Positions 1 to 39,217 of a stretch of 39,217 nt of DNA are shown here, one piece after another (the stretch's first letter is position 1; each line of letters begins with the position of its first letter). The translations under genes were made by a program, and so were the position numbers. Below the pieces are notes generated by a model. That model saw only the letters and a program-made list of their open reading frames with translations. It ran no database searches and was not told where the DNA came from. The DNA lies in the NCBI GenBank assembly GCA_020854775.1, contig JAHKLZ010000050.1, forward strand, positions 1 through 39,217, written 5' to 3'. The stretch is from Candidatus Woesearchaeota archaeon (lineage in GTDB: Archaea; Nanobdellota; Nanobdellia; Woesearchaeales; 21-14-0-10-32-9).

Positions 1-1
1 A

Positions 2-967
2 AACAACAAAGAAGAATTAAAAAAATTATTCAAAAAAAACAAAATAGTAATAGATTTATTACCAACAATATTTAGAAAACACATAACGGAAATAGCAATA
101 GAAACAAAAACGAACCTAGTAAACACTTCTTTCAGCTACCACATAGAAGAACTATCAAATCAGATAACACAAGCAAAAATAATAATTATGCCAGAAGCAG
201 GACTAGACCCAGGAATAGACCTAATACTCGCAGGAGAAGCAAAAAAAAGATTTGACGAAATAACACACTTCGCATCAGCATGCGGGGGAGTACCAACAAA
301 AGAAGCATGTGACAATCCTCTAAATTACAAAATAAGCTGGAACTTCGAAGGAGTACTATCAGCATACAAAAGACCAGCAAACATAATAGAACAAGGAAAT
401 ATAATAAACATAGAACCAGAAGAACTATTTAATTACAGCGAAGAAATAGAAATAGAAACAATAGGAAAAATGGAAATGTACCCTAACGGTTATTCAACAA
501 GATACGCAGAAACACTAGAATTAAACAACGTACCAAACGTAGCAAGATACACATTAAGATGGCCGGGACACTCAGACTTCTGGAAAAAAATAATACAACT
601 AGGAATAATAGATGACGAACCAATACTAGGAATAAGCCCAAAACAATACTTAGCAAAAGTCTTAGAATCAAAATTACAATACAAAGAAAACGAAAAAGAC
701 CTAGTAGTACTAAGAAACGAAGTAAAAGGAAAAATAAAAGGAAAAGAAAAAACACTAACACAAACACTAATAGATACAAAAGACAAAACAGGACTAATGG
801 CAATGAACAGAACCGTAGGATTCACAGCGAGCATAATCGCACAAATGATATTAAACAAAAAAATCACAAAAAAAGGATTGCTAAACCCAGCAAAAGACAT
901 ACCATACCCTGAATTCATAAAAGAACTAAAAAAAAGAAAAATAAAAATAAAAGAAACACTAAAATAA
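2..967 (+). CDS. Saccharopine dehydrogenase-like protein, C-terminal part (5' end outside window)
   Basis: The frame is open from base 2, so 321 C-terminal residues are visible and the N-terminal Rossmann domain lies upstream of the window. The stretch MPEAGLDPGIDLILAG (from base 188) is the family signature: in saccharopine dehydrogenase/reductase (Lys9-like) and carboxynorspermidine synthase it begins the substrate-binding domain. RWPGHSDFWKKI and the closing FTASIIAQMILN segment also fit that domain. Lys9-type enzymes are cytosolic NAD(P)-dependent oxidoreductases that act on saccharopine or a related imine adduct of an amine or amino acid; the exact substrate cannot be read from this fragment. 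Family assignment is confident, substrate is not. The next gene starts four bases after the stop, so the two were probably co-transcribed. An ATG at 188 lies well inside the fold and is not the start. Confidence 0.85.
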   Translation, partial: NNKEELKKLFKKNKIVIDLLPTIFRKHITEIAIETKTNLVNTSFSYHIEELSNQITQAKIIIMPEAGLDPGIDLILAGEAKKRFDEITHFASACGGVPTKEACDNPLNYKISWNFEGVLSAYKRPANIIEQGNIINIEPEELFNYSEEIEIETIGKMEMYPNGYSTRYAETLELNNVPNVARYTLRWPGHSDFWKKIIQLGIIDDEPILGISPKQYLAKVLESKLQYKENEKDLVVLRNEVKGKIKGKEKTLTQTLIDTKDKTGLMAMNRTVGFTASIIAQMILNKKITKKGLLNPAKDIPYPEFIKELKKRKIKIKETLK

Positions 968-971
968 AAAA

Positions 972-1844
972 ATGACTTGGCTAACATACGCGATAACAGT
1001 GATGGTACTAGCAACCGCTGCTATGTTACTAGAAAAAAAATCACTACTAAGATAACACGCAATGCAATTCTCAGCGGTACTAGCAATAATAAATATGCTA
1101 ATAGACCTACCTTTCCTAGTAACAGCGAACTACGCTTCTCTCAACATAAAAATAATAACAATGATGTTCTTCGCATCAATAATAGGAAGCTTAGCATACT
1201 TATTCATGGCTAAATCAGTAAGACACACAGAAATAAGCATAGCTGCACCACTACTAGCCCTATCACCAGCACTCACAGCGATAATAGGATTCATACTAAT
1301 AGGAGAAAAACTAACAAACCTACAAATAATAGGAATGGCACTAATAGTAATAGGATCATACATGATAACCCTAAAAAAAGAAGACACATTCATGAAAGGA
1401 ATAACAAAAGTATTCAAATACAAATACTACAGATTCATATTATTCTCAGTAATACTATATTCCTTTTCGAGCGTAGTAGACAAATACTTACTAATAACGC
1501 ACAACTTAGAACCAACAACGTACGTAGCCATAATGCAAATATTCATCGCGATACACTTATTCACAATGATATCAATATTTCACGGAGGAACAAAAGACAT
1601 AAAAGAAGGATTCAAAAAAGCAAAATGGCTAATACTACTAGTATCCGTATTCACCGTAGGTTACAGATTCGCACAATCAGAAGCATTCAAACTAACACAA
1701 ACAGGACTCGTAATAGCAATGAAAAGAGTATCAGCACTCTTCGTAGTACTAATAGGAGGAGAAATATTCAAAGAAAAACACAAACTACAAAGAATCATAG
1801 CAACAATAATAATGATAACAGGAGTAATATTAATAATATTATAA
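972..1844 (+). pseudogene. EamA/DMT-family transporter interrupted by an in-frame TAA
   Basis: An ATG at 972 opens a frame giving MTWLTYAITVMVLATAAMLL, a first membrane helix, and then meets TAA at 1053-1055. The same frame resumes at once (HAMQFSAVLA...) and runs to 1844, giving a 260-residue polytopic protein if translation starts at the ATG at 1062. Read across the stop, the product is a normal drug/metabolite transporter (EamA) with two repeats of about five helices; the position of the stop is usually charged after the ..EKKSL.. motif, so GAA to TAA is a one-base explanation. Either the gene is newly broken, it restarts at 1062 and loses one helix, or the base is a sequencing or strain error. 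TAA ends many other genes here, so recoding is unlikely. The substrate is unknown. Confidence 0.75.
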
Positions 1845-1851
1845 AAAAAAT

Positions 1852-4458
1852 TTATTCAACCAAAATAGCAGGCTTACCAGGCAAAGCCTTATCAGCTTTT
1901 TGTTCCTTAGAATCATCAGCTTTTTCAACCAAGACTTCGCATCCGAATTCATCTTTTACTAGGTTCATATTTTCTTCAATGTTTTTTAATTCTTCAACCA
2001 AAGAAATATCTTCTCTAGTTAATTTAGATTCATCTTTCAAAAATAAAGGAATAAGCTTCATAACATCCTTACTATGATTCTTCAAATCAGTACTCATAAC
2101 TCGCTTAATTATTTCTTTAGAATCACGAGTCTCTTTTATGATTGATTTGTATAACTTTATGAAATCATACTTCCATTCAGATGAAACAATAACTCTTATT
2201 TTCTTAGGAGAAATACCAATTAATTTAATCACGCTCCTAATATCTTCCCTCAAATCAAGAATTAAATCATCCAAATACTCAGATTTCTCATCAATCAAGG
2301 ATTCATCAAAAACAGGCCAAGACTCCACCGAAACCAAAGTTTTATTTCCAAGCCTAGACCACAACTCTTCAGCAATATGAGGCATAAAAGGAGATAATAA
2401 TTTTATGTAAACTTCAAAATCTTTTTTGGAAAGACCTTTATCAAACTCTGAAAACAATTCTCTTAATTCAATAACAGCTAAGTTATATTTCATGTTCTCT
2501 ATGTAACTAGTAACATTCCTAACAGTTTTATGAATCTTACTCACAACTTTAGAACTCGTACTATTTTCCCTAAAAGAATCAGAAAACCTCAACAATTTAT
2601 TAACGAAACGAAAACTACCCTCAGCGCCAGTATCACTCCAAGCAATATCTTTATCAGGAGAAGCCTGACTCACAAGGAATAAACGAGCACTATCAATACC
2701 ATACTTATCAGAAACAGTTTCAGGAAGAACAACGTTACCCTTAGACTTAGACATCTTCTCACCATCAGGACCAAGAAGCATACCTTGATTAAACAACCTC
2801 TTAGCAGGCTCACCAAACTTTAACAAACCAATATCCCTAAGAAACTTAGTGTAAAACCTAGAATAAATAAGATGCATACAAGCATGCTCCTTCCCACCAA
2901 TATAAAAGTCGACGGGGCACCAATAATTAACATTTTCCTTACTAAAAATCTCTTTTTCATTCTTAGAATCAGTGTACCTAAGAAAGTACCAAGAACTATT
3001 AACAAAAGTATCCATGGTATCAGTTTCTAACCTGTACTTCTTACCATTAATTTCAACGAAATGAGACTTACTAGTCTCCAAAGGATTACCAATACCTTCC
3101 TTGAACGTAACATCATCAGGCAAAACAATAGGCAACAAATCCTCAGGAACAGGACAAGGATTATTATCCTCATCATAATACACAGGAATAGGAGTGCCCC
3201 AATAACGCTGACGAGAAATCAACCAATCACGCAAACGAAAATTAACCTTCTCAGAACCCACACCAAGAGATTCTAATTTCTTAGTAATCTCCTTCTTAGC
3301 AACCTCACTAGACAAACCATTAAATTCTTTACTATTAACAAGAACGCCCTCACCAGTAAAAGCCTTACCCTGCTCATTCTTACCTTTAACAACATCCTTA
3401 ATAGGAATCTCGTATTTCTTAGCGAACTCAAAATCACGCTGATCATGAGCAGGAACAGCCATTACCATACCAGAACCATACTCAGCCAAAACAAAGTTAC
3501 CAGCATAAACAGGAATCTCCTCACCAGTCAAAGGATGCACAGCAAAAGAACCAGTAAAAACACCCTCCTTCTCCAACTTATCCATATCTTCCTGCTTAAC
3601 AGAATGAATCTTCTTCCTAAAATCATCAACAGCTTGCTTATTTTCATCAGTTACTAATTCATCAAGCTTAGAATGCTGAGCACTAACAACCATGAAAGTA
3701 ACACCAAACAAAGTATCAGGCCTAGTAGTGAAAACTTTCCAATCCTCACCATTAATTTTAAAAACAATCTCAGTCCCAAAACTCTTATTAATCCAATTCA
3801 ACTGAAGCTTCTTAATAGTATCAGGCCAACCAACCAAATCCTTAATGCCCTCATATAACTCATCAGAATACTCACTTATTTTCAAAAACCACTGACTAAG
3901 ATGCTTAACCTCAACTTCGGTATCATCATGACGCCAACACATACCATTATGAACCTGCTCATTAGCAAGAACAGTATTACACTTAGAACACCAATTCACA
4001 CCCGAAGTTTTTTTATAAACCAAGCCCCTCTTGTACATCTGCAAAAAAATCCACTGATCCCACTTAAAATAATCAGGCTTATGAGTCTCAACAATCCTAG
4101 ACCAATCATAACTCAAACCAAGATTCTTCATCTGCCTAATATAATTCTTAACAGCTTCTTCCGTGAACTTCCTAGGATGAACACCAGCCTTAATAGAAGC
4201 ATTCTCAGTAGGCAAACCAAGAGAATCAAAACCCATAGGATACAAAACATTAAAACCAGTCATACGCTTAAACCTAGCAAAAATATCACCAATCGTATAA
4301 TTCAACGCGTGACCCATATGTAAGCCAGAAGCACTAGGATATGGAAACATCTCCAAAACATAAAACTTCTCTTTACTTTTATCCTCAGAGACTTTAAAAA
4401 TACCTTTCTCATCCCAAACTTTTTGCCACTTCTTCTCAATGCTCGCAAAATCAACCAT
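1852..4458 (-). CDS. leuS: Leucyl-tRNA synthetase, bacterial-type body with archaeal-type C-terminus
   Basis: Class I synthetase charging tRNA-Leu, 868 residues. Visible signatures are the HIGH-type FPYPSASGLHMGHALNY, the zinc-binding CSKC and CWRHD segments, the CP1 editing domain with TTRPDTLFG and AVPAHDQRD, and KMSKSKGNVV. The core, including PMGFDSLGLPTENASIKAGV and NTVLANEQV, resembles bacterial LeuRS rather than the archaeal/eukaryotic form. The last ~110 residues (IRVIVSSEWKYDF..., KRVMSTDLKNHSKDVMKL, ending LPGKPAILVE) instead resemble the C-terminal extension of archaeal LeuRS. I chose the start at 4458, giving MVDFASIEKKWQ, because an AGGTGT Shine-Dalgarno precedes it by four bases; an in-frame ATG at 4512 lies upstream of the TATA box. 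Function is certain; the hybrid origin is inference. Confidence 0.95.
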   Translation of the reverse strand: MVDFASIEKKWQKVWDEKGIFKVSEDKSKEKFYVLEMFPYPSASGLHMGHALNYTIGDIFARFKRMTGFNVLYPMGFDSLGLPTENASIKAGVHPRKFTEEAVKNYIRQMKNLGLSYDWSRIVETHKPDYFKWDQWIFLQMYKRGLVYKKTSGVNWCSKCNTVLANEQVHNGMCWRHDDTEVEVKHLSQWFLKISEYSDELYEGIKDLVGWPDTIKKLQLNWINKSFGTEIVFKINGEDWKVFTTRPDTLFGVTFMVVSAQHSKLDELVTDENKQAVDDFRKKIHSVKQEDMDKLEKEGVFTGSFAVHPLTGEEIPVYAGNFVLAEYGSGMVMAVPAHDQRDFEFAKKYEIPIKDVVKGKNEQGKAFTGEGVLVNSKEFNGLSSEVAKKEITKKLESLGVGSEKVNFRLRDWLISRQRYWGTPIPVYYDEDNNPCPVPEDLLPIVLPDDVTFKEGIGNPLETSKSHFVEINGKKYRLETDTMDTFVNSSWYFLRYTDSKNEKEIFSKENVNYWCPVDFYIGGKEHACMHLIYSRFYTKFLRDIGLLKFGEPAKRLFNQGMLLGPDGEKMSKSKGNVVLPETVSDKYGIDSARLFLVSQASPDKDIAWSDTGAEGSFRFVNKLLRFSDSFRENSTSSKVVSKIHKTVRNVTSYIENMKYNLAVIELRELFSEFDKGLSKKDFEVYIKLLSPFMPHIAEELWSRLGNKTLVSVESWPVFDESLIDEKSEYLDDLILDLREDIRSVIKLIGISPKKIRVIVSSEWKYDFIKLYKSIIKETRDSKEIIKRVMSTDLKNHSKDVMKLIPLFLKDESKLTREDISLVEELKNIEENMNLVKDEFGCEVLVEKADDSKEQKADKALPGKPAILVE

Positions 4459-4462
4459 GATG

Positions 4463-4503
4463 ACACCTTTCAAACAAAACGAATAAACAAAAATATATAA
4501 AAC
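4463..4503 (-). promoter_or_regulatory. leuS promoter and Shine-Dalgarno
   Basis: Reading the minus strand, the TATA element AGTTTTATATATTT lies at about 4491-4504 and AGGTGT at 4463-4468, four bases before the ATG at 4458. This is one of the few leadered genes here, and the site decides against the longer 886-codon frame. Confidence 0.6.
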
Positions 4504-4524
4504 TTTACCCAAAAAAACAAAAAA

Positions 4525-5859
4525 CTACAAATCCTTAACATCATATAATTCAATAGCATTAGTAACTTTCTTTTCATACTCTTTTTTATTCCTTAACAAA
4601 AGAACCTTATCACTATTCTTTAAAACTCCAATAAATTTTAATCTTTTCAACAAAGTCTTAGCACTAACAACATGCTTCTTACCCATAACCAAAGACTCAA
4701 CACTCCAAGACAACACTAACAAAGAACTAACCAAATCATTATTTGTTACAGCAATAACTTTTTTACCAACACGATACCTAGAAATCATACTAGCAGTATA
4801 ACCAGAACTAGTAAGACACACAATTTTACTAATATCAAGAGAAAAAAGAAGAGAACTAGCAGCACCAATCAAACTCTCACTATCATTCTTCACTTCAAAC
4901 ACTTTAGGCAAAACATGATTATCAGCCTCCTTCAAAACAGAAGACAACTCCTTAATTACAAGAATAGGATGCTTACCAACAGCAGTCTCACCACTAAGCA
5001 TCACAGCATCAGCGCCATCCATCACAGCATTAGCAACATCACTCACCTCAGCCCTAGTAGGCTCAACAGAATAAACCATTGATTCAAACATCTGAGTAGC
5101 AACAATACAAGACTTACCAAACTCATTACACAAATCAACAATATTTTTCTGAACAAAAGGAACATTCTCCTTACCAATTTCAACAGCCAAATCACCCCTG
5201 GCAATCATAACCGCGTCACTAACCATAACTATTTCTTTTATATTCTTTAATCCTTCATTATTCTCAATCTTACTAACAATTAAAGAATCAGTCAATTTTC
5301 TTAACCTAAGAACATCCTCTTTGTTTCTAACAAAACTCAACGCAACAAAATCCACCTTGTTTTTCTTCGCGAACTTAATAACATCTAAGTCTTTACCAGA
5401 AAGATTAGGAACCTTAAGTCTACGATTAGGAACATTAACACCCTTATTCTCCAATACAACAGCATCATCCTGAAACTCCAATAACACACAATCTTTAGAT
5501 TTTTCTTTTACCTTCGACTTAATCAAACCATTATCAAAAAAAACCAAATCATTCTTTCTTAAACTATCAATAATATCATAATTAAAATAAGGAAATTTCT
5601 TCCTAAAAATTTTAACCAATTCCATTTTTTTAACTTTCAAAGGTTCCTTTAAACAAATACGAAGATCAGGACCTTTAAGATCAAGCATAACAGGAACACT
5701 TACCTTTTTTGCAAAATCAACAAATCTTTGATACTGAGAAAAATCACCATGCGCAGTATTAACCCTAAAAACAGACACACCAGCTTTTTTTAACCCAGAA
5801 ATAACTTTAAGATTATTAGTACTAGGACCAAGAGTGCAAACAATTTTAGTTTTTACCAT
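4525..5859 (-). CDS. pyk: Pyruvate kinase
   Basis: Final glycolytic step, phosphoenolpyruvate plus ADP to pyruvate plus ATP, in the cytosol. The 444-residue protein begins MVKTKIVCTLGPS, the standard start of the family. The active-site signature SKIENNEGLKNI, ARGDLAVEIG, ATQMFESM and EPTRAEVSDVANAVMDGADA are present, followed by the C-terminal domain with TSSGYTA and RYRVGKKVIAVT. An in-frame ATG at 5892 would add 11 residues overlapping fen; I chose 5859 because the conserved N-terminus begins there and GGTGA lies about 11 bases upstream inside the end of fen. The start codon is one base from the fen stop, so the two genes are probably translationally coupled. Confidence 0.95.
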   Translation of the reverse strand: MVKTKIVCTLGPSTNNLKVISGLKKAGVSVFRVNTAHGDFSQYQRFVDFAKKVSVPVMLDLKGPDLRICLKEPLKVKKMELVKIFRKKFPYFNYDIIDSLRKNDLVFFDNGLIKSKVKEKSKDCVLLEFQDDAVVLENKGVNVPNRRLKVPNLSGKDLDVIKFAKKNKVDFVALSFVRNKEDVLRLRKLTDSLIVSKIENNEGLKNIKEIVMVSDAVMIARGDLAVEIGKENVPFVQKNIVDLCNEFGKSCIVATQMFESMVYSVEPTRAEVSDVANAVMDGADAVMLSGETAVGKHPILVIKELSSVLKEADNHVLPKVFEVKNDSESLIGAASSLLFSLDISKIVCLTSSGYTASMISRYRVGKKVIAVTNNDLVSSLLVLSWSVESLVMGKKHVVSAKTLLKRLKFIGVLKNSDKVLLLRNKKEYEKKVTNAIELYDVKDL

Positions 5860-5860
5860 T

Positions 5861-6895
5861 TTAAAAAAAATCACCAAGACCTTTCTGAGCATTAACCTTT
5901 TTATATTCTTCCAATTTTAACAAAGTACTATTAACTCTTTCCTCAGAAAAATCATGCTCATCAACCAATATTTTCTTAATCTCATCAACATCAGGATTCT
6001 TAAAATCCAAAACATAATCATCAGTAACAGGCATATTTTTAATCAAATCAAAAATATTCCTCCAAGAAAAATCAAAATGCTCAGACCACTTAGCTTCTTC
6101 AAACAACACATCAAAATCATCACCGTGCTTTTCAATCAATTTCAAAGCCTTCTTAGGACCAATACCTTTAACACCACCATAATTATAATCAGTACCAACC
6201 AATATAGACAGAACAATCAACTGATCCTGAGACATACCCAAAAATTCTAAGTTTTCTTTTAACACAATTAATTCAGGCTCAGAAGCTTTATGATGAAGCT
6301 GACCAGGCATCTTCCTCCTAGCAGTAATACTAAGATTCCTAACCATCCTAGGAGCCTCATTCAACAAACAATCAGCATCCTGAGACAAAACAGCGAAAGC
6401 ATCACCCTTCTTAACCAAATAAGCAGCCTGAGCCTCACCCTCACTAGGAGCATCAATAACAGGCATACCCATAGCACTAATCAAACGCTTAGCTTCAACA
6501 ACCATATCTTCTGATAAAAAAACTGAACGAGCAGCAAACTTCTTCATATTCTCAACATCACCCTGATCCTTAGCTTGCTCATACAAATCCTTAGCTTCCT
6601 CCTTCAACTTATATCTACGCTCACGCTCCTTCTTCTTTAATTCAGGAGCCTCACCATCAAAAACAAAAACAAACTTAACACCTTTCTCCATCAAATTACT
6701 AAACCTAGAAAACAAACCAGTCAAATGACTCGTAATCCTACCCTTAGAATCCATAAGAGGAGAACCATCAGGACCACGAATAGTAGTCACGAACATATAC
6801 AAAACATTAAAAGCATCAACCGCTAAAACCTTACCCTTAAGAGAATCAACCTTCAATTCATGACTTTTTAACAATTCAGTTATCGCAACACCCAT
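5861..6895 (-). CDS. fen: Flap endonuclease 1
   Basis: Structure-specific 5' nuclease that removes flaps during Okazaki fragment maturation and repair. The 344-residue protein has all the metal-binding acids of archaeal FEN1: D27, D80, E152, E154, D173, D175 and D236 (in LVGTDYNYGGVKGIGPKKAL, the helix-two-turn-helix region). The C-terminus QKGLGDFF is a PIP box for PCNA binding. The start at 6895 gives MGVAITELL; the N-terminal glycine after the initiator methionine is used in the active site, so the ATG at 6928 is wrong. A TATA-like AAAGTATTAAAAG lies about 30 bases upstream. It shares a transcript with the downstream pyk gene. Confidence 0.96.
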   Translation of the reverse strand: MGVAITELLKSHELKVDSLKGKVLAVDAFNVLYMFVTTIRGPDGSPLMDSKGRITSHLTGLFSRFSNLMEKGVKFVFVFDGEAPELKKKERERRYKLKEEAKDLYEQAKDQGDVENMKKFAARSVFLSEDMVVEAKRLISAMGMPVIDAPSEGEAQAAYLVKKGDAFAVLSQDADCLLNEAPRMVRNLSITARRKMPGQLHHKASEPELIVLKENLEFLGMSQDQLIVLSILVGTDYNYGGVKGIGPKKALKLIEKHGDDFDVLFEEAKWSEHFDFSWRNIFDLIKNMPVTDDYVLDFKNPDVDEIKKILVDEHDFSEERVNSTLLKLEEYKKVNAQKGLGDFF

Positions 6896-6963
6896 AAAAC
6901 AATCACAAAGAACAAAAAAAGAAAACATCTTTTAATACTTTTTGGATAAAACAAAAACAAAAA

Positions 6964-7896
6964 CTAACGAGAAACACCCAACGCGATTTCATTAACAACC
7001 TTCACATAAGTATCACTATGATTATACGCACGAACAGCGCGCCAATTACGACTACCCTTACTTAGAGATTCACCATTCTTAGAAGAATCCCAATCATGAA
7101 GCTTCAAATAATTAGAAACAGAAGGAATAATACCCTCAACAGAAAACAAATCATCAATACTAGAAATCCTAGAATAATTATAAACAGAAGAAGGAATCCA
7201 CTGACCAACACCAATAGCACCAGCAAAAGAACCTGAAACACCAGTTAAATCTTCTTCAAATTTTTTACTCAACCTTAAAACATAATCAGCTTCACGAACA
7301 GCAAAAGATTTCCTATTCGTTGTAACATATTGAGTAACCAAACTATTAACCAAATTATGCGTTCCCAAATTATTAACATCACCAAACCTAGTTTCAATCC
7401 CTAAAATACCAACAACGAACCTATAATCAACACCATCTTCATCTTCAACTTTCTTTAACACATCTAAGTACTTATCAGCAAAACCCTGAGCGTTACTAAC
7501 AAACCAATCCAAACCAATACGCTTACCAAACTCCTCAAAAGAAACCTCACCAGAATCAGCAGATTTCAACAAATTACGCCTAAAAAAAAGAGTAACATCA
7601 TCATCAATCCTCGCATTTCTTAACAAAGACTTAACCTCGCGCTCAGAAAAACCTCTATTAATCAAATCATTCTTAAAAGAAACCAAACCAGAAACAGCCA
7701 AACTATCATAATTATCAACCCAAAAAGATTTAGTATAATCATAATCAAACAAAAAATTCAAAGTATCACATTTTTGCTCCGAAACCAAAGGAAAATCAAC
7801 ACCACCAATAAACTCGTCACCGAAATTCACAGAATCATCATTATGAACAACAGGAACAAGCGATAAAAGGCTAGTCAAAACAATTTTCTTAATCAT
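6964..7896 (-). CDS. Secreted MltB-like lytic murein transglycosylase (GH103-type)
   Basis: The 310-residue protein starts with MIKKIVLTSLLSLVPVV, a signal peptide or signal anchor. Its body matches the MltB/GH103 family: VVGILGIETRFGD holds the catalytic glutamate (E168), GSFAGAIGVGQWIPSSVYNY is the substrate-binding signature, then IPSVSNYLKLHDWD and WRAVRAYNHSDTYVKVV near the end. In bacteria these enzymes cleave the MurNAc-GlcNAc bond of peptidoglycan to form 1,6-anhydro ends. Archaea have no murein, so the target may be bacterial neighbours or another glycan; that is inference. The start at 7896 is preferred over 7911 because it gives a normal signal peptide. Codon use matches the neighbouring minus-strand genes, so any transfer is not recent. 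Confidence 0.8.
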   Translation of the reverse strand: MIKKIVLTSLLSLVPVVHNDDSVNFGDEFIGGVDFPLVSEQKCDTLNFLFDYDYTKSFWVDNYDSLAVSGLVSFKNDLINRGFSEREVKSLLRNARIDDDVTLFFRRNLLKSADSGEVSFEEFGKRIGLDWFVSNAQGFADKYLDVLKKVEDEDGVDYRFVVGILGIETRFGDVNNLGTHNLVNSLVTQYVTTNRKSFAVREADYVLRLSKKFEEDLTGVSGSFAGAIGVGQWIPSSVYNYSRISSIDDLFSVEGIIPSVSNYLKLHDWDSSKNGESLSKGSRNWRAVRAYNHSDTYVKVVNEIALGVSR

Positions 7897-7957
7897 AAAA
7901 AAAAGAAACACACAAAACTATTTTAATATTACTAAAAAAATATTAAGTTTAGAAGAG

Positions 7958-7967
7958 TTTATATACA
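7958..7967 (+). promoter_or_regulatory. TATA box of the metallo-hydrolase gene (leaderless)
   Basis: TTTATATACA is centred about 26 bases before the ATG at 7988, the archaeal TATA-to-transcription-start distance, so the mRNA should begin at or next to the start codon. Confidence 0.6.
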
Positions 7968-7987
7968 AAGAAGAACAACAACAAAAC

Positions 7988-8698
7988 ATGAAAATAAAAT
8001 TCTACGGAAACAGAGGATGGATAACACAAACAGACGAACACAGCTGTTTCTCAATATACACCAAAAGAACAAAAATATTATTCGACGCAGGATCACCAAA
8101 AATACTAATCCCTGAAAACATTAACTTAGACGCAATCATATTATCACACGTACACCTAGACCACATAAAGAATTTATACAACTTATTAGCATACATGAAC
8201 GTTAACGGAAGAAAAAAATCACTCAAAATATACGCGCCAATAAACCTAAAAGGAAAAATATCAGAAGAAATCATACCAAACGCTGACGACTTCAGAAAGT
8301 TCTCATACGAATTCATAACAATCCCACCAACAAAAATAGGCGACTTCAAATTCGACTTCTTCATATCAACACAAAAAACAAAACCAGTAGTTAAAGTATA
8401 CTCAATAAAAATAAAAACAGAATCAAAATCAATAACATACATAACAGACGTATCACTAACAAACGAACTAATAGAATTCTGCAAAGAATCAGAAATAATA
8501 ATATGTGACGCATCATCAAGACTAGAACAAAAATTTGGTCACTTCAGCCCGGAATCCGTTTCAAAAATAGCCCTAACAACCAACCCAAAAAAAATAATAC
8601 TAACTCACTTCGACGAATTAACACCAGAAGAATTCTCAAAAAAAGTAAACTACAAAAACACGATATGCGCAACACCACTCCTAGAACTAGACATATAA
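7988..8698 (+). CDS. Metallo-beta-lactamase-fold hydrolase, RNase Z-like, with an altered ligand set
   Basis: 236 residues with the metallo-beta-lactamase metal motif HVHLDH (H54, H56, D58, H59), D154 in YITDVS, GHFSPESV (H185) and the final histidine in ILTHFDE (H207). The GHFS...LTHF ending resembles the RNase Z/ElaC and AtsA-like branch of the fold. The third-metal-ligand histidine expected between the first motif and D154 is not seen: the matching segment reads STQKTKPVVK. The protein may bind only one metal or use another ligand. It is a cytosolic hydrolase of phosphoester or related substrate by family; no substrate can be assigned. The gene stands alone with its own promoter, divergent from the MltB-like gene. 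Confidence 0.7.
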   Translation: MKIKFYGNRGWITQTDEHSCFSIYTKRTKILFDAGSPKILIPENINLDAIILSHVHLDHIKNLYNLLAYMNVNGRKKSLKIYAPINLKGKISEEIIPNADDFRKFSYEFITIPPTKIGDFKFDFFISTQKTKPVVKVYSIKIKTESKSITYITDVSLTNELIEFCKESEIIICDASSRLEQKFGHFSPESVSKIALTTNPKKIILTHFDELTPEEFSKKVNYKNTICATPLLELDI

Positions 8699-8860
8699 AA
8701 AAAAATTAATCCTTAATTCTAGTCATTAAAAAAATAGCCATACTACCCAAAACAATAATACTTACTAAAGCTTTCACAACATCATCAAAAATAATAAAAG
8801 AACACAACAAAACAACAAAATGGTTTTATCAACACTTTTTTAAACAAGCCAAGACTACTT

Positions 8861-10618
8861 ATGAAAATGACTGAACAAGAAACATGGAATCTGAAAGACT
8901 TATTTAAAGGAAAAACAGAAGAAGAAATATTTAACAAATCCTTGAATTTAAAGCAACAAATAATACAAAAAAAACCTGATTTAGAAAAAGAACCAACACC
9001 TGAATTAATATTAGACATAATAAAACTAAATGAAGAACTCGAACTTGAATTATCAAGAATACTATCTTACTATTCTCTTAGAATGCACACAAACGTAAAA
9101 GATGAAGAAGCAAAAGCTAAATTAGATTATTACAAACAAGCAGCATCAGATATAGATAATGAAACAATGTTCTTCGATTTATGGTTTATACAATTAGAAG
9201 AACAACAAATAAAGGAATACATAAATAATCCTTTACTAGAAAAATATTCACAACACTTAAAGAATTTAATAAAAGTAAAACCCTACACGAAAACAGAAGA
9301 AATAGAACAAATACTAAACATAAAAAACATAACAGGAAGACACGCATTCTCAAACTTATTCGATGTATTAACATCATCATTCAAATTCGAAATTCAAGGA
9401 CAAGAATTAACACAAGAAGAATTAGTATCAAAATTCTCAGATCCAAATCCTAAAATAAGAGAAGAAGCATACACTGCGTTATTAAATATTTACAAAAAAA
9501 ACAGCACAACAATATCAGAGATATACAAAAACATAGTTTTGGATTGGAATAATGAAAATCAAAAAATAAGAAAATACGAAAACGCAATAGCTCCAAGAAA
9601 CACATCTAACGGTTTAACAAACGAAGTAGTACAAACAATGATTAAAGTAATAAGAGAAAACGTAGAATTAATACAAGAATTCTTCAAATTAAAAAAAGAA
9701 TACTTAGAAAAAAAAGATCAACATCACGCATATTCAAGAATGCACATATACGCACCATACAATTTAACAAAAGAATACGCGTATGAAGAAAGCAAAAAAA
9801 TATGCTTAGAAACATACAAAGAATTCGACGCAGAATTTTATGAACATGCAAAAAAGATTTTTGATGAAAAACATGTACACTCACATCCTAAAAAAAATAA
9901 AAGAAGCGGAGCATTTTGCTACGGACCTAACAATGAAACGACACCCTACGTATTATTGAATCACACAAATAAAATAAAAGATTTATTCACTATGATGCAC
10001 GAATTAGGACATGGAATACATGACATATACGCGTCTAATAACACAAACATATTATATGACGCGGTACTACCTCTAGCAGAAACAGCATCAATACTAGGAG
10101 AAACAATATTATCGAAAAAATTATTACAAACAAATAATAAAGAAGAAAAAATATCCTTAATAATGTATTTAATGGAACACTACTACGCGACGATAATAAG
10201 ACAAAATTATTTCATAATATTTGAAGAAGAAGCACATAAAAGAATAATGGATGGAGTAACAAAAACAGAACTAGATAATTATTATTACGATCTTTTAAAA
10301 GAACAATTTGGTGATATGGAAATACCAGAACTATTCAAACACGAATGGAATTATTTACCGCACATTCACCACGCACCATTCTACTGTTACGCATATAGTT
10401 GGGGTAACTTACTAGTTTTAGCATTATACGCAGAATACGAAAAAAATTCAGAATTCAAAGAAAAAATAAAAGACATACTGAAAGCAGGAGGATCTAAAGA
10501 CACACTAAAAATACTAGAAGAAGCAAACATAGATCCGACAAAAAAAGAATTCTGGGAATCAGGATTCAAAATAATTAAAGAACAATTAGAAGAATTCAAA
10601 GAATTAACAAAAAATTAA
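8861..10618 (+). CDS. pepF: Oligoendopeptidase F (M3 family zinc metallopeptidase)
   Basis: 585 residues, a normal length for PepF-type M3 peptidases, cytosolic enzymes that cut short oligopeptides. Zinc motif HELGH (H380, E381, H384) sits in LFTMMHELGHGIHD, with E407 in LPLAETAS as the third ligand. Other family marks are YSRMHIYAPY, the RSGAFCYGP segment, and a Tyr-rich FYCYAYSWGNLLV near the C-terminus for substrate binding. The N-terminus (TWNLKDLF) is typical. The TATA-like CTTTTTTAAACA at 8835-8846 would place a leaderless start at either 8861 or the in-frame ATG at 8867. By eye, codon use differs from the neighbours: TTA, GAT, AAT and TTT are common where adjacent plus-strand genes prefer CTA, GAC, AAC and TTC, hinting at a different history. 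The stop overlaps the convergent gene by four bases. Confidence 0.93.
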   Translation: MKMTEQETWNLKDLFKGKTEEEIFNKSLNLKQQIIQKKPDLEKEPTPELILDIIKLNEELELELSRILSYYSLRMHTNVKDEEAKAKLDYYKQAASDIDNETMFFDLWFIQLEEQQIKEYINNPLLEKYSQHLKNLIKVKPYTKTEEIEQILNIKNITGRHAFSNLFDVLTSSFKFEIQGQELTQEELVSKFSDPNPKIREEAYTALLNIYKKNSTTISEIYKNIVLDWNNENQKIRKYENAIAPRNTSNGLTNEVVQTMIKVIRENVELIQEFFKLKKEYLEKKDQHHAYSRMHIYAPYNLTKEYAYEESKKICLETYKEFDAEFYEHAKKIFDEKHVHSHPKKNKRSGAFCYGPNNETTPYVLLNHTNKIKDLFTMMHELGHGIHDIYASNNTNILYDAVLPLAETASILGETILSKKLLQTNNKEEKISLIMYLMEHYYATIIRQNYFIIFEEEAHKRIMDGVTKTELDNYYYDLLKEQFGDMEIPELFKHEWNYLPHIHHAPFYCYAYSWGNLLVLALYAEYEKNSEFKEKIKDILKAGGSKDTLKILEEANIDPTKKEFWESGFKIIKEQLEEFKELTKN

Positions 10619-11352
10619 ACATTCAAACTTCTAAGTGTATCAAGATTAACATCATCAATACTTTTCTCTAACTCAAAAAAAGTCAAAACCATTAAACTAA
10701 TAGAGCCTAACAAAGAACAATAAGAAAAATACAAAGAAAACTCATCATTATTCTTAAAAGACAAACCTAAATCATTAACAGCCTTAAAAAAATTATCAGA
10801 ACCAAAACTCAAACGCATAATGTTCCTATTAACAGAACAAACATTCTTAAAATAAGAATCCAAATCAGAACAATTAATACTATTTAACAAAGACCTGACG
10901 CGTTGAATCTCAACACCCCAAGAATTCATAAAAAACTCAAAAGACTCAACACTGATATTATCTAAAAATTCAATTTCTGCCTTAAATCGCTTAATACTAG
11001 CACGAAAAAAATCAATAAAAACACCAACGACCCTCATTAAACGCTCAACATTACCTAAAAAAACAGAATCATTAGAAATAGTACTCAACCAAGAAAAAGA
11101 CTCAAACAAAAAATCATTACTCTTACTCAAACCCTTACTAACAGACTCTAAAAAAGGCCTTTCATTCTTAACAGCTCTTCTCAACAACCTAATACCTTCA
11201 TCATTACTCAAATCACGCTGAAGAAGATTAACGCCGAGAATCATATCCTTAGAAATAATACTTCTAATATCTAAAGCACGAAACAAATGCTGTCTGAACT
11301 CATTAACCATAATAATCTTAGATTCAACACCTAATTTTTCTTCATTATCCAT
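10615..11352 (-). CDS. Uncharacterised helical protein
   Basis: A 245-residue protein I do not recognise. It is rich in Phe, Ser, Leu and Asn, has no signal peptide and looks mostly alpha-helical (for example NEFRQHLFRALDIRSII and RRAVKNERPFLESVSKG). It has a TATA box (centre near 11378, about 26 bases upstream) divergent from the trm5-like gene. Codon use is the T/G-ending style of minus-strand genes in this window, so it is long resident. Its stop codon shares the TTAA at 10615-10618 with the stop of pepF. The gene is real by codon bias and promoter, function unknown. Confidence 0.7.
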   Translation of the reverse strand: MDNEEKLGVESKIIMVNEFRQHLFRALDIRSIISKDMILGVNLLQRDLSNDEGIRLLRRAVKNERPFLESVSKGLSKSNDFLFESFSWLSTISNDSVFLGNVERLMRVVGVFIDFFRASIKRFKAEIEFLDNISVESFEFFMNSWGVEIQRVRSLLNSINCSDLDSYFKNVCSVNRNIMRLSFGSDNFFKAVNDLGLSFKNNDEFSLYFSYCSLLGSISLMVLTFFELEKSIDDVNLDTLRSLNV

Positions 11353-11444
11353 ACAAAAACAGGCAAAACAACTCTTTTATAAATTTATCTTATTAAGAAT
11401 TAACATAAAAAGATTTAAACACATAAAATATTCTAAACAAAATA

Positions 11445-13178
11445 ATGAAAGGAATAAAAACAAAATTAGAAAACGCTGAAAAAACAAAGAAAAAATTATC
11501 AGAACTAAAAGTAATAAACACAGAATACAAAATAAAAAAAGACGACACACACATATATTTTCCAATAAAAAAAGAACCAAAACAACCAAACTTTGAAGTG
11601 ATAGAAACAAATTTTGAAAAAAATATACAAAAAGAAAAAGACTTAAAAAAAATATTAATAGAAAAATTAAGTTCACAAGAATTAGAAAAACTAAAAACTT
11701 CTTTCGACACAATAGGTGAAATAGCCATATTAGAAATAGACGAAGAATTAAGACAAAAAGAAAAAATAATAGCAGAAGCTCTTCTAAAAAGCCATAAAAA
11801 CATCAAAACAGTGCTAAGAAAAGACGATAAACACGACGGAGAATTCAGAACACAAAGAATGAAGTGGCTAACAGGAAAAAACACAAAAGAAGCCACACAC
11901 AAAGAAAATAACATAACACTAAAACTAAATGTTGAAACAGTTTATTTTTCACCTCGTCTATCTACCGAAAGAAAAAGAATCGCTGAACTAGTAAAAAAAG
12001 ACGAAGAAATACTAGTGATGTTCTCAGGATGCGCACCATACCCTTGTGTACTAGCAAAAAACACAGAAGCAAAACACATAACAGGAATAGAACTAAACCC
12101 GGAAGGACACAAATATGGAATAAAAAACTTAGAAATAAACAAGATAAAAAACGTTACTTTAATCAATGGAGACGTAAAAACCCAAACAACACAAATCTAT
12201 AAAAACATAATAGGACTAAAATCAAACATTCAAGATTTACAAACAAGACTAATACACGAACCAAAAATCATGGAACTACACTTATTCAAAGAAGACTTAC
12301 ATGAAAACAAAGAAACATTAGAAAAAACAATACAAGACCTAAAACAACAAAACCTAGAAGTTTTCATACACATGCCATTCCCAATAAACGGAGAAAAAAT
12401 CCTAGGAGAACAAAACTCAGAAAAAGCAATACAAGAACTAACAATTCTAGGAGAAATATGCAAAAAACACAACACAAAAGCAATAATACACATAACAGAA
12501 GGAAAACCACTAATAAAAGATGAACAAATAATAAATAATATAACAAGACTAAGAAATTACTACAACTATTTTTATTTTGAGAACTTAACAGCTCATTTTA
12601 ACACAACAGAGGAAATAATAAGAATAGGAAAAAAAGCAGGAATAAAAAACACTTGCATAGACATAGCTCATTTGTATAAAACTTACAAGAACAACGAAGA
12701 AATCATCAAACACATAAAAGAAATGCAAAAACACTACAACACCTATTTCCACTTATCAGACTCAGACGGAGAAAAAGACGCATTAAGCATAGGAACAGGA
12801 AACATAAACATAAATAACATATTACCTCTAGTAAATAAAGGAATAACAGAAGTAAAAAGCAAAAAAGAAGAAGATCCAAAAGAAATGATCGCGAGCTACA
12901 AAGAAATAATATCTAAAAAAAGAACATTCGACAGAATCATAATGCCACTACCAAAAAACGCGGAAGACTTCCTAGAAGATGCCCTAAACGTATCAAAAAA
13001 AGGAACCATAATACACTTTTACAACTTCTTACACGAAACAGAATTCGAAGAAGCAGAACATAAAGTCAAAGAAGCCTGCACGAAAAAAGGATTCAAATAC
13101 AAAAAAATAAAACTAATAAAAGCAGGACAACAATCACCTAGAACATACAGAATATGCCTAGATTTCCAAGTACAATAA
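11445..13178 (+). CDS. trm5: Trm5-type tRNA (guanine37-N1)-methyltransferase with an inserted TIM-barrel domain
   Basis: 577 residues, against about 330-340 for archaeal Trm5b. Residues 1-170 match Trm5 D1/D2: IKTKLENAEKTKKKLSE, GEIAILEI and VYFSPRLSTERKRI. The SAM-binding half follows (VMFSGCAPYP 191-200, GIELNP 214-219, NGDV 241-244). After NGDV, where Trm5 normally runs within a few residues into the catalytic IIMNLP strand, there are about 250 extra residues (~245-493). They carry xylose-isomerase/AP-endonuclease-2-like marks: VFIHMPF, FENLTAHF, CIDIAHLYKTY, YFHLSDSDG and IGTGNI. The methyltransferase then resumes with FDRIIMPLP (495-503), GTIIHFYNF and PRTYRICLDFQV. Trm5 methylates N1 of G37 and initiates wyosine-type modification. 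The inserted domain could add a second chemistry or bind tRNA; that is inference. A TATA box (AGATTTAAAC, 11411-11420) supports a leaderless start. Confidence 0.88.
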   Translation: MKGIKTKLENAEKTKKKLSELKVINTEYKIKKDDTHIYFPIKKEPKQPNFEVIETNFEKNIQKEKDLKKILIEKLSSQELEKLKTSFDTIGEIAILEIDEELRQKEKIIAEALLKSHKNIKTVLRKDDKHDGEFRTQRMKWLTGKNTKEATHKENNITLKLNVETVYFSPRLSTERKRIAELVKKDEEILVMFSGCAPYPCVLAKNTEAKHITGIELNPEGHKYGIKNLEINKIKNVTLINGDVKTQTTQIYKNIIGLKSNIQDLQTRLIHEPKIMELHLFKEDLHENKETLEKTIQDLKQQNLEVFIHMPFPINGEKILGEQNSEKAIQELTILGEICKKHNTKAIIHITEGKPLIKDEQIINNITRLRNYYNYFYFENLTAHFNTTEEIIRIGKKAGIKNTCIDIAHLYKTYKNNEEIIKHIKEMQKHYNTYFHLSDSDGEKDALSIGTGNININNILPLVNKGITEVKSKKEEDPKEMIASYKEIISKKRTFDRIIMPLPKNAEDFLEDALNVSKKGTIIHFYNFLHETEFEEAEHKVKEACTKKGFKYKKIKLIKAGQQSPRTYRICLDFQVQ

Positions 13179-13192
13179 AAATAATTAATAAT

Positions 13193-13204
13193 ATTTATAT
13201 AAAA
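13193..13204 (+). promoter_or_regulatory. TATA box of the GINS gene
   Basis: ATTTATATAAAA, centred about 27 bases before the ATG at 13226; predicts a leaderless mRNA. Confidence 0.55.
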
Positions 13205-13225
13205 AACAAACAATCCTAAAACATA

Positions 13226-13831
13226 ATGGCTGAAATAAAAATCACATACGAAACACTCTTCGACTTACTCAGACGAGAAAAAGGCAGAAACGAATTACAA
13301 GAATTAGAAAACACGTTCTACGAAGACGTAACTAATTACATAACAGAAAAAAATAAAGCACTAAACACAATAACTTCTAGAGGAGAAAAAGAAAAAATAA
13401 ACATACAACTAAAAAACATTAAAAAAATACTCAAAGAACTATACGAACTAAGAGAAAAAAAAATAATAAACCTAGCAACAAGCAAAGTAAGAACCAGCTC
13501 TAACCTAATAGATACAAGCAAATTACTAGAAAAAGAAAAAGAACTATATGAAGAAGCATGCACTCTATTATCCAAATACAAACAAGATATTCTAGAAAAA
13601 ATAACACAAACACAAGAACAAGAATACACACACGAAGAAACAAAAAAACCAGAGCCATCAACACAAGAAAAAAAACCAGAAAAAATCAAAATCAAAATAA
13701 TACACGACTTACCAAGATTCCTAGGAATAGACAAAGAAATCTACGGACCATACACAAAAGGACAAGAAATAGAAATAACACAAGAAACAGCACAACTCCT
13801 ACTAGACAAAAAAAGAGCAGAAAAAATCTGA
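13226..13831 (+). CDS. gins51: Archaeal GINS subunit (Gins51/Gins15-like)
   Basis: 201 residues. GINS joins MCM and GAN/RecJ-Cdc45 in the archaeal replicative helicase complex. The N-terminal helical A domain shows ITYETLFDLLRREKGRNELQ followed by an FYEDV segment, typical of the family. A charged linker (~135-155, rich in Glu, Lys, Pro, Thr) leads to a small beta B domain (IIHDLPRFLGIDKEIYGPYT and the QEIEITQETAQLLLDKKRAE ending). The A-then-B order marks the Gins51/15 type. It follows trm5 with its own TATA box. Its TGA stop is immediately adjacent to the stop of the 24-codon gene on the other strand. Confidence 0.85.
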   Translation: MAEIKITYETLFDLLRREKGRNELQELENTFYEDVTNYITEKNKALNTITSRGEKEKINIQLKNIKKILKELYELREKKIINLATSKVRTSSNLIDTSKLLEKEKELYEEACTLLSKYKQDILEKITQTQEQEYTHEETKKPEPSTQEKKPEKIKIKIIHDLPRFLGIDKEIYGPYTKGQEIEITQETAQLLLDKKRAEKI

Positions 13832-13906
13832 TTACTCCTCATCATCTTCAAAAAAAGAACTTAAATCCTTACTGTTAATCTTCGCTTTATAACTAATCTC
13901 TGCCAT
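13832..13906 (-). CDS. Possible 24-residue microprotein with acidic tail
   Basis: The minus strand encodes MAEISYKAKINSKDLSSFF followed by EDDEE and TAA. I call it because a TATA box (TTTTTATAAAGG, 13926-13937) sits about 26 bases before the ATG, exactly the leaderless spacing seen for other genes here, and because the frame ends flush against the GINS stop with no overlap. The first half is basic/polar and the last five residues acidic. I do not recognise it. It could also be the leader of a non-coding transcript. Confidence 0.4.
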   Translation of the reverse strand: MAEISYKAKINSKDLSSFFEDDEE

Positions 13907-14036
13907 AACAAAACATTCACACAACCCTTTATAAAAACTATTGTTCTAGAAAAACACCAACAAAAAAATAACCATTAAAAAATAATAAAGAAAAAAAAGA
14001 AAAAACTACGCTCAAAACAAAAAAAAGAAACAAATC

Positions 14037-14117
14037 TTATTTCTTTTTCTTAGCTGGAGCTTTTTTAGCTGGCTTTTTAGCTGGAGCCTTCTTTGCTACT
14101 TTCTTTTTTGCTGCCAT
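14037..14117 (-). CDS. 26-residue Lys/Ala/Pro-rich peptide resembling a histone H1 tail
   Basis: The minus strand encodes MAAKKKVAKKAPAKKPAKKA then PAKKKK and a TAA stop. The PAKK/KAPAKK pattern resembles the C-terminal tails of histone H1 and of bacterial H1-like proteins (HctB, AlgP type), which bind DNA or RNA without a folded domain. Expression signals are strong for so small a gene: GAGGTG Shine-Dalgarno (14126-14131) eight bases before the ATG and a TATA box AGTATATAAA (14155-14164). The peptide is almost all Lys, Ala, Pro, so a nucleic-acid-associated role is likely but inferred. It is flanked by long T-rich runs on the same strand after the stop, suitable as a terminator. Confidence 0.7.
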   Translation of the reverse strand: MAAKKKVAKKAPAKKPAKKAPAKKKK

Positions 14118-14124
14118 AGTATAA

Positions 14125-14164
14125 ACACCTCGTAAAACATTTGCGCTTTATTTATTTATATACT
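14125..14164 (-). promoter_or_regulatory. Promoter and Shine-Dalgarno of the H1-tail-like microgene
   Basis: Minus-strand AGTATATAAA at 14155-14164, then GAGGTG at 14126-14131. With initiation about 26 bases after the TATA centre, the leader is about 16 bases and holds little beyond the ribosome site. Confidence 0.6.
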
Positions 14165-14239
14165 TTTTGTTTTTTAAAACCTAAAAAACAAACAAAAACA
14201 AAAAAGAACAAACCAAACAACTCCTAATACCAAAAAAAA

Positions 14240-14641
14240 TCAAGAACCAGGATTACAAAGCATATACTGCTTAACCAAGCTACTAAACGCAGAACTCAAA
14301 GCAAACTCCTCTCTTTTTCTCCTAAAAAAACCATAACTCTTAGGACTAAAAATTTTACCAACTTTAAAACTAATCTCGCCAATCTTATAATAATCACTAT
14401 TATTAACAGCGATACTCAAAGAATCCTCAAACTTCTCCTTTAAATAATCACCAACACCAAAATTAATATTAGCATGATAAGGATGCCTACTAACCAAATC
14501 CTCAAAACCAAAAAAAACATCATCCAAAGATTTCAAAACAACATAATCAACACCAGAATCAGAAGACAAAAAATCCATATTAGAAACCAAAGTCCTCTCA
14601 ATATGATCATAATCTCTCTTCCCCAAAGATTTTCCAAACAT
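14240..14641 (-). CDS. Uncharacterised 133-residue protein
   Basis: I do not recognise this protein. It starts MFGKSLGKRDYDHIERTL if the ATG at 14641 is used, which I prefer to the ATG at 14665 because a TATA-like TTAAATATTAA is about 25 bases upstream of 14641. No signal peptide. Contains SRHPYHANINFGVGDYL, a central beta-like segment KIGEISFKVGKIF, and a basic patch SYGFFRRKREE. Codon use fits the minus-strand genes. Cytosolic; function unknown. Confidence 0.55.
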   Translation of the reverse strand: MFGKSLGKRDYDHIERTLVSNMDFLSSDSGVDYVVLKSLDDVFFGFEDLVSRHPYHANINFGVGDYLKEKFEDSLSIAVNNSDYYKIGEISFKVGKIFSPKSYGFFRRKREEFALSSAFSSLVKQYMLCNPGS

Positions 14642-14751
14642 AAATAAAAGATAACAAAACAACAATTAATATTTAACTAAAAAAAAATCGAAACAAACAC
14701 GGAAAAAACCGAAAAAACTTGAAGGAACCATCTAAAAAAAAATCAATAAGA

Positions 14752-14759
14752 TTTATAAA
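14752..14759 (+). promoter_or_regulatory. TATA box of the L1-P0-P1 operon
   Basis: TTTATAAA, centred about 66 bases before the rpl1 start. Transcription is expected near 14780, leaving a leader of about 40 bases that contains the hairpin and the Shine-Dalgarno. Confidence 0.6.
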
Positions 14760-14784
14760 TCAAAACCAATTCCTGAGAATCTAA

Positions 14785-14813
14785 CCCGTAAGCGACTACT
14801 TATAGTAGGAGGG
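14785..14813 (+). promoter_or_regulatory. Structured leader of the L1 operon, candidate L1 autoregulatory site
   Basis: Within the leader, CTACT (14796-14800) pairs with AGTAG (14804-14808) around a three-base loop, and CCC (14785-14787) can pair with GGG (14811-14813). An internal loop is formed by GTAAGCGA on one side and GAG on the other. The structure includes the Shine-Dalgarno GGAGGG (14808-14813), so closing it would hide the ribosome site. Archaeal L1 is known to repress its own operon by binding an mRNA mimic of its 23S rRNA site. Identity as that mimic is inference. Confidence 0.4.
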
Positions 14814-14821
14814 AAAAAAAC

Positions 14822-15469
14822 ATGAAAAAAGAATCATTAATAAATGCAATAACCGAACTGCGAAAATCAGAAAACAAAAAGAAATTCGCACAATCATTCG
14901 ACCTAATAATAAACTTAAAAGATTTAAATCTTAAAAACCCAGAAGAACAAGTCGATTTCTTCACATCATTAAAATATTCAACTTCTAAAATAAAAGTCGC
15001 AGCACTAGTAGGACAAGAACTAAGCGACTCAGCAAAAATATGCGACAAAGTAATAAAACAAACAGAATTTGACAATTACAAAGACAAAAAAACAGCAAAA
15101 AAATTAGCAACAGAATATGACTTCTTCATAGCACAAGCAGACATAATGCCAAAAGTAGCACAAGCATTCGGAAGAGTACTAGGAACAAGAGGAAAAATGC
15201 CAAACCCAAAACTAGGAAGTATATTACCAGGAAAAGCACCAGTAGAACCACTATACAAAAAATTACAAAGCACAGTAAGACTAACAGCAAAAAAAACACC
15301 GGTGATACAAGTAAAAATAGGCAATGAAAATATGAAAGACGAAGAAATAATAGAAAACGCACTAATAATATATGACCAAATAATACATCATTTACCAAAA
15401 GAAAGATCAAACATAAAAAACGCGATGCTCAAACTAACAATGAGCAAACCAATAAAAATAGACATATAG
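14822..15469 (+). CDS. rpl1: Large ribosomal subunit protein uL1
   Basis: 215 residues, normal for archaeal L1, which forms the mobile stalk next to the E site. Recognisable segments are FFIAQADIMPKVAQAFGRVL and LGTRGKMPNPKLG, the rRNA-contacting signature, then STVRLTAKKTPVIQVKIG. A strong GGAGGG precedes the ATG by eight bases. First gene of the L1-P0-P1 operon; uL11, often at the head of this operon in other archaea, is absent from the window. In archaea L1 also represses its operon, see the leader. Confidence 0.96.
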   Translation: MKKESLINAITELRKSENKKKFAQSFDLIINLKDLNLKNPEEQVDFFTSLKYSTSKIKVAALVGQELSDSAKICDKVIKQTEFDNYKDKKTAKKLATEYDFFIAQADIMPKVAQAFGRVLGTRGKMPNPKLGSILPGKAPVEPLYKKLQSTVRLTAKKTPVIQVKIGNENMKDEEIIENALIIYDQIIHHLPKERSNIKNAMLKLTMSKPIKIDI

Positions 15470-15480
15470 GTTGATTAATA

Positions 15481-16341
15481 ATGACTCAAAAAATTCAAGC
15501 ACACGTCTCAGAAATAAAAAAACAAGTAGTACAAGAATTCGTACAACTAATAAAAGAACACCCAGTAATAGCAATAGTAGACGTAGAAAACTTACCAGCT
15601 AAACAATTAATGGACATGAGATCATCCCTAAGAGGAAAAGCTCATCTAAGAATGACCAAACACAGATTAATGAACTTAGCACTAGAACAATCAGGAAAAA
15701 AAGGAATAGAACAACTAGCAGAACACTTCAGAGGAATGCCAGCAATGTTATTCTCAAAAGACAATCCTTTTACATTATTCAAAATACTAAAAAAAAGTAA
15801 ATCCGCAGCACCAATAAAAGCAGGACAAATAACTCCTAAAGACGTACTAGTAAAAGCAGGAGGAACAAACTTCGCACCAGGACCAATAATAGGAGAATTA
15901 GGAGCTTTTGGAATAAAAGCAGGAATAGAAGGCGGAAAAGTAGCAATCAAAGAAGATAAAATCGTAGCAAAAGAAGGAGATATAATAAACGCTAAACTAG
16001 CAGGAATACTTCAAAGACTAGAAATATACCCTATGGAGATAGGACTAAATTTAACAGCGGCATACGAAAACGGACAAATACTAACAAAATCAATACTAGA
16101 CATAGACGAAGACGCATTCCTAGAATCAATAAAACAAGCATACACAGACGCATTCAAACTAACACTAGGACTAAGAATACCAACAAAAGAAAATATAAAC
16201 ATGCTTATACAAAACGCACACAAAGATGCATCAGCATTAGCAATAGAACAAATGATAATGACTTCAGAGAACAAGGAACAAATACTTGCAAAAGCTGAAG
16301 CTCAAGCAACGAGTTTAAAAAATAAAACAGAAACACAATAA
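15481..16341 (+). CDS. rpl10: Large ribosomal subunit protein uL10 (P0)
   Basis: 286 residues. P0 anchors the P1 dimers that recruit translational GTPases. N-terminal rRNA-binding part shows [18 protein letters not shown]-like sequence (residues ~20-40) and [13 protein letters not shown]; the central insertion domain follows ([37 protein letters not shown]). Helices for P1 dimers are at ~215-265. It is shorter than many archaeal P0 proteins, and its C-terminus, [10 protein letters not shown], lacks the acidic hinge and GLF-type tail shared with P1 that archaeal P0 usually carries. GGTTGAT upstream serves as the ribosome site. Second gene of the operon, 11 bases after rpl1. Confidence 0.94.
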
Positions 16342-16367
16342 ACTCAAAAGAATGGAGGAATAAAAAA

Positions 16368-16667
16368 ATGGAATACATATACAGCGCAATGTTACTACAC
16401 AAAGCAGGACAAAAGATCGATGAAGCTTCTTTAAAAAAAGTACTAGAAGCAGCAGGCGTAAAAGCTGAAGAAGGAAGAATAAAATCCTTAGTAGCAGCAC
16501 TAGACGGCGTAGACATAGAAGAAGCAATCAAATCAGCAGTTCTAACCAGCGCAGCAGCTCCAGTAGCAGCAACCGAAACAGCGGCTCCAGAAGCAAAAAA
16601 AGAAGAAAAGAAAGAAGAACCTAAAGAAGAAGAAGCAGCTGCAGGATTAGGCGCACTATTCGGATAA
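16368..16667 (+). CDS. rpl12: Large ribosomal subunit protein P1 (archaeal L12)
   Basis: 99 residues. N-terminal dimerisation and P0-binding helices ([20 protein letters not shown]), an Ala-rich hinge, a Glu/Lys-rich acidic segment, and the C-terminal GLGALFG, which contacts elongation factors. GGAGG lies about ten bases before the ATG. Last gene of the operon, followed by several T runs that look like a terminator. Confidence 0.96.
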
Positions 16668-16671
16668 AAAC

Positions 16672-16702
16672 TTTTTTTAATTTTTTTTTAAACCTTTTTT
16701 TT
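16672..16702 (+). terminator. Poly-T terminator after the ribosomal operon
   Basis: Three T runs (16672-16678, 16681-16689, 16695-16702) directly after the P1 stop, the archaeal U-rich terminator form. The last run also begins the TATA-like stretch for the next gene. Confidence 0.55.
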
Positions 16703-16724
16703 AATAATAAATTAGTGAACAATC

Positions 16725-17609
16725 ATGACTGAGAACAAGGAAACAAAAGAAGTAGTCGAGAAGATGAAACAAACCGGAGATGAAGTAACACTTCTCAAAG
16801 AAAAATTAACATATCTCAACACAGAAAAAGAGCAATGGTTCTCAAAGAAATCAGAATTCTCAGATTTAATAAAGAAAAATATTAACGACATAAAAGAACT
16901 AAAAAATAAAAGAAACGAATTAACAACAAAAGTCAAAATACTAAAAAAAGAAAGAGATGAACTGAACAAAGAAATATCTGACAACGTAAAAGTCATAGTA
17001 AAAGAAAAAAAAGACGTGCAACCCTTACCAGAGATAAAAGGTAAAAAAATAATACCTGGCAAAATAAAAAAAGAAATAGAAGACCTAGAATTCAAATTAC
17101 AAACAGAACCAATGGGATTCGAAAAAGAACAAAGACTAAGAAAACAAATAAAGAATCAACAAAAAATATTAAACGAATTCGAAGGCCAATTTAAAGCAAC
17201 AAAAGAATTAAGAGAAGTATCAAACAAAACATCATCACTCAAAAAAAGAGCTAACAAAATACACAAAGAAATACAAGACGTAGCACAAGAAAGTCAAAAC
17301 ATTCACGAAGAACTAATCAAAAAATCAAAAGAAATAGACGAACTAAAAATAAAAGAAGAAGAAGCATACAAAAAATTCCTAGACTTAAAAGAAGAATTCA
17401 ACAAAATAAACCAAGAATTACAAGACAAACACAAAGTATTCTACGAAAACAAACAAAAAAATAAAGAAGCAAAAGTAGCAGTAGCAAAGAAAAAAGCAAA
17501 AGAAGAAGAAAAAACACTAAAACAAAAAGCAAAAGAAGTAGAAGAAAAAATATCAAAAAGAAAAAAACTCACAACTGAAGACTTACTAATCATTCAACGC
17601 GGCGGATGA
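16725..17609 (+). CDS. Archaeal coiled-coil protein (COG1340 type)
   Basis: 294 residues, nearly all predicted coiled coil with a high content of Lys and Glu and no membrane segment. The mid-protein KIKKEIEDLEFKLQTEPMGF and KEQRLRKQIK segment and the C-terminal KLTTEDLLIIQRGG match the widespread archaeal coiled-coil family COG1340. Its biochemical role is not established to my knowledge. Follows the ribosomal operon with its own weak promoter. Cytosolic. Confidence 0.8.
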   Translation: MTENKETKEVVEKMKQTGDEVTLLKEKLTYLNTEKEQWFSKKSEFSDLIKKNINDIKELKNKRNELTTKVKILKKERDELNKEISDNVKVIVKEKKDVQPLPEIKGKKIIPGKIKKEIEDLEFKLQTEPMGFEKEQRLRKQIKNQQKILNEFEGQFKATKELREVSNKTSSLKKRANKIHKEIQDVAQESQNIHEELIKKSKEIDELKIKEEEAYKKFLDLKEEFNKINQELQDKHKVFYENKQKNKEAKVAVAKKKAKEEEKTLKQKAKEVEEKISKRKKLTTEDLLIIQRGG

Positions 17610-17624
17610 ATTTTTTCTAAAAAA

Positions 17625-18185
17625 TTAAGAAAACAAACTCATCAAATCAACATAAATCTTAAAAATTCGCTTATCACCAAGACGAGAACCTAATTTTTTC
17701 TGAATCTCAGAATAATACCAAAAAACTTCTTCACGAGAACCATTAAGCTTACCCCAAATATCAACACCACACAACAAATCCTCTCTAATAGATAACAAAG
17801 TAGAAACCTTATCAGCACAAAAAACAAGAAGCTCATCATCACTAGCAGAATCAAGCTTAGCAATAGAAAGAGACTTACGCACCTTCCAAGAACTCACAAG
17901 CTCTTCCTTAGTAGAATCATGATTATTACCCAGTTCAGTACAAAACTTAACCAAAGAAAAAACGCGCTCACCAAACTCCTCCCTAAGACCATCCTCAGAA
18001 TAAGAAGTATCCTCCAAAGTATCATGAAGAATACCAGCACAAATAACTTCATCATCACTCGTTTCATACATCAAATACTTAGCAGTATCAACCAAATGAA
18101 CAAAATAAGGAGCACCATTACCCTTCCTAACCTGAGACTTATGCAAATCATAAGCCCTAACCAAAGCGCGCTGAATTAAATCCAT
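17625..18185 (-). CDS. HD-domain protein resembling small alarmone hydrolases (MESH1/SpoT hydrolase type)
   Basis: 186 residues, close to the ~180 of MESH1. HD metal residues are H30 (PYFVHL), H54-D55 (ILHDTLEDT) and D125 (CADKVSTLL); E58 and D59 are the ED pair needed by (p)ppGpp pyrophosphohydrolases. RKGNGAPYFVH and FGERVFSLVKFCTELG are also typical. No synthetase domain is attached. By family it would remove the 3' pyrophosphate of (p)ppGpp, or act on NADPH as reported for animal MESH1; the real substrate in an archaeon is open. TATA-like AAATATTTTAAAG about 28 bases upstream supports the start at 18185. Confidence 0.8.
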   Translation of the reverse strand: MDLIQRALVRAYDLHKSQVRKGNGAPYFVHLVDTAKYLMYETSDDEVICAGILHDTLEDTSYSEDGLREEFGERVFSLVKFCTELGNNHDSTKEELVSSWKVRKSLSIAKLDSASDDELLVFCADKVSTLLSIREDLLCGVDIWGKLNGSREEVFWYYSEIQKKLGSRLGDKRIFKIYVDLMSLFS

Positions 18186-18230
18186 AAAAAAAACAAATAA
18201 ACAAAGAACTTTAAAATATTTACTAAAATA

Positions 18231-18881
18231 CTAACTAAAAAACAATTCATAATCAAGAAACGCTTCAAATTGCTTACTCGCAACATTAGAAACCAAACTA
18301 GGAACAACCATAAATTCTTCAAAAGAACTATTACCAATAAAACCCTCACTCAAAAGACTATAAGAAACCACGACACAATTATTAAAAAACAAATCATACC
18401 CTGAATTCTTACCAAACAAAGAAAAATCAACAACGGAATCATTCAAATAATCATGACCTAAATAATCATAAAACAAAAATTCCGCGACGCGAATACTATC
18501 AACAAAATCACCCCTAACAAAAATCGCAGAATCATAATCAGCAATATAATTCTGAACAGAATCCACTTCACGAATCCAAGAATTAAAAGAACTAAAATTA
18601 CTCAAAACACTAATAGGAACCTCAGAAAAAACAACCTTAGAAGACTGCCAAGAAAAATAAAACCAAGAACCATTATTACTAAACAACAAAGCAGTATGAC
18701 CAAAACCCAAAGCACCACTAGACGCAGTCAAAATTACGACGCCATCATCACCATCATAATAATCAAAAAAAGAATCATCAGAATAAAATAACAGTCCATG
18801 AACAACACCACAAAGAAAACCAAAAAAAACAAACACCAAAACAAAAAACCTAAACCTACCACTACGACGATTCCTAAACAT
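18231..18881 (-). CDS. Membrane-anchored protein with a possible permuted papain-like (NlpC/P60 or LRAT type) domain
   Basis: 216 residues from the ATG at 18881: a basic N-terminus (MFRNRRSGRFR), one membrane segment (~11-33) and an outside domain. The domain has GFGHTALLFSNNGSW (H62) early and GYDLFFNNCVVVSYSLL (C169) late. A His-first, NNC-last order is typical of circularly permuted papain-like folds (LRAT, PPPDE, some NlpC/P60), so C169/H62 may be a catalytic pair. This is pattern-based and tentative. I chose 18881 over the ATG at 18959 because TATA element TTTTATATTG (18903-18914) is about 27 bases upstream of it and downstream of the longer start. Confidence 0.45.
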   Translation of the reverse strand: MFRNRRSGRFRFFVLVFVFFGFLCGVVHGLLFYSDDSFFDYYDGDDGVVILTASSGALGFGHTALLFSNNGSWFYFSWQSSKVVFSEVPISVLSNFSSFNSWIREVDSVQNYIADYDSAIFVRGDFVDSIRVAEFLFYDYLGHDYLNDSVVDFSLFGKNSGYDLFFNNCVVVSYSLLSEGFIGNSSFEEFMVVPSLVSNVASKQFEAFLDYELFFS

Positions 18882-18937
18882 AAACAACAAAAAAAACAAA
18901 CACAATATAAAACCATCGAAAAAACAAACAATTACCA

Positions 18938-18950
18938 AAAATATAAATAA
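18938..18950 (+). promoter_or_regulatory. TATA box of the membrane-tethered regulator
   Basis: AAAATATAAATAA, centred about 30 bases before the ATG at 18974. It lies 30 bases from the oppositely facing TATA box of the minus-strand gene, so the two promoters are back to back. Confidence 0.5.
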
Positions 18951-18973
18951 ACAAACCAATTCCTAATAAATAA

Positions 18974-19444
18974 ATGATGAACAACAAACAAATAGGTATA
19001 ATAATAACGAGTTTCGCGTTTCTTCTAGCCTTAGTAATATATTTCTTCAACAGAGCACTATCACAAATCGTGAATACGTCTTGCGACCACGGACCAACAT
19101 GTCCTATGTGGGGATCAATAACATTCCACACAAATCTAACAATTGCACTAACAATCATAGTATTACTAATAGGACTATATTTAGTATTTTTCGGAGAAAA
19201 AATTAAACAAGAAAAAAAACAAAAAACAAAAACTACAATACCTAAAAACTTAGAACCAGAAGAAAAACAAATAATGCAAATAATAATAAAAGAAAACGGC
19301 ACGATGTTCCAGTCAAAAATAGTAGAAGAAACAAAACTAAACAAAGTAAAAATTACAAGGATATTAGACAAACTAGAAGGAAAAGGATTAATAGAAAGAA
19401 AAAGACGCGGAATGACGAACGTAGTAATTCTAAAACACAAATAA
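18974..19444 (+). CDS. Membrane-tethered winged-helix regulator with a Cys/His/Met outside loop, candidate metal sensor
   Basis: 156 residues. Two membrane helices (~7-26 and ~53-73) bracket a short outside loop containing SCDHGPTCPMWGSITFH, with C37, D38, H39, C43, M45 and H52 as potential soft-metal ligands or a disulfide pair. A charged linker leads to a MarR/winged-helix domain (~95-155: EEKQIMQIIIKENGTMFQSK, KVKITRILDKLEGKGLIERK). The layout places the sensor outside and the DNA-binding domain inside. It is immediately upstream of the copper export genes, with a palindrome between, so regulation of that operon is the natural inference. Metal binding is not proven by sequence. One could also read the Cys pair as a redox switch. 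Confidence 0.7.
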   Translation: MMNNKQIGIIITSFAFLLALVIYFFNRALSQIVNTSCDHGPTCPMWGSITFHTNLTIALTIIVLLIGLYLVFFGEKIKQEKKQKTKTTIPKNLEPEEKQIMQIIIKENGTMFQSKIVEETKLNKVKITRILDKLEGKGLIERKRRGMTNVVILKHK

Positions 19445-19463
19445 AGAATTCTAAAAAAATAAA

Positions 19464-19501
19464 TGAAACTAGTTTCACCTTTTCATTAATAAAGCGTTTC
19501 A
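19464..19501 (+). promoter_or_regulatory. Palindromic operator and promoter of the copper operon
   Basis: TGAAACTAGTTTCA (19464-19477) is a perfect 14-bp palindrome. It ends about eight bases before the TATA element ATTAATAAAG (19485-19494), where TFB would bind, and an extra GTTTCA half-site is at 19496-19501. The TATA centre is about 26 bases before the ATG at 19516. A symmetric site in this place is expected for a dimeric winged-helix repressor or activator; the adjacent membrane-tethered regulator is the obvious candidate. Confidence 0.6.
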
Positions 19502-19515
19502 ATTTACTAAACAAG

Positions 19516-20313
19516 ATGAAACCAATAAAAAAACAATTCAAAAATAAAGTAGAACAAAAAACGACTTTTCCAGTATATGGAATGACTTGTCAAACATGCA
19601 AAGACAAAATAGAACTAAATTTACTAAAAATTAAAGGAATAAAAAACGTTAAAGCAAACCTAAAAAAACAAGAAGTACAAATAACACATGAAGAAAACAT
19701 AACAAAAAAAGAAATAAAAAAAACCATAGAGAATACAGGATATACAACAAAAAAAGAAAATGCGACAAGAAAAGGAATAATCTACGGACTAATTCCACAC
19801 GTAGGATGCATAGCATTCATATTAGCGGCAATTCTAGGAGCAACGTTCTTCATGAATTTATTCAGACCTCTGCTAATGAAATCATACTTCTTTTATGCAC
19901 TAATAGGAATATCAATAATATTCGCAACATTATCTGCGCTAACATACTTAAAAAATAATAATTTACTGAACATAAAAGGAATCCGAAGACAAAAAAAATA
20001 CTTAGCAACACTATACGGAACAACAATAATAATAAATCTCGCATTATTCCTACTAATATTTCCATTAACCGCAAATTTAGCATCAGCAAGAACATCAACA
20101 GCAACAGAAAACTCAGCAAGTCTAGAATTAAATGTAATAATACCTTGTGCAGGACACGCCCCCCTAATAATAAATGAATTAAACCAAGAAAAAGGAATAC
20201 AAGAAGTAAAATATACCTTCCCCTATAAATTCGTAATAAAATATGATGACGAAATAACAAATCCAGAAAAAATAGTAGAAGCGCAAATATTCAAAGAATT
20301 TCCAGCAACATAA
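19516..20313 (+). CDS. HMA-TM-HMA heavy-metal transport protein (MerT/MerP-like layout)
   Basis: 265 residues. An N-terminal heavy-metal-associated domain has GMTCQTC (C25, C28) and a normal beta-alpha-beta pattern to ~78. Three to four membrane helices follow (~87-118, 121-145, 162-187); the first contains GLIPHVGCIAFILAAILGAT with H95 and C98 inside or near the membrane. The C-terminal ~65 residues (VIIPCAGHAPLIINELNQ, GIQEVKYTFPYKFVIKYDD) follow the HMA fold but replace CxxC by C211-A-G-H214. The arrangement resembles mercury/copper transporters that pass ions between HMA domains across a membrane. Direction and metal are inferred from copA next door. Leaderless start by TATA position. Confidence 0.7.
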   Translation: MKPIKKQFKNKVEQKTTFPVYGMTCQTCKDKIELNLLKIKGIKNVKANLKKQEVQITHEENITKKEIKKTIENTGYTTKKENATRKGIIYGLIPHVGCIAFILAAILGATFFMNLFRPLLMKSYFFYALIGISIIFATLSALTYLKNNNLLNIKGIRRQKKYLATLYGTTIIINLALFLLIFPLTANLASARTSTATENSASLELNVIIPCAGHAPLIINELNQEKGIQEVKYTFPYKFVIKYDDEITNPEKIVEAQIFKEFPAT

Positions 20314-20323
20314 AAAATAATGA

Positions 20324-20365
20324 AAAAATGAAAAAAACATACGAAGTAAAAGGCATGCACTGCGC
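20324..20365 (+). repeat. Direct repeat, copy 1 (copy of the copA start)
   Basis: Four A's plus the first 38 bases of copA, identical to 20447-20488. This copy starts an open frame in the same phase as copA that keeps the HMA start [13 protein letters not shown] and then runs through the insert to a TAA at 20430-20432. Confidence 0.95.
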
Positions 20366-20450
20366 CCACCAGTTCCCTCGTGGACGTGCTGTTATTATAG
20401 GACGTGAAGTCCTATACCTCTTTTTGGAGTAATCAGATTAGAGAATAAAA
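20366..20450 (+). other. Hairpin-rich insert between the two copA-start repeats
   Basis: 85 bases. The first 55 are about half G+C by hand count, well above the surroundings. Three hairpins are visible: CCAC (20366-20369) with GTGG (20380-20383); a perfect 8-bp stem TATAGGAC (20396-20403) with GTCCTATA (20409-20416) and loop GTGAA; and an imperfect TACCTC (20415-20420) with GGAGTA (20426-20431) over TTTTT. Stems two and three share two bases, so they may alternate. Taken with the flanking repeat, this could be a small mobile-element remnant, a regulatory RNA in the copA leader, or an assembly of two strain variants. Confidence 0.7.
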
Positions 20451-20488
20451 ATGAAAAAAACATACGAAGTAAAAGGCATGCACTGCGC
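20447..20488 (+). repeat. Direct repeat, copy 2 (true copA start)
   Basis: Identical over 42 bases to 20324-20365, at an offset of 123 bases (41 codons). This copy continues into the full ATPase; the first diverging base is 20489. Confidence 0.95.
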
Positions 20489-22664
20489 ATCATGCGTAAA
20501 TACAGTACAAAAAAGCAGTCTCGGCGTTGAAGGAATAAAGGAAGCCAGAGTTAATCTCGCAACGAATAAATTATACGTAGAAGGAAAATACGACGAAGAA
20601 GAATTAAAAAAAGCAATCAAGAAATCAGGCGGATACGAAATACAAAAAGAGACAAAAAAAAATGAAATAGAAAAAGAAGACCAAGAAATGCGAACAGCAA
20701 AAAACAAGATGCGAAACGCATGGATATTCACGGCACCAATAGCCTTGCTCATGATATTCCACATGATATTCATGGATCACGTATCCATGCAATTAATGAT
20801 GTACGTGAACTGGACATACATACTATTTTCAATACCAGTAATATTTTACTTCGGAGGATACGTAATAAAATCAGGAATTATTTCTATTAAATATTTATCA
20901 TTCAACATGGACTCATTAATAATGCTAGGAACACTAGTTGCATTCTTAACAGGACCATTGAGCTTATTTACAACCATAGAAAATTACGCAGCAATAGGTG
21001 CAATGATAATGGCATTCCACTTAACAGGCAGATACATAGAGACAAAAGCAAAAGGAAAATCAAGCCAAGCAATCAAGAAATTATTAACGCTTGAAGCTAA
21101 AAAAGCAACAATCCTAAAAGACGGAGAAGAACAAGAAATAGATGCTAGTGAAATCAAAAAAGGAGACGTACTAATAGTAAGACCAGGCGAAAAAATACCA
21201 ACAGATGGAACCATAATAAAAGGAGAAACAAGCATAGACGAATCCATGATGACGGGCGAGAGCATACCTGTAGAAAAAAAAACAGGAGACAAAGTAATAG
21301 GAGCAACAATAAATCAAGACGGAATAATACACATAAAAGCAGAAAAAATAGGCAAAGACACATTCCTCAGCCAAATAATAAAAATGGTAGAAGAAGCACA
21401 ATCATCAAAAGTACCAATACAAGAATTCGCAGACAAAATCACAAGCGTATTCGTACCTGTAGTACTATTAATAACTGCCATAACAATAATAGCGTGGCTC
21501 ACATTCCCACAAGTACTAAGAAGCGTAGCGGAATTATTCACATTTATACCATGGATAAATCTTAACGTAAGCAACTTATCACTCGCAATATTCGCCGGAA
21601 TCGCGGTACTCGTAATAGCATGCCCCTGCGCATTAGGATTAGCAACACCAACAACACTAATGGTCTCAACAGGGATGGGAGCAAACAGAGGAATACTAAT
21701 AAGAAAAGGAGAAGCCATACAAACACTAAAAGACACAAAAATAATAGTATTTGACAAAACAGGAACAATCACGAAAGGAAAACCAGAAGTTACAAACATA
21801 AAAACATACTCTGTTACGGAAAACGAATTACTAGAAATTAGCGCGAGCGCAGAAAACAATTCAGAACACCCAATCGCAAAAGCAATCGTGAATTATGCAA
21901 AAAACAAAAAAATAAAATTGCAAGAAACACAAAAATTCCTAATAATAAGAGGAAAAGGACTCGAAGCAAAAATAAACAATAAAGAAATAATAATAGGAAA
22001 CAAAAAATTAATGCAAGAAAAAAACATCAATTACTCAGAGGAAGAAAAAGACATAGAAGCCCTTGAAAACGAAGGAAAAACAACTATGATAGTTGCAAGA
22101 GACAAAAAAATAATAGGACTCATAGCGGTAGCAGACACAATAAAAGAAGACTCACAAAAAACAATACAAGAACTAAACAAAAAAGGATACACAACAATAA
22201 TGCTAACAGGAGATAACGAAACAGTCGCAAAAAGCATAGCAAAACAAACAAACATACAAAAAGTAATCGCAGAAGTCCTACCAGACGAAAAAGCAAACAC
22301 AATAAAAGAATTGCAAAAACAAGGATACGTCGCATTCATAGGAGACGGAATAAACGACGCACCCGCACTAAAACAATCAAACATAGGAATAGCAATAGGA
22401 ACAGGAACAGACATCGCAATAGAAACCGCAGACATAATACTAGTACAAGGAAAACTCGAAGGAGTAATCAAAGCAATAAACCTAAGCAAAGAAACATTCA
22501 AAAAAATACGACAAAACATGTTCTGGGCACTAGCCTACAATGTAATCGCGATACCATTAGCAATGATAGGAATATTACACCCAGTCATAGCCGAAATAGC
22601 GATGGCGGCATCATCAATAAGCGTCATAACGAACGCGAACCTACTCAAACGAAAAAAAATATAG
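20451..22664 (+). CDS. copA: Copper-translocating P1B-type ATPase
   Basis: 737 residues. One N-terminal HMA domain with C12-A-S-C15, then eight membrane helices in the P1B order. Marks are TGES (268-271) in the actuator domain, the transmembrane CPC (391-393) of Cu(+)/Ag(+) pumps, phosphorylated D435 in DKTGT, SEHP (471-474) of the nucleotide domain, [19 protein letters not shown], then helix 7 ALAYN and helix 8 with MAASSISV, both typical of Cu(+) P1B-1 pumps. It exports cytosolic Cu(+) using ATP. The gene starts at the second copy of a 42-base repeat, so translation initiation here may be affected by the insert and the short frame upstream. Confidence 0.93.
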
Positions 22665-22674
22665 AGGTAAAAAA

Positions 22675-23079
22675 ATGGGAAAAAGAAAAACAAAAAATTA
22701 TCAAAAAAAAGACAACACACCTTATATAGTAGGAGGAGTAATGATAATAATAACAACAATACTAGTTATTGCAATAATACAATCAACAAACAAAACAACG
22801 AACGAAACAGGAGAATTTGACGAATTCGCCAAATGTCTAACAGAACAAGGAACAATATTTTATGGAACAGAATGGTGCGGATTCTGCCAACAACAAAAAG
22901 CACTTTTTGGCGCATCCATGCAACACATAAACTTCATAGATTGCGACCAAAACAGAAATCTTTGCTCTAGCGAAGGAATCACAGGATACCCAACATGGAA
23001 AATCAAAGAACAACTATATCCCGGAGTACAACAACTAACAAGACTATCAGAAATAAGTGGATGTGAACTATTCGCATAA
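22675..23079 (+). CDS. Membrane-anchored thioredoxin-fold protein (WCGFC)
   Basis: 134 residues: a basic N-terminus, one membrane helix (~17-36), and an outside thioredoxin-like domain resembling the thioredoxin domains fused to VKOR homologues. FYGTEWCGFCQQQKALFG carries the redox pair C68/C71; GYPTWKI has the cis-Pro (P106). Extra cysteines C54, C90, C97 and C130 may form structural disulfides. It begins ten bases after copA, so it is co-transcribed. A role in keeping secreted or metal-binding cysteines in the right redox state, including those of the next gene, is inference. Confidence 0.8.
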   Translation: MGKRKTKNYQKKDNTPYIVGGVMIIITTILVIAIIQSTNKTTNETGEFDEFAKCLTEQGTIFYGTEWCGFCQQQKALFGASMQHINFIDCDQNRNLCSSEGITGYPTWKIKEQLYPGVQQLTRLSEISGCELFA

Positions 23080-23082
23080 AAC

Positions 23083-23104
23083 TTTTTTTTTAAACATATA
23101 TTTC
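23083..23104 (+). promoter_or_regulatory. T-run terminator and promoter before the Cys-rich peptide gene
   Basis: A nine-T run at 23083-23091 can end the copper operon. It is followed at once by the TATA-like AAACATATATTTC (23092-23104), so the next gene may have its own transcript. No copy of the TGAAAC palindrome is seen here. Confidence 0.45.
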
Positions 23105-23132
23105 AAAAAAAAAAACAAGTCGAGGTGAAAAC

Positions 23133-23342
23133 ATGAAAACAATATGGATAGCAACAATACTCGTTGCAATAGTAATAGCTAGCGGAGCAATATTTGCTTC
23201 AGCACAAACACCAAAAACAGAAATAGAACAAAAAGAAATAAAAACGAATACGTACCAAGAACCATGTGAAGCAACAAATTGCAATTGTCAAGGCACCTGC
23301 GGAGGAACTTGCAACATTAAAAGTTGTGGTTGCAGAAAATAA
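23133..23342 (+). CDS. Secreted metallothionein-like Cys-rich peptide
   Basis: 69 residues. A signal peptide (MKTIWIATILVAIVIASGAI, likely cut after ASA at ~24) is followed by a short Glu/Lys linker and a C-terminal cluster of seven cysteines within 23 residues (C45, C50, C52, C56, C60, C65, C67), including CNC and CGC pairs separated by Gly/Thr. Such clusters typically bind Cu(+), Zn or Cd as metallothioneins do. A GAGGTG site (23122-23127) six bases before the ATG confirms the start. It follows copA and a thioredoxin, pointing to binding of exported copper outside the cell. An alternative is a disulfide-knotted peptide. Confidence 0.7.
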   Translation: MKTIWIATILVAIVIASGAIFASAQTPKTEIEQKEIKTNTYQEPCEATNCNCQGTCGGTCNIKSCGCRK

Positions 23343-23348
23343 ACAATA

Positions 23349-23367
23349 ACTTTTTTTATTTTTTTTC
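23349..23367 (+). terminator. Poly-T terminator after the Cys-rich peptide gene
   Basis: T runs at 23351-23357 and 23359-23366, shortly after the stop and overlapping the end of the convergent HAD gene. Confidence 0.5.
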
Positions 23368-23949
23368 ACAAACATAATTATTAGAAACATAACTATAATC
23401 ATGACTTAACAAATTAGCCTTATCTAAAAAACGAAGCCTAGGATGAATCAAAGAAACAAAAGAAAAATCAGGATGAACATCGTAACTAGGAACCATAAAA
23501 AAATCAATACCATGCTTCTTAGCAGAATCAAGATCAACCACGCTATCACCAATAAAAACACATTCCTCTCTTCTCAAACCATGATCCTTTAATATTTCTG
23601 ACAAGTTCTTAACAACACGAGAAATCTTACCATATTTAACATCATCATAAAGCTCTTCAAAAACATGATTAGAACCAGAATAAATACTATTAATGTACTT
23701 ATCAGTACCATTTAACATTTTTCTAATCTGAAAATTATCAGTATCACTAGAAATAATCACGGAACCAATAGAAGAATAACACCTAACAAAATCATCAATA
23801 CCTTTTCTTAAAACAGTTTCTTCATAACAAAAATTAGTAGTATCCGCCGAAGAATCAATATGTCCATTTTTTTTAATTCTAGAAACATCTAAATCACCTT
23901 CACTAACAAAAGTACCCATAAAATCCATTATTACAGCTCTAACACTCAA
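23356..23949 (-). CDS. HAD-superfamily hydrolase-like protein lacking the second motif I aspartate
   Basis: 197 residues. Motif I reads MDFMGTF, with the nucleophile Asp kept but Met where the general acid/base Asp normally sits. Motif II is VIISSDT, a Lys is available between, and motif IV is VFIGDSVVDLDSAKKHGID. Rossmann-like HAD with a helical cap. The loss of the second Asp may mean altered chemistry, as in haloacid dehalogenase-type members. The start is uncertain: 23949 is a TTG; the only ATG (23928) would remove the first strand. The frame stays open upstream without ATG or GTG to about 23980, which is where a TATA box (24001-24012) would place the transcript start. Confidence 0.75.
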   Translation of the reverse strand: MSVRAVIMDFMGTFVSEGDLDVSRIKKNGHIDSSADTTNFCYEETVLRKGIDDFVRCYSSIGSVIISSDTDNFQIRKMLNGTDKYINSIYSGSNHVFEELYDDVKYGKISRVVKNLSEILKDHGLRREECVFIGDSVVDLDSAKKHGIDFFMVPSYDVHPDFSFVSLIHPRLRFLDKANLLSHDYSYVSNNYVCEKK

Positions 23950-24124
23950 AGGAACAACTACTTTATCCGTGAACGCATCGTAAATCTTCGTAAAAATTCA
24001 CCTATTTAAAACAAAATTATGAAAAACAAGATATATAAACATTTCGATTAAGTAATCACGTAAAAGTAAAAAATAATAAAAATATATCAAAACTTTTTTT
24101 AAACAAAACAAATTACTAAAAAAA

Positions 24125-24940
24125 ATGTTGTACATGATAGGCTTAGGATTAGGAAACGAAAAAGACATAACGCTTCAAGGATTAGAAGCAATAAAAGAAT
24201 CGGACTACGTATTCTACGAAAATTACACATCTATATCTTCGAATCTGAAAGGATTACAAGAACTAACAAAAAAAGAATTCATATTATCAGATAGAAACCT
24301 AGTAGAATCAAATTCAGAATCAATCTTAGAAAAGGCCATAAAACAAAAAGTTTCCTTTTTAGTAATAGGAGATGTGTTCGGAGCCACAACTCACACAGAT
24401 TTATTTTTGAGAGCAACAAAAAAAGGAATAAAAATAAAAATCATAAACAACGCATCAATAATCAACGTTGTAGGAAATACAGGACTAGAACTATACAGAT
24501 TCGGACAAACAACGAGCATAGTATTCGATGATGATAATTGGTTACCAGATACGCCTTATAATGTAATAAAAAACAACAAAGAAAAAGGACTACACACGCT
24601 TTGCTTACTAGATATAAAAACAGCGGAACCAAGCACAGAGAATTTAAGAAAAGGAATAAACAAACCAGAACCCGCAAGATTCATGACTATAAACCAAGGA
24701 ATAGAAATCCTAGAAAAACTAGAACAAAAAAATAAACAAAACATAATAAACAAAGATACACAAATAATAGGAATAGCAAGAATAGGAACAAACACACAAA
24801 TAATAAAACCAGGAACAATAGAAGAACTAAAAAAACAGGACTTCGGCGAACCACTACACAGCATAATAATACCAGGAAACATGCACGACATAGAAAGAGA
24901 AATGCTAGAATACTACAAAAACAACCAAAACGTTTATTAA
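24125..24940 (+). CDS. dphB: Diphthine synthase
   Basis: 271 residues. Class III SAM-dependent (tetrapyrrole methylase-fold) enzyme that methylates the modified histidine of elongation factor 2 on the way to diphthamide. The N-terminus MLYMIGLGLG, YENYTSISS, VIGDVFGATTHTDL, NNASIINVVGNTGLELYRFG and HTLCLLDIKT are characteristic of DphB. TATA-like sequence at 24091-24106 predicts a leaderless transcript at the ATG. Followed by secF-secD 34 bases later. Confidence 0.95.
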   Translation: MLYMIGLGLGNEKDITLQGLEAIKESDYVFYENYTSISSNLKGLQELTKKEFILSDRNLVESNSESILEKAIKQKVSFLVIGDVFGATTHTDLFLRATKKGIKIKIINNASIINVVGNTGLELYRFGQTTSIVFDDDNWLPDTPYNVIKNNKEKGLHTLCLLDIKTAEPSTENLRKGINKPEPARFMTINQGIEILEKLEQKNKQNIINKDTQIIGIARIGTNTQIIKPGTIEELKKQDFGEPLHSIIIPGNMHDIEREMLEYYKNNQNVY

Positions 24941-24974
24941 TGAAACATTCATCCTGAAAAAAAGGTTAAGTTCA

Positions 24975-25940
24975 ATGAAAAAATCACAAAGACAAAAAAG
25001 AAGAGAAAAGTATAAAAAACCACAACTAACCAAGAAAGAAATCACAAAAAAAGTACCACAAAAAACTTTCTACGATAAGAATTACAAAAAACTAATAATA
25101 ATACCTGCTCTACTATTACTAATAGCGATTCTACTAATAACTATGAAAATAATAAACACAGGTGAATTCATAAATAAAGGAATAACACTAAGCGGAGGAG
25201 TATCCGTAACAGTAATTAAAGAAAACATAAACAAAGAAACACTACTACAAGACCTAGAACAAGAATTCCCAGAATACCAAATAAACATAAGAGGAATAGA
25301 TGATTCAGGAAGAAGAATAGGTGTATTAATAGAAACAAATTTACCACCAGAAAACAAAGAAGAAGCAAACAAATTCAACGAATTAATAAAACAAAAAACA
25401 AACGCGTCAAACCAAGATATAAGCACAGAAACAATAGGATCATCACTAGGAGATGCGTTTTTCAAACAAACATTAATAGCAGTAATACTAGCATTCATAT
25501 TTATGGGCGCAGTAATATTCATGTATTTCAAATTAGTAGTTCCTAGCGCACTAACAATACTATCAGCACTATCAGACATAATAATAACACTAGCCGTAGT
25601 AAACGTACTAGGAATAAACATAGGAACTGCGGGAATAGCAGCATTCCTGATGCTAATAGGATACAGCGTAGACGCAAACATAGTACTAAACATGCGCGTA
25701 ATAAAAAGAACAACAGGAACAATACCTGAACAAATAAAAAGCGCATTCAGCACAGGACTAACAATGAGTGTGACAACACTAATCGCTATAACAGTAGCAT
25801 TCATAATAGTTGATTCGCCAGTACTAAAAGAAATAATGCTAATACTAATAATAGGCCTAATAGTAGACGTACTAAACACGTGGATACAAAACGCGGGACT
25901 ACTAAGATGGTACCTAGAAAAAAAAGAACAAAAAAATTAA
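24975..25940 (+). CDS. secF: Protein-export membrane protein SecF
   Basis: 321 residues. Basic N-terminus, membrane helix 1 (~43-61), an outside domain (GEFINKGITLSGGVSVTV to ~150), then five helices with the RND-type signature LMLIGYSVDANIVLNMRV. SecDF uses ion gradients to pull secreted proteins from SecYE. SecF precedes SecD, the usual archaeal order, with one base between the stop and the SecD start. Confidence 0.95.
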   Translation: MKKSQRQKRREKYKKPQLTKKEITKKVPQKTFYDKNYKKLIIIPALLLLIAILLITMKIINTGEFINKGITLSGGVSVTVIKENINKETLLQDLEQEFPEYQINIRGIDDSGRRIGVLIETNLPPENKEEANKFNELIKQKTNASNQDISTETIGSSLGDAFFKQTLIAVILAFIFMGAVIFMYFKLVVPSALTILSALSDIIITLAVVNVLGINIGTAGIAAFLMLIGYSVDANIVLNMRVIKRTTGTIPEQIKSAFSTGLTMSVTTLIAITVAFIIVDSPVLKEIMLILIIGLIVDVLNTWIQNAGLLRWYLEKKEQKN

Positions 25941-25941
25941 A

Positions 25942-27570
25942 ATGAACAAACTACGAAGAATAATAAGGAACAAAAGAGTAATCATACTAATAATAGCTTT
26001 ACTGCTAGCAGTTCTATTCATAAGACCAGTATTCCAAGAAGGAGTAGCAATAAGATCCGTAACAAAAGACAGCGCGGCAGCAGAAGCAATACCGACCCGA
26101 GTACCTAATCCTGCGCCTGCAGTAAGACCAGTAAACAGAGAAGTAATAACATCAATAAACAATGAAAAAATACACACAGTCCTAGAATATTATGAAGCAA
26201 TAGAAAAAATAGAACCAGGACAAACATTCACGTTACAAACAAACAAAGGAACATATTACATAACACAAAAACTAATAAACAAAACAATCATTGAAAACGA
26301 ACAAGAAATAACAATACAAGAATACCAAGAAATAGGATTAAATGTTTATCCAAGACCAAAAAATAACATAAGAACAGGAATAGATATAGAAGGCGGAACC
26401 CGCGTATTACTAGAACCACAAGAACCAATAAGCTCAGAAGACCTAGACATGACGGTAAGAGGAATGGAACAACGCCTAAACGCTTACGGATTAAGCGACA
26501 TAAGCGTAAGAAGCACATCAGATTTATTCGGAAACGTATACGTATCAGCAGAAATACCAGGCGTAAACGAAGACGAAGTCACAGAATTATTATCACAACA
26601 AGGAAAATTTGAAGCAAAAGTAGGACAAACACCTGTATTCCTAGGCGGAGAAAGAGACATAGTCTTTGTGTACACATCAGGAGAAAATTCAAGAATAACA
26701 AGTTGCTCAGCACAAGCAGGCGAACACTTCTGTGGATTCGAATTTGGCATAACATTAAGCCAAGACGCAGCAAGAAGAATGGCTGCAGCCACTCAGAACT
26801 TAACAACATTAGGTATAGGAAACGAAGGATACTTATCAGAAAACTTAACATTAATACTAGATGATGAAGTTATGGATGAACTAAGAATATCATCCAGCCT
26901 AAAAGGACAAGTAGTAACATCAATAAGAATAACAGGTTCAGGATCAGGTTCAACAGAAAAAGAAGCAAGAGCAAACACATTAAGAGAAATGAGGAACTTA
27001 CAAGCAATACTATCAACAGGGAGCTTACCAGTAAGATTAGAAGTAGTTAAAACAGACTCTATAAGCCCGGCACTAGGCGCAGGATTCATAAAAAACGCAG
27101 TAATAGCGGGCATATTCGCAATAATAGCTGTGTGTGCAATAATTGCAATAAGATACAAAGAATGGAGAATAACAATACCTATAATAATAACGATACTATC
27201 AGAAGTAATACTAATACTAGGATTCGCAGCACTCATAGGATGGAGAATGGATATCGCGGCGATAGCAGCAATAATCATCGCGGTAGGATCAGGAGTAGAC
27301 GATCAAATAATAATAAGTGACGAAACACTAAAAAGAAAAAAACAAAAATCAAAAGAAGAAACAGAATCATGGAAAAAAAGAGTAGCAAGAGCATTCTTCA
27401 TAATAATGGCTGCGTACTTTACACTAGCAGTAGCAATGATACCATTACTATTTGCAGGAGCAGGACTACTAAAAGGATTTGCACTCACAACAATAGTAGG
27501 AATAAGCATGGGGGTGTTCATAACAAGACCAGCATTCGCACAAGTACTTGAAATAATAATAGACGAATAA
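25942..27570 (+). CDS. secD: Protein-export membrane protein SecD
   Basis: 542 residues. One N-terminal helix (~12-31), a long outside region with GIDIEGGTRVLLEPQEP and the P1 head domain (VRGMEQRLNAYGLSDISVRS), then five helices including AVGSGVDDQIIISDETL. An insert at ~240-260 carries two Cys (SCSAQAGEHFCGFEFG). ORF translation is coupled to secF. A poly-T run (27579-27586) follows the stop. Confidence 0.95.
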   Translation: MNKLRRIIRNKRVIILIIALLLAVLFIRPVFQEGVAIRSVTKDSAAAEAIPTRVPNPAPAVRPVNREVITSINNEKIHTVLEYYEAIEKIEPGQTFTLQTNKGTYYITQKLINKTIIENEQEITIQEYQEIGLNVYPRPKNNIRTGIDIEGGTRVLLEPQEPISSEDLDMTVRGMEQRLNAYGLSDISVRSTSDLFGNVYVSAEIPGVNEDEVTELLSQQGKFEAKVGQTPVFLGGERDIVFVYTSGENSRITSCSAQAGEHFCGFEFGITLSQDAARRMAAATQNLTTLGIGNEGYLSENLTLILDDEVMDELRISSSLKGQVVTSIRITGSGSGSTEKEARANTLREMRNLQAILSTGSLPVRLEVVKTDSISPALGAGFIKNAVIAGIFAIIAVCAIIAIRYKEWRITIPIIITILSEVILILGFAALIGWRMDIAAIAAIIIAVGSGVDDQIIISDETLKRKKQKSKEETESWKKRVARAFFIIMAAYFTLAVAMIPLLFAGAGLLKGFALTTIVGISMGVFITRPAFAQVLEIIIDE

Positions 27571-27578
27571 AAAAAAAC

Positions 27579-27586
27579 TTTTTTTT
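27579..27586 (+). terminator. Poly-T terminator after secD
   Basis: Eight consecutive T's starting nine bases after the secD stop. Confidence 0.5.
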
Positions 27587-27600
27587 GAGTTGCAAAACAA

Positions 27601-27993
27601 ATGGAAAAAACAGAAACACCAAGATTTCCTTTAATAGACATGTACAAACAAGATATTTCTATAACACTAAATGACTTAATAAAATACGTAAAGAACCCAA
27701 TAAATAACATGTCAGAAGAACTAAGAAGAAATAAAGACTACGAAGTATTACAAAATTCAACAATTAAACAATTAGAAAAAATAGTTCAACAATACGACAT
27801 GAAACAAAACCAAGAACTAAACTGCGCAACGTTTCAAGGAAAAAGAATAAGCACAGTAATAAACAATTATGATAGAGGACTGTGCGAGATAATATCAAGA
27901 GTTGTAGGAAAAGGAGTAACAAATTTTTTACAAAACAACCACGTAAACGGCAGCACAAAGTATGCCGCGAAAAATAACAAAAAAGTTTCTTAA
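27601..27993 (+). CDS. Uncharacterised 130-residue protein
   Basis: I do not recognise it. The protein is helical and polar, with no membrane segment. MEKTETPRFPLIDMYKQDIS begins it; SVINNYDRG-like (ISTVINNYDRGLCEIISRV) and VGKGVTNFLQNN segments follow. Codon use matches resident plus-strand genes. It lies between secD and the U32 gene with a 30-base gap after the secD stop. Real gene likely, function unknown. Confidence 0.6.
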   Translation: MEKTETPRFPLIDMYKQDISITLNDLIKYVKNPINNMSEELRRNKDYEVLQNSTIKQLEKIVQQYDMKQNQELNCATFQGKRISTVINNYDRGLCEIISRVVGKGVTNFLQNNHVNGSTKYAAKNNKKVS

Positions 27994-28011
27994 AACACAA
28001 AAAATAGAAAA

Positions 28012-28023
28012 CCATATTAAAAC
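28012..28023 (+). promoter_or_regulatory. TATA box that fixes the U32 gene start
   Basis: CCATATTAAAAC, centred 26 bases before the ATG at 28043. An in-frame ATG at 27962 lies upstream of it and inside the previous gene, so it is unlikely to be used. Confidence 0.55.
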
Positions 28024-28042
28024 AGAAACATTACCAATTCTA

Positions 28043-29290
28043 ATGAAAAACCAAATAGAGCTAATGGCGCCAGCAGGATCATGGGAATCACTACGCGCAG
28101 CGATACAAGCAAAAGCAGATTCAGTCTATTTCGGAATAGACAAAATGAATATGAGAGCACGCGCAGCAAATAACTTTCAAATAAAAGACATAAAAAAAAT
28201 AATGAAGATTCTTCATGAAAACAACATGAAAGGATACTTAACTCTGAACATAGTGGTTTACGACGACGAATTAAAAGAAGCTAAAAAAGTTCTAAAAGAA
28301 GCCAAACTCGCGAAAGTAGACGCAATAATAGCATCAGACCTAGCAATAATAACAGAAGCAAAAAAACAAAGCTTAAACGTTCATTTAAGCACACAAGCAA
28401 ACATCTCAAACACTGAAGCAATAAAATTCTACTCAAACTACGCAGACACAATAGTTCTAGCAAGAGAATTAACACTGAAACAAATAAAAAAAATAAATGA
28501 TGAAATAAAAAAACAAAAAATAACCGGACCAAATAAAAAATTAATAAAAACAGAAGCATTCATACACGGAGCACTATGCATAGCCATATCAGGCAAGTGC
28601 TACATGAGCTTAGCAACTTACGGACATTCAGCAAACAGAGGAGATTGTTTACAAACATGCAGAAGAAAATACAAAGTACTAGATGAAGAAACAGGACAAA
28701 AACTAAGGTTAGAAAACGAATACGTAATGTCTCCAAGCGACTTATGCACCATAACTATTCTAAAAAGAATAATAGAAACAGGAATCTCAATCATGAAAAT
28801 AGAAGGAAGAGGAAGAAGCCCAGAATACGTATACGAAGTAACCAAGACGTACAGAGAAGCACTAGAATTAATAAAACAAAACAAATACACAGAAGAAACA
28901 GCACAGAAATTAAAGAAAAACTTAGAAAAAGTCTTCAACCGCGGATTCTGGGAAGGAGGATACTACTTAGGCACAAAAATAAACGAATGGTCCAACACTT
29001 ACGGCTCAAAAGCCACACAAACAAAACAACTAGTAGGAAAAATCATTAATTACTACGAAAAAAAAGAAGTAGCATCAATACTCGTAGAATCAACACCATT
29101 CAAGAAAAAAGACCAAATCTTAATAATAGGACCAACAACAGGAATAGTGAACTTTGTTTGCGACGAAATACAACAAGAAAATCAAACAATAGAAAAAGCA
29201 AACAAAAACGAGTTAGTATCAATAAAAGTGCCTTGCAAAATAAGAAAAAACGACAAAGTATACGTAATCAAGAAAAAAAATATTTACTAA
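28043..29290 (+). CDS. Peptidase U32 family protein (TrhP/YegQ-like, probable RNA hydroxylation factor)
   Basis: 415 residues starting MKNQIELMAPAGSWESLRAA, the usual beginning of U32 proteins. A TIM-barrel-like N-terminal part is followed by FIHGALCIAISGKCYMSL and ANRGDCLQTCRRKY with C179, C186, C202 and C206, the conserved four-Cys set. Bacterial relatives TrhP (tRNA U34 5-hydroxylation) and RlhA (23S rRNA C hydroxylation) have the same set and need iron-sulfur and prephenate pathways. The peptidase name is historical. An RNA substrate is inferred from those relatives. I use the start at 28043 on the basis of conservation and TATA position. Confidence 0.88.
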   Translation: MKNQIELMAPAGSWESLRAAIQAKADSVYFGIDKMNMRARAANNFQIKDIKKIMKILHENNMKGYLTLNIVVYDDELKEAKKVLKEAKLAKVDAIIASDLAIITEAKKQSLNVHLSTQANISNTEAIKFYSNYADTIVLARELTLKQIKKINDEIKKQKITGPNKKLIKTEAFIHGALCIAISGKCYMSLATYGHSANRGDCLQTCRRKYKVLDEETGQKLRLENEYVMSPSDLCTITILKRIIETGISIMKIEGRGRSPEYVYEVTKTYREALELIKQNKYTEETAQKLKKNLEKVFNRGFWEGGYYLGTKINEWSNTYGSKATQTKQLVGKIINYYEKKEVASILVESTPFKKKDQILIIGPTTGIVNFVCDEIQQENQTIEKANKNELVSIKVPCKIRKNDKVYVIKKKNIY

Positions 29291-29295
29291 AGAAT

Positions 29296-29310
29296 AAAAT
29301 ATATAAAATA
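29296..29310 (+). promoter_or_regulatory. TATA box of the tRNA-Val gene
   Basis: AAAATATATAAAATA, centred about 30 bases before the tRNA 5' end. Confidence 0.55.
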
Positions 29311-29332
29311 AATCAAGTTCTTAAAAACAAAA

Positions 29333-29405
29333 GGGCTTGTGGTCTAGTGGCTATGACATCCGCTTGACTCGCGGAAGATCCCCAGTTCGACTCTGGGCAG
29401 GCCCA
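29333..29405 (+). tRNA. tRNA-Val (GAC)
   Basis: 73 bases fold as a full cloverleaf. Acceptor GGGCTTG pairs with CAGGCCC (one G-U), discriminator A at 29405, D arm GTCT...GAC, anticodon stem TCCGC/GCGGA, loop TTGACTC (29364-29370) with anticodon GAC at 29366-29368, variable loop AGATC, T arm CCCAG/CTGGG with TTCGACT. No intron; the 3' CCA is not encoded. Position 37 is T (29369), where a purine is nearly always found. Confidence 0.93.
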
Positions 29406-29415
29406 TCAAAAAAAA

Positions 29416-30495
29416 ATGATACAATTAGTAGAAACCCTATTAACAACGGAAGTCCACGGAAACATGGTACAAGACTACTTAGTAGCCTTATTAATAATGA
29501 CCTTAATATTCTTAGGACTCACATTAATCTCCTATTTATTCAAAAAAATACTAAAAAAAATAGATAAAAAAAACCCAGAAAAACAATTATTCTTCCTAAA
29601 AATAATGGAAGCATTCACATGGCCTTTGTTCTTAGTTATAGGACTAAGTATTGCGTCAGTATCCTTAGAAAGAACAGAAATAGTATCAAAGATTTTAAGA
29701 TACGCTTTAGCAATAATAATAACAGTATACATAACGAAAATAGTAATAAAAATAATTAATTATGTGTCTTCAAAACTAATAGAAAGAAATAAAGACGAAA
29801 ATGGAAAAGACCCAGCAGCGATAGAAATAAGCGCAAAACTATTATCGATAGCAGCGTGGATAATAGCAATAATAGCGATACTAACAATGTTCCAAGTAAA
29901 TCTAGGAACAATAATAACAGGATTAGGACTTGCAAGCGTAGCTATAGCATTCGCTTTACAAAACGTGCTATCAGACGTATTCGCATCAATATCAATATAT
30001 TTTGACAAACCATTCGGAAAAGGAGACTTCATCAGTACAGGAACAGACATGGGCTTCGTACAAAAAATAGGAATAAAATCCACGAGAATAAAAACATTGA
30101 ACGGAGAAGAACTCATCATTTCTAACAGAGAACTAACAGAATCAAGAGTAAGAAACTTCAGACACATGGAAAAAAGACGCGTAGCACTCGAAGTAGGAGT
30201 ACAATACGATACGCCTGTAGAAAAATTGCAAAAAATACCAAAAATAATAGAAAAAATACTAAACAAAATAGAATCCGCGGAATTATCAAGAGCTCACTTC
30301 AAAACATTCACAGATTCAAACATGCAATTCGAAGCAATATACTTCATAAAAAATAAAAATTATCAACTATACATGGACACACAACAAACAGTGAACTTAG
30401 AATTAGTAAAAGCATTTAGAAAAGAAGGAATACAATTCGCATTTCCAACAAGAACTATACACATGTACCAAGAAAAAAAGAAAAAGAAAAAATAA
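29416..30495 (+). CDS. mscS: MscS-family mechanosensitive channel
   Basis: 359 residues. Three or more N-terminal membrane helices, then the pore-lining helix VNLGTIITGLGLASVAIAFA and ALQNVLSDVFASISIYFDKP, the MscS core. The beta domain follows with FGKGDFISTGTDMGFVQKIG, RIKTLNGEELIISNRELTES, and a C-terminal alpha/beta domain ending in a poly-Lys tail. Opens under membrane tension to release osmolytes. It starts 11 bases after the tRNA; an in-frame ATG at 29464 is an alternative start. Confidence 0.92.
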   Translation: MIQLVETLLTTEVHGNMVQDYLVALLIMTLIFLGLTLISYLFKKILKKIDKKNPEKQLFFLKIMEAFTWPLFLVIGLSIASVSLERTEIVSKILRYALAIIITVYITKIVIKIINYVSSKLIERNKDENGKDPAAIEISAKLLSIAAWIIAIIAILTMFQVNLGTIITGLGLASVAIAFALQNVLSDVFASISIYFDKPFGKGDFISTGTDMGFVQKIGIKSTRIKTLNGEELIISNRELTESRVRNFRHMEKRRVALEVGVQYDTPVEKLQKIPKIIEKILNKIESAELSRAHFKTFTDSNMQFEAIYFIKNKNYQLYMDTQQTVNLELVKAFRKEGIQFAFPTRTIHMYQEKKKKKK

Positions 30496-30639
30496 TTATT
30501 TAGATTCAACCCATCTCTTAACTTTACCACATCTCGAACATTTCTTTTTAACATCATAAACACTAGATTTGAAACCATGACTAACTCTAACAGGATTATT
30601 CCAAGAATGAATACCTAACCAACAAAACCACTTTAACAT
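30496..30639 (-). CDS. 47-residue zinc-ribbon-like small protein (DUF1660-like)
   Basis: The minus strand encodes MLKWFCWLGIHSWNN, then VRVSHGFKSS and KKKCSRCGKVKRWVESK. The CWLGIHSW start and KCSRCG end suggest one zinc site (C6, H11, C35, C38), like the small zinc-ribbon DUF1660 proteins of phages and prophages. GGTGAT lies six bases before the ATG. The start is 12 bases after the stop of the PadR-like gene, so the two form an operon. Its stop codon directly abuts the mscS stop on the other strand. Confidence 0.7.
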   Translation of the reverse strand: MLKWFCWLGIHSWNNPVRVSHGFKSSVYDVKKKCSRCGKVKRWVESK

Positions 30640-30650
30640 CAAAATCACCA

Positions 30651-30980
30651 CTAACGTTGCTTAAATTCAGGCTTAGAATCCAAAAAAAGCTTTAACTGAT
30701 TATCAATCTTAGGCTTAGCCCGCTTACCAAGCTTATAATAAGTCTTCTCAGCTTCAGTACCCCAAGAAAAATCACCATGCTCTTTCTGAATTTCCGCGAT
30801 TTCAAATTCATCAGTTTCAAGACCTTTTTTCAAATGATAATAAATAGCACGAAGAGTAACAGGAGCATAAACGTTCTTATAAACCTTATAAATATGATAT
30901 CCATGAGCAGAACCAAGAAAATAAAGAATTTCTATCATGTTCTGCCTTACTTTACTACCGATAGGTCTGCCTCTAACCAT
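30651..30980 (-). CDS. PadR-like winged-helix protein
   Basis: 109 residues. Helical start (VRGRPIGSKVRQNMIEILYF), then LGSAHGYHIYKVYKN and VTLRAIYYHLKKGLETDEFE, the recognition helix and wing of PadR/MarR-type domains. The C-terminal part (TEAEKTYYKLGKRAKPKIDN) is helical and could dimerise. Likely a transcription factor. TATA-like AGTTTTTAAACG (31003-31014) is about 28 bases upstream; leaderless. Target unknown; the divergent bactofilin-like gene or its own operon are candidates. Confidence 0.7.
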   Translation of the reverse strand: MVRGRPIGSKVRQNMIEILYFLGSAHGYHIYKVYKNVYAPVTLRAIYYHLKKGLETDEFEIAEIQKEHGDFSWGTEAEKTYYKLGKRAKPKIDNQLKLFLDSKPEFKQR

Positions 30981-31066
30981 ACAAATTCATTGATTTACAC
31001 GTTTAAAAACTTTTCTAAATTAACTTCAATAATGAAAATAATTGATTTTGAAACTACTCGTGAATG

Positions 31067-31131
31067 AAAAAATATATAAGATAAAACGATTTAACCAACA
31101 CAATAAACAACAAAAAAACAATTTGAGGGTG
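31067..31131 (+). promoter_or_regulatory. Promoter and leader of the bactofilin-like gene
   Basis: TATA AAAATATATAAG near 31067-31080, then a leader of about 35 bases ending in GAGGGTG (31125-31131), five bases before the ATG at 31136. Contrasts with the leaderless neighbours. Confidence 0.55.
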
Positions 31132-31135
31132 CTAA

Positions 31136-32236
31136 ATGAACAAAAAAAACAAACTCCAACTAATAATTATATCAATACTAATAATCTTACTTGCTAACAT
31201 AACAGTGGCAGAAACGCCAACAATAAAAGAATACCAAAAAGAAAACACGTACGTATTAGCACCACAACAAAACATAGAAACAACAATAAACGGAGACTTA
31301 TTCTTATTAACAGCAGAATCAAACATAGAAGGAACAATAAACAAAGACTTAAACGCGATATCCTCAAAAATAAACATACAAGGAATAATAGGAGACGACT
31401 TAAGAATCATAGCAATGGAAACAAAACTAAACGTTTACGTATTCAACGAACTAAGAATAATAACAGATAAAATAGAAACAAGCAACACAACAATAATAAA
31501 CGGAAAAACAACAATAAAAGCAACAAACGCAAAAATCCAAGGAACATACAACGAAGACGTAACAATAAACACACAAAAACTAGAATTAAACGCGATCATA
31601 AATGGAAATGCTAAACTCACAGGACAAATAATAATAAATCCAGAAACAAGAATTAACGGAAACCTAGAAGTAACAAAAGGAACTAACATACCAGAAAACG
31701 TCGTAAAAGGAACAATAACATACACAGAAAAACCAAGAATAACAACAAAAGAACTACTACTAGGAAAAATAACACTATTACTAATCATAATAATACTGGC
31801 AGCACTAATACATATTACACTACAAAAACCAACAGACAAAATAATAGAAACAACAACACAAAAACCAATAAAAACACTACTAATAGGAATACTAACAATA
31901 ATACTATTACCAACAATCTCATTAATATTACTAATATCAGTAATAACAGCACCAATAGGACTACTACTAATCCTAGGACTAATGGCTGTACTAATAATAA
32001 CGCCGGCATTCACAGCTCTACTAATAGGAAAACAAATAATGGAAATGATAAGACCAAGAAGAGAAATAAGATTAGAAATACTAATAGGAGCACTAACATT
32101 AGTAATGCTAAGCTTCATACCAGGATTCATGATACTAGCAACAATACTATTCTACGCATTACTAACAGGAACAACTATTTTACTGCTTATACCAAAAAGA
32201 AAAAAGAAAGCAAAAAAATCAAAAAAAAAGAAATAA
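31136..32236 (+). CDS. Bactofilin-like beta-helix membrane protein
   Basis: 366 residues. A signal peptide or anchor (~8-25) is followed by ~180 residues of short beta repeats with Asn, Gly and Ile at regular positions (NGDLFLLTAESNIEGTINKD, IIGDDLRIIAMETKLNVYVF, INGNAKLTGQIIINP), the pattern of polymer-forming bactofilin-type helices, here outside the membrane. Four or more membrane helices follow (~208-235, 246-268, 270-300, 320-352) and a strongly basic tail KKKAKKSKKKK. Possibly a structural protein of the cell envelope; inference. Confidence 0.65.
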   Translation: MNKKNKLQLIIISILIILLANITVAETPTIKEYQKENTYVLAPQQNIETTINGDLFLLTAESNIEGTINKDLNAISSKINIQGIIGDDLRIIAMETKLNVYVFNELRIITDKIETSNTTIINGKTTIKATNAKIQGTYNEDVTINTQKLELNAIINGNAKLTGQIIINPETRINGNLEVTKGTNIPENVVKGTITYTEKPRITTKELLLGKITLLLIIIILAALIHITLQKPTDKIIETTTQKPIKTLLIGILTIILLPTISLILLISVITAPIGLLLILGLMAVLIITPAFTALLIGKQIMEMIRPRREIRLEILIGALTLVMLSFIPGFMILATILFYALLTGTTILLLIPKRKKKAKKSKKKK

Positions 32237-32242
32237 AAACAA

Positions 32243-33319
32243 ATGAAACTAAACAAAACCCTCAGCTTAATAATGGCTTTGTATTTAACCTATTCTTGTT
32301 CAACACAACAAAACATACCAATAAAAAAAACAGAAAACAAAGAAGAACAAAGAAAACAAGAAATAATAACAGACATATTAAACTTTAAAGGACAAGACAC
32401 AATACTTTTTAATAACTACAAAAAAGAAATAAAACTAACAAGACACGAAGACAGATACGTCTTGTATTCCAGGGATTTGTATTATGACGAAGACTTCTTA
32501 ATTAAAACAATGAACAAATCATTAGAAGAACTAAGAAACCAACCAAGCTACGACATAGAACTAGCAAGAAAATACGTAGAAATAAAAAACATAACAAAAA
32601 ACAGAGACATAACCAAAGATGACTTGCCAATAAAACAAATAATACAAGAACTAATAACTCCACAAAGACTTCTAAAATATAACATAGAAAAATACGTGGA
32701 CGCAATAATAACACTAGAACCAGAATCAAACATAGCAAATGATTACGCAGTACATGGAGGTGCGAGAAATCACTTAATACAAATAAAAAACACAGCACAA
32801 GAAATGTCACAACAACAAAACAACAAAGAATTAGAAACACTAATAAAAGAACTAGAACAAAGATTAGAACTAAATCAAAGAGACACAAAAAATAACAACC
32901 AAGAATTATACCGAGGAATATACAAAGCAACAAACCAAGAAGGAAAACAAGTATACGTAGTAGTGGCAGAAATAACAGACCCAAAAAAAGGCGAAATCGC
33001 AAGAGAATTCACAGCAATAAATACCGCAACAGAAACATTCCTAAAGTATTCATTAGAAGTATTAACAGAACAAGCAAAAATAAAAAGAAGAAACAAATTA
33101 ATGTTCGAAATACAACAAAGACCAACAATAACACAAAGACGAAACGACGTTTACGAAATAACCATGATATTCCACAAAGTAGGAACACAAAAACAAAACC
33201 AAGCAATACTAGAAAGCATCAAGAAAACATATGATTTACAAAAAGAAACACAAGGAAAATACATAAACACAAAATATGTGCCAAACACAAAAAAATTCAG
33301 AATTAAACAAAAAAAATAA
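32243..33319 (+). CDS. Uncharacterised exported or lipoprotein-like protein
   Basis: 358 residues. MKLNKTLSLIMALYLTYSCS is a short signal peptide ending in Tyr-Ser-Cys, an imperfect lipobox. The rest is polar and helical, rich in Lys, Glu, Gln and Asn, with repeated charged segments such as ELETLIKELEQRLELNQR. GIYKATNQEGKQVYVVVAEI marks a short beta region. No family recognised. It starts six bases after the bactofilin-like gene stop, so both are probably made together. Confidence 0.55.
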   Translation: MKLNKTLSLIMALYLTYSCSTQQNIPIKKTENKEEQRKQEIITDILNFKGQDTILFNNYKKEIKLTRHEDRYVLYSRDLYYDEDFLIKTMNKSLEELRNQPSYDIELARKYVEIKNITKNRDITKDDLPIKQIIQELITPQRLLKYNIEKYVDAIITLEPESNIANDYAVHGGARNHLIQIKNTAQEMSQQQNNKELETLIKELEQRLELNQRDTKNNNQELYRGIYKATNQEGKQVYVVVAEITDPKKGEIAREFTAINTATETFLKYSLEVLTEQAKIKRRNKLMFEIQQRPTITQRRNDVYEITMIFHKVGTQKQNQAILESIKKTYDLQKETQGKYINTKYVPNTKKFRIKQKK

Positions 33320-33321
33320 AA

Positions 33322-33756
33322 TCACTTAAAATTAACAATATTAAGATCAACACCATACTCTTTCTTAAACGACCAAAAATTACTATAAATAGCAGGCAAA
33401 GCAAAAATATCAAAAACACGAGCTCTTAACTCCAAATCAGTATCATTAATGTAAAGATCATTTTTAACAGAAAAAATCAATTCATTACGAATAAATTCTC
33501 TACCAAACAAATTCTTCTTTTTAACATCTTTAAAAATATAAGTTTCAGGAACAGAATCTAAATCAAAAATATTAGAGTAAGCAAGAGAATGAGTCAAACA
33601 ACAAACATTTTTATCAGGAACAAAAAAATCAACATAAAAAGAATCACTAGAAGAACTTTGTAAATCAACAACTATGTTATTCATCACGTCACTTAAATCT
33701 TTACTGAACTTTTCCCTATCAATTCTAGATTTTTTAATTTTTGCAAACGCATTCAT
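33322..33756 (-). CDS. Uncharacterised 144-residue protein
   Basis: I do not recognise it. I start at the ATG at 33756 (MNAFAKIKKSRIDREKFSKD) because TATA element GTTTATATATTG (33775-33786) is about 24 bases upstream; ATG 33861 lies upstream of this. Mixed alpha/beta; a central SFYVDFFVPDKNVCCL has a Cys pair, and the C-terminal ALPAIYSNFWSFKKEYG is aromatic. Cytosolic, no signal peptide. Codon use is that of resident minus-strand genes. Confidence 0.55.
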   Translation of the reverse strand: MNAFAKIKKSRIDREKFSKDLSDVMNNIVVDLQSSSSDSFYVDFFVPDKNVCCLTHSLAYSNIFDLDSVPETYIFKDVKKKNLFGREFIRNELIFSVKNDLYINDTDLELRARVFDIFALPAIYSNFWSFKKEYGVDLNIVNFK

Positions 33757-33900
33757 GAAATTAAGAATCAAAAACAATATATAAACTTTTCTTTTTTTAC
33801 CACTGAAAGGTTTCAACAAACTAATTATTGGGTGAAAACCGAAAAACCTCTGAATATTCACACGAAGAAGTTATTAAAAACAAAAACAAACAAAAAAATC

Positions 33901-35544
33901 ATGAAAAAAAACTACTTAACAATTCTTATAATCATAATCACAATTTTAACAATAAATACTTCAGCAGAAACCATAACTAGAGACGTAGAAATAAAAATAA
34001 TACTAGAAAACCCCGAACCAAACCAAAACCACACAAAAATATTCAAAGTAGAAAACCTAGATCACGAAACAGGAACAACTGACTTACTACACTTCTTCAT
34101 AAACGCAACAATAAAAAATAACGAAACCAAAAAAGAATGGAACACTACAAGAACAATAAACAAATACACAGAAACAGGACTAGGAACAATAAACCTAGAA
34201 CCAGGAAAATACGAATTATGCGTAGAACTCACACCCCTAAACTTTGAAGATACTAATTTAAGCAACAACAAAGATTGCAAAAACATAACAACAACAGAGT
34301 TAAAACCAATAAATGAAACAACCGAAGAAAACAACGAAGAAACACCAATAATAAACGAAACAAAAAATATGTGTGACTGCAAACTAGAAATCATAACAGA
34401 AAAAAACATATACGAAAACGGAGAAACAATAAGCTTCATCATAAAAGACTGCTCAAACACAACCAAATACGAAGAAGAAATAGAATACTGGGTAGAAAAC
34501 ATATTTGGAGAAATAACAAAAAACAAACTAGAAACAACAACGAAAACACCAAAATCATACACTCCAAGAATACAAGAATCAGAAAAAACATTTCTAATAA
34601 AAACAAAAATAAACAATTGCACACAAATCCACAAAAAAATAATAACAATAAGAAACCAAGAAGAACAAGAACCAAAAAACACAAACATAGAAATAACAAC
34701 ACAAAAAGAAGCAAAACCAGGAGACATAATAATTTTAGAATTAAAAGGATACAAAGCAAAAACCCTGAAAACACTAATAAATATACAATTAGAATTACAA
34801 GGAAAAAAACAATCAGAAACACTAAAAGTATATGTACAAAAACAAAACACTGATTTTCACTTAAGAATACCATTCCAAATACCAACAAAATTACCAGAAG
34901 GACTAAAAGAATACGAAATAACCGCGGAAGGACTAGACACACAAAACACCACTATGATAATAATTAACAAAGAAGAAAAAGAACCAGAAACAAAAATAAA
35001 CAATTTATACACAAGAAAACAAAAATTCGAAGAAGACATAAACATAATAATAAGCTGGGAAGGACCAGAAAACACAAAACTAAGAATAACAACACAAAAA
35101 GAAACAAAACTAATAGAACTAACAACGAAAACAGAAACAATACCAATAAGAATTAAAAAACACAACGAAACAATCATAGCAGAACTAATAACGAATGAAG
35201 AAACAAAAGACATACAAATACTACAACTAAACTTAGAAAACAACGAAGAAGAACAAGAACAACCAAAAATAGGCATAAAAGAAGAATCAGAAGAACAAAA
35301 AATCATAATGAACAATCAAGAACTAATAACAATACTGGAACAACAAGAACAACAAAAAGCAGAAATAAAAGAAGAATCAGAAGAACAAAAAACTATAACA
35401 GCAAAAACAACAATGACACAAAACCAAATAAAAGAAAACCAAAAACAAATAATATTCATAATCATAACAACGATATCGCTACTAATATTATTCAAACAAG
35501 AAATAAAAAAATCAATACAAAAAATAACAAAAACTAAATCCTAA
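33901..35544 (+). CDS. Secreted type I membrane protein with Ig/CARDB-like repeats
   Basis: 547 residues from the ATG at 33901 (an ATG at 33832 is upstream of TATA-like AGTTATTAAAAAC near 33869). Signal peptide KKNYLTILIIIITILTINTS, outside region to ~515, one membrane helix near the C-terminus (IIFIIITTISLLILF) and a basic tail. Outside it has beta-rich segments like CARDB/Ig domains (for example FKVENLDHETGTTDLLHFFI, GLGTINLEPGKYELCVELTP) and a Cys-containing middle (MCDCKLEI, CSNTTKYEEE). Many NxT/NxS sites suggest N-glycosylation. A Gln/Glu-rich segment precedes the anchor. Surface role is inferred. Confidence 0.6.
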   Translation: MKKNYLTILIIIITILTINTSAETITRDVEIKIILENPEPNQNHTKIFKVENLDHETGTTDLLHFFINATIKNNETKKEWNTTRTINKYTETGLGTINLEPGKYELCVELTPLNFEDTNLSNNKDCKNITTTELKPINETTEENNEETPIINETKNMCDCKLEIITEKNIYENGETISFIIKDCSNTTKYEEEIEYWVENIFGEITKNKLETTTKTPKSYTPRIQESEKTFLIKTKINNCTQIHKKIITIRNQEEQEPKNTNIEITTQKEAKPGDIIILELKGYKAKTLKTLINIQLELQGKKQSETLKVYVQKQNTDFHLRIPFQIPTKLPEGLKEYEITAEGLDTQNTTMIIINKEEKEPETKINNLYTRKQKFEEDINIIISWEGPENTKLRITTQKETKLIELTTKTETIPIRIKKHNETIIAELITNEETKDIQILQLNLENNEEEQEQPKIGIKEESEEQKIIMNNQELITILEQQEQQKAEIKEESEEQKTITAKTTMTQNQIKENQKQIIFIIITTISLLILFKQEIKKSIQKITKTKS

Positions 35545-36127
35545 AGAATTTATCACCTTTCTTATCAAGAGTTTTCTCCTTAATCATAGCCTCAAGAACA
35601 GGAATAATACCTTCCTCAGAAATACCAACAGCCTTACCAATATCAGAAGAAGTCATCTCTTCACCACGCAAAGCAAGAAGAACAGCGTTCCTCATCAAAG
35701 CATTAAAATTAACCAACAAACCCTTAGACTCAGACTTAGCCTGCACCGTGTTCATATTATTCTGATGAAGCTGAGCCAACAATTCACCCATAAAATCAGA
35801 CAAATCCTTATCCTTCATCACCACTTCCTTAGGAGCTTTAACCTCAATAGAAGCAGGAGAAAAATTAAAACCTATCCAAGACAATAAATTAACGTCTTTA
35901 ATAAGCATCTCAGCCTCACAAAAAGTACCCCATAAACCATCGCCAGCATCCTCAGCGTCACCATAATCCTCCTTAAAAACATTAACACCCTTATTACTCT
36001 TAACGCCTTCCATGACCTTACGAACCATGGCCTCAACGTGCTCCTTAGGATTACCAACGACCTCAAACAAAACATTAATATGCAAATAACCTTGCTCCAC
36101 GAATTCCTTAATTTCTTTTGATTTCAT
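35534..36127 (-). CDS. Conserved archaeal-type protein with a C-terminal winged helix
   Basis: 197 residues. An N-terminal domain (YLHINVLFEVVGNPKEHVEA, then KEDYGDAEDAGDGLWGTFCE and NFSPASIEVKAPKEVV) is followed by a helical region and a winged-helix-like end (MTSSDIGKAVGISEEGIIPV, LEAMIKEKTLDKKGDKFFRI). The style suggests a conserved archaeal protein, but I cannot name it. The last 11 bases overlap the end of the convergent surface-protein gene. A TATA-like element lies about 25 bases upstream of the ATG at 36127. Confidence 0.6.
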   Translation of the reverse strand: MKSKEIKEFVEQGYLHINVLFEVVGNPKEHVEAMVRKVMEGVKSNKGVNVFKEDYGDAEDAGDGLWGTFCEAEMLIKDVNLLSWIGFNFSPASIEVKAPKEVVMKDKDLSDFMGELLAQLHQNNMNTVQAKSESKGLLVNFNALMRNAVLLALRGEEMTSSDIGKAVGISEEGIIPVLEAMIKEKTLDKKGDKFFRI

Positions 36128-36221
36128 AAAACAACAAGAAACTCTTATTACTTAAAAACGTTTTGGCTAATAAATAAAACCAATAAAAAAGTTTAAAAAC
36201 AAAGAACTCATCTCATGATTC

Positions 36222-37244
36222 ATGGAAGACTGGAAAAAAATAGAAGCACTACTATTCGCATCAGGAAAATACATAACAGAAGAACAACTCATAACGCTAT
36301 CAAAAATACCAAAAAACAAAATAAAAAAAGCACTAACAGACCTAAAAAACAAATACGAAGAAAACAACACTAGCCTAACAATATATAACGAAGCAGACGC
36401 GTGGAAACTAAACGTAAAAGAAGAATACACAGAAATAATAAAAGAAGTAGTATCAGACGCAGAAATGCCTCGCGCAGTAATGGAAACACTAGCAATAATA
36501 GCATATAAAAGCCCAGTTCTACAATCAGAAATAAAAGACATAAGAGGAACAACGTCTTACGATCACATAGCCCTACTAGAAGCAAAAGGATTCATAAACA
36601 GAGAAAGACAAGGAAGAAGCTACAAAATAAGACTAACCACGAAGTTCCACGAATACTTCGACATAGACGGAGACTCAAAACTAGCAGAACTATTCAAAGA
36701 CGTCAAGAAACCAGAAAAACTAGGAAACCTAGAAGTATACGAAGAAAAAGACGAAAAAGAAGACAAAGAATTCGACGACAAAATAACTGAAAGAATGAAA
36801 AAACTAGAAAAAACCAATGAAGACGAAGAACAAGAAAACAATTTCCTAAACGAATTCGAAGAAAAATTCGAAAAAACCAAACAAAAAATAGACGAATCAG
36901 AACAAGACATACAAAGCTTCAGAAAAAGAACAGACGAAGACACAGAACAAATATTCAAAGAAAAACAAGAACAAGAAGAAGAAACAATAGGAACAACAAA
37001 ATCCAAACAAATATTCGAAGAAAACCAAGAAGACGAAGAACAACAAGAAAACCAAGAAGATAAAGAAGAAAATGAAGAAACAGGACCCGAATTCTTAAAA
37101 AAAATAAATCAACAAATCGACGACCTAATAGGCACAAACACAGAACAACAAAACGAAGAAAACGAAGAACAAGAAAATGCAAAAGAAAATGATATTGTTA
37201 AAGAAAATCAAGAAGACGAAGATCAACACAAAAAAATAAAATAA
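36222..37244 (+). CDS. scpB: ScpB-type condensin subunit with long acidic tail
   Basis: 340 residues. The first ~165 form the two winged helices of ScpB: WKKIEALLFASGKYITEEQL, AWKLNVKEEYTEII, then PRAVMETLAIIAYKSPVLQS and DIRGTTSYDHIALLEAKGFI with TTKFHEYFDI. Partner of ScpA and Smc in chromosome condensation. Residues ~165-340 are a low-complexity Glu/Gln/Asp/Lys tail absent from typical ScpB (~180-250 residues). Probably disordered. TATA-like GTTTAAAAAC 27 bases upstream predicts a leaderless mRNA. ScpA is not in the window. Confidence 0.9.
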   Translation: MEDWKKIEALLFASGKYITEEQLITLSKIPKNKIKKALTDLKNKYEENNTSLTIYNEADAWKLNVKEEYTEIIKEVVSDAEMPRAVMETLAIIAYKSPVLQSEIKDIRGTTSYDHIALLEAKGFINRERQGRSYKIRLTTKFHEYFDIDGDSKLAELFKDVKKPEKLGNLEVYEEKDEKEDKEFDDKITERMKKLEKTNEDEEQENNFLNEFEEKFEKTKQKIDESEQDIQSFRKRTDEDTEQIFKEKQEQEEETIGTTKSKQIFEENQEDEEQQENQEDKEENEETGPEFLKKINQQIDDLIGTNTEQQNEENEEQENAKENDIVKENQEDEDQHKKIK

Positions 37245-37259
37245 AAAATATTCTAAGAC

Positions 37260-37739
37260 TCAGTAATCAGTAGTGCAATAAACAGAACAATCAGGACTTG
37301 TAAGAACATTATTGCAAGTATTATCCCAACACTCCATACACATATTAGTCCAATAAGTACGAGTTTGACCTCCGCCATCTATACACCTATGACTACAATC
37401 TAATAATTCAACACATTCAACACAAGAATAACTAACACATCGACTATAAGTAAGACTTAAACAATTACTATCACTACAACACTCTATGGTGTATGGAGTT
37501 ACATCAGAAGGCGCGTTGTTCAAAAAACTACTCCACTCACCACTACTACCAGTAGGAACAAACAAATTTTGACCATGAAAACTAACAAGCCTACGAAAAT
37601 TCCCATGATAGCACCAATAATTATTAGTAGTCCCAGTATTTAATGTACAACAAGCCTGACTAAAAACAACAGATAAAGTACCCAAAACAATTAATAAGAA
37701 TAAGGATATCAACAAAATTTTTCTTTTCTTCTTAAACAT
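37260..37739 (-). CDS. Secreted Cys-rich protein
   Basis: 159 residues from the ATG at 37739 (TATA at 37758-37769 about 24 bases upstream; ATG 37805 lies beyond it). Signal peptide MFKKKRKILLISLFLLIVLG with cleavage likely after VFS, followed by a mature region with 16 cysteines, several in pairs (QACCTL, ECCSDSNC, SRCVSYSCVEC, NMCMECWDNTC, DCSVYC). Rich in Ser, Thr, Asn, Tyr. Likely disulfide-stabilised outside the cell. No family recognised. Confidence 0.65.
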   Translation of the reverse strand: MFKKKRKILLISLFLLIVLGTLSVVFSQACCTLNTGTTNNYWCYHGNFRRLVSFHGQNLFVPTGSSGEWSSFLNNAPSDVTPYTIECCSDSNCLSLTYSRCVSYSCVECVELLDCSHRCIDGGGQTRTYWTNMCMECWDNTCNNVLTSPDCSVYCTTDY

Positions 37740-37859
37740 AAAAGTAATCAGTTCTTGAATATATAAAAACTTTTTTATTTTAAAAATTCCTAAAAAATAA
37801 TTCAACTATTTATTTTCAATACATTATCAAAACTAATCAAAAACAAATACACTTTATTA

Positions 37860-38945
37860 TTAATAATTATCATATTCTTCTCTAGAACCCCACTCATAAA
37901 CATCCAAAAGATAAGACTCCTTATTAGATAAAGAATCATAATCACTAAGATAACCAATACGCTCTATGAAAATATCATTACGCTCATCCTCCAAAAGCAT
38001 AAACTCATTATAAGACCAACCATAATGATTAACCTTGAATTCACCATCCTCATAATAAAAATACCTAGGCTCATCAACCTCTTCCAAATAACCAAGACCC
38101 CTAAAAAAAACAACGGCGCCATAACCCTTATCTTCCTCAGAAACATTATACTCATAAACAACTAATTGACCAGAATAACAATTCCTAACAGCAATAAGAA
38201 AAAACAACCGTAACAACTCATACTCAGAACCCTCCCTCGCATTATAAACATCCACGGGCTTACTCAAATTAAAAATATCAGAATCAACAACAGAAAAATT
38301 AGAATTAATAAAACTAACAATCTTACTAATATTATCATAAACCAAAACTTCCTCCAAAAAATCCTCTTCCTCAGAACTAATCAGTCTATAAAAACGACAA
38401 AAATCCTCTTCCTCAACCACGGAACTACTAGAAGAACTACTAGAACTAAAAAAAGACACAATCTTAGAAACAAGACTATTCTCCTCTTCAACCATTTCCT
38501 TGAACCTATCAGCTTCACCAATATCAACGAACCTATCCAAAACAACAACATCAAAATCATTACTAACATACAACTTATTATTATCATAAATCCTTACATT
38601 AGTCCTCCAAACACCAACCTCTTTACCAATAATCCTAACAAAATTCTCATGAACACCAAAAGAAAAACCATCACTACTCTTAACACTAAAAGTCAAACCA
38701 TCACCAACAACGAAATCACTCATATCAATATAAGCAACTTCACCAATCCTAACAACAAAATCAGGAATAGGACCTAAAAAAACCAAGTTATCAATAGAAA
38801 CATTAACAAAATCACCCTTAACCTTGTTCTTATTCAAAAAAACATAAAGCACACTATCCTCAAAAATAAAAGCACAACCACTAATAAACAAAACAAAAAC
38901 TAACAAGAAAACCAAAAAATACCTCTTAACAAAAAAATCACTCAT
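37860..38945 (-). CDS. Lipoprotein with cadherin/Ig-like domain and a serine linker
   Basis: 361 residues from the ATG at 38945 (TATA-like 38962-38975). The signal ends in FISGC, a good lipobox. An N-terminal beta domain (~50-140: VRIGEVAYIDMSDFVVGDGL, FVRIIGKEVGVWRTNVRIYD) resembles cadherin-like or Ig folds. Then a helical stretch and a run of eight or nine Ser lead to a second domain (AREGSEYELLRLFFLIAVRN to the end, Tyr/Glu/Asp-rich, with VNHYGWSYNEFMLLEDERND). The second domain faintly recalls transglutaminase-like folds but has no clear catalytic Cys. Function unknown, envelope location likely. Confidence 0.6.
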   Translation of the reverse strand: MSDFFVKRYFLVFLLVFVLFISGCAFIFEDSVLYVFLNKNKVKGDFVNVSIDNLVFLGPIPDFVVRIGEVAYIDMSDFVVGDGLTFSVKSSDGFSFGVHENFVRIIGKEVGVWRTNVRIYDNNKLYVSNDFDVVVLDRFVDIGEADRFKEMVEEENSLVSKIVSFFSSSSSSSSSVVEEEDFCRFYRLISSEEEDFLEEVLVYDNISKIVSFINSNFSVVDSDIFNLSKPVDVYNAREGSEYELLRLFFLIAVRNCYSGQLVVYEYNVSEEDKGYGAVVFFRGLGYLEEVDEPRYFYYEDGEFKVNHYGWSYNEFMLLEDERNDIFIERIGYLSDYDSLSNKESYLLDVYEWGSREEYDNY

Positions 38946-39003
38946 AACAAAAAACATAACCTTTTATTTATTTAAGCTTTTTCATTACAAAAACACAAAA
39001 AAA

Positions 39004-39217
39004 CTAAGACTCAAATTTACCTTCCAACTTCTCTAAACGCTCACTCAACTCCTTAACAGCCTCAATCAAAGGAGCCACGAGGTTTCCGTATTGTATTGAT
39101 TTGTGGCTGTTTTTTGGGGTGTTTACTATTTCAGGAAATACTTTTTCTACGTCTTGTGCTATTAGTCCTATTGATTCTTCGTTGTTTTGTTTCCATTTGA
39201 ATTTTATTCCTTCAATT
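39004..39217 (-). CDS. S74 intramolecular chaperone domain, C-terminal end of a larger protein (5' end outside window)
   Basis: The last 70 residues are visible: GIKFKWKQNNEESIGLIAQD, VEKVFPEIV, then SIQYGNLVAPLIEAVKELSE and RLEKLEGKFES with a TAG stop. This is the C-terminus of the peptidase S74/endosialidase-chaperone domain, which trimerises tail-fibre-like or surface beta-helix proteins and then cuts itself off. The parent protein lies to the right of the window. Codon use changes inside the gene near 39080: the last ~25 codons use GTT, TTG, GAG, AAG, CGT, like the window's other minus-strand genes, while the preceding ones use ATA, CAA, GGA, GCA, like its plus-strand genes. Confidence 0.85.
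   Translation of the reverse strand, partial: IEGIKFKWKQNNEESIGLIAQDVEKVFPEIVNTPKNSHKSIQYGNLVAPLIEAVKELSERLEKLEGKFES

Follow-up and report, generated by a model that had tools for sequence, protein, structure and literature searches.

The window (the whole 39,217-nucleotide stretch of archaeal DNA that was analysed) contains an open reading frame at positions 11445-13178 that is a complete Trm5, the tRNA m1G37 methyltransferase, carrying a TIM barrel in the loop before its catalytic MPLPK strand. The embedded barrel is very probably an active metalloenzyme, as indicated by its pattern of conservation. We judge the chances to be about even that the protein is a working Trm5 with an independent metal-dependent hydrolase barrel, which was spread by recombination in the flanks.

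Gene layout and predicted fold

The frame is unbroken, and all motifs quoted in an initial annotation of this DNA, which had proposed a TIM barrel inside Trm5, lie within its 577 amino acids. The nested two-domain protein with two complete Trm5 halves described there was recovered using Pfam: Trm5_N, TYW2_N_2 and the TRM5/TYW2 methyltransferase all exceeded their gathering scores, and TRM5-TYW2_MTfase was matched in two stretches with AP_endonuc_2 as the insert. The insert alone matched AP_endonuc_2 at 1.4e-8 (35.1 bits; gathering cut-off 31.1). Further, the crystal-structure relatives, Trm5b and Trm5a of P. abyssi and Trm5 of M. jannaschii, aligned in two stretches, and the gap between them is the insert. 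The features of the gene are as follows.

11445..13178, + strand: Trm5 gene that contains the nested barrel (577 aa from an ATG; the span includes the stop codon)
11451..11582, + strand: Trm5_N domain, aa 3-46 (Pfam PF18093, E 3.2e-13)
11643..11885, + strand: TYW2_N_2 domain, aa 67-147, which holds R135 (Pfam PF25133)
11847-11849, + strand: R135, equivalent to Arg145 of M. jannaschii Trm5 (alignment to 2yx1; invariant in all carriers)
11895..12203, + strand: SAM methyltransferase fold part 1, aa 151-253, with FSGCAPYP, GIELNP and NGDV (Pfam PF02475, E 1e-37; PDB Trm5b 5yac)
12204..12911, + strand: inserted AP_endonuc_2-type TIM barrel, aa 254-489 (Pfam PF01261, AlphaFold, Foldseek, stand-alone copies of equal extent)
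12912..13175, + strand: Trm5 methyltransferase fold part 2, aa 490-577 (crystal-structure relatives, alignment to insert-free relatives)
12942-12956, + strand: MPLPK, replacing the NPPY-type motif, within methyltransferase part 2

The limits of the barrel (about 236 residues) were fixed by the 'GIKS' start of stand-alone homologues and by insert-free relatives; the span first proposed, 12180-12924, was right to about 8 residues. At the insertion site, carriers have 240-293 residues and insert-free relatives about 4, in agreement with the few that had been ascribed to ordinary Trm5. Inspection of the alignment at both junctions revealed neither the Cys/Ser/Thr of an intein splice junction nor a C-terminal His-Asn.

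Structure prediction, which had been suggested as a check, returned a TIM barrel. AlphaFold gave a pLDDT of 95.4 and a pTM of 0.92 for the barrel alone, and 91.3 and 0.81 for the whole protein with an 18-sequence alignment. In the model, the insert consists of eight strands (aa 256-260, 275-279, 305-310, 345-349, 376-379, 402-406, 432-437 and 466-468) alternating with helices, and the last barrel helix (479-489) runs directly into the Trm5 strand that bears MPLPK. Because both ends of a TIM barrel exit from its bottom face, the barrel mouth should face away from the Trm5 junction. The top Foldseek match of the barrel was 3wqo (M. jannaschii MJ1311, D-tagatose 3-epimerase-like; E 4.9e-12, TM 0.78), and D-tagatose 3-epimerase-like proteins were followed by epimerases, IolI and UVDE. 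Pfam AP_endonuc_2 was matched in 15 of 18 members of the barrel family.

Arg145 of M. jannaschii Trm5 recognises the flipped G37. The NPPY-type Asn (Asn265) is replaced in the window's Trm5 by P501 of MPLPK. This does not disqualify the protein as a Trm5, because Pro is also present in barrel-free relatives and is analogous to Pro260 of P. abyssi Trm5a, which occupies the position of the NPPY-type Asn (PMC5372744). The NCBIfam Trm5b equivalog NF047730 scored 245 bits (cut-off 600), which makes the protein a member of the wider family outside the equivalog. MPLPK in place of an NPPY-type motif was seen in most Trm5 sequences read in the order, with or without a barrel (window 12942-12956 and relatives); given the similar Pro in the bifunctional P. 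abyssi Trm5a, such enzymes may have an unusual position-37 specificity. The gene upstream of Trm5 (10615-11352, - strand) encodes a 245-aa protein with no Pfam match, and the gene directly downstream (13226-13831, + strand) encodes a GINS (Gins51_C, Sld5) replication protein.

Conservation of the barrel active site

The embedded barrels diverge to about 25% identity, and the median column conservation across 27 of them is 0.43. Conservation reached at least 95% at K259, E277, H309, H349, E379, D406, H409, Y434, H436, G466, E469 and E480, such that the near-sole invariants are seven metal ligands of endonuclease IV (Nfo) type together with K259, E277 and E480. This answers the initial question about metal-ligand residues in the barrel. 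Counterparts were assigned by aligning the profile with the endonuclease IV of M. tuberculosis (5zhz), and the labels His69, His109, Glu145, Asp179, His182 and His216 follow the numbering of the E. coli enzyme.

12219..12221, + strand: K259, barrel strand 1, invariant (conservation)
12273..12275, + strand: E277, barrel strand 2, invariant (conservation)
12369..12371, + strand: H309, endonuclease IV His69 (alignment to Nfo 5zhz; conservation)
12489..12491, + strand: H349, endonuclease IV His109 (alignment to Nfo 5zhz; conservation)
12579..12581, + strand: E379, endonuclease IV Glu145 (alignment to Nfo 5zhz; conservation)
12660..12662, + strand: D406, endonuclease IV Asp179 (alignment to Nfo 5zhz; conservation)
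12669..12671, + strand: H409, endonuclease IV His182 (alignment to Nfo 5zhz; conservation)
12750..12752, + strand: H436, endonuclease IV His216 (alignment to Nfo 5zhz; conservation)
12849..12851, + strand: E469, probably endonuclease IV Glu261 by strand order, outside the stretch aligned to 5zhz (conservation)
12882..12884, + strand: E480, last barrel helix (no variation among embedded copies or in the two stand-alone ones)

The equivalents of Asp229 and His231 of the third zinc site are variable in the barrel, and seven of the nine Nfo ligands are kept; the barrel therefore has two complete Nfo metal sites out of three. Because the invariant positions are nearly limited to the metal ligands, K259, E277 and E480, activity as a metalloenzyme is very probable. 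In close pairs, the dN/dS of the insert was mostly 0.15-0.2 and resembled that of the flanks; one small, noisier pair gave 0.43. All or nearly all ligands were lost in the carriers L043 and L054, which keep a shrunken barrel remnant and unaffected Trm5 motifs. The charge of the insert varied across carriers from strongly basic to acidic and thus gave no consistent sign of nucleic-acid binding.

Distribution and recombination

The search for the insertion in other archaeal Trm5 genes, also proposed initially, yielded 26 further genes. Together with the confidently predicted alternation of eight strands with helices, this recurrence places the observation well beyond chance. In total, we confirmed 27 different Trm5 genes with a barrel, counting each distinct barrel-bearing open frame of 400 aa or more; the barrel lies at one identical site in all of them, and R135, D243, M500, P501 and P503 of Trm5 are kept throughout. 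The carriers belong to scattered lineages of tiny, Woesearchaeota-like archaea. Their sequences stem from independent assemblies, among them a closed genome, and they span at least 17 family-level groups, 15 in the order and two outside it; the rarity implied by the initial annotation thus did not stand. A full-length insert-bearing Trm5 frame is present in about 19, and Trm5 without the insert in about 114, of the 145 genomes examined in the order. A search of 353 genomes with the insert profile revealed further carriers. In other orders of the class, carriers were found in three genomes (G524, G563 and G574), and a fourth (G627), which gave a match to the barrel, is a candidate carrier. Within the family of the window's genome, a congener has a barrel-bearing Trm5 that is 58% identical over its full length, and the remaining genera lack the barrel. 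A contig scan with an alignment of close relatives detected six loci, and one with the insert alone as query detected no relatives.

A mis-join had been named as a possible refutation. The same junctions are present in all 27 genes, namely the window's gene, its congener and 25 others, including one in a single-contig genome (G020), and the probability that we give to an assembly artefact is practically nil.

The window's own genome (1.18 Mb) has one Trm5 match, 11445-13178, and other carrier genomes also usually have a single match; the nested protein must then presumably supply the m1G37 function. Across the searched genomes, from the order and from other orders, Trm5 was the sole protein in which we found the barrel embedded. 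In one genus (L087 in G093 and L114 in G137), Trm5 has in the same region an unrelated, mostly helical segment of about 147 aa, which apparently stands in for the motif III strand; a stand-alone barrel is present in G093 as well.

Stand-alone barrel genes were found in G093 and G167 (259 and 244 aa). Both start with the 'GIKS' strand seen in the embedded barrel and keep the K, the E and all metal ligands, and the Trm5 genes of both genomes are barrel-free. As two genomes thus encode the barrel separately from a Trm5 that lacks it, the barrel is a separable enzyme. A stand-alone outgroup barrel (L137) also matched 3wqo by sequence. Two other genes of related type were noted in the window's own genome. 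One (L024:2726-4714, - strand, contig C5) encodes a 662-aa protein in which the AP_endonuc_2 match is confined to the end of the profile; the first strands seemingly lie in its N-terminal part, which suggests another xylose-isomerase-like barrel, interrupted by a large insertion, and similar frames of 654-702 aa occur in G157, G158 and G171. The other (L025:2906-3769, + strand, contig C9) encodes a stand-alone Nfo-like TIM barrel of 288 aa and adjoins genes for an ABC-type ATPase and a cysteine-desulfurase-like protein (SUF-like).

In a Trm5 tree calculated with the insert removed, carriers and non-carriers were interleaved, requiring 10 changes (bootstrap range 9-11). These gains or losses, together with the conflicting host and barrel trees of G195, led us to reject a single vertical origin. 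One family (f41) includes non-carriers and two unlike barrels. The neighbours of Trm5 are alike in carriers and non-carriers, and their order, read by sequence, is RNase Z, a tRNA-splicing-endonuclease-like gene, FEN1, an EamA transporter, Trm5 and the proteasome-activating ATPase. Synteny is thus kept whether or not the barrel is present, and transfer of the whole gene need not be invoked. The order-wide neighbourhood (L088-L096, L102, L140-L148) also has an HTH/nuclease-like gene before FEN1 and an Xaa-Pro peptidase last, and it is largely lost in the window's own genome.

The barrel of G195, a member of f41, is 75% identical to the barrels of family f40 and 31% identical to that of its family-mate G151. 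Barrel trees placed it with f40/f16, and pairing with G151 was rejected (AU p 1.4e-4 and 0.003). The distal parts of the G195 Trm5 grouped with f41 and rejected f40 (p 2.6e-5); the Trm5 parts flanking the insert grouped with f40/f16 and weakly rejected f41 (p 0.046). At informative sites, the affinity changes near aa 165-170 and near 535. From the tree conflict and the switching sites, we conclude that the G195 Trm5 is, at the level of sequence comparison, a recombination mosaic that received its barrel, flanks included, from another family. This case was picked after the trees were seen, and the mosaic claim is limited to the G195 gene. The permutation scan also gave low p values in barrel-free controls (down to 0.006). 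Mosaic signals in the window's own gene and other recipients (p 0.005-0.03 at best) were no better than those of the barrel-free controls and were discounted. As for other sources of the barrel, two scans of viral contigs with peptide patterns found no relative, against a viral origin, and PADLOC gave no meaningful match (best E 0.021), against a role in anti-phage defence.

Proposed function of the nested barrel and comparison with known systems

We propose that a functional Trm5 took up a complete, catalytically competent AP_endonuc_2 TIM-barrel metalloenzyme at a surface loop leading into the catalytic MPLPK strand. The barrel would have been tolerated because both of its ends emerge together from the bottom face, leaving both active sites free. 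It would bind two metal ions at Nfo sites 1 and 2, with the third site missing two ligands, and its activity, for the most part separate from methyl transfer, would be that of a metal-dependent hydrolase. The likeliest type is a phosphodiesterase with a nucleotide or RNA-type substrate. The barrel may persist and spread because recombination in the conserved Trm5 flanks carries it between lineages. A hydrolase-type site is favoured over that of a single-metal epimerase by the extra histidines at the metal-1 positions and by the nearest sequence families, CbiR and nfo, which are phosphodiesterases; the top structural matches, mostly epimerases and isomerases, count against a phosphodiesterase.

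The barrel might instead act on the same tRNA at or near position 37, for example by cleaving or proofreading tRNA without proper m1G37, which would make the protein a coupled bifunctional tRNA enzyme. We consider this unlikely, even though the barrel is embedded only in Trm5 among the proteins of the genomes searched, the Trm5 locus of many relatives adjoins, by our reading, RNase Z and tRNA-splicing endonuclease, and phosphodiesterases occur in the superfamily (PMC7733943). The same neighbourhood is present in genomes without the barrel, stand-alone barrels exist in genomes with insert-free Trm5, and the barrel mouth should, by topology, point away from the Trm5 junction. Further, the nested architecture proposed initially has held, but its link to wyosine formation has not: Taw1 (PF08608) is present in most genomes regardless of the barrel, is absent in carriers G025, G049 and G091, and thus shows no association. 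About equally possible as this tRNA-37 role, and likewise unlikely, is a small-molecule isomerase or epimerase resembling D-tagatose 3-epimerase, housed in Trm5 and acting on a sugar or sugar phosphate. The leading Foldseek matches are D-tagatose/allulose epimerase-like proteins, PF01261 includes both classes, and E277 on strand 2 presumably resembles the isomerase/epimerase signature, which counts for such an activity. However, invariant histidines at the Nfo metal-1 positions, here H309 and H349, are not typical of single-metal epimerases, and the NCBIfam and sequence-profile matches are to CbiR and nfo, not to epimerases.

We know of no homing enzyme with an AP_endonuc_2-type barrel fold. 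A selfish, homing-like module, in which a nuclease barrel promotes its own transfer into barrel-free Trm5 and survives there as an in-frame insert that the host protein tolerates, would nonetheless fit the one invariant insertion site in a conserved gene, the patchy presence in sister genomes, the degenerate copies L043 and L054, and the gene-conversion-like tract with co-converted flanks in G195. Such a module is highly unlikely in our view: ordinary homologous recombination suffices, only one transfer is clear and the other triads did not exceed controls, and the peptide-pattern scans of viral contigs gave no match. It is decidedly unlikely that the barrel is either a recombination-mobile, non-splicing, in-frame homing-like module, with a cycle of invasion, conversion of flanks, decay and loss, or an m1G37-linked phosphodiesterase of the tRNA anticodon loop. 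A structural or regulatory domain without catalysis would agree with the ligand-less remnants kept in L043 and L054, but the ligands are almost the sole invariant positions among 27 diverged barrels, and we regard it as extremely unlikely.

Trm5 guards the reading frame during translation, and in most carriers we found no Trm5 besides the nested one; to house a second, apparently active metalloenzyme within it is therefore a striking constraint on protein design. The repeated presence or absence of the barrel at one site, its stand-alone copies and the mosaic form a natural experiment on the spread of a catalytic domain by way of an essential gene. Should the barrel act on tRNA, DPANN archaea would have an unknown position-37-linked step.

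The initial annotation knew of no such protein, and we too found no description of Trm5 joined with a TIM barrel in a nested layout in the open full-text literature, subscription journals excluded. The barrel has the fold of endonuclease IV (Nfo; 5zhz) and seven of its nine metal ligands, E469 being assigned by strand order; in contrast to Nfo, it lacks Asp229 and His231 of the third zinc site, and NCBIfam nfo did not reach the window's insert. The top NCBIfam match of the insert was CbiR (NF041277; about 3.2e-7 to 3.6e-7), a cobamide-remodelling phosphodiesterase (PMC7733943). Its 30 bits are far below the cut-off of 105, which rules out CbiR membership, and the barrel differs from CbiR in being embedded in Trm5. 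The CbiR profile was matched in five of 18 barrel members with nfo also near, all below cut-off, and no cobamide gene was recognised among the ORFs read by eye next to Trm5. A CbiR search of the window's own genome gave no match and missed even the window's insert, and thus says nothing about a stand-alone CbiR. We place the barrel in the AP_endonuc_2 superfamily, outside Nfo and CbiR proper. Its closest structural match, MJ1311 (3wqo), is a stand-alone protein with only about 16% identity. Compared with known Trm5 enzymes (NF047730 Trm5b; PDB 5yac, 2yx1 and 5wt1), the window protein is alike in all Trm5 domains, R135, the SAM motifs and the overall fold; it differs in the barrel of about 236 aa before the catalytic strand and in MPLPK, which is shared by its insert-free relatives.

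Follow-up and report, generated by a model that had tools for sequence, protein, structure and literature searches.

The abrupt change of strand composition near the right end of the window (all 39,217 bases of contig C50, from a 1.18-Mb Woesearchaeota genome in 58 contigs) is quite probably the recombination boundary of a mosaic gene encoding a protein with an S74 domain; the contig would end shortly afterwards as the sequence beyond the boundary is present twice. On the evidence described below, the flip is a local patch made up of an HTH gene and the body of the S74 gene. The features of C50, together with one gene of contig C4 used for synteny, are as follows.

C50 1–141, plus strand: overlap inside a saccharopine-dehydrogenase ORF, shared with the right end of contig C44 (exact 141-base dovetail)
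C50 36222–37244, plus strand: ScpB gene (PF04079, 131 bits), the synteny anchor
C50 37860–38957, minus strand: 365-aa neighbour gene in native minus style (codon LLR −666 bits over 366 codons)
C50 39004–39216, minus strand: visible part of the S74 ORF, running from beyond the contig end to the stop at 39004
C50 39004–39076, minus strand: putative resident S74 tail, the last 23 codons and the stop, with G/T-ending codons (minus style, native to the locality; LLR −58 bits)
C50 39077–39217, minus strand: part of the S74 domain with plus-style, A/C-ending codons, identical to C44 1–141 (first 46 visible codons, LLR +97 bits)
C4 1771–2637, minus strand: TtcA-like gene, the synteny partner of ScpB

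The composition flip and the S74 gene

An earlier note on this DNA, made from its letters, gave plus-strand counts of A21 C20 T16 G3 for positions 39001–39060 and T29 G16 A10 C5 for positions 39081–39140, and proposed that codon style flips in the middle of one domain at about 39080. The counts are exact on recount, and the flip itself is borne out, as the ORF is open across it and the best change point of codon style is at 39078 (shuffle p = 5e-5). The amino-keto skew of the last 141 bases of C50 is −0.39; the other 141-base windows of the contig average +0.33 (sd 0.12), and none is as low. Raw contrasts this large over 60 bases do occur elsewhere in C50, in 41 overlapping windows, with the biggest near 13955. 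This other sharp composition patch of the contig is due to the amino acids of a tiny gene-like ORF at about 14036–14118 on the minus strand, whose predicted peptide is rich in Lys and Ala (KKAPAKK-type).

Codon style was scored with a strand-specific, amino-acid-corrected model trained on 113 plus-strand and 72 minus-strand genes. The model assigns 185 of 185 genes to the correct strand, the same genes having been used for training. The two styles are far apart: CTA makes up 41% of Leu codons in plus-strand genes versus 2% in minus-strand genes, and GGT makes up 7% versus 81% of Gly codons. The 365-aa neighbour gene, for which a Pfam profile search gave no family, served as the control for the composition patch. 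None of the 53,543 windows taken from other genes, over about 225 kb of replichore, has a flip as strong as that of the S74 ORF. Chance as the cause of the flip is ruled out by the skew windows and the codon-model test.

The ORF matches PF13884 (Peptidase_S74) with 32.2 bits against a curated cut-off of 22, over profile positions 24–57 of 58. The domain, with its predicted terminal helix, occupies the C-terminus and is followed by the stop at 39004. S74 relatives match the ORF's C-terminus over its full length, many of them aligning to residues 65–70. The protein also matches phage tail PHROGs, and the 5′ part of the gene contains GIGTTTP-type repeats. In these three respects, namely a C-terminal S74 domain above the cut-off, phage tail PHROG matches, and GIGTTTP-type repeats, the protein resembles the S74 phage tail fibres and tailspikes. 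Unlike those, the gene has cellular genes around it and belongs to the chromosome of an archaeal cell. Proteins of C50 (FEN1/XPG, TYW2/Trm5 type), with MCM on the joined contig C44, point to an archaeon. The likeliest role of the S74 protein is that of a trimeric, fibre-like component of a surface or a virus tail, ending in a self-folding S74 domain. In contrast to S74 proteins with a visible autoproteolysis site, the N-terminal part of the domain (profile positions 1–23, including the autoproteolysis serine region) falls here in a repeat unitig that is absent from the bin. A third, divergent S74 protein of 470 aa is encoded at the start of contig C18 (335–1747, minus strand) and has an N-terminal signal-peptide-like stretch.

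The repeated tract and the contig ends

The earlier note had suggested looking for another S74 copy with the same end sequence, and there is one: the last 141 bases of C50 are the first 141 bases of C44, inverted, with identity at 141 of 141 positions and divergence from the very next base. The identity ends at 39077, one base from the codon change point at 39078. C44 and C50 are joined at their other ends, where a single saccharopine-dehydrogenase ORF crosses the 141-base overlap, so that the joined stretch of about 111.8 kb carries inverted S74 copies at both ends. On the far side of the repeat, contigs C2 and C4 each begin inside an S74-type gene, of which they carry the 5′ part, and their terminal 141 bases are identical. 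The encoded proteins share 70% of their residues overall, and the last ~80 residues are the same in both (100% identity). The S74 gene is therefore known here from its two ends, while its middle falls in the missing repeat unitig. What can be seen is an inverted paralogue pair, that is, an identical tract, its middle unseen, bounded on both sides by divergent sequence.

Comparison of the readable contig ends revealed five pairs with exactly 141 bases in common. Two are forks (the left ends of C2 and C4; the left end of C44 and the right end of C50), and three are dovetails (the right end of C44 with the left end of C50; the right end of C5 with the left end of C18; the left end of C7 with the right end of C19). 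A few other pairs of contig ends have 31 to 139 bases in common. Five pairs at exactly 141 bases are the signature of de Bruijn assembly at k = 141. MEGAHIT usually has a largest k of 141, and k141 appears in the record names of the S74 relatives matched; MEGAHIT was probably the assembler. The repeat unitig between the two forks is absent from the bin contigs read. The smallest contig kept has 2,522 bases, and the unitig may fall below an apparent bin cut-off of about 2.5 kb or be one of 17 small contigs outside the comparison. The exactly 141 bases common to several contig ends are what a de Bruijn assembly leaves where it breaks at repeats. What differs in this case is that composition, too, changes at the break, and for a real biological reason. 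The end of the contig at 39217, in the interior of the S74 gene, is thus explained by the presence in two copies of the sequence beyond the flip. The exact breakpoint could have been shifted by assembly within the repeat.

Contig order and alternative explanations

The contig that follows C50 can be proposed from synteny. In 8 of 10 relatives from the family, ScpB lies next to a TtcA-like gene in convergent orientation. Here, ScpB is on C50 (plus strand) and the TtcA-like gene is on C4 (minus strand), which puts C4 next on the right. Primase and MCM are on one contig in three relatives (G001, G002, and G003); here, primase is on C2 and MCM on C44, which agrees with C2 preceding C44. The relative orientation of primase and MCM differs from that in the three relatives. 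A diphthamide-synthase-like gene on C2 was also considered as a synteny marker, but its conservation is too weak to help. Some 400 bases from the S74 gene of C2, a 138-base segment (1207–1344) matches a 71-position tRNA model and is probably an intron-containing tRNA; ARAGORN in its bacterial setting gave no tRNA there.

In the order C2 reversed, C44, C50, C4, the skew is positive throughout, forming one replichore-like block of about 225 kb in which the plus strand is rich in A and C regardless of the coding strand (for C2, skew was computed up to its last 5.9 kb). The patch is the exception. C4 is keto-rich over about bases 1–930 and amino-rich thereafter, the return to A/C-rich sequence falling at about 930–950. 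Its codon LLRs follow the same course: +289 for the 5′ part of the S74 gene and +61 for the HTH gene, both on the minus strand, and −461 for the gene that follows. The earlier note had named a skew that returns shortly to the right as the sign of a local patch, and on C4 it does so at about 950 bases. Within this otherwise strongly A/C-rich contig, a stretch at about 12000–18000 has weak skew (+0.03 to +0.09) and is possibly recently acquired DNA.

This return of the skew bears on each of the readings that the earlier note had offered. A replication origin at about 39080 (or a terminus) would suit the local direction of skew, A/C-rich to the left and G/T-rich to the right on the plus strand. 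The skew is back on C4 after ~950 bases, and its sign is the same on reversed C2, C44, C50, and C4, so that no change of sign lasts for many kb; if C4 follows C50, the patch is local and an origin is refuted. We regard an origin or terminus as highly improbable. A second reading is that the ~112-kb C44–C50 segment has been inverted by a crossover between the S74 copies, with joins of C2 to C50 and of C4 to C44, and with 39077 as the inversion breakpoint. The inverted, identical repeat copies at the two ends of the segment speak for such an event, as does the fact that C2, in A/C style, would then join reversed C50, in G/T style, exactly at the flip. It would, however, break up both the ScpB–TtcA neighbourhood and the primase–MCM neighbourhood; the skew would change sign at both ends of the segment, whereas it is continuous in the other arrangement; and the style change inside C4 at ~950 would need a separate explanation. 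With C4 after C50, the skew returns and the ScpB–TtcA order is kept, which is not what an inversion breakpoint would give, and we consider the inversion unlikely. Thus, recombination between inverted S74 paralogues, as the earlier note put it, survives in part: there are two inverted genes, identical up to the flip, but neither skew nor gene order points to a net 112-kb inversion, and local gene replacement or conversion fits better.

The suggestion of an assembly join at a repeated domain fares similarly, since it accounts for the contig end and for an overlap equal to k, while the mosaic itself looks real. In its strong form, the last 141 bases would belong to another locus, an erroneous edge of the graph having linked them to C50. 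In favour of this, the stretch has the length of exactly one assembler k and recurs unchanged at the end of another contig; yet assemblers normally leave the same k-mer on both branches of a fork when a repeat is genuine, and the ORF stays a well-aligned S74 C-terminus across the join. Moreover, C4, which was placed by synteny, is independently off-style in unique sequence, in the HTH gene and the 5′ part of the S74 gene. The same foreign style is thus found on the other side of the repeat, and it is this that makes the mosaic look real. We give a pure artefact little credence. It is also conceivable, though we think it quite doubtful, that the inverted S74 tracts act as a switch in which a crossover flips the ~112 kb and swaps the C-termini of the fibre genes and the genes downstream, both isomers being present in the population.

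A probable mosaic gene and its likely history

The patch on C50 and C4 is a cassette in opposite-strand style; within the S74 domain its reading frame continues into a tail in local style. We suggest that an HTH–S74 cassette, its codons shaped on the opposite strand, moved here reversed, and that recombination within the S74 domain joined it to a resident S74 gene, of which the last 23 codons would remain. Gene conversion from the C2/C44 paralogue, about 112 kb away and inverted, would later have made the central part identical. On the simplest account, a resident gene would have taken up an S74 cassette by homologous recombination and later been homogenised by the paralogue; both the recombination with the resident and the direction of conversion are our reading of the codon styles and the identities. 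The S74 copy of C2/C44 has its body in native style, and on C44 its tail and the next gene are neutral. This neutral style indicates that the donor was not a simple intact A/C gene.

The arrangement is like known cases of inverted paralogues that underwent gene conversion or homologous recombination, in having an identical tract with sharp ends within divergent paralogues. It differs in that strand-specific codon style reveals the event in addition to identity, and in that the whole cassette, HTH and S74, is off-style beyond the identical tract. The literature searched on S74 recombination and on contig overlaps of 141 bases offered no paper of direct use.

The start of C44 (1–1398) contains the S74 tail, then a glycosyltransferase-like gene (phrog_1574) of neutral style, and then a phrog_1401 gene. 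The neutral style and the two PHROG matches hint at virus-related DNA, which suggests a recent arrival of such DNA beside the C44 S74 copy, near MCM. A search for a contractile system found no tail sheath (PF04984) in the genome, and the viral collection held no exact match of 32 or 35 bases to the identical tract.

Strong compositional asymmetry of the strands is known from Borrelia and Chlamydia. As in those bacteria, the genes of the two strands have separable codon usage here, but in an archaeal genome and to a degree much stronger than in its own relatives. Strand-dependent codon usage is extreme in this genome: third-codon skew reaches ±0.7, with opposite signs on the two strands. It is stronger than in the sampled genomes of the same genus and family, in which third-codon skew is mostly within about ±0.4 and in many stretches has a similar sign on both strands; the strongest asymmetry among them is +0.50 and −0.38, on contig C8 of G003. 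It follows that most of the relatives would hardly reveal a mosaic of this kind.

With codon usage so strand-specific, style alone can orient recombination within one gene and place it to within about one codon. The case also cautions against taking every flip of composition at the end of a contig for an origin, as it can instead mark the boundary of a repeat. The finding is one of ordinary recombination, visible through an unusually strong strand-specific codon bias.
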